46,036 bases of DNA from NCBI GenBank assembly GCA_018647405.1, contig JABGTD010000044.1, positions 1 through 46,036 on the forward strand. The letters are read 5' to 3'. This stretch comes from Nitrososphaerota archaeon. Its GTDB lineage: Archaea; Thermoproteota; Nitrososphaeria; Nitrososphaerales; Nitrosopumilaceae. A program made the position numbers and the translations under genes. The notes below the pieces were generated by a model that searched no databases, was not told the DNA's origin, and saw only the letters and a program-made list of their open reading frames with translations. This document shows positions 1-46,036 of the stretch, in pieces (the stretch's first letter is position 1; each line of letters begins with the position of its first letter).

Positions 1-79
1 CAATCTCTCCTGAATTGTCATCCGTGATTAGTGTAGTTTTGTTACAGGAAGGACATCTTTGTTCATTAGATGATTTCAA
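1..79 (-). CDS. tfb: Transcription initiation factor IIB (TFB), N-terminal fragment
   Basis: Only the first 26 codons are inside the window; the gene continues off the left edge. The reverse strand reads a TTG start, then a CPSC pair followed by TTLITDDNSGEI. This is the first half of the TFIIB zinc ribbon (CxxC, an acidic stretch, then GE before the second CxxC). TFB recruits RNA polymerase to TATA/BRE promoters. TTG at 79 is the first possible start after an in-frame TAG, and an AT-rich TATA-like box (plus-strand 101-108) lies about 26 bases upstream, which suits a leaderless start. The second cysteine pair and the cyclin folds cannot be seen, so another zinc-ribbon protein is possible. Confidence 0.65.
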   Translation of the reverse strand, partial: MKSSNEQRCPSCNKTTLITDDNSGEI

Positions 80-190
80 CTAAACTTGATATGCGGTTAC
101 ACCTTAAATCATTTCACACCTAATCTTATGGTTAATTGTATGTCTTTACTCATAACTAATTCTAATTTTTTAGAACAAACAGCGAAACTC

Positions 191-198
191 TTTATTCA
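191..198 (+). promoter_or_regulatory. TATA box of the Dps-like gene
   Basis: The sequence tttattca is centred about 25 bases before the ATG at 219, which predicts a leaderless or nearly leaderless transcript. The 139-base gap (80-218) also carries the divergent tfb promoter; nothing else was recognised in it. Confidence 0.5.
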
Positions 199-218
199 TA
201 CGTGAAATCAATTTCAAT

Positions 219-797
219 ATGGTAACAAAAATACCCAAAGTTGTAGGCATTGAAATTCTTAAAAAAAATGGACTAGATGTCGACAAACTTGTGAAACTTC
301 TCATAACAAATGCATCTGTAGAATTTACTGCTTACTATTACTTTACGAATCTACGAATGCATGCTACAGGAATGGAAGGTGAAGGAATCAAGGGAATAAT
401 TGAAGATGCACGTCTTGAGGATCTAAGTCACTTTGAATCTTGTATTGAGAGAATTTTCCAACTAGGTGGAAGTCTTCCAAATGATGCACAAGCATTCATT
501 AAAATGTCTGGGTGTGAATTTTTACAATTACCAAAAAATCCGACTGACATTAAAGGAATTTTAGAAAAATGCCTCAAAGCAGAACAAGGTGCAATTGTTA
601 ACTGGAATAAAGTATGTAAAATGACATACAATAAAGATCCTGCAACATATGACATTGCTAAAGATATTTTGATGGAAGAGATTGAACATGAGAGCTGGTT
701 CCTAGAATTATTGTATGGACGACCTTCTGGTCACATGCGACGTAAATTCTCAGGCGAACGTCCTCACACCCAAAAACATTCTAGAGCATTAGGTTAG
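219..797 (+). CDS. Ferritin-like Dps-family protein (DPSL type)
   Basis: A 192-residue four-helix-bundle protein with ferritin-type metal ligands spaced along it: Glu35 in helix A, Glu67/Asp68 and His71 in helix B, Glu122 in helix C, and Glu154 with His157 (ExxH) in helix D. Such proteins oxidise and store iron, consuming peroxide and protecting DNA. Several cysteines (75, 99, 118, 133) sit near the metal-binding helices; archaeal Dps-like thioferritins carry a cysteine pair near the di-iron site, so this subtype is favoured but not proven. The C-terminal tail is basic and rich in His and Arg (about residues 170-190), which could contact DNA. The stop overlaps the convergent protease gene by four bases. 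Confidence 0.8.
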   Translation: MVTKIPKVVGIEILKKNGLDVDKLVKLLITNASVEFTAYYYFTNLRMHATGMEGEGIKGIIEDARLEDLSHFESCIERIFQLGGSLPNDAQAFIKMSGCEFLQLPKNPTDIKGILEKCLKAEQGAIVNWNKVCKMTYNKDPATYDIAKDILMEEIEHESWFLELLYGRPSGHMRRKFSGERPHTQKHSRALG

Positions 798-2299
798 TCA
801 TTTCCCAAAAATATTGGACTAGTGCTTATTTTTTTATCAACATCTAAAATACAATATGCATATTGTGTATTTTTCATTGAAGGGTACATTATACTCTCTT
901 TATCATTACTATGTTTTAGTCCAATCCCGTGACCTAATTCATGTGTCATGATATATTCTACTGTATCAACATGATACAGTTGAAAATTTCCATCACAACC
1001 ATATCCTCCTAATGCTACTTCGACTACTCCTTTTCCAAGATTGGCATGGCCCAAAACTCCTTCTCCTAAATCTCTAACAACCCATGTTACCCAAAGATTT
1101 GCATTTGTTTTTGTTTTTGATGTTACAAAATTAATCTTGATCTTTTTTCCATCATTTGCAGAAAATTCTGCATCTTCCCACATCTTGAATGAGTTCACTA
1201 ATGTGCTGACATGATCCAATGGTAAGCCTATCGGTTGTTCATTTACATAAACTTTGTATTCTAAATGGTAGACATCATCTATTAAGACATATTCTGGATT
1301 TGGGAAATTTTTGTTTCCAATTTCAATTTGCTGATCATAGTTCCATTTTACATAATCTCTCAAGAATTTCTTGATAACATCGTTACTTGGGTTTGGATAC
1401 TCAATGTATCTTTTTTCTTGATTCACTTCTTTTTCAATTCTGTCTAAATATCTGGAAAATTCCCATTCATTTCTATCTTTTACCTTTTTTTCGTCTTCTG
1501 TTAATTCTTGGATATCTGGAATATCAATTATCAACAACCCATTGCCAATCAAAAAATTAACCCCCTTCAAAAATTCTTCATCAGGTATCTGGCCATCTGC
1601 CCACCATCCTGCAGTATTTTTTATCCATGCTGGAATTGATTGCACTGTAGATTGTATCTCATCTGAAGATTCTACATTGATAATTCTATTTTCTATCAAA
1701 AATTGTAAAGATTTTACAAATTCTTCATCAGGTATCTGGCCATCTGCCCACCATCCTGCAGTATTTTTTATCCATGCTGGAACTGTTTGTGGAATATTCA
1801 ATGTGAATACTTGTGGTTTTTCAACTTCATTGTAAGGATATTTTTCTACAGTCTTTGTTGCAAATTCATAATAGTTTTGCACAATATGATTTTCTGGAAG
1901 TATCTCATATGCTTGTTCAAAATATGTCAATGCTTGTTTATATTCTCCAAAATTTCCAAATCCAACACCTAATCCAATCAATGCTGTCGCATCTTGTGAA
2001 TCTTGCTGATGTACATTATAAAACTCAAGAATTGAACTTTTATGCCTATCGAGATTACTTAATGCGATTCCTTTCATTAATAATGTTTTTTTGTTTTCAG
2101 GAGAAATTTCCAAAATCTCATCATACACCTCAACTGCTTGCCTGTATTCTCCTAACATGAAATGATCATTCGCTTTTTTATACAAATTTGGTAGTTCATA
2201 CACTCCCTGCGCAAATGAAACACTCATTGTAGGAGATAAAAACAATACAAAAACCGTCCCTGTAATCAATGAAAATTTTATGAAGTTACTACTAATCAT
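794..2299 (-). CDS. Secreted TPR-containing matrixin-like zinc metalloprotease with GWWADGQ repeats
   Basis: A 501-residue protein with an N-terminal hydrophobic signal segment (about residues 8-30), then TPR-like helical repeats (about 35-145), then two copies of a domain built around PAWIKNTAGWWADGQIPDEEF (about 170-260), then a charged linker and a C-terminal protease domain. The zinc site HELGHGIGLKH (about 453-463) matches HExxHxxGxxH, and SIMYPS supplies the methionine turn, as in matrixin/M10-type peptidases. It is expected outside the membrane. The GWWADGQ domain recurs in secreted thaumarchaeal proteins and its function is unknown to me. The two domain copies share a perfect 65-base stretch. 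Substrate unknown. Confidence 0.8.
   Translation of the reverse strand: MISSNFIKFSLITGTVFVLFLSPTMSVSFAQGVYELPNLYKKANDHFMLGEYRQAVEVYDEILEISPENKKTLLMKGIALSNLDRHKSSILEFYNVHQQDSQDATALIGLGVGFGNFGEYKQALTYFEQAYEILPENHIVQNYYEFATKTVEKYPYNEVEKPQVFTLNIPQTVPAWIKNTAGWWADGQIPDEEFVKSLQFLIENRIINVESSDEIQSTVQSIPAWIKNTAGWWADGQIPDEEFLKGVNFLIGNGLLIIDIPDIQELTEDEKKVKDRNEWEFSRYLDRIEKEVNQEKRYIEYPNPSNDVIKKFLRDYVKWNYDQQIEIGNKNFPNPEYVLIDDVYHLEYKVYVNEQPIGLPLDHVSTLVNSFKMWEDAEFSANDGKKIKINFVTSKTKTNANLWVTWVVRDLGEGVLGHANLGKGVVEVALGGYGCDGNFQLYHVDTVEYIMTHELGHGIGLKHSNDKESIMYPSMKNTQYAYCILDVDKKISTSPIFLGND
1571..1635. repeat. Direct repeat copy A inside the protease gene
   Basis: This 65-base stretch is identical base for base to 1718-1782, with a period of 147 bases (49 codons, so in frame). 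It encodes the PAWIKNTAGWWADGQ core of the two repeat domains. Identity including third codon positions points to recent duplication or gene conversion. Confidence 0.9.
1718..1782. repeat. Direct repeat copy B inside the protease gene
   Basis: Identical to 1571-1635 over 65 bases; the flanking parts of the two domain copies differ at both nucleotide and residue level, so only the core is homogenised. Confidence 0.9.
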
Positions 2300-2358
2300 A
2301 TTATTGAGATTTCTTTTTTTTCAAAATTAAATGATTCTACAAAATATACTGTGCCTAT

Positions 2359-3366
2359 TCACACCTGACTCGAAACAACGTCGCCTACAAAAATTTTCTT
2401 CATTTCTTTGGCTGTTTTCAACTTTAATGCTCCGTCATTATCAATCCCGTGAGAGATTCCTGAAATCTCTCCATTTGAAGTATTGATGGTAATTTTTTTA
2501 CCTATTCTATCTGCTCTTTTTGTCCATTCTTTTACAATTTTTGATTTCTCTCCTTTGTTTAATTGCAACAGAACCTTTTCAAATTGTAATAGAAACTCTC
2601 TGAGAAGCACAGCTGGGGCTGTAATATCATCTTTTTCTCGAAGTGAATCTAAGCCATAAAAATTTGGACTCTTTGATAATCTTTTTTCCAGCTTTTTTAC
2701 ATCTACATCAAAATTAATCCCAATTCCTAATACTAAATAATCAATATTGTTTGCCTGAAATGATGCATTCACTAACATGCCTGCAACTTTTTTACCATTC
2801 ATCATAATATCATTTGGCCATTTTACTTGAGTTTCTACTCCCAATATCGATTTGATTGATTTTGATAATGCTACTGCTCCTGCAATTGGAACTAGAGTTG
2901 AACTTGAGACGTCAAATTTTGGATGAATAATTAAAGAAAACCATATCCCTCCTTTTGGAGATGCCCATATCCTATCAAGACGGCCTCTCCCAGATGTCTG
3001 TTTTTCGGCAATAATGATTGTACCATCTTCTTTTTTATCTGATGCAATTTGCTGTGCAAAATTTTGTGTGGAATCAATTTCTTCAAAATAATATACTCTT
3101 TTTCCAATTACTTTGGTCTTAAGTTCCCGTGTGATTTCCCAAGGAAGTAATTTTTCAGTATCACTTACCAATCTGTAGCCTAATTTTTGTTTTGATTCTA
3201 TCTTGTATCCAAGTGTTTGAATTTTTTTTATATGTTTCCATACTGCAACTCTGCTAATTTTTAAAACATCACTAAGATCTTGACCGGACAAATATTCAGA
3301 ATCATGTGTTTGAAAAAAAGACAGTACTTTCACTAATCCAATATTATCGAACGATGTGTATGACAT
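2359..3366 (-). CDS. birA: Biotin--protein ligase with N-terminal helix-turn-helix (BirA type)
   Basis: A 335-residue bifunctional BirA. Residues about 10-70 form a winged helix-turn-helix (SGQDLSDVLKISRVAVWKHI). The catalytic domain follows with GRGRLDR (biotinyl-AMP loop), KWPNDIM and KVAGML, and a small C-terminal SH3-like domain. It activates biotin with ATP and attaches it to the biotin carboxyl carrier protein. In autotrophic thaumarchaea that acceptor would be the acetyl-CoA/propionyl-CoA carboxylase of CO2 fixation (inference from family knowledge). The HTH suggests that it may also repress genes of biotin supply. Its ATG shares one base with the stop of the upstream winged-helix gene (TAATG), so the two are translationally coupled. 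Confidence 0.93.
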   Translation of the reverse strand: MSYTSFDNIGLVKVLSFFQTHDSEYLSGQDLSDVLKISRVAVWKHIKKIQTLGYKIESKQKLGYRLVSDTEKLLPWEITRELKTKVIGKRVYYFEEIDSTQNFAQQIASDKKEDGTIIIAEKQTSGRGRLDRIWASPKGGIWFSLIIHPKFDVSSSTLVPIAGAVALSKSIKSILGVETQVKWPNDIMMNGKKVAGMLVNASFQANNIDYLVLGIGINFDVDVKKLEKRLSKSPNFYGLDSLREKDDITAPAVLLREFLLQFEKVLLQLNKGEKSKIVKEWTKRADRIGKKITINTSNGEISGISHGIDNDGALKLKTAKEMKKIFVGDVVSSQV

Positions 3367-3881
3367 TAGAAACCTATGTCGATGTCAAACCCTCCATCGT
3401 CTCCAAGGTCGGACTCACCCGTATTTCCTACGTCCTCATCTATTCCTTGCATGTCTTCAGCTGGAATGAAACTCCCCATACTTGTACCAATCATACTAAA
3501 CATCATACTAAACATCATCATATCTACTATTCCAAACATCATCATTGAAGGCAAAAATGATTTGTCTTCCTTTAATTTCTGTTCTAACTCTTGTCTGTTT
3601 CCTGATTTATAGGAGTTCTCTAATCGATTCCATTTTTCTTGTAAAATTTTTAATTGACGTTCAAACTCTCTAATTCCATCTTCAGTTGGTTTTATCTCGA
3701 TTTTTACCCCTCGCCATCCTTTCTTCTCTGTTACTATAATCCATCCTGAATTCTCTAATCTTTGTAAAATTGATTCTAATTCTTTTGGTTCTACTCTAGC
3801 TTCTCGAGAAATTTTTTCAAAATTAAAAATTCTATGATTAATAATTCCTAAAACAACTGTTTCTTTATTCTCCTCATTCAT
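3366..3881 (-). CDS. Winged-helix protein with methionine-rich segment
   Basis: A 171-residue protein of unknown function. Residues 1-70 look like a winged helix (ISREARVEPKELESILQRL, then a basic wing). A charged helical stretch (about 75-110) follows, then an unusual methionine/phenylalanine-rich segment (about 112-135: MMMFGIVDMMMFSMMFSMIG) that could be a membrane-associating or metal-binding helix, then an acidic, Gly/Asp-rich tail ending DGGFDIDIGF. It is directly upstream of birA with overlapping stop and start, so the two are co-transcribed. A regulator of the biotin system is possible from position alone; nothing in the sequence identifies a ligand. Confidence 0.75.
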   Translation of the reverse strand: MNEENKETVVLGIINHRIFNFEKISREARVEPKELESILQRLENSGWIIVTEKKGWRGVKIEIKPTEDGIREFERQLKILQEKWNRLENSYKSGNRQELEQKLKEDKSFLPSMMMFGIVDMMMFSMMFSMIGTSMGSFIPAEDMQGIDEDVGNTGESDLGDDGGFDIDIGF

Positions 3882-3920
3882 GATATTTCATTTCAAATTA
3901 TTGCCTAAAAAGTAATTGAA

Positions 3921-3930
3921 TTTTATATTA
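3921..3930 (+). promoter_or_regulatory. TATA box fixing the start of the LON-domain gene
   Basis: The box ttttatatta is centred about 24 bases before ATG 3949. This favours that ATG over the in-frame TTG at 3943. Confidence 0.5.
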
Positions 3931-3948
3931 TGACGCTGTAGTTTGTTT

Positions 3949-4671
3949 ATGATTGAAACCAAGATTATTCCCATATTTCCATTAGATCTAGTCTTGTTTC
4001 CTAATCAGGATCTGCCATTGCGAATCTTTGAGCCTCGATATAAGCAAATGGTTGATGATTGCATGCTAGGGGAAAAAGAATTTGGAATTTGTCTTGGACA
4101 TGATAGTGACACTTTATCAAATTGGCAGGCACCATATAATGTTGGCACAATTGCAAAAATCATTGACTGTAAAGATGTAGACTCCACAAGCGGTCATCTA
4201 TTTTTAAATGTTAGAGGTCATAGAAAATTTCGAATCATTCGTTTGATTTCCCCATCACTTGAAAAAACCAAAGATTACGATCCCTTCACAGTACAGGGAA
4301 CAAGATCCATTGAACAACTTCATCATAATGATGGTATTGAAAAAAAAATGTACATACAAGCTGAAATTGAAATAATTTCTGACATTGATTCATCAATATC
4401 TCTAACTCAATGGGAAAATTTAGTAGAATTGTGGAAAAATAATATAAAAAAAAGTGTAGGCAATCCTGAATTAACATCTCATCAACTAGATCATGTTTTG
4501 GAACAGTATTATCTAAAAACTGAAACTCCTACAATGGAGTATGTTTATTCACTATGTGCATTGGTCTCTCAGACCCCCTTTGATCTACAACCAATCTTGG
4601 AATGTACAAATATGGAAGAATTACTCCAAAAATCAATAAAACTACTGGAATCTGACATAAACTCTGAGTAA
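3949..4671 (+). CDS. LON substrate-binding-domain protein (stand-alone)
   Basis: A 240-residue protein that begins with a LON/PUA-like domain (about residues 1-200): IIPIFPLDLVLFPNQDLPLRI, then FEPRYKQMVDDCM and a GTIAKI strand. No AAA ATPase or Ser-Lys peptidase domain follows, so it is the stand-alone form and not Lon protease. In Lon this domain binds substrate; the role of stand-alone copies is not established. The C-terminal part is helical and ends in LESDINSE. I chose ATG 3949 over TTG 3943 because of the TATA spacing. It is followed on the same strand by the SNF2 helicase after 59 bases. Confidence 0.85.
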   Translation: MIETKIIPIFPLDLVLFPNQDLPLRIFEPRYKQMVDDCMLGEKEFGICLGHDSDTLSNWQAPYNVGTIAKIIDCKDVDSTSGHLFLNVRGHRKFRIIRLISPSLEKTKDYDPFTVQGTRSIEQLHHNDGIEKKMYIQAEIEIISDIDSSISLTQWENLVELWKNNIKKSVGNPELTSHQLDHVLEQYYLKTETPTMEYVYSLCALVSQTPFDLQPILECTNMEELLQKSIKLLESDINSE

Positions 4672-4730
4672 ATTCAAACCTAAAGTTCATAAGCGATGAA
4701 AAACTATGAGCTAAAATTCGGAAACATAAC

Positions 4731-6443
4731 ATGGAAAAATTTGGAACATTAGAATTCGTATTGGATCGTTATTCTGGAACCTGGTGCTGGAAGATTTCTG
4801 GAAATCGTGCAGTGAACATGGTCTCAAAATTAATTCCGCGTGGATGGTATGGTGATAAACCTGATGAAGTCATTGTATCTGACAATGATGAAAATACCAA
4901 AAAATTAAAAATGATCGACGATCGCTATTCCTTTGAAATTTTATCAAACTCCGTTTGGAAACGAAAAATTGCCCCACTAACAATCAAAAAAATACGTGTG
5001 CCAAAAATTGAAAAACTACAACAAGCTACACCTAGCAAACAATTCCGTGGAACTTTACTTGACTTTCAAAGAGAAGGTCTGGACTTTTTAATCAAATCAA
5101 GTGGGAATGCATTGCTTGCAGATGAGATGGGTCTTGGAAAAACTGTCCAAACACTTGCATACATATCAAAAGAGAAAAACGCATTTCCTGCACTAATTAT
5201 TGCCCCACTTGTTACTTTGACAAACTGGCAAAGAGAGATTGAAAAATTCCTAAAGAAAAAAGGAAAAAATGGTAAAATAATTGAAAATGAGGTTCCATCT
5301 AGTACAATGATTCGAAATGGAAAACTTGCTGACATTGGAAAATATGATTTTTACATTATTAACTATGAACTATTACATAAACGACTTCCTGATTTACTAA
5401 AACTTGGAATTCGTTCTGTTGTTTGTGACGAGGTACAACATCTCAGGTCTAAGACCACTCAAAAATATGCAGCAGTCAAAACATTGGCAGCACTTGAAAG
5501 TATAAAGTATAGGGTTGGTTTATCTGGCACTCCAATCTACAATCGCGGTTCTGAGATATGGCCAATCGTCGATATTCTAAAACCTGGTTTACTTGGAAGC
5601 TTTAAGGAATTTTGTGAATACTTTTGTTATGTAAATGAAAAAGGAAAAGCAATTGTACTTGAAAACAAACGTGATACACTACGCAATCAATTAACTAAAC
5701 ATGTAATGTTGAGACGAAAAAAATCTGATGTCCTAAAAGAACTAAAAGATAAGGTTCGTTATCCTGAAATGATTCATGCTGATGAAAAATTCTACAAGGC
5801 TGAATTAAGTAAAATTTGGAAGAAGCTTGAAGAAGAACAAAAATATGCAGAATCTGCATTTGATAAATCTGCATCATATCATCGTGCAATAGAAAGTGAA
5901 AGACAGGCAGCAGGTCTTGCAAAACTTGCACATGTTACAAACTTTGTAACAAACATCATGGAGATCGAAGAAAGTGTGGTTGTGTTTTGTCATCACAAGG
6001 CAATTCATAATTTACTTCATCATAGTTTGGCTAATTATGACCCTGCATCAATAATTGGAGGTCAAACCGATACAGTTAGACAACGTGAAATTGATAGATT
6101 TCAAAAAGGTCAGACAAAACTAATGGTTGCAGGACTGCGAGCCGGAAACGTTGGAATTAATCTTACAACTGCAAAATATGTTATTTTTGCTGAGCTTGAC
6201 TGGAGTCCTGCAATTCACCGTCAAGCCGAAGATCGTTTACACAGAATTGGTCAGAAAAATACTGTCTTTGCATACTATCTGGTAGGAAAAGGAACTCTTG
6301 ATGAACATGTTGCAGAGATTCTAGTTGATAAAAGCTATGAGATTGACACTATACTTGACAAGCAAGGTGAATCATTTGAAAACAAAGAAAAGGCAAAGAT
6401 GATTCTTGCCCAAATTCATGACAAGATTGGAACCAAATTATAA
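4731..6443 (+). CDS. SNF2-family DNA helicase/translocase
   Basis: A 570-residue protein with both RecA-like halves of a Swi2/Snf2 translocase. N-terminal half: motif I DEMGLGKT (about residue 133), Ia IIAPLVTLTNWQREI, motif II DEVQ (where DEAH or DEGQ is commoner), motif III GLSGTPIYN. C-terminal half: VVVFCHHKAIH, motif V GLRAGNVGINLTTA and motif VI RQAEDRLHRIGQ. The first 110 residues resemble no domain I can name. The layout is closest to small SMARCAL1/HARP-like helicases that move on double-stranded or forked DNA. Archaea of this type have histones, but whether it remodels chromatin or repair intermediates cannot be told. No nuclease domain is fused. Confidence 0.9.
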   Translation: MEKFGTLEFVLDRYSGTWCWKISGNRAVNMVSKLIPRGWYGDKPDEVIVSDNDENTKKLKMIDDRYSFEILSNSVWKRKIAPLTIKKIRVPKIEKLQQATPSKQFRGTLLDFQREGLDFLIKSSGNALLADEMGLGKTVQTLAYISKEKNAFPALIIAPLVTLTNWQREIEKFLKKKGKNGKIIENEVPSSTMIRNGKLADIGKYDFYIINYELLHKRLPDLLKLGIRSVVCDEVQHLRSKTTQKYAAVKTLAALESIKYRVGLSGTPIYNRGSEIWPIVDILKPGLLGSFKEFCEYFCYVNEKGKAIVLENKRDTLRNQLTKHVMLRRKKSDVLKELKDKVRYPEMIHADEKFYKAELSKIWKKLEEEQKYAESAFDKSASYHRAIESERQAAGLAKLAHVTNFVTNIMEIEESVVVFCHHKAIHNLLHHSLANYDPASIIGGQTDTVRQREIDRFQKGQTKLMVAGLRAGNVGINLTTAKYVIFAELDWSPAIHRQAEDRLHRIGQKNTVFAYYLVGKGTLDEHVAEILVDKSYEIDTILDKQGESFENKEKAKMILAQIHDKIGTKL

Positions 6444-6480
6444 CCTCAATATTTTTTAGTTTAAAATTTTTAGAAGAAAT

Positions 6481-6735
6481 ATGGACTTTATGTTAGAAGA
6501 AGAAATGATTGATCTTTTGACATTTTGTTTACAAAATCCTAATTCTGATGAAGTAGAATCCAAAAAATCTCGATTCATACAAGTTGGAAAAGAAATCTTT
6601 GATAATGGAGGAGTTGACGCAATGGAAAACTTCTTTTTTGCAGTAGAAAATAGAATTGAAGGTGAAATTGAAAAATCTCCAAAACCATTTCGTTCACTAT
6701 GGAATGGTTTGTCTGATGAATGGAAATATCCATAG
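6481..6735 (+). CDS. Small acidic protein of unknown function
   Basis: An 84-residue, predicted all-helical acidic protein (LEEEMIDLLTFCLQ, then KEIFDNGGVDAMENFFFAVENRI) that I do not recognise. It starts 38 bases after the SNF2 helicase stop on the same strand and is probably co-transcribed with it. An ORF covering the opposite strand has a biased composition and no recognisable features, so this strand is preferred. Confidence 0.7.
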   Translation: MDFMLEEEMIDLLTFCLQNPNSDEVESKKSRFIQVGKEIFDNGGVDAMENFFFAVENRIEGEIEKSPKPFRSLWNGLSDEWKYP

Positions 6736-6769
6736 GAAAATTTACTAAAAAAGATTATTTGATGTTCAG

Positions 6770-6913
6770 TTATGCTTTGCCTATTCTGAACATCGAAATG
6801 CCGCATGTTGGGCATGTACCTTTTGTTGCTGGTTTACCATTTTTCATAGTTACAGCTTGGGTACTATTCATTTCTCTTTTGTCTCTGCATTTTACGCAGT
6901 AACCTATTACCAT
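6770..6913 (-). CDS. DUF5679-type zinc-ribbon mini-protein
   Basis: A 47-residue protein with two CxxC knuckles: GYCVKCR at the N-terminus and GTCPTCG near the C-terminus, separated by KREMNSTQAVTMKNGKPATK. This order (YCVKC, then MKNGxPAT, then CPxCG, MFRIG) is that of the small DUF5679 zinc-ribbon family found in archaea and some bacteria. It is probably a zinc-binding structural or nucleic-acid-contacting protein; no reaction is known. It is convergent with the preceding 84-residue protein gene and divergent from the membrane J-protein gene. The 133-base divergent gap 6914-7046 shows only T-rich tracts and the promoter of the next gene. Confidence 0.88.
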   Translation of the reverse strand: MVIGYCVKCRDKREMNSTQAVTMKNGKPATKGTCPTCGISMFRIGKA

Positions 6914-7015
6914 GTACTTTTAACTGATCTCTCTTATTAGCAAAAACCTGTTAATTTTTTTCAACACTTTTAGTTACTTTCTCCGATAATTTTTAGGAAT
7001 AAATCAAATAGTTTA

Positions 7016-7025
7016 CGTTATATCT
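7016..7025 (+). promoter_or_regulatory. TATA box of the membrane J-protein gene
   Basis: The box cgttatatct is centred 26 bases before ATG 7047, so that ATG is preferred over the in-frame GTG at 7035. Confidence 0.5.
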
Positions 7026-7046
7026 AATTCTCTAGTGAATTTTCTT

Positions 7047-7880
7047 ATGAAAAAGATTATTTTTGGAATTACCTTTTTTGTCTTACTTTTTCCTATTGCT
7101 CATGTATTCGCTGATGACTTGACACTTAACATTGATAAGACAATTTATGAAAAATCTGATTTTATTTCTGTATGGGGGTCCACCTCCCTTGACTCTGTTT
7201 TTATCTCTGTAAAAGATCCTGATGGAAATAATGTCTGGAATGAAAGCCTAAACTCTGATAACGAAAATAAATTCTCCACTTTGATAATTGCAGGAATTGG
7301 CGGATGGACAAAAAGTGGAAATTATCTGGTAGTGGCTGAATCTGGTAATTATGTGGCTTCTACAAAATTTTTCTACGATTCAGGCGCACAAGTAAATCCT
7401 CCTTCTGCAGTATCTGATTATTATGTTAGTCAAGAAGATCTATATCTCACATTTACCATTGCAGTAATCATTGTTGCAGGAATTTTCATTTATCTTGCAA
7501 GACATATCATACTACGAAAAAAAACAAGTTATGATGATGCTAAATTAGATTCTAAAAAGAATCGTGATTATGAAAAATACCACTCTGAATGGTCAGAAGA
7601 AGAAATTTTTGGTTCACACAAATCAACTACTGATGCAAAAGAATTTCGTGAAATGTATAATGATAATTCCTTACCAAACTATTATCTTGTATTGGGGTTG
7701 ACAAATGATTCATCTCAATTAGAAATTAAAAATCAATACAGAAAACTCGCAAAACAATATCATCCTGATAGAAACAAGGATTCTTCAGAAGAAAAAATGG
7801 CTCAAATTAATAAAGCATATGAAATTTTGTCTGACAAAAAACTTAGAGCAGAATATGACAAGTTTTGCAAATTATTGTGA
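7047..7880 (+). CDS. Membrane-anchored protein with C-terminal J domain
   Basis: A 277-residue protein. Signal peptide: KKIIFGITFFVLLFPIAHVFA. An extracytoplasmic beta-sandwich-like domain of about 100 residues follows (LTLNIDKTIYEKSDFISVWG), resembling the Ig-like domains of secreted thaumarchaeal proteins, then one transmembrane helix (about 140-160: YLTFTIAVIIVAGIFIYLA). A charged cytoplasmic linker leads to a canonical C-terminal J domain (about 215-275) with YYLVLGL, YRKLAKQYHPDRNKD and INKAYEILSD. The intact HPD means it should stimulate DnaK ATPase at the inner membrane face. The topology is unusual: the J domain is last. Role perhaps in secretion or envelope protein quality control (inference). 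The stop overlaps the convergent downstream gene by nine bases. Confidence 0.87.
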   Translation: MKKIIFGITFFVLLFPIAHVFADDLTLNIDKTIYEKSDFISVWGSTSLDSVFISVKDPDGNNVWNESLNSDNENKFSTLIIAGIGGWTKSGNYLVVAESGNYVASTKFFYDSGAQVNPPSAVSDYYVSQEDLYLTFTIAVIIVAGIFIYLARHIILRKKTSYDDAKLDSKKNRDYEKYHSEWSEEEIFGSHKSTTDAKEFREMYNDNSLPNYYLVLGLTNDSSQLEIKNQYRKLAKQYHPDRNKDSSEEKMAQINKAYEILSDKKLRAEYDKFCKLL

Positions 7881-8258
7881 CTCTATAATCACATCTTTTA
7901 GTGTTAGATAAAGAATAACTTTAGATACATTTTGCATGCTGTTTGTAAGATTTGTTACAAGAGAAATTTTTTGTCCATCTTTATTATCTCCTTGTAACGT
8001 TATATCTAGAAAATCTTTGTTTGGTCCAAGCATGGCCTTTGAGAGATGCTTTGATACACTTGTATCTCGAATAGTTGCTTGTACCTTCAACTCTTTCAAT
8101 TCTGCAAAATACACCCCTCCTCTTGTTGTAGGCTCTGTGATTGGGTTTTCTGTCTGAAAAACCTTAATTTCATTCACTGCAAAAGAATTTTCTCCAATTA
8201 GCATCCTAAAATTCGAGCTGTTTTTGTGTACTATTTCTTGCAATTCTTTTTCATTCAT
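7872..8258 (-). CDS. Conserved-looking hypothetical protein
   Basis: A 128-residue protein I do not recognise. It has a helical N-terminus (KELQEIVHKNSSNFRMLIG) followed by alternating strand-like segments (AVNEIKVFQ, GGVYFAELKELKVQATIRD, DFLDITLQGDN, KISLVTNLTN, VSKVILYLTLKDVII), suggesting a small beta-rich domain. No signal peptide, cysteine or catalytic signature is visible. It is divergent from the rhodanese gene and convergent with the J-protein gene. Confidence 0.65.
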   Translation of the reverse strand: MNEKELQEIVHKNSSNFRMLIGENSFAVNEIKVFQTENPITEPTTRGGVYFAELKELKVQATIRDTSVSKHLSKAMLGPNKDFLDITLQGDNKDGQKISLVTNLTNSMQNVSKVILYLTLKDVIIESQ

Positions 8259-8280
8259 TACCTATTTGAAAAAATTAAAA

Positions 8281-8288
8281 AATATATG
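8281..8288 (+). promoter_or_regulatory. TATA box of the rhodanese-SWIM operon
   Basis: The box aatatatg is centred about 25 bases before ATG 8310, consistent with a leaderless two-gene mRNA. Confidence 0.5.
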
Positions 8289-8309
8289 TCAATACAATTG
8301 TAGTTAGAT

Positions 8310-8603
8310 ATGGCAGAATCTATATCAAAAGACCAACTAAGACAAGAACAAGACCAATTTGTTATAATTGATGTCAGAGAACCAGATGAGATTGCAAATG
8401 GGGCAATTGAAAACTCTCAGAATATGCCTTTAGGACTTGCTATAAGAAATGCAAAAAAAGGCCAAATCGATGACCTCAAAGATAAGAAAATCTGTGTTTA
8501 CTGTGCATCTGGTTACCGTGGAAACATTGCAGCTGATGAATTAGTAAAGGCTGGATTTTCTGTAGTAAATCTCGAAGGCGGTTACATGGCATGGGCTCAA
8601 TAA
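8310..8603 (+). CDS. Single-domain rhodanese (sulfurtransferase)
   Basis: A 97-residue one-domain rhodanese: FVIIDVREPDEIANGAI, a LPL-like turn (MPLGLA), then the active-site loop CASGYRG (Cys at about residue 70), ending in LEGGYMAWAQ. Such proteins carry a persulfide on the cysteine and pass sulfur to acceptors. The six-residue loop following Cys is the usual length for sulfurtransferases rather than the longer phosphatase (Cdc25) loop. Its stop codon TAA is directly followed by the TTG start of the SWIM mini-protein, so the two are translationally coupled and may share a pathway. Confidence 0.92.
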   Translation: MAESISKDQLRQEQDQFVIIDVREPDEIANGAIENSQNMPLGLAIRNAKKGQIDDLKDKKICVYCASGYRGNIAADELVKAGFSVVNLEGGYMAWAQ

Positions 8604-8846
8604 TTGAGTTCTAATACAATTAGAAAGGCACAAAAACTTGTTGATAATGGAGGAGTTATAAAAATCGAAGATGATCTTTTTCAAGTAAAATCTACAAGTG
8701 ATCCTTCTAAATCTTATTTTGTAACTCATGATTCTTGTGAATGCCCTGGCTTCAAAAATTTCTATAAATTTCATCATGGAAAAGGTTTGAAAGCAAATTG
8801 CTCTCATTTGGAGGCAATTCGTATATTTCTAAAAGAAAATAAATAA
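8604..8846 (+). CDS. SWIM zinc-finger mini-protein A
   Basis: An 80-residue protein consisting of little more than a SWIM-type zinc finger: CECPGF followed about 20 residues later by CSHLEAI, matching CxC...CxH. The N-terminus (IRKAQKLVDNGGVIKIEDD, then LFQVKST, YFVTHDS) gives the short helix and strands that normally precede SWIM. SWIM domains bind DNA or proteins; stand-alone versions have no assigned function that I know of. The start is TTG with no gap after the rhodanese stop. A second stand-alone SWIM protein lies at 44702-45004. Confidence 0.82.
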   Translation: MSSNTIRKAQKLVDNGGVIKIEDDLFQVKSTSDPSKSYFVTHDSCECPGFKNFYKFHHGKGLKANCSHLEAIRIFLKENK

Positions 8847-8852
8847 AAAATG

Positions 8853-8869
8853 CTGATTGATTGAATCAG
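8853..8869. promoter_or_regulatory. Inverted repeat just upstream of the PEFG-CTERM promoter
   Basis: CTGATT, a five-base loop, then AATCAG form a perfect six-base inverted repeat ending four bases before the TATA box at 8874, i.e. over or next to the BRE. It could be an operator or a weak hairpin after the SWIM gene. Confidence 0.3.
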
Positions 8870-8873
8870 ATTG

Positions 8874-8881
8874 TTTATATA
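8874..8881 (+). promoter_or_regulatory. TATA box fixing a GTG start
   Basis: The box tttatata is centred 26 bases before GTG 8904. A start at TTG 8871 would lie upstream of the promoter's own TATA box, so GTG 8904 is the likely start of a leaderless mRNA. Confidence 0.6.
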
Positions 8882-8903
8882 TACATATTCGGTACTTCTA
8901 CCA

Positions 8904-9383
8904 GTGATTAACTCAAAACACACACTGACAATTTTGGCAAGCATAATGCTAGTCGCAGGTATGCCTTTGGCATTTGCAGATATGCATGGTGATGGCTTGA
9001 CAATTGAAGCAGATGCAGTTGAGGGTTCAACAACAATCACCATCACAGGACACGCTACCTCAAGTAACGTTCCTGTAACAATCATGGTAATTGCTCCAAA
9101 TGGAAACGTTGTTTCTATTGATCAAATCAACCCTGATTCTGATGGCTCATTCACTTCAACAATCGGTGTTGGTGGTCCAATGTGGAAACAAGACGGCGAG
9201 TATTCAATTACCGCACAACAAGGTTCTAACAATATGAACAAATCAACCGTTGAAGTAGAAGTTGCTGATGGTGCAGTAGTTCCAGAATTTGGTACAATCG
9301 CATCTTTGGTACTTGTTGTTGCAATTTCTTCAATCGTAGTACTATCTGCAAAAGGCAGACTTAGCTTCACACCACGAATCTAA
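8904..9383 (+). CDS. Secreted surface protein with PEFG-CTERM sorting signal
   Basis: A 159-residue exported protein. The signal peptide (HTLTILASIMLVAGMPLAFA) is followed by a beta-rich Ig-like domain (LTIEADAVEGSTTITITGHA, then VPVTIMVIAPNGNVV). The C-terminus has PEFG, a hydrophobic helix (about 20 residues) and a basic end (KGRLSFTPRI), the tripartite PEFG-CTERM signal that is processed by an archaeosortase in thaumarchaea. It is therefore expected at the cell surface, released from or re-anchored to the membrane after cleavage. The Ig-like domain resembles that of the membrane J-protein at 7047. Start chosen from promoter spacing. A T-rich terminator follows. Confidence 0.87.
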   Translation: MINSKHTLTILASIMLVAGMPLAFADMHGDGLTIEADAVEGSTTITITGHATSSNVPVTIMVIAPNGNVVSIDQINPDSDGSFTSTIGVGGPMWKQDGEYSITAQQGSNNMNKSTVEVEVADGAVVPEFGTIASLVLVVAISSIVVLSAKGRLSFTPRI

Positions 9384-9390
9384 CTGTCCA

Positions 9391-9418
9391 CTTTTCTTAT
9401 TTTCTTATTTTTCTTTAG
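9391..9418 (+). terminator. T-rich terminator after the PEFG-CTERM gene
   Basis: Three to four T runs (ctttt, tattttc, tatttttcttt) begin eight bases after the stop, as in archaeal intrinsic termination without a strong hairpin. Confidence 0.5.
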
Positions 9419-9474
9419 TACTATCTATAGACTTGTTAAACTTCTTAAGACGCATGTTTCTTCAAACAATATAG

Positions 9475-10134
9475 TTGGATGTCGAAAAATTTCAAGATGA
9501 TGTTTACTCTATAACTGAACTCTTGTCTGAGCATTTGCCTCCTGAATTAACTCCTAAATTGAATTTTGTTAGACAAACTCTAATTGAATTCTACAAAAAA
9601 AATCTTGTAAAGATTAATCACTCTATTCTTGAATTAATCTGTGCAGCCGAGCTAATCTCTCATGGATTTTCAGTAGACGTTGAAAAATCAGTCTCAGATA
9701 TTTTGGTATGTGATTTATTTGGAAAAAAAGGTGATGGAACCTCTATAATTGAGATTGAAACTGGTTTTACTCCTCCTGAACATGCCTTAGATACCGTAGA
9801 TTACTATGTGGCAAGAATTGTCAGTAAGATTGCAAGATATAGTAAATACTGCGGAAAGTTCTCCCTTGCAACTCCTGTAGTGAACATTTTGCCTATATCT
9901 GACATATTTTTGCTTTCACCAAATGCACGAAAACCTGAAGATGTAATGAAACTAAAAAAACTCTGTGACCGATTTTACAAAAACCCTCAGATTAAATTAG
10001 AAGATATTCAAAACGCTCACATTCATTCCATCTATTTGATAAACACCGATAAAGGATTTGCCAAAGAAATGGATCCTGAGATGTATCTTCAATTAACAAA
10101 ACAATTGATGTCACAAAGTGAAATCGATCTTTAG
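9475..10134 (+). CDS. Putative PD-(D/E)XK-fold protein (nuclease-like)
   Basis: A 219-residue protein that I cannot assign by name. Its central part has the order seen in PD-(D/E)XK folds: a helix with Glu (ILELICAAELISHGF), a strand with Asp (SVSDILVCDLF) and then IIEIETGF, where the second acidic position is followed by Glu-Thr rather than the usual Lys (ExE instead of ExK). A helix-rich region follows (ALDTVDYYVARIVSKIARYSKY). If the fold is right, it could be a divergent or inactive nuclease. The TTG start directly follows an upstream stop region; there is no ATG near the N-terminus. No operon partner: flanked by PEFG-CTERM protein and EF-2. Confidence 0.6.
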   Translation: MDVEKFQDDVYSITELLSEHLPPELTPKLNFVRQTLIEFYKKNLVKINHSILELICAAELISHGFSVDVEKSVSDILVCDLFGKKGDGTSIIEIETGFTPPEHALDTVDYYVARIVSKIARYSKYCGKFSLATPVVNILPISDIFLLSPNARKPEDVMKLKKLCDRFYKNPQIKLEDIQNAHIHSIYLINTDKGFAKEMDPEMYLQLTKQLMSQSEIDL

Positions 10135-10175
10135 TTACACAAATTTGATCCTTGAAACTCTTAATTTCTCATAAG

Positions 10176-10185
10176 GTTTAATACC
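10176..10185 (+). promoter_or_regulatory. TATA box of EF-2
   Basis: The box gtttaatacc is centred about 28 bases before ATG 10209, giving a leader of zero to three bases. Confidence 0.4.
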
Positions 10186-10208
10186 TGACTATCTAGGATG
10201 ATTGCCAT

Positions 10209-12404
10209 ATGACTAAATACAAGTCCACAGCTGAAGTGATGAAAATTATCAGTGATAAAGATAAGATCAGAAACTTTGGTGTCATTGCACACGTAGACCA
10301 CGGAAAAACCACTATGAGTGATAGTCTTTTGGCACACTCTGGAATTATCTCGCCATCAACTGCTGGAAGTGCATTAGCAATGGATTCAATGAAAGCAGAA
10401 CAAGAAAGAGGAATCACAATTGTTCAAGCTAATGTCACATTACACTATCAAGAAGATGGCAATGATTATGTCATCAACATGATTGATACTCCTGGACATG
10501 TAGACTTTTCTGGTCGTGTAATCCGAAGTCTTAGAGCAATTGACGGTGCTGTTGTTGTTTGTGATGCAGTAGAGGGGATAATGACTCAAACAGAAACTGT
10601 AACTAGAATGTCACTCGAGGAAAGAGTTAGACCTGTTTTGTATATTAATAAAATTGATCGGCTTATCAAAGAATTGAGATTAACTCCTGAAAAAATGCAA
10701 GAAACACTTGCAAATGTTGTTCAAAATTTTAATGAATTAATCGATACTTATGCTGAAGATGAATACAAGGAAAAATGGAAAGTATCAATTCAGGATGGAA
10801 GTGTAACATTTGGTTCTGCAAAGGACAGATGGGCAATTAATGTAGATATTATGAAGAAAAAGGGTGTTACCTTCAAAGATGTGATTGATGCATATTCAGA
10901 TTCTGGCAAAGTTGAGGATTTAGTAGAAAAAGCGCCTCTGGCAGAAGGTGTTCTTGGAATGGTAGTTAAACATCATCCGCCACCACATACTGCACAAAAG
11001 TATAGAATTCCAAAAATTTGGAAAGGTGACTTGGAATCTGATACAGGTAAAGCACTTCTTGCATGTGATGATAATGGCCCTACAATTATGATGTGTGTTA
11101 ACATGACAATTGATCCTGCAGCTGGCCCTGTAGCGATTGGAAGATTATTTTCTGGAACCATAAAAGATGGTCAAACAATTAACATTATTGATACAAAACG
11201 TGAAGGTCGTGTACAATCTGTAAACTTTTTCATGTCAAATATAAGAGAACAAGTAGGTCAATTGGGCGCCGGAAACATTCCTGCATTACTTGGATTAACT
11301 GATGTTCGTGCAGGTCAAACTCTTTCTACAGTAAAAGGTATTCCTGTGTTCGAAGCATCAAAATATGTTTCAGAACCTGTTGTACAAATGGCAATTGAAC
11401 CAAAACATCCAAAAGACTTGCCAAAACTTGTAGAAGTTCTACGAAAACTAACAATTGAAGATCCAAACCTTGTAATCAAAATTGATGAAGAAAGTGGTGA
11501 AACTATCATGGCAGGAATGGGGGTATTGCACCTTGATGTTGCAGTTAACTTGATCAAAGATGCAAAAGTTGAGATTATAACTTCTGAACCATTAATCAAC
11601 TACAGAGAAACAATTAACGGTGGCTGTGAACCTGTCATGGCAAAATCTCCAAACCGTCACAATAAAATTTTCATGAAAGTAGAACCACTAGAGCCTGAAA
11701 TTGCTGAGATGTGTAGAAATGGGACATTAAGTGAAATGAAAGATAAAAAAGAGACTGCTCAAATATTACGTGATAAAGGCTGGGAACCAGATGTTGCAAA
11801 GAAGGTTATGAGATTTGATTCTCGTGGAAACGTTATGATTAATGGTACAAGAGGTGTTCAATTTGTAGATGAATCTACTGATTCGTTACTATCTGGATTT
11901 GATGAAGTAATGAGTGAAGGCGGTTTAACAAAAGAACAGGTACGAAACTGTAAATTCACATTTACACACTTTGTTCCTCACGAAGACACTGCTCACAGAG
12001 GCTTGTCACAAATTGGTCCTGCATCAAGACGTGCATGCCTTGCAGCATTTTTGTCTGCAGAGCCTGTATTATTAGAACCAATGCTTGCAATTGAGGTACG
12101 CGTTCCAACTGATCTTATTGGAAATGTTTCATCTGTATTGCAAGGAAAACGTGGTAAAGTTTTGGACATGCAACAAAAAGGTGCAACAAGTATTGTAATT
12201 GGCGAGGTTCCTGCAGTTGAAACATTTGACATCTCTGAGAAAATGCGTGGTCAAACAGCTGGTAAGGCAATGTGGAATACACACTTCAAAGCATGGACAC
12301 CTGTGCCAAAATCAATTGCTGCAACTCTAACTGAAGATATACGAAAAAGAAAAGGCTTAAGCCCAAATCCTCCGGAACCAACTGAATTTATCGATAGAGA
12401 CTAA
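10209..12404 (+). CDS. fusA: Translation elongation factor EF-2
   Basis: A 731-residue archaeal EF-2, the GTPase that translocates tRNA and mRNA on the ribosome. G1 is AHVDHGKTT, the switch I region holds RGITI, G3 is DTPGHVDF and G4 NKID. Domains II-V follow in order, including the domain IV tip FVPHEDTAHRGLSQIGPASR. The histidine of the HRG motif, the diphthamide site in archaea and eukaryotes, is present, but the common GGQ or PAQ after it is LSQ here. Length is normal for the family. The stop overlaps the start of the next small gene by one base (TAATG). Confidence 0.97.
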   Translation: MTKYKSTAEVMKIISDKDKIRNFGVIAHVDHGKTTMSDSLLAHSGIISPSTAGSALAMDSMKAEQERGITIVQANVTLHYQEDGNDYVINMIDTPGHVDFSGRVIRSLRAIDGAVVVCDAVEGIMTQTETVTRMSLEERVRPVLYINKIDRLIKELRLTPEKMQETLANVVQNFNELIDTYAEDEYKEKWKVSIQDGSVTFGSAKDRWAINVDIMKKKGVTFKDVIDAYSDSGKVEDLVEKAPLAEGVLGMVVKHHPPPHTAQKYRIPKIWKGDLESDTGKALLACDDNGPTIMMCVNMTIDPAAGPVAIGRLFSGTIKDGQTINIIDTKREGRVQSVNFFMSNIREQVGQLGAGNIPALLGLTDVRAGQTLSTVKGIPVFEASKYVSEPVVQMAIEPKHPKDLPKLVEVLRKLTIEDPNLVIKIDEESGETIMAGMGVLHLDVAVNLIKDAKVEIITSEPLINYRETINGGCEPVMAKSPNRHNKIFMKVEPLEPEIAEMCRNGTLSEMKDKKETAQILRDKGWEPDVAKKVMRFDSRGNVMINGTRGVQFVDESTDSLLSGFDEVMSEGGLTKEQVRNCKFTFTHFVPHEDTAHRGLSQIGPASRRACLAAFLSAEPVLLEPMLAIEVRVPTDLIGNVSSVLQGKRGKVLDMQQKGATSIVIGEVPAVETFDISEKMRGQTAGKAMWNTHFKAWTPVPKSIAATLTEDIRKRKGLSPNPPEPTEFIDRD

Positions 12405-12601
12405 TGGTCAAAATCGAAACCTTTGATGCAACTACCTTCTGGAATAAATCATATGCACATCAACGTGGCAAATTACTAAAACGTGTTCAAGTGCCTGATG
12501 ATCAAATTAAAATTTTGGTAAACAAACCATATTTGGAGCTTCCTGCACCGCTTAGATATGAAATAGAAACAAGTGGAATTAAAAAAACTGAGTTAACATA
12601 G
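12404..12601 (+). CDS. Small protein coupled to EF-2
   Basis: A 65-residue basic protein, unrecognised. Its ATG shares one base with the EF-2 stop, so it is translated from the same mRNA. The sequence (WNKSYAHQRGKLLKRVQVPD, then YLELPAPLRYEIETSGIKK) looks like a short helical folded protein without cysteines or a signal peptide. Position suggests a translation-related role, but nothing in the sequence shows one. Confidence 0.75.
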   Translation: MVKIETFDATTFWNKSYAHQRGKLLKRVQVPDDQIKILVNKPYLELPAPLRYEIETSGIKKTELT

Positions 12602-12643
12602 GCTTAATCAAATAAATAGAAAAACAATAATTGTGTTTTATAC

Positions 12644-13363
12644 ATGAAAACTGGTCTTTTTATTATTATTGTATTAATCTCTGGATGCTTTGCAGGTTTA
12701 GTACATGGCGGTCTTAATCTCATTCTTGTTGAACCATATCTTGATCAAGCAATTAGTATAGAAAATCAAACATTATTTGCAACCGGTGAAGAAGAGGATA
12801 CTACTTCATTCTGGGTTGAATACAACTCGTATCGTGTATGGCAAAAAGGTGGACAAGTTTTAGCTGGTGCAATACTTGGAACTTCAATTGCAGCATTAGT
12901 GGGGATTGTATTTCTTTTTGTGAGAAAAAGTCTTCCCGAAGGAAACAATGTCAAAAAAACGTTAATTCTATCAGGGTTAATGTGGTTTACAATCTTTGTA
13001 ATTCCATTTCTAAAATATCCTGCCAATCCTCCAACTGTGGGTGATGCCGAAACTGTCGTAATGAGAGGAATCTTATTTTTATCGTTCATTGCAATCTCTG
13101 GATTAGGGGCTGTTGCATTTTATCAAGTCTACAAGAAACTACAAAATAAAAAATTTCTTGCATTTGTAGGATATGCTGTATTTATTGGTGTAGCATTCTT
13201 TTTAATGCCAGAAAACCCGGATGAGATTACCGCACCTATGGATCTAGTTGAAGGATTTAGAGGTGCATCGTTTGTAGCTGTATCTGTTTATTGGTTAACA
13301 CTCGGACTAATTCTTGGCGGATTTGTTGAAAAACTTCAAGAGCGACTTAATCTAAATAGATAA
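12644..13363 (+). CDS. cbtA: CbtA-family cobalt transporter subunit
   Basis: A 239-residue membrane protein with five hydrophobic helices (about residues 1-25, 75-95, 105-125, 143-160, 172-190, with a last one at 215-232). The N-terminal helix has GCFAGLVHGGL and the loop after helix three has KYPANPPTVGD, both typical of the CbtA family of predicted cobalt transporters linked to B12. Thaumarchaea make cobalamin and use it in methylmalonyl-CoA mutase, which gives a plausible role. The usual partner CbtB (a short one-helix protein with a histidine-rich end) is not adjacent; the gene stands alone. An A/T-rich TATA-like stretch (12611-12620) lies about 28 bases upstream. Confidence 0.85.
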   Translation: MKTGLFIIIVLISGCFAGLVHGGLNLILVEPYLDQAISIENQTLFATGEEEDTTSFWVEYNSYRVWQKGGQVLAGAILGTSIAALVGIVFLFVRKSLPEGNNVKKTLILSGLMWFTIFVIPFLKYPANPPTVGDAETVVMRGILFLSFIAISGLGAVAFYQVYKKLQNKKFLAFVGYAVFIGVAFFLMPENPDEITAPMDLVEGFRGASFVAVSVYWLTLGLILGGFVEKLQERLNLNR

Positions 13364-13422
13364 TAATTTGAACGATCGAAACACTGGATATCCATAAATT
13401 ATCTGAAATTATATCAAAAGTA

Positions 13423-13701
13423 ATGAAGGCAATATGGAATGATACAATAATTGCAGAAAGCAGTGATACCGTTGTAATTGAAGGGAATCATTATTTTCCA
13501 CCTGATTCGATAAAAAATGAATTTTTCAAAAAAACTGATACTAGTACGTCATGCCCATGGAAAGGTATGGCAAGTTATTATTCTGTCATCGTAAATGGGA
13601 AAACAAATATCGACTGTGCATGGTATTATCCTGTTCCTAGTAAAGAAGCTGAAAAAATTAAAGATATGATTGCTTTTTGGAATGGTGTACAAGTAATCTA
13701 A
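13423..13701 (+). CDS. DUF427-family protein
   Basis: A 92-residue single DUF427 domain: MKAIWNDTIIAESSDTVVIEGNHYFPP, then TSCPWKGMASYYSV and DCAWYYPVPSKEAEKIKDMI. The hallmark residues (AxW at the start, YFP, CPWKG, AWxYP) are all present. The molecular function of this beta-rich family is not established. It stands between cbtA and a small cysteine-rich ORF on the same strand. Confidence 0.88.
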   Translation: MKAIWNDTIIAESSDTVVIEGNHYFPPDSIKNEFFKKTDTSTSCPWKGMASYYSVIVNGKTNIDCAWYYPVPSKEAEKIKDMIAFWNGVQVI

Positions 13702-13725
13702 ATAGTAGTTTATGATGGATTCCTT

Positions 13726-13899
13726 ATGGTAGGTCCACAAGATGGAGGATTTGGCTTTGATCAATCAAAAAAATACACAAGTGTAGATAATTTAGAAAAA
13801 ATTTGTGTTCAATGTCAGGCAGGACAACACAAAAAATGTCTTTTCAAATCAAAAGAAGAGCCGAGTTGTGATTGTGAACATTGTCTAATTTATGGCTAG
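13726..13899 (+). CDS. 57-residue cysteine-rich protein
   Basis: A short ORF beginning MVGPQDGGFGFDQSKKYTSV. It carries CVQCQAGQHKKC and later CDCEHC, six cysteines in all with a histidine, which fits one or two zinc knuckles. It starts 24 bases after the DUF427 gene and codon use resembles the neighbours. I do not recognise a family. The TAG stop is followed by 57 bases holding the promoter of the thioesterase gene. Confidence 0.7.
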   Translation: MVGPQDGGFGFDQSKKYTSVDNLEKICVQCQAGQHKKCLFKSKEEPSCDCEHCLIYG

Positions 13900-13925
13900 A
13901 ATTAGTTTCAGCTTAGAAAAATAAC

Positions 13926-13933
13926 CTTTAATC
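13926..13933 (+). promoter_or_regulatory. TATA box of the thioesterase gene
   Basis: The box ctttaatc is centred about 27 bases before ATG 13957. Confidence 0.45.
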
Positions 13934-13956
13934 ATAACTATTTCTATAAAATTAAA

Positions 13957-14421
13957 ATGGAAAAAACTCCTAATGACTCAAAAGCTGAAGTAATTATCAG
14001 AATGTTTCCTTCAGATGCAAACCCTGCTGGAAATGTCTTTGGTGGTGCAATTTTAAAGCATATAGACATGGTTGCAGGAATTGTTGCACAACGTTATAGT
14101 CAAACAAACGCGGTAACTGTTAGTATGGATAAGATAAGTTTCTTGAAACCTGTATTTGTTGGAAATGTTCTATTTGTAAACGCACGTGTAAACTATGTTC
14201 AAAAATCATCTATGGAGATTGAAGTAAATGTTGAAGCTGAAGATATTGCAAAGGGAACACGTGTTCATACTGGTAATGCATATGTAACATTTGTTGCATT
14301 AGACGATAACGGAAAACCAACTCCAGTTCCAACATTACATATTGACAATTCTGAGGATCAAAAGCGTTTTGATGAAGGAAAATTTCGTATGGAAAGACGA
14401 TTGAAACAACGAGAAAATTAG
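13957..14421 (+). CDS. Hotdog-fold acyl-CoA thioesterase
   Basis: A 154-residue hotdog thioesterase of the YciA/BFIT acyl-CoA hydrolase group. Signature: MFPSDANPAGNVFGGAILKH, where N-x-x-G-N-x-F-G-G and the aspartate of HIDMVAG form the active site at the helix. The core strands follow: AVTVSMDKISFLKPV, SSMEIEVNVEAED and NAYVTFVALDD. It hydrolyses an acyl-CoA thioester; the acyl chain preferred cannot be read from sequence. The C-terminal tail is long and charged (EDQKRFDEGKFRMERRLKQ). The next gene follows on the same strand after 48 bases with its own TATA-like box. Confidence 0.92.
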   Translation: MEKTPNDSKAEVIIRMFPSDANPAGNVFGGAILKHIDMVAGIVAQRYSQTNAVTVSMDKISFLKPVFVGNVLFVNARVNYVQKSSMEIEVNVEAEDIAKGTRVHTGNAYVTFVALDDNGKPTPVPTLHIDNSEDQKRFDEGKFRMERRLKQREN

Positions 14422-14469
14422 CTATCGCTCACACAACTTATAGATATTCTAAGCGCTGAATGGATTATT

Positions 14470-15576
14470 ATGGTAAAAAGCAATTATGAAATTTTAGGTG
14501 TACCTGAAGATGCATCACGAAATGAAATCCGTAGTGCATTTAGAAATCTTGCATTAACACACCATGCTGATAGAGGTGGTCAAGATGAAGAATTTATTAT
14601 AATTAAACAAGCATTTGAGGATCTTAAGGCAGGAAAAAAATTTCCTGACTCGCTTGATGAGAAAAAACGTAAATCAAAATTCTTTTGGGGTACAGATGAA
14701 GAACAACGTCTTCGTCATAACACATTATTATCTAATGATGTTGCACAAGAAATCAAAGTTGCACAAGAATGGATTGATGCATTAAGTAGAACTAACGCAG
14801 ATGGAATTAGATTATTTGGTTCAAATGAATTGGGACAAATAGAACTTGAAAGAAAACATACTGGTGCTTTATCAATCAAAGGAAAATTTTGGGCTGGAAA
14901 AATTTCTTATGTAAATCATGTGTTCATGTGGGGGAGCATGACAAGTCCATATTTTTCAGATAACGATGATTCAAAAACTCTAATTCATCTTACTAATGGA
15001 ACCTTCAAGTTAATGGAGCCTTTAGAAAATGGTTACAATATTGAAAATGGTTCTCATATTATAGTAGATCATGGTGATATTATTTGTGGTAATGTTAATG
15101 GAATACGACAACAGGTACCACATCCAACTGGTCGTGTTGGTATGTCCGTAACCAACGAACATTTTACTAAATTGGAAGCACCAAATGGGAAAATTATTGC
15201 AGGTGATGTTCGTGAAACTGTTTTGTTAGATGCTGAAGAAGTTTTAGTGCTCAATCTTGTTGATAACATAATTGTAAAAGGAAAGAAAATCTTTGTTTTT
15301 GGTTCTAAGGTTAGCTATGATGTATTTTTTGAGTTAAAGGAAGGTGGTGTAATCCGTTTCTATGACAAAGGTTCTGGGTTTGATATTAGTGATGATGCAA
15401 TATTAAAACTTGAAAATGGAAAGGAATTTTTCCTAGATGATCTTAAAACTAAAAAACTAATTGGATTTGGTGGACGTGATATGACATATGAATTTCTAGA
15501 TAAATTGGAAGAAAGTAGTGGTGTGATTCCGTCTAATTGGACATCTAAACTGTCTGGCTTGTTTAAGAAAAAATAA
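14470..15576 (+). CDS. J-domain protein with HAD instead of HPD
   Basis: A 368-residue protein. The first 60 residues are a J domain (NYEILGVPEDASRNEIRSAF, then LALTHHADRGGQDEEF, IIIKQAFEDLKAGKKF), but the invariant HPD tripeptide reads His-Ala-Asp. Proline loss there usually weakens DnaK stimulation, so it may be a J-like protein with another role. The remaining 300 residues are mostly short strands (for example APNGKIIAGDVRETVLLDAE) like a repetitive beta structure, with no cysteine zinc region and no peptide-binding domains of DnaJ. It ends SGLFKKK. No signal peptide. Function unknown. Confidence 0.82.
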   Translation: MVKSNYEILGVPEDASRNEIRSAFRNLALTHHADRGGQDEEFIIIKQAFEDLKAGKKFPDSLDEKKRKSKFFWGTDEEQRLRHNTLLSNDVAQEIKVAQEWIDALSRTNADGIRLFGSNELGQIELERKHTGALSIKGKFWAGKISYVNHVFMWGSMTSPYFSDNDDSKTLIHLTNGTFKLMEPLENGYNIENGSHIIVDHGDIICGNVNGIRQQVPHPTGRVGMSVTNEHFTKLEAPNGKIIAGDVRETVLLDAEEVLVLNLVDNIIVKGKKIFVFGSKVSYDVFFELKEGGVIRFYDKGSGFDISDDAILKLENGKEFFLDDLKTKKLIGFGGRDMTYEFLDKLEESSGVIPSNWTSKLSGLFKKK

Positions 15577-15744
15577 CTACTTTTTAATTCCCAGTGCTCT
15601 ATTTTTCAATCTTAGTTGAGTACTTCTACATTTTCTGCATCTTGTAGCACTAATATCTAATCTTGCACCGCATGAAATACAAATTTTCATATGTAGTCTT
15701 GCTTTTTGTGCAATCTGTTTCTTTAGTGGATCTGCAACTGGCAT
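15577..15744 (-). CDS. rpl40e: Large ribosomal subunit protein eL40 (L40e)
   Basis: A 55-residue protein: MPVADPLKKQIAQKARLHMK, then ICISCGARLDI and TRCRKCRSTQLR, ending LGIKK. The N-terminal basic helix, two CxxC pairs around a short loop and the basic tail are those of L40e, the zinc-binding large-subunit protein that in eukaryotes is fused to ubiquitin. Stand-alone here, as expected in archaea. It follows sucD on the same strand after 32 bases but has its own TATA box, so it need not depend on the sucCD promoter. Its stop abuts the convergent J-protein stop. Confidence 0.93.
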   Translation of the reverse strand: MPVADPLKKQIAQKARLHMKICISCGARLDISATRCRKCRSTQLRLKNRALGIKK

Positions 15745-15763
15745 AGTAATTACTAAAAAATGT

Positions 15764-15774
15764 GTTATTTATTC
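15764..15774 (-). promoter_or_regulatory. TATA box of rpl40e
   Basis: The reverse strand reads gaataaataac centred 25 bases before the ATG at 15744, inside the sucD-rpl40e gap. Confidence 0.5.
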
Positions 15775-15776
15775 TA

Positions 15777-16691
15777 TTAGCTATTCATTTTTCCCGCTAA
15801 GAGCACTGCAACTTCGCCTGGTCTCTTTGCAACTGGAATGTTTGCCTTTGCAAACATGGATATTTTTGATTCTGCAGAGCCATAATTTCCCATGACTATG
15901 GCTCCTGCATGTCCCATACGCTTTTCTTTTGGTGCTTGGCGTCCTGCAATGTATCCGACAATTGGTTTACTAAAGCCTGTATCAATAATGTGTTGAGCCA
16001 AAATCTCTTCTGAATCTCCTCCAATTTCTCCAACTATCACCATAGCCTCAAGTTCTGGGTCATCTTTTACCATGTCAAATGCATCAATCATTCTTGTTCC
16101 ATTTACTGGGTCTCCGCCAATTCCTATTGTGATATTTTGACCAAATCCTGCACTAGTCAGATTATTTGAAATCTCATAAAGTAGCGTTCCGCTTTTTGAT
16201 AATACTGCAACTTTTCCTGTTGAAAATGGAGTGGCAGGCATAATCCCTACTTTGATTAATCCTGGAACAATCACTCCTGGTGTATTAGGTCCAATAATTA
16301 TCGCATCCTTTTTCTTTGCTAATTCAATTGCCTCCATAGCATCTCTAATTGGAACGTGCTCAGGAATTGCTACTAATAGTTTAATTCCTGATTCTAGAGC
16401 ATCTTTTGCTGCTCCAAGGAAAAATTTCGCTGGAACAAAAACTATTGAAATCTCTGCTCCTGTTGCTTCTACTGCTTCTTTCACTGACTCGTAAATTGGA
16501 ACTTTGTCTTCAAATATCTGTCCTCCCTTTCCTGGTGTAACCCCTGCAACAATGTTTGTACCGTAATCTAACATTAATTTTGCATGGGTTGAACCATATT
16601 TACCAGTAATTCCTTGAACAATTACCTTTTTCTTTTGATAATTTCCATCTGCATCTTTTTGTCCACGAAGAATCTCATAAATGTCTGTCAT
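15777..16691 (-). CDS. sucD: Succinyl-CoA synthetase, alpha subunit
   Basis: A 304-residue CoA-binding alpha subunit. It has the N-terminal CoA/Rossmann region (VIVQGITGKYGSTHAKLMLD), the LLVAIPEHVPIRD segment, GPNTPGVI and a C-terminal ligase region with the phosphohistidine motif KRMGHAGAIVMG. With SucC it interconverts succinyl-CoA and succinate with nucleotide phosphorylation. Succinyl-CoA is an intermediate of thaumarchaeal CO2 fixation, so this enzyme links that route to the partial citric acid cycle (citrate synthase is at 38689). Start overlaps the sucC stop by four bases, so the subunits are translationally coupled. Confidence 0.95.
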   Translation of the reverse strand: MTDIYEILRGQKDADGNYQKKKVIVQGITGKYGSTHAKLMLDYGTNIVAGVTPGKGGQIFEDKVPIYESVKEAVEATGAEISIVFVPAKFFLGAAKDALESGIKLLVAIPEHVPIRDAMEAIELAKKKDAIIIGPNTPGVIVPGLIKVGIMPATPFSTGKVAVLSKSGTLLYEISNNLTSAGFGQNITIGIGGDPVNGTRMIDAFDMVKDDPELEAMVIVGEIGGDSEEILAQHIIDTGFSKPIVGYIAGRQAPKEKRMGHAGAIVMGNYGSAESKISMFAKANIPVAKRPGEVAVLLAGKMNS

Positions 16692-17794
16692 TTGTTTGCC
16701 TCCATTACTACACCATTAATTGCATCCTCAATTGAATCAAACATTTTGGTTTTCGTATCTTTTAGCATTTCTTTTGCTTTCTCTGATTCAGTACCCATGA
16801 GTCTTGCAAAAACTGGTATGTCGATTAAATTATTATTATATGCTTGAATAAAAGCCTCTGCAACAGTTGTGGTCTTTACAATTCCACCATAAAGATTTAC
16901 TAAAATACCTTTGACTCTTTTCATTTTACTAATCAGTGTTAATGCTTCGTATACAGTTTCTGTTGTTGCCCCGCCACCTACGTCAAGAAATGTGGCTGGT
17001 TTACCACCATTATCTGAAACAAGATCAAACGTTGACATTACTAATCCTGCGCCATTTCCTATCACCGCAATGTTTCCTTCAAGCTCAACAAGTGAAAACC
17101 CACTTTTCTCTGCTTGTTTTTCTAATTCTGATTTTTCCTGATATTTTTGCAATTCATCATGCCTAAAATTTGAACTGTCATCTGTCATCACTTTTCCATC
17201 AAGTGCAATTAATGTGCCATCTTTTAGAATTGCAAGTGGATTGATCTCTGCCAACTCTGCTTCTTTTTCAATAGTCAATTTTGATAATCTTTGTAACATA
17301 TCTACAAATTGTTCCTCCTGTGAATCTTTTAATCCAATCTCATTTGCAACCTCTTTTGCTGTTTGAGTATCTACGTCTCCTAATCCAACTTCACGAATTG
17401 TTTGATTTTTCACTGACTCAATTTCAACTCCCCCTTCTGATGACGCTATAATTGTATAGCATCTTTTACTTCTATTCAGAAAAAGAGATAGATACAGTTC
17501 TTTTTCAATATCTGCCATTTTCTCAAGTAAAATTGCACGTGTTTTTTCACCTTTGATTGACATATTTAGTAATTGAGGATATTTGAGTTCAAATTCATCA
17601 TCACTACTACATTTTTGAATTCCTCCTGCTTTTCCTCTTCCACCTACAGGTACCTGAACTTTGATGACAAATGGATATCCTAATTCTTTAGCATCTTTTC
17701 TTCCTTTTTTGATATCTTTTGAGGAAATACTGGGTGGAGTTTTAATGCCAAATTCTTTAAAAAGTTCTTTTGCTTGATACTCTAAAAGTCGCAT
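16688..17794 (-). CDS. sucC: Succinyl-CoA synthetase, beta subunit
   Basis: A 368-residue ATP-grasp beta subunit, slightly shorter than bacterial SucC (about 388). It begins MRLLEYQAKELFKEFGIKTP, has the glycine-rich nucleotide loop VPVGGRGKAGGIQ, the metal-binding AEINPLAI, the GNGAGLVMSTFDLV loop and the subunit interface GGGATTETVYEAL with LVNLYGGIVKT. Catalyses the nucleotide half of the reaction described under sucD. First gene of a two-gene operon with a TATA box 25 bases upstream (17815-17823), predicted leaderless. Confidence 0.95.
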   Translation of the reverse strand: MRLLEYQAKELFKEFGIKTPPSISSKDIKKGRKDAKELGYPFVIKVQVPVGGRGKAGGIQKCSSDDEFELKYPQLLNMSIKGEKTRAILLEKMADIEKELYLSLFLNRSKRCYTIIASSEGGVEIESVKNQTIREVGLGDVDTQTAKEVANEIGLKDSQEEQFVDMLQRLSKLTIEKEAELAEINPLAILKDGTLIALDGKVMTDDSSNFRHDELQKYQEKSELEKQAEKSGFSLVELEGNIAVIGNGAGLVMSTFDLVSDNGGKPATFLDVGGGATTETVYEALTLISKMKRVKGILVNLYGGIVKTTTVAEAFIQAYNNNLIDIPVFARLMGTESEKAKEMLKDTKTKMFDSIEDAINGVVMEANK

Positions 17795-17814
17795 GAATTT
17801 TATCTAAAAATGGA

Positions 17815-17823
17815 CTTTATATT
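17815..17823 (-). promoter_or_regulatory. TATA box of sucCD
   Basis: Reverse strand aatataaag centred 25 bases before the sucC ATG at 17794. Confidence 0.55.
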
Positions 17824-17831
17824 CTTATTAG

Positions 17832-18161
17832 CTATTCGAATTTGTCTTCTAACAAATCCACTACTTGTCCAAAAAGGTCTTTACTCTTTTTTAAGAGTCT
17901 GTTTGGAAACTCCTCAGTTGAAAATACAATCTGCTGTTTAATCTCTGGAATTACCATTCCACCTGAAACAATTACTTGTTCAATAACATGTTCTCGAGTC
18001 AATGTACATACAATTTCTTCAAAAACATCATCTTTTTCTTCTAAAGTTTCTCTATACAAAACAATTGGTGTGTTTGTCTGACTAATGAAATTTGTAGCCT
18101 TTATCATTAATTCCTGCAAATGGTGTACCGACCATGTATCGAGACTGATCTGTTTAACCAT
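17832..18161 (-). CDS. Hypothetical protein upstream of sucC
   Basis: A 109-residue protein I do not recognise. It alternates helices and strands (HHLQELMIKATNFISQ, TPIVLYRETLEE, EIVCTLTREHVIEQVIVSGG) and ends in an acidic amphipathic helix (KDLFGQVVDLLEDKFE). There is no signal peptide and a single cysteine. It lies 37 bases upstream of sucC on the same strand, but sucC has its own promoter in that gap. A TATA-like tttaaata is centred about 27 bases before its ATG. Confidence 0.7.
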   Translation of the reverse strand: MVKQISLDTWSVHHLQELMIKATNFISQTNTPIVLYRETLEEKDDVFEEIVCTLTREHVIEQVIVSGGMVIPEIKQQIVFSTEEFPNRLLKKSKDLFGQVVDLLEDKFE

Positions 18162-18237
18162 GCCATATTATGGCGAATTTATTATTTAAGCCCAGCAGGT
18201 ACTTGTTAACTCGACAAATAGTCAAGCTTTTGTAAAT

Positions 18238-21200
18238 TTACTCGACTGCGATCTTTATTTTGAGGCCATCAATATCCTCATCTTTATAATTTTTACATGA
18301 TTCTGTAAAATCTACATTTTTGACTCTTACCAGAAATGCTATATCTTCAGTCTTATCTTTAATCAAATCAAGTGATTCTTGATCCAATTCTAAAATTGAT
18401 GCTTTTTCTAAAATATCAGTAGGATTGAATCCTTTTTCTTTTCTCAAAGTTTGAATACGTCTTGCCAAATCTTTAATCAATCCTTTTGCCATCATCTCGT
18501 TATCTCTTTCTAATGAAATAATTACAATTAGATTCTGTCTTTTTGCAAATTGATATTTTTCATTAACCTCAAAGTCCACTATGAAATCTTCTTTATCTAA
18601 TACGACTGAGTTATCTCCAATTTGGAATGTATAACTATTACTATTTTTTAATTCATTGATGATTAATTCTGGATCTGTTTCTGCAAATATTTTCAATAGT
18701 TTTCCCATGTCTTGTTTTGCTTTTGGACCTATTGCGCTTCTTTCTAACTCTATTTTAGGCAGAACTGGTAATCCATTTTGTTTTAGTTCTAAATATTGCT
18801 CTATTCCTTCAGAATTATCAATCTCAAAAATTTCATAATTTTGTATATTCATTTGTGATTTTACAAGTTCTGAAAGTGATTCTAAGACTTGTTTTTCTCC
18901 TTTGTTTAAACAAATTAACGCTTGATTTAATGGCCATCTTCTCTTTAGCTTACCTTTCATTCTTGCAGCAGACGTTACCGAAACTGTTTCTTTTAACAAA
19001 TCAAATGATGTTTCAACTTTTTCATCAATCAATGATGAATCAACTTTAGGCCATGATTCAAGTAAAATATTTTCTTTTCTAGGAAATATTGTTCTATACA
19101 AGTATTGAGATGTAAATGGTGCAAATGGATGAATCAATATGTTGATTGTTTTCAAAGTTTTAGCAAGAATTGCATAAATCGTAAAACGTCTATCTTTTTT
19201 TGAATCATCCTCGTCCCATAATTCAGATTTGATGATTGGAATGTAGATCTGACTAAGAGAGTTTATCAAAAAGTCTTCAATAGCTTTTGCAGATTCATGA
19301 AATCTACATGAATCATTTGTTTCGGTAGTTCGTTCTATCATTCTTTGGAGTTTTGATAGTAACCATACATCTGGTGGTGTTAGTAATTCTTTTTTCTTTG
19401 CCCATTCGATGGTAGATTCTTCTAAATTGAATTTGTCATATTCACTATTTTGTTTGTAAAATGTATGTAGGTGATATAATGTACTAATTACTTGATATGG
19501 TCTTGACATTAATTCTTTGGTGCTAAAGTTTAATGGTTCAATAGGACTTGCTTTCCACATGAAATAAAATCGTACAAGATCTACTGGATATTTTTCCAAA
19601 AGTTCTTTTGCTTCTAAAACATTTCCTTTACTTTTACTCATTTTATTTCCGTTTTCATCTAAAACATGTCCTTGAAACAAAAATGATTTGTAAGGTGAAA
19701 CTGATGCGTTGTTATATATCACATTTTCAATTAAAAGTGTGTATGCCCATCCTCTAGTCTGATCAATACCTTCAGTAAAAAATGGTGCTGGAATTTTTTC
19801 TTTGTATGTAGACTCGTCTAAAGATGCAATCGGTGCAGAACCACTATTATGCCATGTATCGAGAACAAATTCTTCTCTTTGCATGATTGCATCACATTTC
19901 TTACACTTTACTTTGATTTTGTCAATCCATGGTCTATGTAATTCAAAGTTCTCACCATCTGGCAATTCTATTGCGGATTCAATAATTTCTTTTCTTGAAA
20001 ATAATCTTTCCATATTTCCACACTCATCACATTTCCAAATTGGTATTGGGCATCCCCAAAATCTTTCTCGTGATATACACCATGGGTGTTTTTCTTTAAT
20101 AATTTCTAAGAATCTATTTTTTGGTTGATCAAAAAAGTACTCTACATCTTCTGCTGCTTTGATAGCTTTGTCTCCAAGCTTGTCAAGCATATAGAAATAT
20201 TCTCGACGAGCAAGCCATACTAACCCGTGATTACAACGCCAGCATAGTGGATATTTGTGCTTAATTTTTCCAATTCTTACTAGTGCATTTCTATCTTTTA
20301 CCGCCTGTACTAGTTTTTCATCTGCATCTCTGACAAAAAGTCCTGCATACTTTCCTGCATCCTCTGTAAATTTGACTTCATCATCAATTGGACAGAAAAT
20401 TGTTACTCCTCGTTTCATTGCAATGTTGTTATCTTCTTCTCCATTTGCTGGGGATAAGTGAACTAATCCACTACCTGCATTAACATCCACAAAGTTTTCT
20501 GCTACTGTAACGTGATAGTTGTCTTGTTTTGCAATTTCTGCTAATTTTGGTATCTCATCTAATAATGGATGTATGTATTTTTTACCTTCCATCTCTGTTC
20601 CCAAAAATGTTCTCTCAATTTTATAATCATCAATTTTTACTTCTGTCATGAATTCTTCTAGACGTGTTTTCCCTACAACCCATGTTTCATTTTCTACACG
20701 AACTTCCACATACTCTTCTTTTGGATTAACTCCAACCATTGCATCTGTTACAAGTGTAAATGGCATTGTTGTCCAAACAATCAAAAATTTGTCTTCTTGT
20801 GCGAGTTTTACTTTATAGTATAATGATGGATCTTTTACCATATCATAACCCTGATTAACTTCAGAATGACTTAATGATGTTTGACAGCTTGGACAATATG
20901 CCACCACTCTGAACCCTTCTGTCATTATTCCATTTTCATGTGCTTTTTTCATTAACTGCCATTCTTTTTCAATAAACTCATCTTTGTATGTCCAGTATGC
21001 TTTGTCTTGATTAAATGACATGCCAATTAATTTGTCAACTTCTACCCATTTCGTATGGTATTTTTTTACAATGTTTTTACATTCTGCAACTAATTTTTCA
21101 ATATCTTCTGTTGATCTGATATCACTCTTACCATTTTCAATTCCAAGCTCTTTTTCTGCTTGTAATTCTACTGGTAATCCTTGCGTATCCCATCCTGCAT

Positions 21201-21438
21201 TAAAAATGACTTTGTTACCTGCTAAAACATTGTATCTATACCATAGATCTTTGAACACTCTGCCTCTCAAATGACCTGCATGTGGAATTCCATTCATTGT
21301 TGGAGGTCCCTCGATAAACATTATTTCATTTTTTTTACTCTCATCTTCTTGAATTAATTTTGAAATATCTTTATCTTTCAAATCATCCTGCACATTTTTC
21401 TCAATTTGTTTAATATCGAAATTTTCTACAAGTTCCAT
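18238..21438 (-). CDS. ileS: Isoleucyl-tRNA synthetase
   Basis: A 1066-residue class I synthetase that charges tRNA-Ile. The HIGH signature appears as PHAGH in GPPTMNGIPHAGHLRGRV, and the KMSKS loop is intact as KMSKSKGN. The editing (CP1) domain lies between them, and zinc-type cysteines occur in CPSCQTS, CWRC, CDECGNM and CKKC. A long helical anticodon-binding region and C-terminal extension follow. Length and order match the archaeal/eukaryotic form rather than the shorter bacterial one. Divergent from purD across a 71-base promoter region with two back-to-back TATA boxes. Confidence 0.97.
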   Translation of the reverse strand: MELVENFDIKQIEKNVQDDLKDKDISKLIQEDESKKNEIMFIEGPPTMNGIPHAGHLRGRVFKDLWYRYNVLAGNKVIFNAGWDTQGLPVELQAEKELGIENGKSDIRSTEDIEKLVAECKNIVKKYHTKWVEVDKLIGMSFNQDKAYWTYKDEFIEKEWQLMKKAHENGIMTEGFRVVAYCPSCQTSLSHSEVNQGYDMVKDPSLYYKVKLAQEDKFLIVWTTMPFTLVTDAMVGVNPKEEYVEVRVENETWVVGKTRLEEFMTEVKIDDYKIERTFLGTEMEGKKYIHPLLDEIPKLAEIAKQDNYHVTVAENFVDVNAGSGLVHLSPANGEEDNNIAMKRGVTIFCPIDDEVKFTEDAGKYAGLFVRDADEKLVQAVKDRNALVRIGKIKHKYPLCWRCNHGLVWLARREYFYMLDKLGDKAIKAAEDVEYFFDQPKNRFLEIIKEKHPWCISRERFWGCPIPIWKCDECGNMERLFSRKEIIESAIELPDGENFELHRPWIDKIKVKCKKCDAIMQREEFVLDTWHNSGSAPIASLDESTYKEKIPAPFFTEGIDQTRGWAYTLLIENVIYNNASVSPYKSFLFQGHVLDENGNKMSKSKGNVLEAKELLEKYPVDLVRFYFMWKASPIEPLNFSTKELMSRPYQVISTLYHLHTFYKQNSEYDKFNLEESTIEWAKKKELLTPPDVWLLSKLQRMIERTTETNDSCRFHESAKAIEDFLINSLSQIYIPIIKSELWDEDDSKKDRRFTIYAILAKTLKTINILIHPFAPFTSQYLYRTIFPRKENILLESWPKVDSSLIDEKVETSFDLLKETVSVTSAARMKGKLKRRWPLNQALICLNKGEKQVLESLSELVKSQMNIQNYEIFEIDNSEGIEQYLELKQNGLPVLPKIELERSAIGPKAKQDMGKLLKIFAETDPELIINELKNSNSYTFQIGDNSVVLDKEDFIVDFEVNEKYQFAKRQNLIVIISLERDNEMMAKGLIKDLARRIQTLRKEKGFNPTDILEKASILELDQESLDLIKDKTEDIAFLVRVKNVDFTESCKNYKDEDIDGLKIKIAVE

Positions 21439-21460
21439 CTAACGTTTGAAAAGGTATTTC

Positions 21461-21470
21461 CTATAAAATC
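21461..21470 (-). promoter_or_regulatory. TATA box of ileS
   Basis: Reverse strand gattttatag centred about 27 bases before the ileS ATG at 21438. Confidence 0.5.
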
Positions 21471-21480
21471 TCTTTGAGGA

Positions 21481-21488
21481 ATATATAC
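21481..21488 (+). promoter_or_regulatory. TATA box fixing the TTG start of purD
   Basis: The box atatatac is centred 25-26 bases before TTG 21510. The nearby ATG at 21517 is out of frame and hits a stop at once, so TTG is the start of a leaderless mRNA. Confidence 0.6.
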
Positions 21489-21509
21489 TGGAATCCCGTT
21501 GTATAATTA

Positions 21510-22772
21510 TTGATTAATGTCTTAGTTGTTGGTGCCGGAGGACGTGAACACGCATTGTCATGGAAATTATCTTCTTCTGATAAAATTGATCAAGTATATA
21601 CTGCACCTGGAAATGGAGGTACTTCTCAAAACATTGAACTATCTGTTAATGATATTGAAGGATTGGCAAAATTTGCTCAAGAGAAAAACTGTTTTACTGT
21701 TGTTGGACCTGAAGATCCACTTGCTGCAGGCATTGTAGATGCATTTATCGAAAAAGGTCTTCCAGTATTTGGACCAACTCAAAACGCTGCACAGTTAGAA
21801 TCAAGTAAAATTTGGGCAAAAGAATTCATGAAGAGAAATTCTATACCTACTGCTGATTTTAAAATATTTGATGATGCACAAAGTGCAAAAGATTTTGTTA
21901 AATCATATGAAAAACATGTCGTAATAAAAGCAGATGGTCTTGCTGCAGGAAAAGGTGTAATTGTTTGTAAAAATAAAGATGAAGCAAATGATGCAATAGA
22001 TACAATCTTGACAAAAAAATCATTCGGAGATGCAGGATCAAAAATAATTATTGAAGAAAGAATTGATGGGATAGAAGCATCTTACATTGCACTTTGTGAT
22101 GGTAAAATAGGTATTCCTATGGCTACAAGTCAAGATCATAAACGAATTTTTGATAATGACGAAGGTCCAAACACTGGTGGCATGGGTGCTTATTCTCCTA
22201 CTCCTGTAATTGATGAAAAACTTGCATCTGAAATCCAGAAAAAAATAATTGATAAAACAATCAATGCAATGCATCAAGAAGGAATTGATTTCAAAGGATT
22301 TCTTTATGCTGGAATAATGATAAAAGATGGCACTCCGTACGTTCTTGAATACAATGTTCGAATGGGTGATCCTGAATGCCAGCCAATTCTAATGCGCCTT
22401 GATTCTGATTTGTATGATTATCTACTTGCTTCATCTGAAGGAAAGTTAAACGAGTTGCCTGAAATATCTTGGAAAAATGATTATTCTGTATGTGTTGTAT
22501 TGGCATCTGATGGATATCCTAAATCATATCCTACAGGTGATGTGATTTCTGGATTTAACGATATTCCATCAAATTCATTTGTGTTTCATGCTGGAACAAA
22601 AAAACAAGATGATAAAATAATTTCTAATGGCGGTCGTGTCTTGGGAGTTACTGCGTTAGGTTCTACATTACAAAATGCAATTGATAATGCATATGATGCA
22701 TGTAAAAAAATACAATGGAGTAACAAGTACCAAAGAAATGATATAGGAAAAAAAGGACTCTCTATTTTATGA
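21510..22772 (+). CDS. purD: Phosphoribosylamine--glycine ligase (GAR synthetase)
   Basis: A 420-residue ATP-grasp enzyme joining phosphoribosylamine and glycine, second step of purine synthesis. It starts with the N-terminal loop VLVVGAGGREHALSWKL, has the PEDPLAAGIVD substrate region, the ATP-grasp motif VIKADGLAAGKGVIVC, PNTGGMGAYSPTPV and the catalytic EYNVRMGDPECQPI. The C-terminal domain ends with GGRVLGVTALG. TTG start, set by promoter spacing. Its 3' end overlaps the convergent 5-formyl-THF cyclo-ligase gene by six bases; purN is 2.1 kb downstream. Confidence 0.97.
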   Translation: MINVLVVGAGGREHALSWKLSSSDKIDQVYTAPGNGGTSQNIELSVNDIEGLAKFAQEKNCFTVVGPEDPLAAGIVDAFIEKGLPVFGPTQNAAQLESSKIWAKEFMKRNSIPTADFKIFDDAQSAKDFVKSYEKHVVIKADGLAAGKGVIVCKNKDEANDAIDTILTKKSFGDAGSKIIIEERIDGIEASYIALCDGKIGIPMATSQDHKRIFDNDEGPNTGGMGAYSPTPVIDEKLASEIQKKIIDKTINAMHQEGIDFKGFLYAGIMIKDGTPYVLEYNVRMGDPECQPILMRLDSDLYDYLLASSEGKLNELPEISWKNDYSVCVVLASDGYPKSYPTGDVISGFNDIPSNSFVFHAGTKKQDDKIISNGGRVLGVTALGSTLQNAIDNAYDACKKIQWSNKYQRNDIGKKGLSIL

Positions 22773-23327
22773 TGTTTTTATAACATCTTTTTCTGTAATT
22801 ATCCAATCCATTTTGATATCTTCATCTGTAACTGGAATTGACTTGACAATTTGTTTTGAATATGAAAGTGCAATCTTAATTGCATCGTTGCCTTCAAGAT
22901 ATTTATCATAAAATCCTTGTCCATACCCAATTCTGTTTCCTTCCACATCTAATCCCACACACGGAACTAAAATTACATCATGTTTTTCTTGAATTGGTGC
23001 ATTATCTTTTGGTTCTGGTATGTCAAATTCACCTTTATCTAATCTTGATAAATCATCAATTGTTCTAAATGACATGGTGTTACTTGATATTCTAGGCAAT
23101 GAAACACTCTTTTTTTCGTCTAATAGTTGAGTGATTAATTCGACAGTTTGTACCTCACTTCCTATTGAATAATAACAGGCAATGGATTCTGCCTCTGAAA
23201 TTACTTTTGTTTTCATTAATTTAGATAAAATTTTTTCACTATGAATTCCAATCAAATCAAATGATGTTGAATCTCTTTTTTCTAAAAGATGCTTACGTAA
23301 AGCAGCTTTTTCAGGATTTAATGTCAA
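22767..23327 (-). CDS. 5-formyltetrahydrofolate cyclo-ligase
   Basis: A 186-residue cyclo-ligase that converts 5-formyl-THF to 5,10-methenyl-THF using ATP. It shows KAALRKHLLEKRDS at the N-terminus, IACYYSIGSEVQT, the strand VSLPRIS, ILVPCVGLDVEGNRIGYGQGFYDKYL (the phosphate/folate loop, here split as GLDVEGNRIGYGQGFYD) and the final IVKSIPVTDEDIKMDWIITE. TTG start. It overlaps folD by 17 bases, so both come from one mRNA and act in the same C1-folate pathway. Confidence 0.93.
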   Translation of the reverse strand: MTLNPEKAALRKHLLEKRDSTSFDLIGIHSEKILSKLMKTKVISEAESIACYYSIGSEVQTVELITQLLDEKKSVSLPRISSNTMSFRTIDDLSRLDKGEFDIPEPKDNAPIQEKHDVILVPCVGLDVEGNRIGYGQGFYDKYLEGNDAIKIALSYSKQIVKSIPVTDEDIKMDWIITEKDVIKTS

Positions 23328-24195
23328 TTCCCTTTGATATTGCAGCTGCTGTAACAGTATTTTTCAAAAGCATGGCAACCGTCATTGGTCCTACACCGCC
23401 TGGAACTGGTGATGCAAATGAAGTTTTTTCAATAATTTCTGAATAATCTGCATCACCTGATAATTTTCCTTCATATCTTGTCGTTGCAACATCAATTACT
23501 ACTGCACCATCTTTTATCATATCTGGTGTAAGCTTGAAAATTTCTCTATTACCTACTCCTGTTATTATTATATCTGAATCTAAACAAATTTTCTTTAAAT
23601 CTTTAGTTTTTGAATGACATGTAGTTACAGTTGCATTATTTTGTAATAACAGGTGGTACAGTGGTTTTCCTACCAAATTGCTTCTGTTGATTATTACTAC
23701 ATTTTTTCCTTCTAGTTCAATATTGTAATATTTACACATCTCAATTATACCTGAAGGTGTACATGCGACTAACATTGCTTTTCCAATTGATAATAGTCCC
23801 ACATTTGGTGGTGTTAAGCCGTCAACATCTTTTTCAGGTAAAATTTGTGTTGTTGTATTAAATTCACTGAGATGTGATGGAAGTGGTAGTTGTACTAAAA
23901 TACCGTGAACTGTTTCATCCTCATTTAATTTTTCAATTAATTGATTCAATTCTTCTTGTGTGATATCTGCTGATGGTGTATGATCCTTTGTTAATATTCC
24001 AACTTCCTCACATGCTTTGTGTTTATTTCTTACATAAGTTGCAGAAGCTGTATTTTCTCCTACAAGTACAGTTGCAAGACATGGTGAAACTCCTTTTGAT
24101 TTCAAATCCTCTACAATTTCTGTAACTTTTACTTTGATGCTCTTTGCAACCTCAATTCCGTCAATTTTAACTCCTGTCAATGTTGCTAAATTCAC
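23311..24195 (-). CDS. folD: Methylene-THF dehydrogenase / methenyl-THF cyclohydrolase
   Basis: A 294-residue bifunctional FolD. The catalytic lysine and tyrosine are in ATYVRNKHKACEEVGI, the substrate motif is GILVQLPLPSHL, and PEKDVDGLTPPNVGLL and PCTPSGI-like ACTPSGIIEMCKYY are present. The Rossmann part holds GKNVVIINRSNLVGKPLYHL, and the end is PVPGGVGPMTVAMLLKNT. It interconverts methylene-, methenyl- and formyl-THF, supplying formyl groups to purine synthesis (purN next door). The start is GTG with a TATA box 26 bases upstream. Length is normal for FolD. Confidence 0.96.
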   Translation of the reverse strand: MNLATLTGVKIDGIEVAKSIKVKVTEIVEDLKSKGVSPCLATVLVGENTASATYVRNKHKACEEVGILTKDHTPSADITQEELNQLIEKLNEDETVHGILVQLPLPSHLSEFNTTTQILPEKDVDGLTPPNVGLLSIGKAMLVACTPSGIIEMCKYYNIELEGKNVVIINRSNLVGKPLYHLLLQNNATVTTCHSKTKDLKKICLDSDIIITGVGNREIFKLTPDMIKDGAVVIDVATTRYEGKLSGDADYSEIIEKTSFASPVPGGVGPMTVAMLLKNTVTAAAISKGIDIKS

Positions 24196-24215
24196 AAAGC
24201 GAGTAATAAATCCTT

Positions 24216-24227
24216 GATTATAAAATC
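24216..24227 (-). promoter_or_regulatory. TATA box of folD
   Basis: Reverse strand gattttataatc centred 26 bases before the GTG at 24195, supporting a leaderless GTG start. Confidence 0.55.
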
Positions 24228-24265
24228 ACAGAAAAGAAATTATTGGGTAAACAATACGTAGTGAT

Positions 24266-24550
24266 ATGTTCGTTGCAATTGTTGATATTGTTCTTAAAGA
24301 TGAGAAAAAAGATGAATTTAAGACCTGGATTACCGAATCAAATAAGACTCTATCAAAGTTTAATGGTTTTGTCTCAAGAAGATTACTTGAAGCACAGGAT
24401 GGTACAAACAGAATTATGGTTGAATTCAATGATATGGAGTCTTTTAAAAAAATGCATTCAAGTCCAGAGCATGGAAAATTTGCTGGTGAAATAGGACAAT
24501 TTATGGCTCAACCTCCACAGCGCAATTTTTTCCAAGTAGTTGCTGAATAA
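24266..24550 (+). CDS. ABM-fold (antibiotic biosynthesis monooxygenase-like) protein
   Basis: A 94-residue dimeric alpha/beta-barrel protein: FVAIVDIVLKDEKKDEFKTW, then FNGFVSRRLLEAQDG, NRIMVEFNDMESFKKMHSSPEHG and a final strand NFFQVVAE. The fold is that of the ABM/heme-degrading monooxygenase group. The residues that would define heme (IsdG) or quinone substrates are not visible, so no reaction is assigned. It is followed after one base by the cupin gene, forming a two-gene unit. Confidence 0.83.
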   Translation: MFVAIVDIVLKDEKKDEFKTWITESNKTLSKFNGFVSRRLLEAQDGTNRIMVEFNDMESFKKMHSSPEHGKFAGEIGQFMAQPPQRNFFQVVAE

Positions 24551-24551
24551 A

Positions 24552-24872
24552 ATGAAATTTGAGTATAACACCACTGAATGCATTAAAAAAATAAACGGTG
24601 GAAATTCATATTTCAATACATTTCTTAATAAAAATACTCTTGCTGCAGGAATTTTAATTTTGAAACCTGGTGAAGAAGATACTCAACTTCCACATGAATC
24701 TGATGAAATGTATTATGTTTTAGACGGTGATGGGTTTCTCAAAATAAAAAATAAAAAATATAAATTGAAACAAGGAAAAGCATTCTTTGTACCAAAAGAT
24801 ACTGAACATTATTTTTTTGGAAATAAGAAAAAATTAACTGTATTGTATTTTTTTGGCGGTCCTGATTCTTAA
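24552..24872 (+). CDS. Small cupin protein
   Basis: A 106-residue single-domain cupin. Motif 1 appears as LKPGEEDTQLPHESDEMYYVLDGDG and motif 2 as LKQGKAFFVPKDTEHYFFGN. Potential metal ligands are His in LPHES, the downstream Glu of DEMYYV and His in TEHYF; the usual HxH is reduced to one histidine. ATG 24552, one base after the ABM stop, is preferred over the TTG at 24540. Substrate unknown. The gene ends four bases into the convergent purN gene. Confidence 0.87.
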   Translation: MKFEYNTTECIKKINGGNSYFNTFLNKNTLAAGILILKPGEEDTQLPHESDEMYYVLDGDGFLKIKNKKYKLKQGKAFFVPKDTEHYFFGNKKKLTVLYFFGGPDS

Positions 24873-25489
24873 CTTGAAATTCTAACTCTTCTTCCTTTGA
24901 TTGAGAGTTTCTTTTTAGCAAAAAGTTCTACTGCTTTTGGATAAATTTCATGTTCTTTTGTAAGAATTTTCTTTGTCAATGTTTTTTCTGTATCCTTATC
25001 TCTGATCTTAACAATCTCCTGTATAATTATTGGACCTGTATCAACACCTTCATCTACAAAATGTACTGTACATCCTGAATATTTTGCACCAAATTCAATT
25101 GCTTGTTTTTGTGCATCTAATCCTGGAAATGCAGGAAGGAGTGCAGGATGAATGTTTAAAATTTTATTTTTATATTCTTTAATGAAGTGTGGACTAATAA
25201 TTCTCATAAACCCAGCTAGGCAAACTAATCCATTTGCAGGTGTTACATTATATTTTCTTAATGTTGCAATAATTTCTTTATCAAATTGTAATCTCTTTCC
25301 TTTGTATTTAGAACTGTCAATTACTGCTGTTTGAACTCCCATCTTCTTTGCAATTGCTAATCCTTTTGCATTTGATTTGTTTGAAATAACTACTGCTGGG
25401 TTTATTGGAATTTTTTGCTTTTTAATTGCTTTAAGAATTGATTCCATATTACTGCCTCTTCCTGAAATCAAAATTCCTAGATTTTTCAA
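24869..25489 (-). CDS. purN: Phosphoribosylglycinamide formyltransferase (GAR transformylase)
   Basis: A 206-residue folate-dependent formyltransferase. It has LISGRGSNMESILKA (phosphate loop), the LAGFMRIISPHFI region, the catalytic Asn-His pair in ILNIHPALLPAFPGLDA, and the formyl-folate aspartate in CTVHFVDEGVDTGPIIIQ. It transfers a formyl group from 10-formyl-THF to GAR, the product of PurD encoded 2 kb away; folD provides the folate. TTG start at 25489 with TATA-like tttaattta about 25 bases upstream. Length is normal. Confidence 0.96.
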   Translation of the reverse strand: MKNLGILISGRGSNMESILKAIKKQKIPINPAVVISNKSNAKGLAIAKKMGVQTAVIDSSKYKGKRLQFDKEIIATLRKYNVTPANGLVCLAGFMRIISPHFIKEYKNKILNIHPALLPAFPGLDAQKQAIEFGAKYSGCTVHFVDEGVDTGPIIIQEIVKIRDKDTEKTLTKKILTKEHEIYPKAVELFAKKKLSIKGRRVRISS

Positions 25490-25583
25490 TACATGATTTT
25501 ATCTATGGAATAAATTAAACGCTGTGTTAGTTAACATTCGATCAAACTTGCAATTTATAATCAAAAAGGTATGATGTGATATA

Positions 25584-26561
25584 ATGAGAAATGTTAGACT
25601 AACAAAAAATGGAATTGAATGTCCTAACTCAAACTCAACTGTGTACCTAGATCCCAAAAAAATCAAAAATGAAGGGATACATTTCGTGTCACACGCTCAC
25701 ATAGACCATCTTCCAAATGGCGGTGATGGAACTATTCTTTCATCTATTGAAACTAATAAAATCGCTGAATTACGAGGATTCACGCTCAAAAACTCTATTG
25801 ACACCCTTGATAATTTTACCCTTGTAGATAGCGGTCATATTTTTGGTTCAAAGGGATTGCTTTTTGATGATATATTTTACACTGGAGATATTTCAACCCG
25901 TGACCGTGGTTTTCTAAAAGGTGCAAAAGTTCCAAAATGTAAAACTTTAATCACTGAATGTACTTTCGGTTTACCTGAATTTGTTTTACCTTCTGTAACT
26001 GAAATTGTTAAACAAGTAAATGAAATAATTGCTAACTTGTACTCTAAAGGAAAACCTGTTATACTTTTAGGATATGAATTAGGAAAGGCACAAACACTTT
26101 CTCAGCTATTTGGTGACTGGGATCCAATTTATTATCATGATTCTGTAAAAAAAATGAATGATTTACATCGTTCAATGGGTGTTCCACTAAAAGATTCTAT
26201 AGGTCACACTCAAGCTGAATCAGAAGGATTATTAAATAAAAAACCCTGGGTTATGATTGCTCCAATGATGAGTGCAAAAAATAATTTTATTAAAGATATG
26301 AAATTAAAATATGATGCAATAACAATTGGTTTCAGTGGATGGGCTAATTCAAAAAAATTTGGTTTTTCAAGAGGAACTGATTATTCTATTCCATTAAGTG
26401 ATCATTGTGATTATAATGAATTAATTGAACTTGTAAAACAATCTGGTGCTGAAAAAATTTACACTATACATGGATTTGTTGATGAATTTGCTATGAATTT
26501 AAATAAACTTGGATTTTCCGCACAACCTTTACGTGAATCTTCTCTAGATAATTTTTGTTAA
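25584..26561 (+). CDS. MBL-fold exonuclease-like protein (beta-CASP type)
   Basis: A 325-residue metallo-beta-lactamase-fold protein. The metal site HAHIDHLPNGG (HxHxDH) is near residue 37, with further ligands in DSGHIFGS and YTGDISTRD, and histidines in PLSDHCDYNEL and YTIHGFVDEF near the end. The arrangement is that of the ligase-associated DNA exonuclease/CPSF-like group acting on nucleic acids. A DNA ligase is not next to it in this window; instead it is convergent with the uvrC end (four-base overlap). A role in DNA repair is plausible from context but RNA processing is not excluded. Confidence 0.85.
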   Translation: MRNVRLTKNGIECPNSNSTVYLDPKKIKNEGIHFVSHAHIDHLPNGGDGTILSSIETNKIAELRGFTLKNSIDTLDNFTLVDSGHIFGSKGLLFDDIFYTGDISTRDRGFLKGAKVPKCKTLITECTFGLPEFVLPSVTEIVKQVNEIIANLYSKGKPVILLGYELGKAQTLSQLFGDWDPIYYHDSVKKMNDLHRSMGVPLKDSIGHTQAESEGLLNKKPWVMIAPMMSAKNNFIKDMKLKYDAITIGFSGWANSKKFGFSRGTDYSIPLSDHCDYNELIELVKQSGAEKIYTIHGFVDEFAMNLNKLGFSAQPLRESSLDNFC

Positions 26562-28138
26562 TCAAACTTTCTTAAACTTCTATTATATGCAACACCAAAC
26601 CTATGTGTCTCATCTCTTGCATGTTGTAAAATTTTTATTGAATCCTTACTTTTTGGTATAACTATGGATCTTGTTCTCTTTGGGACAAAAATTTCTTCAT
26701 TTTCTTTTGCAAGTGATATGCATGGAATTTCTACATCTACCTCCTTTAGAGCTGACATTGCAGCACTTAGCTGACCTTTTCCGCCATCTATTAAAATTAA
26801 ATCTGGAAATTCACTTTTTTCTTTTTTTAATCGCCAGTATCTTCTACCTACAATTTCGTTAATCATTGCAAAATCATCTCGGCCTGTAACTGTTTTAATT
26901 TTGAATTTTCTATACCCTGATTTATCGGGTTTTGCATCAACAAATCTTGCCATGGAGCCAACTGCATATTCATCTCCGTGATTCGATATGTCAAAGCATT
27001 CTATTATGCGTGGAATTGTAGGTAGTTTGAGAATTTCTCTTAATTCTACTAATCCTGGGTCTGCATTTTTATTTTGTATTAGTTCGATATTCCGAAGTAT
27101 CAATTCTATCATTTCTTTTCGTTTTCCTTTATTTCCAAGGATAATTTTTACCGAAAATCCTGCCCTATCTGTTAGTGCATTTGTAAGTGATTCTTTTTCA
27201 TTAATTTCTTCACTTGTAACAATTGTTTTTGGAATTTTATGTGTCGTATAATATTGGTATAGGAAATTTGCAAAATTATTATCTCCAATTAAATCAAATG
27301 AAAATTTTTCACTATCTCTAATTACTCCGTGTGTTTGCCTGAATGTCATTACAATTGCATCTTGTTTTCCAAACTTTATACCAAAATACTCTTCATCTGA
27401 TTTCTTCGCATCTTCCATTTTCTTTCCTGAATCAATGCTGCCTAGTCTCTGAAGCGTATCTCTAATTTCTATAGCTCTTTCAAATTGTTCTGAACTTGAT
27501 GCATCTTCCATTTGTTTTTGTAATTTTTTAGTAAATACTTTCATTTGTTGTTTACTTTTCAAAATTGATTCTAAATCTGAAATATTCCCATCGTATTCTT
27601 TTGCTGCTGATTTAAATTCACACGGGCCGTCACAGTTTCCTATATGATATTCTAAACATACTTTTTTTGGTAATGTTTTACAAATTCTTACTTTGAATGA
27701 TTTACGTAAGGATCCTATGGTTAGTAATTTTGAACTTCCTTTAGTAAATGGACCATAAATTTTTCCTTTTCCTAAAAAATCTCCATTACGTGTGCGTCTA
27801 GCAACTAATAATCTTGGAAATTTTTCATCTGTAATTCGAAGATATGTATATCTTTGTTGATCTTTTAATTCAATATTGTATGTCGGTCTATATCTCTTAA
27901 TCATATTAGATTCAAGCAAAAATGCCTCACTTTCATTATCTGTTAATACAAATTCAATATCTGCAATTTTTGAAACTAATTTTTGTGTTTTATAATTTTG
28001 GTTTTTTAGAAAATATGATTTAACTCGATTCTTCAAGTTTTTTGCTTTTCCAATATAGATTATTTCGTCTTTGGAATTTTTCATTAAATAAATTCCAGGT
28101 TCTTTAGGTATGGTGATTTTTGATATATCGAATATCAT
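26558..28138 (-). CDS. uvrC: UvrC, excinuclease ABC nuclease subunit (lacks C-terminal HhH)
   Basis: A 526-residue UvrC, the dual-incision nuclease of nucleotide excision repair. The N-terminal GIY-YIG domain reads EPGIYLMKN and EIIYIGKAKNLKNRVKSY; a cysteine cluster (CKTLPKKVCLEYHIGNCDGPC), UVR-type helix and RNase H-like domain (IIECFDISNHGDEYAVGSM; DLILIDGGKGQLSAA) follow. It ends at RDETHRFGVAYNRSLRKFD, directly after the RNase H domain. The tandem helix-hairpin-helix DNA-binding region that brings bacterial UvrC to about 600 residues is absent, with no sign of a frameshift. Start overlaps the uvrA stop by four bases. Confidence 0.95.
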   Translation of the reverse strand: MIFDISKITIPKEPGIYLMKNSKDEIIYIGKAKNLKNRVKSYFLKNQNYKTQKLVSKIADIEFVLTDNESEAFLLESNMIKRYRPTYNIELKDQQRYTYLRITDEKFPRLLVARRTRNGDFLGKGKIYGPFTKGSSKLLTIGSLRKSFKVRICKTLPKKVCLEYHIGNCDGPCEFKSAAKEYDGNISDLESILKSKQQMKVFTKKLQKQMEDASSSEQFERAIEIRDTLQRLGSIDSGKKMEDAKKSDEEYFGIKFGKQDAIVMTFRQTHGVIRDSEKFSFDLIGDNNFANFLYQYYTTHKIPKTIVTSEEINEKESLTNALTDRAGFSVKIILGNKGKRKEMIELILRNIELIQNKNADPGLVELREILKLPTIPRIIECFDISNHGDEYAVGSMARFVDAKPDKSGYRKFKIKTVTGRDDFAMINEIVGRRYWRLKKEKSEFPDLILIDGGKGQLSAAMSALKEVDVEIPCISLAKENEEIFVPKRTRSIVIPKSKDSIKILQHARDETHRFGVAYNRSLRKFD

Positions 28139-30954
28139 TTCTTTATCACTTTTTTGAGATATTTTCCGGTATAACTTTTTGAAAATTTAGATACTTCCTT
28201 TGGAGTGCCTGTTATCACAACATTTCCTCCTTCATCTCCTCCTTCAGGTCCTAAATCTATTATCCAATCTGAATTTTTTATAACATCCATGTTATGCTCA
28301 ATTACAATTACTGTATTTCCAACGTTCACTAATCTATTCAGAACATCTAGTAATTTCTGAACATCTGCAAAATGTAATCCTGTTGTTGGTTCATCTAGTA
28401 TGTAGAGTGTTTTGCCGGTTCCTCTTTTTGATAATTCTGATGCAAGCTTCACTCGTTGTGCCTCTCCTCCTGATAATGTGGTTGATGATTGTCCAAGTTT
28501 TATGTATCCTAATCCCACATCCACAACTGTTTCCAATTTTTTCTTGATTGTTGGTATATTTTCAAAAAATTCCAACGCTTCTTCTACTGTCATTTGTAAA
28601 ATATCTGCAATGTTCTTGCCCTTGTACATGACTCCTAGAGTTTCAGAATTGTATCTTTTTCCATTACATTCATCACATTTCACATAAACATCTGACAAAA
28701 ACTGCATTTCAATTTTTTTCACTCCATCTCCTTCACACGCAAAGCATCGTCCTACTGCAACATTAAACGAAAACTGACCTGGTGTATAACCTCGTTCTTT
28801 TGATAATGCTGTGTTTGAAAATAGTTCTCTGATTGGAGTAAATGCTCCAATGTATGTTGCAGGATTTGATCTAGGTGTCCTTCCAATTGGGGATTGGTCG
28901 ATTGAAATTATTTTATCAATGTTCTCTACACCTGATACATCCTTATGTTTTCCTGGCAGTCCTGAGGTTTTATAGAAATAAGATGAAAGTGTTTTAAGAA
29001 GTATGTCATTGATTAGTGTAGATTTCCCAGAACCTGAAACTCCTGTAACTGAAATTAAATATCCTAATGGAAATTCTACATCTATGTTTTTTAGATTATT
29101 TTCTTGTGCTCCTTTAACTATAATTTTTCCTTTTTGTTCTCTAATTTTTTCATCAATTTTGATCAAATCATGATCTTTTAGATAATTTCCTGTTATTGAT
29201 TTATGATTATTGAGAATTTGTTTTAATGTTCCTTCAAAAACTACGCTTCCACCATGTACTCCTGCACCTGGTCCTAAATCCACAATCCAGTCTGAATTTC
29301 TAATAATCTCTTCATCATGTTCTACTACTATGACTGTATTTCCTAAATCTCTTAATTTTGATAATGTTTTGATCAATCTTGCATTATCTCTTTGATGCAA
29401 ACCTATGGTTGGTTCATCTAGTACATACAGAACGCCTGTTAGATTAGAACCAATTTGTGTTGCAAGTCTAATTCTTTGAGATTCACCTCCTGAAAGAGTG
29501 GCGCTAGATCTATTCAAGGAGAGATAGTTTAAACCAACATTTCTTAAAAATTCAAGTCTTTCTTTAATTTCTTTTAAAATATCTCTTGCAATGAATTGCT
29601 CTGTTTCATTTAATTCTAATTTATTAAAAAATTCATACGATGAATCTATTGAAAGATCACAAACCTCCATGATGTTTTTTGAATTAACTTTTACCGCAAG
29701 CGCTTCTGGTTTTAGCTTTTTTCCGTGACATGTCAAACATGGTGTATCTCTCATGAATTGTTTTAGCCATTCTCTTTTTGCTTCGGAATCTGTTTCCATA
29801 AATTTACGTTGGAGATTATTTAGAACTCCTTCAAATGCATCTGTATATTCCCAAAATGAATCACTGTTTTTTGATTCATATGAAAATTTCATTAAATCTT
29901 CTGAACCGTGTAATATTATTTTGATCTGTTTTGATTTTATTTGATTTATTGGAGTCATCAGGTTGAATCCATACTTTTTGCCTACTGCACGTAGTTCTTG
30001 ACGTCTAAATGATGAAAATCTACCACTCCATGGAACAATTGCTCCATCTAAGATTGATTTTGTTCTATCTGGTATGACTAAATCTGCATCAAATTCCATT
30101 TTAACCCCTAGTCCATTACATTGATTACACATTCCAAATGGTGAATTAAAAGAAAATGTACGTGGTTCTAACTCTCCAACTGTAATTCCACAATGAGGAC
30201 ATGCATTATTTTGTGAAAAAATCTTTTCGTCTTTTTCTGATGCTATTAGAACTGAACCTTTTGCAGCTTTCAATGCTGTTTGAATTGCCTCGAAGATTCT
30301 ACTTTTGTCTGATTTTGAGGCTACAATTCTGTCTACTATGATTTCTATATTATGCCATTTTTGTCTATCCAGTTTTGGAAATTCATCTTCTAGTACTATC
30401 GTTTCTCCATTTACTCTTGCTCTTGAATATCCATCCTTTTTCATTTGTTCAAATAATTTTTCATACGTTCCTTTTTTTCTTTGAACTAACGGTGCTAATA
30501 CAAGAATTTTCTTTTGTCCAAAATCTTTTATGACTGAATCTGTAATTGATTCAATTGATTGTGATGATATTTTTCTTCCACAATTTGTACAATGGGGAAT
30601 TCCAATTCTAGCAAATAATAATCTCAAATAATCATAAATTTCTGTTGTTGTTCCAACTGTGGAACGTGGATTTTTACTAGTTGTTTTTTGTTGAATGGAT
30701 ATTGCAGGAGATAATCCATCTATTGAATCAACATCCGGTTTATCCATCATTTCTAAAAATTGTCTTGCGTATGATGATAGTGATTCTACATAACGTCTCT
30801 GTCCTTCTGCATAAATTGTATCAAATGCGAGAGTTGACTTTCCAGAACCTGATAGTCCACTAATCACAATAATTTTATTTTTTGGAATATTCACGTTTAT
30901 ATTTTTCAAATTATGGTGGCGTGCACCTTTAACTCTTAATTCATTTTGATTCAT
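28135..30954 (-). CDS. uvrA: UvrA, excinuclease ABC damage-recognition ATPase
   Basis: A 939-residue UvrA from ATG 30954 (a TTG start at 30975 would add seven residues). It has two ABC ATPase modules: Walker A GLSGSGKSTLAFDT and GVSGSGKSTLINDI, and signatures TLSGGESQRIRLA and TLSGGEAQRVKLA. Zinc modules are CTNCGRK, CPHCG with CNQCNGLG, and CFACEGDG with CDECNGKRYN. It finds helix-distorting lesions and loads UvrB. The first ten residues (NQNELRVKGARHHNLKNINV) match the family start, favouring this ATG. The start lies inside the uvrB 3' end (14-base overlap), giving strict co-translation. Confidence 0.97.
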   Translation of the reverse strand: MNQNELRVKGARHHNLKNINVNIPKNKIIVISGLSGSGKSTLAFDTIYAEGQRRYVESLSSYARQFLEMMDKPDVDSIDGLSPAISIQQKTTSKNPRSTVGTTTEIYDYLRLLFARIGIPHCTNCGRKISSQSIESITDSVIKDFGQKKILVLAPLVQRKKGTYEKLFEQMKKDGYSRARVNGETIVLEDEFPKLDRQKWHNIEIIVDRIVASKSDKSRIFEAIQTALKAAKGSVLIASEKDEKIFSQNNACPHCGITVGELEPRTFSFNSPFGMCNQCNGLGVKMEFDADLVIPDRTKSILDGAIVPWSGRFSSFRRQELRAVGKKYGFNLMTPINQIKSKQIKIILHGSEDLMKFSYESKNSDSFWEYTDAFEGVLNNLQRKFMETDSEAKREWLKQFMRDTPCLTCHGKKLKPEALAVKVNSKNIMEVCDLSIDSSYEFFNKLELNETEQFIARDILKEIKERLEFLRNVGLNYLSLNRSSATLSGGESQRIRLATQIGSNLTGVLYVLDEPTIGLHQRDNARLIKTLSKLRDLGNTVIVVEHDEEIIRNSDWIVDLGPGAGVHGGSVVFEGTLKQILNNHKSITGNYLKDHDLIKIDEKIREQKGKIIVKGAQENNLKNIDVEFPLGYLISVTGVSGSGKSTLINDILLKTLSSYFYKTSGLPGKHKDVSGVENIDKIISIDQSPIGRTPRSNPATYIGAFTPIRELFSNTALSKERGYTPGQFSFNVAVGRCFACEGDGVKKIEMQFLSDVYVKCDECNGKRYNSETLGVMYKGKNIADILQMTVEEALEFFENIPTIKKKLETVVDVGLGYIKLGQSSTTLSGGEAQRVKLASELSKRGTGKTLYILDEPTTGLHFADVQKLLDVLNRLVNVGNTVIVIEHNMDVIKNSDWIIDLGPEGGDEGGNVVITGTPKEVSKFSKSYTGKYLKKVIKK

Positions 30955-32881
30955 CTTTTTGTAACTCCTTTTCAATTCTTTTTATTTTATCTCTGCATCT
31001 TATTGCATTTTCAAAGTCTAGATCTTCAGCAAATACTTTCATCTGTGTTTCAACTTCAATTTTTTGTTTACCTAAATCTGTTTTTGATTTATTTTTTATT
31101 TCGTCTAATTCTATTTCCTGTTCTGGTATTGATTTGATAATTGTTTTAGGTGTTATCGCATGTGTTTCATTATATTCTATCTGTTTTTGACGTCTTCTTT
31201 CTGTTTCAGAAATTGCTGATTTCATTGATCTAGTTACATTGTCTGCATACATGATCACCTTTCCTTCTATATTTCTTGCAGCCCTTCCACAGGTTTGAAT
31301 TAAACTGGTATCATTTCTTAAAAATCCTTCTTTATCGGCATCCAATATTGCTACAAGTGATACTTCAGGAATATCTAGTCCTTCTCGTAGTAAGTTTATG
31401 CCTACTAACACATCAAATTCACCTAATCTCAACTGTCTGATTAATTCTGTTCTCTGCAATCCTTCGATTTCAGAATGAAGATACCTGACTCTTACTTCTT
31501 TTTTTGACAAATATTCTGCTAAATCTTCGGCCATTCTCTTAGTCAGTGTAGTCACCAATGTTCGCTCATTCTTTTTTGCTCTAATGGAAATTTCTTTAAT
31601 CAAGTCATCCATTTGGCCTTGTGATTTTCTAATCTCGACATTTGGTTCAACTAATCCTGTAGGTCTTACAAGTTGTTCTACAATTTGTTTTGATCTTTTC
31701 TTTTCATATTCTCCGGGTGTGGCTGATACAAAAATTACATCTTTGAGTCTCTTTTCAAATTCTTCAAACTTTAATGGTCTATTGTCAAAAGCACTTGGTA
31801 ATCTAAATCCATAATCTATCAATGATTTTTTTCTAGAAAAATCACCCTTGTACATACCATGTAATTGTGGAAGTGTAACATGTGATTCATCAATTATTAG
31901 TAGAAATTCTTTTCCAAAAAAATCTAATAAACAAAATGCTGGTTCGCCTGGACTTCTTCCATCAAAATGTCTAGAATAATTTTCAATACCTGAACAATAT
32001 CCTAATTCCTCAATCATTTCTAGATCATATTTTGTACGCATTTCCAATCTTTGTTTTTCTAATTCCGGTAGTGTCGTTAGTGTTTTTTTTAATTCACTTT
32101 TGATTGATTTTACAGCCTTGTCTCGAATATCTTTTGCAATGAGATAATGTTTAGCTGGAAAAATTTTAAATGCTTCTACATCTTTTTTTACATCTAATGA
32201 AACATTATCTAAAATTGATATCTTTTCAATTTCATCACCAAATAATGAAATTCGTATTACATCTTGTGAATATGCTGGCATTACGTCTAGTGTATCACCT
32301 TTAACTCTAAAGTTTCCAGGTATTAGTTCTACATCATTTCTTTCATATCTCGCATTGATTAATTTTTTAATTATTTCTGTTCTTGATATTTTTTCATTTT
32401 GATTTAATGTAATTGCCATATCTTCCCATTCTTTTGGTGAACCAAGTGAATAGATGCACGATACTGTTGAGATAATAATTGTCGGTTCTCCTGAAAGAAG
32501 CATTGCAGTAGCTTCTAGTCTCAATTTTTCAATTTTTTCATTAATCTGTGTATCTTTTTCTATGTATGTGTCTGTTTGGGGTAGATAGCTTTCTGGTTGA
32601 TAATAATCATAATAACTCACAAAATATCCCACATTATTTTTTGGAAAAAATTGTTTTAATTCTGAATAAAGTTGGGCTGCCAATGTTTTGTTATGTGATA
32701 TTATTAATGCATTTTTTCCAGTGTTTGCTATTACATTTGCAACTGTGAATGTTTTACCACTACCTGTTACTCCTAACAATGTTTGATTCATTTCTGTCTT
32801 AGAACCTTTCACAAGATCATCTATTGCCTGTGGTTGATCTCCTGTTGGAAAAAACTCTGAATTTATCTCAAATTTCTGCAT
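30941..32881 (-). CDS. uvrB: UvrB, excinuclease ABC helicase subunit
   Basis: A 646-residue UvrB. Walker A is GVTGSGKTFTVANVIA, the beta-hairpin that wedges DNA strands is at FVSYYDYYQPESYLP, motif II is DESHVTLPQL, and the helicase C-terminal half has FVSATPGEYE and LLREGLDIPEVSLV with QTCGRAARN. A UVR domain for UvrC binding closes the protein (EDLDFENAIRCRDKIKRIEK). It verifies damage and recruits UvrC. First gene of the overlapping uvrB-uvrA-uvrC operon, with a TATA box about 27 bases before the ATG. These genes are bacterial in origin; archaea that have them are thought to have acquired them by transfer. Confidence 0.97.
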   Translation of the reverse strand: MQKFEINSEFFPTGDQPQAIDDLVKGSKTEMNQTLLGVTGSGKTFTVANVIANTGKNALIISHNKTLAAQLYSELKQFFPKNNVGYFVSYYDYYQPESYLPQTDTYIEKDTQINEKIEKLRLEATAMLLSGEPTIIISTVSCIYSLGSPKEWEDMAITLNQNEKISRTEIIKKLINARYERNDVELIPGNFRVKGDTLDVMPAYSQDVIRISLFGDEIEKISILDNVSLDVKKDVEAFKIFPAKHYLIAKDIRDKAVKSIKSELKKTLTTLPELEKQRLEMRTKYDLEMIEELGYCSGIENYSRHFDGRSPGEPAFCLLDFFGKEFLLIIDESHVTLPQLHGMYKGDFSRKKSLIDYGFRLPSAFDNRPLKFEEFEKRLKDVIFVSATPGEYEKKRSKQIVEQLVRPTGLVEPNVEIRKSQGQMDDLIKEISIRAKKNERTLVTTLTKRMAEDLAEYLSKKEVRVRYLHSEIEGLQRTELIRQLRLGEFDVLVGINLLREGLDIPEVSLVAILDADKEGFLRNDTSLIQTCGRAARNIEGKVIMYADNVTRSMKSAISETERRRQKQIEYNETHAITPKTIIKSIPEQEIELDEIKNKSKTDLGKQKIEVETQMKVFAEDLDFENAIRCRDKIKRIEKELQKDESK

Positions 32882-32904
32882 TACTTGCTATTATTCTAAA
32901 GAAA

Positions 32905-32912
32905 AAATATAG
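32905..32912 (-). promoter_or_regulatory. TATA box of the uvrBAC operon
   Basis: Reverse strand ctatattt centred about 27 bases before the uvrB ATG at 32881. The following T run (plus-strand A run 32902-32907) may also help terminate the gene upstream. Confidence 0.5.
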
Positions 32913-32926
32913 CTAACTATGGAAAT

Positions 32927-33790
32927 TCAACAAACTGCTTCTCTAATTGTCTGCCCTGAGAAGTTTTTATCAAACCACTCCTTGTATTTTGGCTCATTGT
33001 CATATCGATCTAAATAGTGTTGTAGGTCTTTTTCCGGATCTGGGAATCCTGGAATTATGGTTTCTTTATCGCCTTGTTGTGGTACTAGGACTTCTCTAAT
33101 TGTCTGCCCTGAGAAGTTTTTATCAAACCACTCCTTGTATTTTGGCTCATTATCGTATCTATCTTGATAATATTTCAAATCTTTTCCTGGTGCTGGGAAA
33201 TTAGGAACTTTTGTGGCTGACACAAGTATTGTTTCATCTTGACATGTTATTCTTTCTTCAATATCTGGTTGTGTTGAAAATAATTCTGAACTACTTCCCA
33301 TGTATGCGGCTCCACCAACAATAATCATCACTGCAATTATTCCTATTGCTATCCCTACAAGTTTTCCTTTACCTGACTTTTTTGTAATTGTATTGTCTGC
33401 TTCTACATGTTCGATAAATTTTTCCTCAATTGTTGGTTCTTTTGATGCCAATTCTTCTTTTTGTGGTTCCGGATTTTTTGTTTCTGTACGTGGCTTAATG
33501 TATGGATTTTCTGATGTAGCTTTAACTTCTGTAATTTTAAATGATGACTCTGTTGTTTTTCTAATTCTTGGGAAATTAGTTTTTTGTCTATCTGAAGGTT
33601 TCATCTTGCTTGTCATCTGTCTATGTCTTGGTGTTAGATATTGTTCAACTAACGCATCTACATATTTTCTATCTTGCATAGAAATCATGCTTCTTTTTTG
33701 GAATGATTCAATAATCTGTTTTAATCTGTCTGGATTGCCTTTACCTATTTCCAGTAGTCTTAATGCATCATCTATGGTTGAATCTGACAT
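32927..33790 (-). CDS. Single-pass membrane protein with two C-terminal repeats
   Basis: A 287-residue protein. Residues 1-60 are helical and basic (DDALRLLEIGKGNPDRLKQI, then KYVDALVEQYLTPRHRQM), 70-140 a charged low-complexity linker, and one transmembrane helix follows (LVGIAIGIIAVMIIVGGAAY). After it come two copies of a motif around FPxPxKDLxxYxDRYDNEPK with KEWFDKNFSGQTIRE, the second ending in a single C-terminal cysteine. Topology is likely cytoplasmic N-terminus and external repeats. The repeat halves are identical at DNA level over 61 bases. I do not recognise a named family. Confidence 0.78.
   Translation of the reverse strand: MSDSTIDDALRLLEIGKGNPDRLKQIIESFQKRSMISMQDRKYVDALVEQYLTPRHRQMTSKMKPSDRQKTNFPRIRKTTESSFKITEVKATSENPYIKPRTETKNPEPQKEELASKEPTIEEKFIEHVEADNTITKKSGKGKLVGIAIGIIAVMIIVGGAAYMGSSSELFSTQPDIEERITCQDETILVSATKVPNFPAPGKDLKYYQDRYDNEPKYKEWFDKNFSGQTIREVLVPQQGDKETIIPGFPDPEKDLQHYLDRYDNEPKYKEWFDKNFSGQTIREAVC
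32938..32998. repeat. Direct repeat copy A in the membrane-protein gene
   Basis: Identical to 33091-33151 over 61 bases, offset 153 bases (51 codons, in frame). It encodes NEPKYKEWFDKNFSGQTIRE; the adjoining DNA that encodes the first half of each motif has diverged. Confidence 0.9.
33091..33151. repeat. Direct repeat copy B in the membrane-protein gene
   Basis: Second copy of the 61-base repeat; immediately beyond it the sequences differ at several positions per ten bases, a sharp edge as left by gene conversion. Confidence 0.9.
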
Positions 33791-33834
33791 GTACTATCTT
33801 CTGTATTGAAATGTTTATAAAAATTAAGACAAAC

Positions 33835-34467
33835 TTACCATTCTACATCTTCTTTCATGACCAGTTTATCATTCTTCATGACAAATCCCATTATTTTCAC
33901 TGTCTCTTTTGCGGTTTTTGAATTTTTATCTAGTATTTTTGTCGCCAATTCTATTTTTTCTTCTTTACTCATATTTTGCCCAATCTTGTATTTTCCATTC
34001 ATTTTTTTTGATGTTACTTTGATTACAGCTGTTGCATCTAGTACGTCCATATCCTCTCTCATTGGGGTGTATTGTCCTTCTGGCTGATATTTTTCCATCA
34101 ATCCATTTAAAGCTAGAACTTTTTCTTTTCTGTCTTCCACCAAAACTGCTTCTCCTTTTATCACCACGCTAATGTATAATGTATCTGCAAGAGATGCATC
34201 ATCTGGATCAGAAAAATATGATGGTAAAAACTCTAAATTTCTATCTACTTCAAAACCTACTTTAGAATTCCGTTTGATGTTTTCTATTTTTTCTCCTCTG
34301 ATATGTGAGTGCATGTAAACTGAATTATCCAAAAAAACGAAATTCATTGGAATTATTTGAGGAAATCCTTCTTTGTCAATACTTGAAATTCTACCTGTAC
34401 TTTCTTCACTCAAAAATTTAATAATTTTATCTTTGGATTTAATGATTAATTTTCCTACTAGTTGCAT
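33835..34467 (-). CDS. Pyridoxamine 5'-phosphate oxidase-like flavin-binding protein
   Basis: A 210-residue split-barrel protein of the PNPOx-like superfamily: IIKFLSEESTGRISSIDKEG, then PQIIPMNFVFLDNSVYMHSH, KIENIKRNSKVGFEVDR and ISVVIKGEAVLVEDRKEKV. This resembles FMN- or F420-binding proteins such as NimA-like reductases. The C-terminal part (about 155-205) is helical and lysine-rich. Cofactor and substrate cannot be fixed. It lies 27 bases downstream of the F420-type luciferase-like oxidoreductase on the same strand, so a shared deazaflavin/flavin pathway is possible. Confidence 0.8.
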   Translation of the reverse strand: MQLVGKLIIKSKDKIIKFLSEESTGRISSIDKEGFPQIIPMNFVFLDNSVYMHSHIRGEKIENIKRNSKVGFEVDRNLEFLPSYFSDPDDASLADTLYISVVIKGEAVLVEDRKEKVLALNGLMEKYQPEGQYTPMREDMDVLDATAVIKVTSKKMNGKYKIGQNMSKEEKIELATKILDKNSKTAKETVKIMGFVMKNDKLVMKEDVEW

Positions 34468-34494
34468 ACGTTTAGAAATTTCTTGTTAGTTAAA

Positions 34495-35580
34495 TTATTT
34501 TTCTTGATCTTTGAAATATGGAATTACTTTATTTGCAAATTGATCAATAGAACCAAAGTAATTTGAGCCCCAGAATCTTATAACAAAATGATTTACACCT
34601 GCTTGAAGGAATTTCTCAAATACTTCAATCACATCGTCTGGTGTACCCACTCCTACTGAAGATCTTGCAATTTTATCTGGAATTGTTGTTGCAGCTTCTC
34701 TCATCTTTACAATCCAATCTTGGTTTGACATTGAATATTCTGTAAAGTATTTTTTGAAATCAAACCCTTCCACATCTTTTAATCCGTGAACTCTGAGAAC
34801 TTCTGGTTTAAACAAGCTAACTTTGATTGCTTCTTTCATTTTTGCCCATGATGTCTCTGCATCATCTGAGAAATACACATCAATATCCAATGCCATTTGG
34901 AAATCTTGTTTATCTTCTTCAGTTCTTTCATTTTCATTCATTGAATTAACAATTTGATCTTTATGATCTTCAAATAATTCTGGTGTATATCCAATTGGTA
35001 ACCATCCGTCTCCATATTTACCTGTCATTTTTAGTGTACGTGGTCCACCAGATGCCATGTAAATTGGAACATGTGGTTGTCGTACTGATTTTGCTTGTAG
35101 GCATGCTTCTGTTAATTGATAATATTTTCCTTCCCAAGTTTTTCTATTGTCTGGGTCTGAATCGTATAATTGCTTGATAACTTGTAGTTGCTCTTCAAAT
35201 TTTGATACTGGTTTATCAAATGGAATGTTAAATTCTTTAAGATTTTGTGCTTCTCCTGCACCAATTCCTAAGGTTCCTCTTCCTTTTGATAGTCTGTCTA
35301 ATGTAATTGATGCTAGGGCAATGTTTGATGGATGTCTTCGTAGTGCATCTGTGACGCAAGTTCCTAGTTCTACATTATTTGTCACTGCTGCAATTCCTGC
35401 AAGCATAACCCATGGGTCATTGACAATTGCATTACTCCATTGTGGAACATTTGAGTGGTCCATGTACCAAATTGAATGATACCCTGTTTTGTCTGCTAAA
35501 CTACATGCTGTTAAAATTTGATCTTCAGTTAATCCTAGTCTTGCTACGTTTAATCCATTTTGAATTCCGAATTTGAGCAT
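34495..35580 (-). CDS. LLM-class (luciferase-like) F420-dependent oxidoreductase
   Basis: A 361-residue TIM-barrel protein of the luciferase-like monooxygenase class. It starts MLKFGIQNGLNVARLGLTED, has SIWYMDHSNVPQWSNAI, ELGTCVTDALRRHPSNIALA, the GRGTLGIGAGEAQN loop and VPIYMASGGPRTLKMTGKYG, which binds the deazaflavin or flavin phosphate. It resembles F420-dependent methylene-tetrahydromethanopterin reductases and glucose-6-phosphate dehydrogenases; the substrate is not evident. ATG 35580 is preferred over an upstream TTG at 35592. A TATA-like tttatta (35611-35617) lies upstream. Confidence 0.88.
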   Translation of the reverse strand: MLKFGIQNGLNVARLGLTEDQILTACSLADKTGYHSIWYMDHSNVPQWSNAIVNDPWVMLAGIAAVTNNVELGTCVTDALRRHPSNIALASITLDRLSKGRGTLGIGAGEAQNLKEFNIPFDKPVSKFEEQLQVIKQLYDSDPDNRKTWEGKYYQLTEACLQAKSVRQPHVPIYMASGGPRTLKMTGKYGDGWLPIGYTPELFEDHKDQIVNSMNENERTEEDKQDFQMALDIDVYFSDDAETSWAKMKEAIKVSLFKPEVLRVHGLKDVEGFDFKKYFTEYSMSNQDWIVKMREAATTIPDKIARSSVGVGTPDDVIEVFEKFLQAGVNHFVIRFWGSNYFGSIDQFANKVIPYFKDQEK

Positions 35581-35642
35581 TTTACCTGACAATACTCGAT
35601 ACTGGGTGTTAATAAAGCATGGCGGCTTATGTTGCCACTATT

Positions 35643-35665
35643 AAATAAAAATATAAAAAAGAAAT
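35643..35665 (-). terminator. T-rich terminator after the iron-type dehydrogenase
   Basis: The plus strand is almost all A between the dehydrogenase stop (35672) and the next promoter, giving a T-rich transcript end on the minus strand just after the stop. Confidence 0.5.
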
Positions 35666-35671
35666 AATGTT

Positions 35672-36616
35672 TTAGAGATTTCCAGCTTTAATATCGTTAA
35701 GACATTTCACGACATCTTCTTTTGAAATTGGAATTGGATTTGGATCTAAATGACCTTTATCTGTCATTACTACATCTGCTGCTTGATCAACATCTGCTTT
35801 TAGTTCTAATTTATCAAATCCCATCTTCTCGATAATTTCTTTGAATCTGTCATAAAATATCGACTTGTTATGTTTGTGGGCAACTGTGGTACATGATGAC
35901 AATGAGTAGCCATGTGGTACACCTTCATTTGAAAAGACATATGATAATGCATGTCCTAATGTTGTTGAACAGTTTCCGAAACCCATTCCTGATAACATGG
36001 ATCCGTATGGATAATTCTCTGGTTTATCATTCATGATTGCATCATACAATACATCAAATGCTTGTTTACACAATGTTTTGGTAAGATCATTTCCAAGTTT
36101 ACTATCATACCCTTCCGTTGCTTGTGCACATGCATCACATACTGAACTTTTGATAACTTGCTCTGGTGTTCCGTTCATAAAGTATGAATCAATCACTGCT
36201 CTGTCTGCAAGGAATCTATCCTCTCGTAGCAGTTTCTTTTTTCCATCAAATTTTAGAACACAATATGTTGTCATTTCTGCTCCTGTTCCAAATGTTGTAG
36301 GAATTAGAATTTTTTCTACATTCATTTCTGAAGCAGCATACTTTACGACATCCATTGAACTTCCTCCTCCTAATCCAATCATTGCACTAATGTTTTTTGA
36401 TTTATATTCATCAATTACTTGTTTTACCATTTCAATTGATGGTTCTGGTTGAACTTTGTCGTACAAGATATAATCTTGTATGCCCATTTTTCCTAACCAT
36501 TTGTCAGATAATTCTGGAGGTACTGTTGTTACCACTAAAGCATTTTTTGGATATTCAGCTTGTGATAATGCATCTTCCCCAAATTGAATTACTTTTGGAA
36601 GTCTTACTGTATCCAT
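35672..36616 (-). CDS. Iron-type (group III) alcohol dehydrogenase, possible semialdehyde reductase
   Basis: A 314-residue dehydroquinate-synthase-fold dehydrogenase, shorter than typical (about 380). NAD(P) binding: GLGGGSSMDVVKYAA (about 81-95) and ILIPTTFGTGAEMTTY. Metal ligands align as Asp161 in CDACAQATEGY, His222 in TTLGHALSY and His235 in GVPHGYS; the position that is usually the second ligand, four residues after the Asp, is Gln165 instead of His. Enzymes of this fold reduce aldehydes with NAD(P)H. An iron-type enzyme serves as malonic semialdehyde reductase in the CO2 cycle of Nitrosopumilus, and this gene is a candidate. Own TATA box (about 36640-36650) divergent from glycerate kinase. 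Confidence 0.85.
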   Translation of the reverse strand: MDTVRLPKVIQFGEDALSQAEYPKNALVVTTVPPELSDKWLGKMGIQDYILYDKVQPEPSIEMVKQVIDEYKSKNISAMIGLGGGSSMDVVKYAASEMNVEKILIPTTFGTGAEMTTYCVLKFDGKKKLLREDRFLADRAVIDSYFMNGTPEQVIKSSVCDACAQATEGYDSKLGNDLTKTLCKQAFDVLYDAIMNDKPENYPYGSMLSGMGFGNCSTTLGHALSYVFSNEGVPHGYSLSSCTTVAHKHNKSIFYDRFKEIIEKMGFDKLELKADVDQAADVVMTDKGHLDPNPIPISKEDVVKCLNDIKAGNL

Positions 36617-36694
36617 ATTTGAACTAAAATACTATTCTTACTTATACCTTACAATATCAAAAACTTAAGTCATTTTCATTTTAATCATATTTAG

Positions 36695-37981
36695 TTGATC
36701 AAAAATCCTTCAAAACTACCTCTCACTCGTAATTCTCGTGACATTCTAAAAATATTGAATGAGGGTCTTGAGTCATCATTCCTCTATGAACAAGAATTTA
36801 AAAAATATCTTTTGAAAAATAAAATCCACTTACCTAAATCTCAGATAGATCTAAAAAAATATGATCGTGTATTTTTAGTTGCAATTGGAAAATCTGCAGG
36901 TAAAATGTCTGAGTATGTTTCTAAAAAAATAAATTTCCAAAATGGAATCGTTATAGTTCCTGCTGGTGTTGAACCAAGATTGAAAAAATCCATTTTTAAA
37001 ATATTTCATGGCGGCCATCCTCTTCCAAATCACAATAGTTACAATGCTGGTAAAAAACTGGTCTCATTTTTGAATGAAACTACCAAAAATGATTTTGTAG
37101 TATTTTTGATGTCTGGTGGAGGATCTGCATTATCTGTTAATCCTGATTCCATCTCTCTCAAAGACATGATAGTTGTAAATGATAAGTTATTTAGATCAGG
37201 TGCAAACATTATGGAAATTGCATGTATTCGTAAGCATTTATCACTAATCAAAGGTGGCCGTTTAATTCAAAATATGGACTGCACTGGAATTTCATTTCTT
37301 GTTTCAGATGTAATTGGTGATGATCTTGGTTCAATTTCTTCTGGAATGACTTATTGTGATAAATCAACTTTTGGCGATGCATTGAGAATTGTAAAAAAAT
37401 TCTCTCTTGAACAGAAATTTCCAAAATCTGCTTTGTCTGTTTTAAAATCTGGGTTAAATGGAGAACGTCCAGAAACTCCAAAAAAACCTAAAATTAAAAA
37501 TATTATACTTTTAAACAATTCTGCATGTCTTTTTAAAATGAAAATTAAATCTAAAAAATTAGGTTACAATACGAGTGTAAATAACAAAATTGTTGATGAT
37601 GTTAATTATGTTGCAAACGTACTTGGAAACATGATCCTTAGGTCAAAAAATAATTGTCTAGTTTTTGGTGGGGAACCAACTGTTAATGTAACTGGAAATG
37701 GAAAGGGCGGACGCAATCAAGAACTTGTATTACGTTTGTATGAAAAATTAAAGCATAACAAATACAATTTTACAATTGCATCAATTGGGACTGATGGCAT
37801 TGATGGAAATACAAACTTTGCTGGAGCTCTATTTTCCACTGAGTATGAATGTGATGGCAACCCATATCTAAAAAATAATGACTCATCCTCATTTTTTAAA
37901 AAGTATGGAGGATTGATCAAAACAGGGATTACTCAAAATAATGTAAATGATATTGGTGTAATTATCAGACATAGCCTTTAG
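36695..37981 (+). CDS. Glycerate 2-kinase (GckA/MOFRL type)
   Basis: A 428-residue glycerate kinase. The N-terminal domain has VFLVAIGKSAGKMSEYVSKK, the substrate region GGHPLPNHNSYNAGKKL and FVVFLMSGGGSALS; IRKHLSLIKGGRL and FLVSDVIGDDLGSISSG follow. The C-terminal MOFRL domain has LVFGGEPTVNVTGNGKGGRNQ and ASIGTDGIDGNTNFAGAL. It phosphorylates glycerate to 2-phosphoglycerate, feeding lower glycolysis or gluconeogenesis. TTG start, about 30 bases after an AT-rich box. The 3' end overlaps the convergent RNase H-like gene by 17 bases. Confidence 0.95.
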   Translation: MIKNPSKLPLTRNSRDILKILNEGLESSFLYEQEFKKYLLKNKIHLPKSQIDLKKYDRVFLVAIGKSAGKMSEYVSKKINFQNGIVIVPAGVEPRLKKSIFKIFHGGHPLPNHNSYNAGKKLVSFLNETTKNDFVVFLMSGGGSALSVNPDSISLKDMIVVNDKLFRSGANIMEIACIRKHLSLIKGGRLIQNMDCTGISFLVSDVIGDDLGSISSGMTYCDKSTFGDALRIVKKFSLEQKFPKSALSVLKSGLNGERPETPKKPKIKNIILLNNSACLFKMKIKSKKLGYNTSVNNKIVDDVNYVANVLGNMILRSKNNCLVFGGEPTVNVTGNGKGGRNQELVLRLYEKLKHNKYNFTIASIGTDGIDGNTNFAGALFSTEYECDGNPYLKNNDSSSFFKKYGGLIKTGITQNNVNDIGVIIRHSL

Positions 37982-38405
37982 AATCTCTCCCTGCAGTATC
38001 TTCTTTTGTAAAAAGATGTTTTGTTGCAATATTTTTATCAGATTTTATAAATTGATAATTCATCTTTAATTCCCTTAAATTTGTTAATTGATTTATGAAG
38101 TAGACTTTGTCATTAATTATTTTGTTATCACTCTTTTTTCCTTTATTCATAATTCCAAACATCATTTCGGAATCACACATTACATTAACTACGTCTTGAT
38201 TTTTGATAATGTTCACGCCTAATCCCCAGTAAATTCCTACATGAAGTGCAACAAATTTTGATTCTTCATAATTTGTTATGTTTAATTTTCCTCCAGACTG
38301 AGACGCTGGTGGATGCTCTCTAATTTGATCTGCAACATTATTTTCTGTTTTTATTGACCATGAATACTCTTTGATATTTCCATCAAAGAAAATTTCATGT
38401 TCCAT
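37965..38405 (-). CDS. Small protein with partial RNase H-like signature
   Basis: A 146-residue unrecognised protein. The order of strands and acidic residues resembles RNase HI: IFFDGNIKEYSWSI (Asp8), ESKFVALHVGIYWGLG (Glu48 at the head of a helix), DVVNVMCDSEMMFGIM (Asp78), and then FIKSDKNIATKHLF, which sits where RNase H has the N-x-A-D-x-L end. The fourth catalytic acid is missing (Thr/Lys there). A nuclease or an inactive nucleic-acid-binding relative is possible; confidence in the fold is modest. It overlaps the glycerate kinase end and is divergent from a small ORF at 38482. Confidence 0.6.
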   Translation of the reverse strand: MEHEIFFDGNIKEYSWSIKTENNVADQIREHPPASQSGGKLNITNYEESKFVALHVGIYWGLGVNIIKNQDVVNVMCDSEMMFGIMNKGKKSDNKIINDKVYFINQLTNLRELKMNYQFIKSDKNIATKHLFTKEDTAGRDSKGYV

Positions 38406-38481
38406 AAGTCAATCAAAAAGGTGTTTTTTGTCTATTTAATTTGTATTCTGGTCTTAATGATCCACATTGAAATTAATTTTC

Positions 38482-38688
38482 ATGATGAAGTCACATAATT
38501 TCTTCAGAAAAATGGTTGATGAATTAGTAGAATTTTCAGCACATGATCCTGAGTTAGCTGATGGAATAAAATGGCTAGACAGTCAGGCTCAAAAAAAGGG
38601 TATTACATTTTATGATATGGTTTTTGAAGTATTATACAGCCACGATGTTAATTCAAAAGCTCAAAACTGGTTGAAAACAAGAAATTAA
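38482..38688 (+). CDS. Small helical protein
   Basis: A 68-residue acidic helical protein, not recognised (KSHNFFRKMVDELVEFSAHD, then LADGIKWLDSQAQKKGITFY, then VLYSHDVNSKAQNWLKTRN). ATG 38482 or 38485 is preferred over TTG 38467. Its stop directly precedes the convergent citrate synthase stop. No cysteine, signal or known motif is visible. Confidence 0.65.
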   Translation: MMKSHNFFRKMVDELVEFSAHDPELADGIKWLDSQAQKKGITFYDMVFEVLYSHDVNSKAQNWLKTRN

Positions 38689-39852
38689 TTATTTTCGTTC
38701 TTCTATTGGTATGTAATTACATCCCTGTGGACCTTCATATTTTCCAACGTATGTTGCTTTAGGCCTGTATAGCATTGGTTTTGGTGCTGCTTCTGCAAAT
38801 TTTTCTTCAATGACATGTGCGGCCCATCCTGAAACTCTTGATATTGCAAAAATTGGTGTATTCAAATCCATTGGAATATTTAGCATATAGTAAACTGATG
38901 CACTGTAAAGATCAACATTTGGAAAAATATCTCTTTCTTTTCTATTTTTCATTATTTCTGCAGTGGTCTCTTCCACTTTTTTTGTAATATCGAACCATGG
39001 CAATCCTGTTTTTTCAGATAATTTTTTTGATAATTCCTTTAGAACCATTGAGCGTGGATCTACAGTTTTGTAAACTGCATGTCCCATCCCCATGATTCTA
39101 TCTCCATTTTCAATCTTTGATTTAACCCATTCTTCGGCGTTTCCTTCATCTTTAATGTCTAGTAGCATTTTCATAACTTCATAATTTGCTCCTCCGTGCA
39201 GTTCTCCACTTAATGCACCGACAGCTGCACTAACCGCTGAATACATATGTGCACGAGTCGATGCAACCTCTCTTGCAGCAAATGTTGACGCATTAAACGT
39301 ATGATCTGCATGTAAAATTAAACAGACGTCAAACACTCGTTCCATTTCTTTATCTGGTCTATTTCCTGTTAACATGTATAGGAAGTTTGAAGCATGACTT
39401 AATTCCGGATCTGGCTGAATTGGCTCTTTGTCATTTCTGACTCGTTCCCAACTTGAAATGATGGTTGGAACTTTGGCAATTAGATTGATTGCTCTTTGTT
39501 GACTAACTTCTTTTTCTGTTCCTTGTTCATCATAATATCCTGCCAACGCTGCAACAAATGCTTGTAACACATCCATTGGATGAGCGTTTTTTCTCCAGTT
39601 TCTCATATTTTTTTGCATTTGTTCAGGAATTTCTCTTGCTTTTTTTAGCTTTGATGTAAACTCTTCAAATTCTGTCTTATTTGGCAAATGATCATGTAAA
39701 AGTAAAAAGCAACATTCCTCAAAATTTGAATTTTTTGTTAAATCTAAAACATCAAATCCTCGATAAATGAGCTTACCCTTTTCTCCATCAATTAGAGAAA
39801 TTTTTGTATCTGCAATTGGAATATTTCGTAATCCGATATTTTTGGTCTCCAT
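38689..39852 (-). CDS. gltA: Citrate synthase
   Basis: A 387-residue archaeal/Gram-positive type II citrate synthase that condenses oxaloacetate and acetyl-CoA. Motifs: KGKLIYRGFDVLDLT near the start, HADHTFNASTFAAREVAST with the first active-site His, HGGANYEVMKM, GMGHAVYKTVDPRS with the second, DLYSASVYYMLNIP with the catalytic Asp, and ISRVSGWAAHVIEE. ATG 39852 is preferred over GTG 39861 because a TATA-like atttaaaag is centred about 28 bases before it. It works with sucCD in the partial citric acid cycle and provides 2-oxoglutarate for biosynthesis. Confidence 0.96.
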   Translation of the reverse strand: METKNIGLRNIPIADTKISLIDGEKGKLIYRGFDVLDLTKNSNFEECCFLLLHDHLPNKTEFEEFTSKLKKAREIPEQMQKNMRNWRKNAHPMDVLQAFVAALAGYYDEQGTEKEVSQQRAINLIAKVPTIISSWERVRNDKEPIQPDPELSHASNFLYMLTGNRPDKEMERVFDVCLILHADHTFNASTFAAREVASTRAHMYSAVSAAVGALSGELHGGANYEVMKMLLDIKDEGNAEEWVKSKIENGDRIMGMGHAVYKTVDPRSMVLKELSKKLSEKTGLPWFDITKKVEETTAEIMKNRKERDIFPNVDLYSASVYYMLNIPMDLNTPIFAISRVSGWAAHVIEEKFAEAAPKPMLYRPKATYVGKYEGPQGCNYIPIEERK

Positions 39853-39982
39853 ACCTTTCACATAATTTTTCGGCTTTTAAATTTTCAAGTGATTTGTGAT
39901 AAATCTCATAATTCTCAGTCAATACTTTTCGATGTAGTAAGTCTAAAGAATCAAAGCTTGAGCATAATAGATCATATTTCAT
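39788..39982 (-). CDS. Doubtful small ORF upstream of citrate synthase
   Basis: A 64-codon ORF beginning MKYDLLCSSFDSLDLLHRKV, with a helical charged middle (ENYEIYHKSLENLKAEKL), reads into the 5' end of citrate synthase by about 65 bases in another frame. The composition is protein-like, but the citrate synthase promoter lies inside it and no family is recognised. It could be a real short gene or chance. Confidence 0.3.
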   Translation of the reverse strand: MKYDLLCSSFDSLDLLHRKVLTENYEIYHKSLENLKAEKLCERYGDQKYRITKYSNCRYKNFSN

Positions 39983-39990
39983 TAATTTAC

Positions 39991-40182
39991 ATGTCTACCT
40001 TATCTGAACGTGAAATGAGACAGAGAATTGATGAAGAAATTCTTAATGCAACGCCTGAATTTTTAGAAGTAATTCAAAAATTTGATCAAGAAAATCAATT
40101 GAATTATTCTACAATTTATGAGATTTATTCTACAATCATTAATTCAGAAAAAACAATATCTCCAAAATCGAAACAAAAATAA
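39991..40182 (+). CDS. Small acidic protein upstream of the DHH gene
   Basis: A 63-residue protein from ATG 39991: STLSEREMRQRIDEEILNAT, then PEFLEVIQKFDQENQLN, ending in a basic lysine/serine tail (KTISPKSKQK). Predicted helical, possibly a coiled coil; not recognised. It lies 43 bases before the DHH phosphoesterase on the same strand and is probably in its operon. Confidence 0.6.
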   Translation: MSTLSEREMRQRIDEEILNATPEFLEVIQKFDQENQLNYSTIYEIYSTIINSEKTISPKSKQK

Positions 40183-40225
40183 TCATTTTTGGTTTAAATG
40201 TGGGTTCCTCTCATTTTCAACATTA

Positions 40226-41221
40226 ATGGTATCTAAAATCAAAAAATCAAAAATTGTATGTGTTTCACATAGAGAAGATGCCGATGGTATAAGCTCTGCT
40301 GCATTAATTAAACAAGCATTTGGAGGAGAAACAATTCTTGTGGATTACCCTGGAATGATGGATAGTATGGAGCCTCTGAGAACTGATCAAAAATTAAAAG
40401 AATTGTATATTTGTGATGTTGGATTAAATAAAAAAAATGAATCTGATTTTGTTGAACTCTTAACACAATTACGAAAAAGAAGTGTAAAAGTGGCATATCT
40501 TGATCATCATGATCTTGATAAGAAAATTATAAAACAATTAGAAAAAATCAAAGTTAAAGTTGTTCATGATACAAATGAATGTGCATCTGTCCAAGTATAC
40601 AATACATACAAAAATAAATTAAAAGATCATGCTGCATTCATTGCTGCATGTGCTGCAATAACTGATTATATGGAGGATAGACCGCTTGGTTCTAAATTAT
40701 TGCAAATATTTGATAGACAATTTGCTTTGATCAGTGCAACCGTAATGACATACAATATTGTTGGACATCAAAAAGAACCTGATTATTTATTATATTTGGT
40801 TGATGAACTTAGTGAATCAAAATATCCGCATGAAATTCCAAATTCTTATGAATTTGCACAATTACAAGTTGATAAACTTGCTCAAATATTTTCAAAAGTG
40901 AAAAAAAATATGAAAGTAAAAAAGAATTTGGGCTATATGGAAATTACTGATTCTGGTGCAAGCGGTGCTGTAAATTTTGTACTTGGTTTATCTGGAAAAG
41001 ATGTTGGTATTGCATACAAAGAACGTGTTGATTATGGAGTGTATGCTGTATCTGTTAGAGGTTCAAAACAATGTAAGATTCATCTTGGAAAGTTAGTTAA
41101 TAAAATAACTGCTGAAATTGGTGGGTCTGGCGGTGGTCATGACAAAGCATGTGGGGCATCAATTCCAAAAGCAAAAATATCAAAATTCATCAATGCGATA
41201 AATTCTGCATTGGAAAAATAA
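40226..41221 (+). CDS. DHH-DHHA1 phosphoesterase (RecJ-like)
   Basis: A 331-residue protein with the DHH catalytic domain and DHHA1. Motif I is VSHREDADGISSAA, motif II an ICDVGL-like strand, motif III YLDHHDLDKK (the DHH signature), and motif IV NECASVQVYN with the nearby Asp in ITDYMED. The C-terminal DHHA1 ends GGSGGGHDKACGASIPK, the nucleic-acid-binding GGGH. Archaeal relatives are RecJ-like single-strand or nanoRNA nucleases, some bound to GINS at the replication fork; which activity applies is not clear. ATG 40226 is used because sequence before it does not match the family. Hemerythrin follows one base after its stop. Confidence 0.9.
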   Translation: MVSKIKKSKIVCVSHREDADGISSAALIKQAFGGETILVDYPGMMDSMEPLRTDQKLKELYICDVGLNKKNESDFVELLTQLRKRSVKVAYLDHHDLDKKIIKQLEKIKVKVVHDTNECASVQVYNTYKNKLKDHAAFIAACAAITDYMEDRPLGSKLLQIFDRQFALISATVMTYNIVGHQKEPDYLLYLVDELSESKYPHEIPNSYEFAQLQVDKLAQIFSKVKKNMKVKKNLGYMEITDSGASGAVNFVLGLSGKDVGIAYKERVDYGVYAVSVRGSKQCKIHLGKLVNKITAEIGGSGGGHDKACGASIPKAKISKFINAINSALEK

Positions 41222-41222
41222 A

Positions 41223-41777
41223 TTGTCGACTGAATCATTACGTAAAGATCACAAATTAATAGAAAAAGTACTACAGGCATTATCTGCTACAATCAAACTC
41301 CTGAAAGATGGAAAACAAATTCCTGAACAAATCTTACTTCCAACACTTGATTTCACTCAAAATTTTACTGATGTTTGTCATCATGGTAAAGAGGAAGAAG
41401 CATTATTTCCTGCACTTGAAAAATCTGGGATGCCTACATCCATGGGTCCGATACATATGATGTTAATTGAACATAAAAAAACTAAAGAAATTGCGGAACA
41501 CATAGTTTTGGCATCAAAAAAATACCTTGAAAAGGGTGATTCTGATTATTTGATAAAAACTTTGGAACTTTACGTTCAACATGTGACTGAACATTTGTGG
41601 AAAGAAAATAATCGATTATTTATGATGGCTGATACTAGATTAAATTCAACCTCAAATGAAATAGATAAAAATCTTAATGATATCGAAGAAAAAAAACTCC
41701 AAGAATTAGGGAAAACTCGTTCACACTATGAATCTCTTGTAAATGAATTAGAAAAAAATGTCTCTGAAATTAATTAG
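41223..41777 (+). CDS. Hemerythrin HHE-domain protein
   Basis: A 184-residue four-helix hemerythrin-like protein. Candidate iron ligands: His in LRKDHKLIEKV, the CHHGKEEEALFPALE stretch (His and Glu), His in MLIEHKKTKEIAEH and the HVTEHLWKENNRLF helix. Such HHE domains bind a di-iron centre and oxygen or NO, or store or repair iron. The last 50 residues form a charged coiled coil (about 135-180). TTG start one base after the DHH stop, so it shares that operon. The end overlaps the convergent ridA gene by eight bases. Role in oxygen or NO sensing is plausible in an ammonia oxidiser but unproven. Confidence 0.87.
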   Translation: MSTESLRKDHKLIEKVLQALSATIKLLKDGKQIPEQILLPTLDFTQNFTDVCHHGKEEEALFPALEKSGMPTSMGPIHMMLIEHKKTKEIAEHIVLASKKYLEKGDSDYLIKTLELYVQHVTEHLWKENNRLFMMADTRLNSTSNEIDKNLNDIEEKKLQELGKTRSHYESLVNELEKNVSEIN

Positions 41778-42228
41778 AAAATTCCACAATCATATCAATT
41801 TCCACTGTTGAATTTAACGGGAGATTTGCCACTCCTACTGCAATCCTTGAATGCTTTGCCATATCTCCAAAAACTTCAACTAACAAATCTGATGCTGCGT
41901 TGATTACCTTTGGCTGTTCTGCAAAATCTGGACTTGAGTTAACAAATCCTGAAATTCTAACAAATTTTGTAATCTTGTCAAGTGAGCCGAGATTTATTTT
42001 TAATTGTGCTAGACCATTAATTATACAAATTTTTGCAGCTTCTCTTGCTGAATCTACAGATTGGTTTTCAGGTACCTTTCCTTCAAAAATTACTTTACCT
42101 TCTTTCATTGGAATCTGTCCTGAAACAAAAGCAAGATTTCCTGTGGTTACTACTGGAATGTAAGATCCTGCTGGACTAGGAGGCGTTGGAATGTCAATAC
42201 CTAATTCTTTCAGTTTTTCCTCAATCAT
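41770..42228 (-). CDS. RidA/YjgF-family protein
   Basis: A 152-residue RidA-family protein: YIPVVTTGNLAFVSGQIPM, then AAKICIINGLAQLKINLGSLD, KFVRISGFVNSSPDFAEQPK, INAASDLLVEVFGD and SRIAVGVANLPLNSTVEIDM. Canonical RidA deaminates reactive enamines with an Arg in a late (R-x-x-V-x-V-x-x-L-P) motif; here SRIAVGVANLP keeps that Arg. The longer N-terminus (KELGIDIPTPPSPAGSYIP) places it in the RidA-like subfamily rather than the archetype. It is divergent from cdvC across the 154-base region with the nested inverted repeat. Confidence 0.88.
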   Translation of the reverse strand: MIEEKLKELGIDIPTPPSPAGSYIPVVTTGNLAFVSGQIPMKEGKVIFEGKVPENQSVDSAREAAKICIINGLAQLKINLGSLDKITKFVRISGFVNSSPDFAEQPKVINAASDLLVEVFGDMAKHSRIAVGVANLPLNSTVEIDMIVEFSN

Positions 42229-42263
42229 GAACTATCATTGAATTTTGTATATTTAGTCCTATA

Positions 42264-42321
42264 CGGAATTATTTTAGGCGTCAACATTAATTTCAGTTGA
42301 ATTAATTTCACCAAAATTCCG
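42264..42321. promoter_or_regulatory. Nested inverted repeats between ridA and cdvC
   Basis: An outer pair, CGGAATT (42264-42270) and AATTCCG (42315-42321), encloses an inner pair, ATTAATT (42286-42292) and AATTAAT (42300-42306), around a seven-base spacer. The structure lies in the divergent promoter gap upstream of the cell-division gene and could be an operator or a cruciform. It is the only structure seen in this 154-base gap. Confidence 0.4.
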
Positions 42322-42382
42322 ATAGCAGTTTACTCTAGCTAATACCTAGTCAAATCCGGATTGAATTCATCAGTGATATAAT

Positions 42383-43594
42383 ATGAGTATGGCACCCCAA
42401 GAATTAGAAAAAAGCGCTAGCAAATACGCGGCAGCTGCTATACGAGCTGATTCACAAGGCGCTGCTGGAATGGCCATAACTGATTATCAAAATGCATCTG
42501 AAACTTTATTGAAATTAATACGACTTTATCCTACTAGCAGTTTGAATAAAATTTACAAGCAAAGTTATCAAAAATATCAAGAACGTATTCAAGCATTACG
42601 TGATAGTAATGGTGGAAATATTGCCCCTGCGGTAGATCCTAACGCATCTCCCGAGGAACAAAAAAAGGCTTTGGCTAGAGCTCAACCTCACAAAGATGAT
42701 GGTAATGATCTTGAAGATTTAGTTATGAGAGAAAAACCTGATGTAAAATGGTCTGAGGTAATTGGATTAGATGATGCAAAAGGCGCATTACGTGAATCAA
42801 TTGTTTATCCTAGTAAACGACCTGACTTATTTCCATTAGGTTGGCCACGCGGTATGTTATTGTATGGCCCTCCCGGAACTGGAAAAACAATGCTTGCAGC
42901 AGCAACTGCAAATGAACTAGATGGTTATTTCATTAATGTTGATGCTGCATCAATGATGAGTAAATGGTTAGGTGAAGCAGAAAAAAATGTATCAAAATTA
43001 TTCAATATGGCACGAAAGTATAATGAAAAAGAAGGCAAACCTGTAATCTTATTCATTGATGAGGTTGACTCTCTTCTTGGAGATAGAAGTAGCGAGGTCG
43101 GTGGTGAAATTAGAGCAAAAAATCAATTCCTTTCTGAATTAGATGGTGTTAATGGAAAAGGTAAAGAAACCATGATGTATGTAATAGGTGCAACTAACAA
43201 ACCTTGGAGTTTGGATGAACCATTTCTGAGACGATTCCAAAAAAGAATTTACGTATCTCTTCCGGCAATGGATGCACGAAATAAATTATTCGAACAATAT
43301 ACTGCTCCTCTAAAAAAATCAACTCGATTTAATCTGGTTAGTCTTGCAAAACAATTTGATGGGTATAGTGCAAGTGACATCAAAGATGTATGTCAAGGTG
43401 CACAATTGCTAGTTGTAAACGAATTATTCAGATCTGCTAATTACCATGAACCTGTTGACGGTGAACCGCCACAAGATCCTCGTGAGTTGACAATGGCTGA
43501 TTTCAAAGATATCAAAGCAAGAAGAAAGCCAAGTGTTTCTACAGAAAATATTCGTGCATATCATAAATGGAGCGAATCTTTCGGTGCACTCTGA
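42383..43594 (+). CDS. cdvC: CdvC, Vps4-like AAA ATPase of cell division
   Basis: A 403-residue CdvC. Residues about 1-75 form an N-terminal MIT domain (QELEKSASKYAAAAIRAD, then KLIRLYPTSS), a proline/acidic linker follows, and one AAA domain has Walker A GPPGTGKTMLAA, Walker B VILFIDEVDSLLGD, sensor and second region RFQKRIYVSLPAMDAR, and a Vps4-type C-terminal helix ending KWSESFGAL. Vps4-like ATPases disassemble ESCRT-III filaments made of CdvB, whose genes are not here. There is no clear TATA at leaderless distance; a GTGAT element (Shine-Dalgarno core) is four to eight bases before ATG, so a short leader is likely. It is followed at once by the carB remnant. Confidence 0.95.
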   Translation: MSMAPQELEKSASKYAAAAIRADSQGAAGMAITDYQNASETLLKLIRLYPTSSLNKIYKQSYQKYQERIQALRDSNGGNIAPAVDPNASPEEQKKALARAQPHKDDGNDLEDLVMREKPDVKWSEVIGLDDAKGALRESIVYPSKRPDLFPLGWPRGMLLYGPPGTGKTMLAAATANELDGYFINVDAASMMSKWLGEAEKNVSKLFNMARKYNEKEGKPVILFIDEVDSLLGDRSSEVGGEIRAKNQFLSELDGVNGKGKETMMYVIGATNKPWSLDEPFLRRFQKRIYVSLPAMDARNKLFEQYTAPLKKSTRFNLVSLAKQFDGYSASDIKDVCQGAQLLVVNELFRSANYHEPVDGEPPQDPRELTMADFKDIKARRKPSVSTENIRAYHKWSESFGAL

Positions 43595-43927
43595 TCGGTT
43601 TTCACATCGATCAACAAAGAATCTTTTAAATCCTGATTCTAAGAAACTTGTAGAGGGTCACAATAACTACAAAGAAATCCAAACATTGCTGATCTTCTAC
43701 ATGCACGAAAAATTGATTTTATTGTAAACATACCAAGTACCTCTACACTGGAAAAATATGTTGGAATGCTATATGGTGAGTATCAAATTAGAAGAAAATC
43801 CCTCGAACTGGTAATCCCTGTATTGACTACTCCTGAATTATCCGAATCCTTTGTAAAAACACTGGAATGGCTACAAACAAACGAAACTACTAAAAAACCT
43901 CTACAACCTTATGAAAATTTAGATTAA
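43595..43927 (+). pseudogene. carB: Decayed 3' end of carB (carbamoyl-phosphate synthase large subunit, MGS domain)
   Basis: Immediately after the cdvC stop, the same frame encodes VFTSINKESFK (43598-43630), a CarB MGS-domain start; stops then interrupt. The next frame continues NPDSKKLVEGHNNYKEI (from 43629), and from 43676 the first frame resumes as NPNIADLLHARKIDFIV to a proper C-terminus ending KKPLQPYENLD. So the carB C-terminal domain (allosteric MGS fold) is present with two frame breaks and about 30 residues missing in its middle (only about six codons remain where the ATKGT-like loop belongs). None of the synthetase halves is here. It has no usable start codon, so it is a dead fragment; a complete carB should lie elsewhere. 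The end overlaps the convergent phosphoesterase by nine bases. Confidence 0.75.
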
Positions 43928-44668
43928 ATCCTTTAGAATTGATTCATTTCCAATTATTGTTCCATCTAATGTCAAAATTTTTGCCGTTGTAGAATCTTTA
44001 ATTTTTTCAACTATTGGAGAAATTGATTTTTTATAATATTTTTTTTCAGTTGCATAAAAGTATGGATTGAATGATGGAACTATTGTGATGTTAAGATTTC
44101 CTTTTGTATCTGGAAAAATTTTTGATTTATCTGATTTAATCGAAATCCAAATTCTCTCTCCATTGAGTAATGAATTTTTATCAAAATAAACTGGATGAAT
44201 ATGTCCCATGATTATATTATTAACACTTGAATAATTTTTTGATGGCATTGTATGACCATGTGTTAATAATACATCATCTAAAATCATTCCCTTTGAACTA
44301 ATTACTGTAACATCATTTGGAATCAACCTATCGATATGTGAATCATGATTTCCTGGAACCAATATCACTTCCAATGAATTTTTTATCTCTTCAAAAAAAT
44401 ATGGAATATCTTTCCATTCTAAATCTGTTATAGATTGTATGCTTGATTTTACATCTCCTAAAAGAATTAATGTTTCTGGGTTTTCTTTTTTAATAATTTT
44501 TGTAACATTTGAAATAATTTCATTTATTGATGAATTTTTTTTAACTGTATTTTTATTTGATGAAAATTTATCTTCAAATCCAATGTGTAGATCAGATATA
44601 ACTAGATTTTTCCTTTTTTCTTCAAGAATTAATGCTGGTTCGGAATCAATTATTCTTGTTGTTACCAT
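43919..44668 (-). CDS. Metallophosphoesterase (SbcD/Mre11-like archaeal type)
   Basis: A 249-residue calcineurin-like phosphoesterase. Metal motifs in order: VISDLHIGFEDKF (DxH), LLGDVKSS (GD), VPGNHDSHIDRL (GNHD), LTHGHTMPSK and IIMGHIHPVYF (GHxH). It resembles the small archaeal phosphoesterases related to Mre11/SbcD nucleases and YfcE. No second catalytic or DNA-binding module is present. ATG 44668 is preferred over TTG 44671. It is divergent from the SWIM mini-protein B (34-base gap). Substrate unknown. Confidence 0.88.
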   Translation of the reverse strand: MVTTRIIDSEPALILEEKRKNLVISDLHIGFEDKFSSNKNTVKKNSSINEIISNVTKIIKKENPETLILLGDVKSSIQSITDLEWKDIPYFFEEIKNSLEVILVPGNHDSHIDRLIPNDVTVISSKGMILDDVLLTHGHTMPSKNYSSVNNIIMGHIHPVYFDKNSLLNGERIWISIKSDKSKIFPDTKGNLNITIVPSFNPYFYATEKKYYKKSISPIVEKIKDSTTAKILTLDGTIIGNESILKDLI

Positions 44669-44701
44669 CAAGATTATACGTTTGTCTTAGATTAATCCCT
44701 T

Positions 44702-45004
44702 ATGTCTACAAAACAAGAGAGAATAGATTCTATAATTGATGAACGACGTGTAAAACTACATCTGTTTAATCCAAGTAAAAGAGAAATTTGGACCGTTGTT
44801 GGTAAAGCTAAAGAACATTGGATTGATCCTATTTCAAAATTTTGTTCTTGTTCTGGATATTATTTTGGCATGATAAAAAACAAAAGTCCTTGCTACCATT
44901 TAGAATCAATCTTTAAAGCAAAAAAAGAAAATAAATTTGAAATTATCGAATTCAATGATGATGAATACGAATCATTCATTTCTGGAATTGTTAGCAATTT
45001 GTAA
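44702..45004 (+). CDS. SWIM zinc-finger mini-protein B
   Basis: A 100-residue protein with a SWIM-type finger: WIDPISKFCSCSGYYFG, then CYHLESIFKAKKENK about 17 residues on, matching CxC...CxH. It resembles the SWIM mini-protein at 8604 in layout (short N-terminal region, finger, short tail) but is only weakly similar otherwise. The N-terminus is basic (KQERIDSIIDERRVKLHLFN), perhaps DNA-binding. No partner gene is obvious. Confidence 0.8.
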   Translation: MSTKQERIDSIIDERRVKLHLFNPSKREIWTVVGKAKEHWIDPISKFCSCSGYYFGMIKNKSPCYHLESIFKAKKENKFEIIEFNDDEYESFISGIVSNL

Positions 45005-45005
45005 T

Positions 45006-45305
45006 CTATTCTAGTTTAATTTCAAAAAGATCATCTTTTGAAACGCCTTTCCAGACCCCAATCATTCCATCAGGTTCACATGCTTCGATTGCTGTGATTT
45101 GTTGAATTTTGATATGGTCTGGATTTGGAGGCATCCAAAGCATTGCCATATAGTCACCAACTTCACCTGCTTGTTTTGGGTCTGCCATCACTACGTTTTC
45201 TTTTTGAAAACCATTACTTGCTAATGCATTCATTGTTTTTTCATTTAGGTCCATTCTTCCATGAAGAAAGAGATAGACCTTTTTGCTGGAATCTACATCT
45301 GCCAT
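45006..45305 (-). CDS. Hypothetical protein
   Basis: A 99-residue protein starting MADVDSSKKVYLFLHGRM, not recognised. It looks like a small alpha/beta fold (VYLFLHGR, NALASNGFQKENVVMADP, then MAMLWMPPNPDHIKIQQITA), with strands and no cysteine-rich site. ATG 45305 is preferred over TTG 45329. Its stop follows the SWIM protein stop by one base (convergent). Confidence 0.65.
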   Translation of the reverse strand: MADVDSSKKVYLFLHGRMDLNEKTMNALASNGFQKENVVMADPKQAGEVGDYMAMLWMPPNPDHIKIQQITAIEACEPDGMIGVWKGVSKDDLFEIKLE

Positions 45306-45358
45306 ACTTTGATTGAGTAAATTCCGCAAATATATCTAGATCGGATAAAAGCATTAGA

Positions 45359-45368
45359 TATTTAAAAT
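45359..45368 (+). promoter_or_regulatory. TATA box of the right-edge gene
   Basis: The box tatttaaaat is centred about 25 bases before ATG 45388, predicting a leaderless mRNA. Confidence 0.5.
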
Positions 45369-45387
45369 ACCTGTAAAAATCAGGAAT

Positions 45388-46036
45388 ATGGCTGGCGTAG
45401 ATAAATTTGGAGTAATTTTTTCAGTTGCATTTGTAGCTGCTATGATTATCATTATGGCTACTGTTCTACAAACTGATAGTAGCTTTACAGCATCAACTGA
45501 CACGACTCCAACTCAAACATATTCTCCACCACCAACTCAAACATATTCTCCACCACCAACACCTCAAGCAGCACCACAAACTTCATCAAGTGACAACTTG
45601 AAATATACAATTCGCGGTGGTATAGTTGATTCTGTTTCTCCAGATGAAAAACATAATGCAGTAAAAATTATGATGGATTCTAGATTAGATGGACAATTAA
45701 CAATTACACTTACTTCTGACTCAGTTACTCCATTTGATGATGGAACATACTTTGTAACTATCGATGGTGAAGAAGTTGAATTTATTCAAGTAGGAAAAAA
45801 ATTAACAATTGACTTTATGGCAAACTCACAAAAAATTATGATTTACGGTGAAGGTTACAAATCTGGCGGACACGATATGAGTTCTATGGATCATTCTGAA
45901 GATTCAAAAGAACATGAAGCAATGATGGCAGCAGACAAAGCAGCAGCAGACAAAGCAGCAGCAGACAAAGCAGCAGCAGACAAAGCAGCAGCAGACAAAG
46001 CAGCAGCAGACAAAGCAGCAGCAGACAAAGCAGCAG
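45388..46036 (+). CDS. Membrane-anchored protein with AAADK tandem repeats, partial
   Basis: At least 216 residues; the ORF runs off the right edge. An N-terminal anchor (VIFSVAFVAAMIIIMATVL) is followed by a proline/threonine spacer with two TYSPPPT copies, then a beta-rich domain (KYTIRGGIVDSVSPDEKH, then DGQLTITLTSDSVTPFD) and a glycine/methionine/histidine stretch (GGHDMSSMDHSED). From about residue 180 it becomes a repeat of Ala-Ala-Ala-Asp-Lys. Such alanine/charged repeats form long helices or stalks, so this may be a surface protein. The beta domain resembles those of other secreted thaumarchaeal proteins; function unknown. Confidence 0.8.
   Translation, partial: MAGVDKFGVIFSVAFVAAMIIIMATVLQTDSSFTASTDTTPTQTYSPPPTQTYSPPPTPQAAPQTSSSDNLKYTIRGGIVDSVSPDEKHNAVKIMMDSRLDGQLTITLTSDSVTPFDDGTYFVTIDGEEVEFIQVGKKLTIDFMANSQKIMIYGEGYKSGGHDMSSMDHSEDSKEHEAMMAADKAAADKAAADKAAADKAAADKAAADKAAADKAA
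45928..46036. repeat. Perfect 15-nt tandem repeat (AAADK codons), incomplete at the edge
   Basis: The 15-base unit gcagcagcagacaaa occurs six times without a mismatch from 45940 to 46029, preceded by a 12-base partial unit (45928-45939) and followed by seven bases of another at the edge. It stays in frame. Total copy number cannot be known from this window. Confidence 0.95.

Follow-up and report, generated by a model that had tools for sequence, protein, structure and literature searches.

The carAB genes of the Nitrosopumilaceae encode a glutamine-dependent carbamoyl phosphate synthetase that feeds arginine and pyrimidine synthesis. The same product would be supplied by the carbamate kinase-like carbamoyl phosphate synthetase of Pyrococcus furiosus (PDB 1e19), an enzyme type whose anabolic use has been proposed mainly for thermophiles and is possibly confined to thermophilic archaea (reviewed in PMC6022934). 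Disrupting the gene for this kinase in T. kodakarensis made little difference, and the role of the enzyme has recently been questioned (PMC13260591). Also described is the replacement of the atp operon beside pyrB in Thaumarchaeota (PMC6863869). A literature search retrieved no published report of carAB loss or of kinase replacement in these archaea.

The stretch of DNA analysed here (the window, 46,036 nucleotides) corresponds to contig C30 in a 1.10-Mb draft genome of 76 contigs, with 85.7% completeness and 3.5% contamination. The nearest named relatives of this genome are Candidatus Nitrosopelagicus genomes, and the host is an open-ocean ammonia-oxidising archaeon of that genus. At the contig end (45928-46036) we noted a 15-base tandem repeat encoding AADKA units, the probable cause of the break in the assembly. 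The window shares with the carAB locus of other Nitrosopumilaceae its gene order, its flanks and the sequence of both retained gene ends, whereas neither subunit retains its catalytic parts; an enzyme of the P. furiosus type was not found in the window's assembly either. We interpret the locus, with a probability of roughly 0.87, as the scar of a deletion that removed a 4.1-kb carAB segment between two copies of the sequence CCAAACAT at the ancestral cdvC > carA > carB locus.

The ancestral locus in related genomes

In Nitrosopumilaceae relatives cdvC is followed by carA and carB and then by a convergent metallophosphoesterase gene. Among the 80 named loci of this family that were reached via cdvC, carA stands directly after cdvC in 79, the sole exception being L082 of Ca. 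Nitrosopelagicus sp. AH-580-D06 (genome G027); wherever the contig is long enough carB, and mostly also the phosphoesterase gene, come next in line with somewhat varying spacing. The preliminary description had proposed comparing the cdvC 3' region of related genomes, and had placed carB ancestrally beside cdvC: it does lie behind cdvC in the relatives, but with carA standing between them. Both flanks of the window are collinear with the relatives, which retain 4.1 kb in between.

The carA gene of Nitrosopumilaceae seemingly starts with ATA or ATT downstream of a conserved GAGGGTCACA-like stretch (window 43653-43665; loci L071-L150), and in 50 of 79 loci the interval from the in-frame stop to the conserved region contains none of ATG, GTG and TTG. 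A conserved non-AUG start of carA in this family is a possibility raised by these alignments. A separate observation concerns carB of genome G017 (locus L071), which is broken by two single-base insertions in A-runs; these may be sequencing errors, or else further loss under way.

Structure of the scar

The 84 bases at 43595-43678 align unbroken with the cdvC-carA spacer and the carA start of the relatives, and the cdvC end together with the spacer shows 86-93% identity to the closest genomes. Base-by-base reading against the intact locus of G012 (L080) places the junction at the 8-base sequence CCAAACAT, which occurs twice in G012, once within carA and once within carB (7900 and 12022 of L080), and a single time in the window (43679). 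The 4,122 bp between the two copies in G012 are absent from the window. Thus two copies in the intact locus, one copy in the deleted locus and collinear unique flanks give the pattern of a deletion between short direct repeats. Of the carA gene that lies directly upstream of carB in the intact operon, about 8 codons are left, and no CPSase_sm_chain match was recovered by profile search in the window's assembly (85.7% complete).

Table 1. Features of the scar and its flanks, in window coordinates
Feature	Position	Strand	Evidence
cdvC (Vps4-like AAA ATPase), intact	42383..43594	+	NCBIfam cell_div_CdvC 492 bits, below equivalog cut-off 650; 99% identical to G017/G006
cdvC-carA intergenic spacer, GAGGG at 43653-43657	43595..43662	+	alignment with relatives
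carA 5' remnant: ATA start and about 7 codons (ITTKKSKH), frame lost thereafter and ending at a stop	43663..43686	+	ATA/ATT conserved at the same place in relatives
Deletion junction, single remaining CCAAACAT	43679..43686	+	base-by-base reading against G012
carB 3' remnant (MGS half-domain, pseudogene)	43679..43927	+	matches intact CarB at 93-95% identity; invariant sites changed (D>G, G>V)
Tract not following sister genomes (imported allele), left edge uncertain	approx. 43605..43968		sliding identity, site patterns, tail tree, AU test
Convergent metallophosphoesterase gene, intact	43919..44671	-	TIGR00024 81.7 bits, below cut-off 115.2; flanks carB in relatives

The carB remnant begins about 85 bp past the cdvC stop, and its end is overlapped by the phosphoesterase gene. 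It comprises the last ~82 CarB codons, and the identity given in Table 1 extends over 80 residues to the intact CarB of congeners. With the Pfam MGS profile it scores 15.7 bits, below the cut-off of 24.1, and covers the second half of the domain only, so that its assignment to CarB is based on full-length homologues and not on this score; a PDB search with the tail alone gave no match. The two ATP-grasp halves and the D3 oligomerisation domain of CarB lie in the deleted part.

The remnant bears several marks of decay. Its D>G and G>V substitutions fall at positions that do not vary in any of the 75 other tails compared, and an E>A substitution affects a nearly invariant one. A one-base length difference near its end abolishes the TAG at which G012 and G027 stop; here the frame continues to a TAA. 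In the tail tree the remnant forms the longest end branch within its clade. Persistence as a living short protein is unlikely, there being no ATG, GTG or TTG in frame before 43766.

These results alter the preliminary description, which had seen a dead carB fragment behind cdvC, made up of three pieces of the CarB MGS domain in the right order with about 30 residues lost. The part at 43679-43927 is indeed CarB, while 43595-43678 consists of the spacer and the first carA codons; INKESFK and PDSKKLVEG both fall within this latter part, and nothing in the CarB C-terminus corresponds to them. What is lost amounts instead to nearly all of carA and ~1,000 carB codons. The fragment only appears to start exactly where cdvC ends, because the carA 5' end is still there, and the C-terminus, described as proper, is present with its stop codon displaced.

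The deletion would have started from a locus ordered cdvC > carA > carB with the convergent phosphoesterase gene after it. Loss of the segment between one CCAAACAT copy a few codons into carA and another near carB codon 1000 left one copy, and took away nearly all of carA and all of carB but its last ~82 codons. Gene order, size and junction are read from the alignment, and replication slippage or microhomology end-joining is the mechanism that we infer from them. The remnants are out of frame, and their decay has begun. The cell would probably be left without the glutamine-dependent synthetase route to carbamoyl phosphate, and would need another source or the scavenging of pyrimidines and arginine.

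Second copies and assembly artefacts

An incomplete carB behind cdvC might also be the relic of a tandem duplicate or of a rearranged second carB whose main copy lies elsewhere, as the preliminary description had proposed. We consider this extremely improbable, given that carAB occupies this same site in nearly all relatives and that congeners never show more than one CarB D3 match. Profile searches for CPSase_L_D3 gave no match elsewhere in the window's assembly, and neither carA nor carB, including the intact carB whose search had been advised, was found elsewhere in it (85.7% complete), so a second carAB copy was rejected. The one strong CPSase_L_D2 match, a 499-aa frame on contig C23, looks like a biotin carboxylase, judged by protein size only. 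The locus is therefore a deletion scar at the ancestral site and not a duplication. It is conceivable that carAB was relocated to the part of the genome missing from the assembly (85.7% complete, 3.5% contamination), which counts against the deletion reading.

Whole-genome amplification chimeras can have junctions at short repeats of the 8-base type. The window's junction is such a repeat and its assembly is a draft, features that would fit an assembly or amplification artefact. We nevertheless judge an artefact, which had also been suspected at the outset, to be very unlikely: G027, a separately assembled second genome, shows an almost matching loss whose junction differs, and a chimera formed within the cell creates neither the substitutions at invariant CarB sites nor the non-sister allele of the tail.

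Mosaic structure and carB alleles

On both sides of the tail the window resembles the sister genome G017, with about 92% identity on the left up to 43686 and mostly 88-99% per 100 bases beyond 43969. Across the tail identity to G017 is 75%, versus 89% to G012, and both site patterns and sliding identity show the window following G012/G027 over about 43605-43968. In the tail tree the window groups with G012, G027, G028, G019 and G009, the six forming a clade (100/98), and the AU test rejected a grouping of its tail with the sister genomes (p-AU 3.6e-9). This tract with another carB allele bears out the recombination that had been suspected at the locus. Homologous recombination would thus have exchanged the locus as well; the mosaic itself is observed, and its order relative to the deletion is inferred.

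Two carB types were detected in intact genomes. Type I is 92-95% identical to Nitrosopumilus carB (L104), with cdvC only 72-75% identical. The window's remnant is of type II, like G012, G027 and G028, versus the Nitrosopumilus-like type I of the sister genomes, and in G012 a carA resembling type I is combined with a carB of type II. The two types and the mixed pair of G012 indicate that carAB was exchanged repeatedly at this site. In most close Nitrosopelagicus genomes (loci L071-L081) carAB is far nearer to Nitrosopumilus than cdvC is, an indication of inter-genus transfer.

The foreign allele can be recognised clearly only to the right of the junction, and a short microhomology lies exactly at that point. 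This would accord with one-step homology-facilitated illegitimate recombination, in which pairing in the phosphoesterase gene and a microhomology join at the carA start imported the tail and deleted carAB together. A few G012-like sites are, however, also present left of the junction (43605-43650), suggesting that the foreign tract spans it, and we regard the one-step event as improbable. In the reading that we favour, deletion between the CCAAACAT copies, the scar itself is of an ordinary kind, and what is unusual is the recombination at its locus.

One loss or two

The deletion in G027 resembles that in the window in that the same two genes are lost, both gene ends remain and the endpoints agree within tens of bases. 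It differs in its junction, CTGAT instead of CCAAACAT, and in the presence of a carbamate kinase gene beside pyrB in G027. The tails of the two genomes are separated by 26 synonymous and 5 non-synonymous changes. In simulations of neutral drift after a shared deletion ~20 amino-acid changes were expected, and none of 5000 runs had 5 or fewer. The differences are thus far too synonymous for neutral drift, which implies that most of the divergence arose while both genes worked.

This argues against a single event, with a scar of the G027 type passed on by descent or transfer and later shortened by the 37 bp separating its two CCAAACAT copies, as does the tail tree, where the window pairs weakly (89/43) with intact G012 and not with G027. 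Such an event would have several observations on its side: the G027 scar does carry CCAAACAT twice, 37 bp apart, and their collapse yields the window's junction; one base (AAAGAATCTTTT) is common to the window and G027 only; and two unrelated 4.1-kb deletions ending within a few tens of bases of each other would be a notable coincidence. On balance a single event seems unlikely, and there were probably two separate losses, favoured by about 4 to 1, barring later recombinational overwriting of the tails. The argument might no longer hold if a tail had since recombined with intact alleles.

Carbamate kinase and carbamoyl phosphate supply

The window's genome retains ornithine carbamoyltransferase (C36), argininosuccinate synthase (C56) and a gene of the DHO dehydrogenase family (C72). 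This retention of pathways that use carbamoyl phosphate speaks against the loss of carAB. Neither pyrB nor a carbamate kinase was found in its assembly (85.7% complete); contig C53 carries the left neighbours of the pyrB locus and breaks off within them before reaching the site.

In G027 a carbamate kinase gene lies ~70 bp from pyrB, tail to tail (block L169:8496-10483, G027:C1). It matches full-length carbamate kinase profiles, with 301 bits for NF009007 (cut-off 266) and 345 bits for TIGR00746, just below the cut-off of 358. Among solved structures its closest match is 1e19 of P. furiosus (275 bits, aligned over 12-327). Between G027 and G194 (genus g36) the kinase has 96% and pyrB 98% protein identity, and the block 94% DNA identity over 2.85 kb; the neighbours of the block in G027 are of Nitrosopelagicus type on both sides. 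By these comparisons the G027 kinase is an apparent import, acquired as a block with pyrB.

Carbamate kinase was detected in only 7 of 250 family genomes (E 1e-15), among them G191, G193 and G194. No carAB or cdvC was found in the about 430 kb of G193 searched, and G032, another kinase-bearing genome, also has no carB-tail match. The G027 assembly (81% complete) likewise lacks carAB and has the kinase. This distribution suggests, from few and incomplete genomes, that carbamate kinase may have replaced the synthetase in G027. For a marine ammonia oxidiser that is abundant and streamlined, loss of carAB in two of its lineages would mean either dependence on nucleotide and arginine scavenging or replacement by carbamate kinase. 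It is this parallel loss, with the possible replacement, that gives the scar added interest.

A more tentative and rather improbable reading is that repeated carAB loss in some Nitrosopelagicus came about because a carbamate kinase, laterally acquired as a block with pyrB, makes carbamoyl phosphate directly from ammonia and bicarbonate, and that the window's genome has this block too, at the pyrB site missing from its assembly. G027 would be a mesophilic test case for an anabolic carbamate kinase. The pyrB/atp region that is laterally exchanged in G027 is the same as in the Thaumarchaeota replacement cited above (PMC6863869); there the atp operon was exchanged, whereas in G027 it is carbamate kinase together with pyrB.
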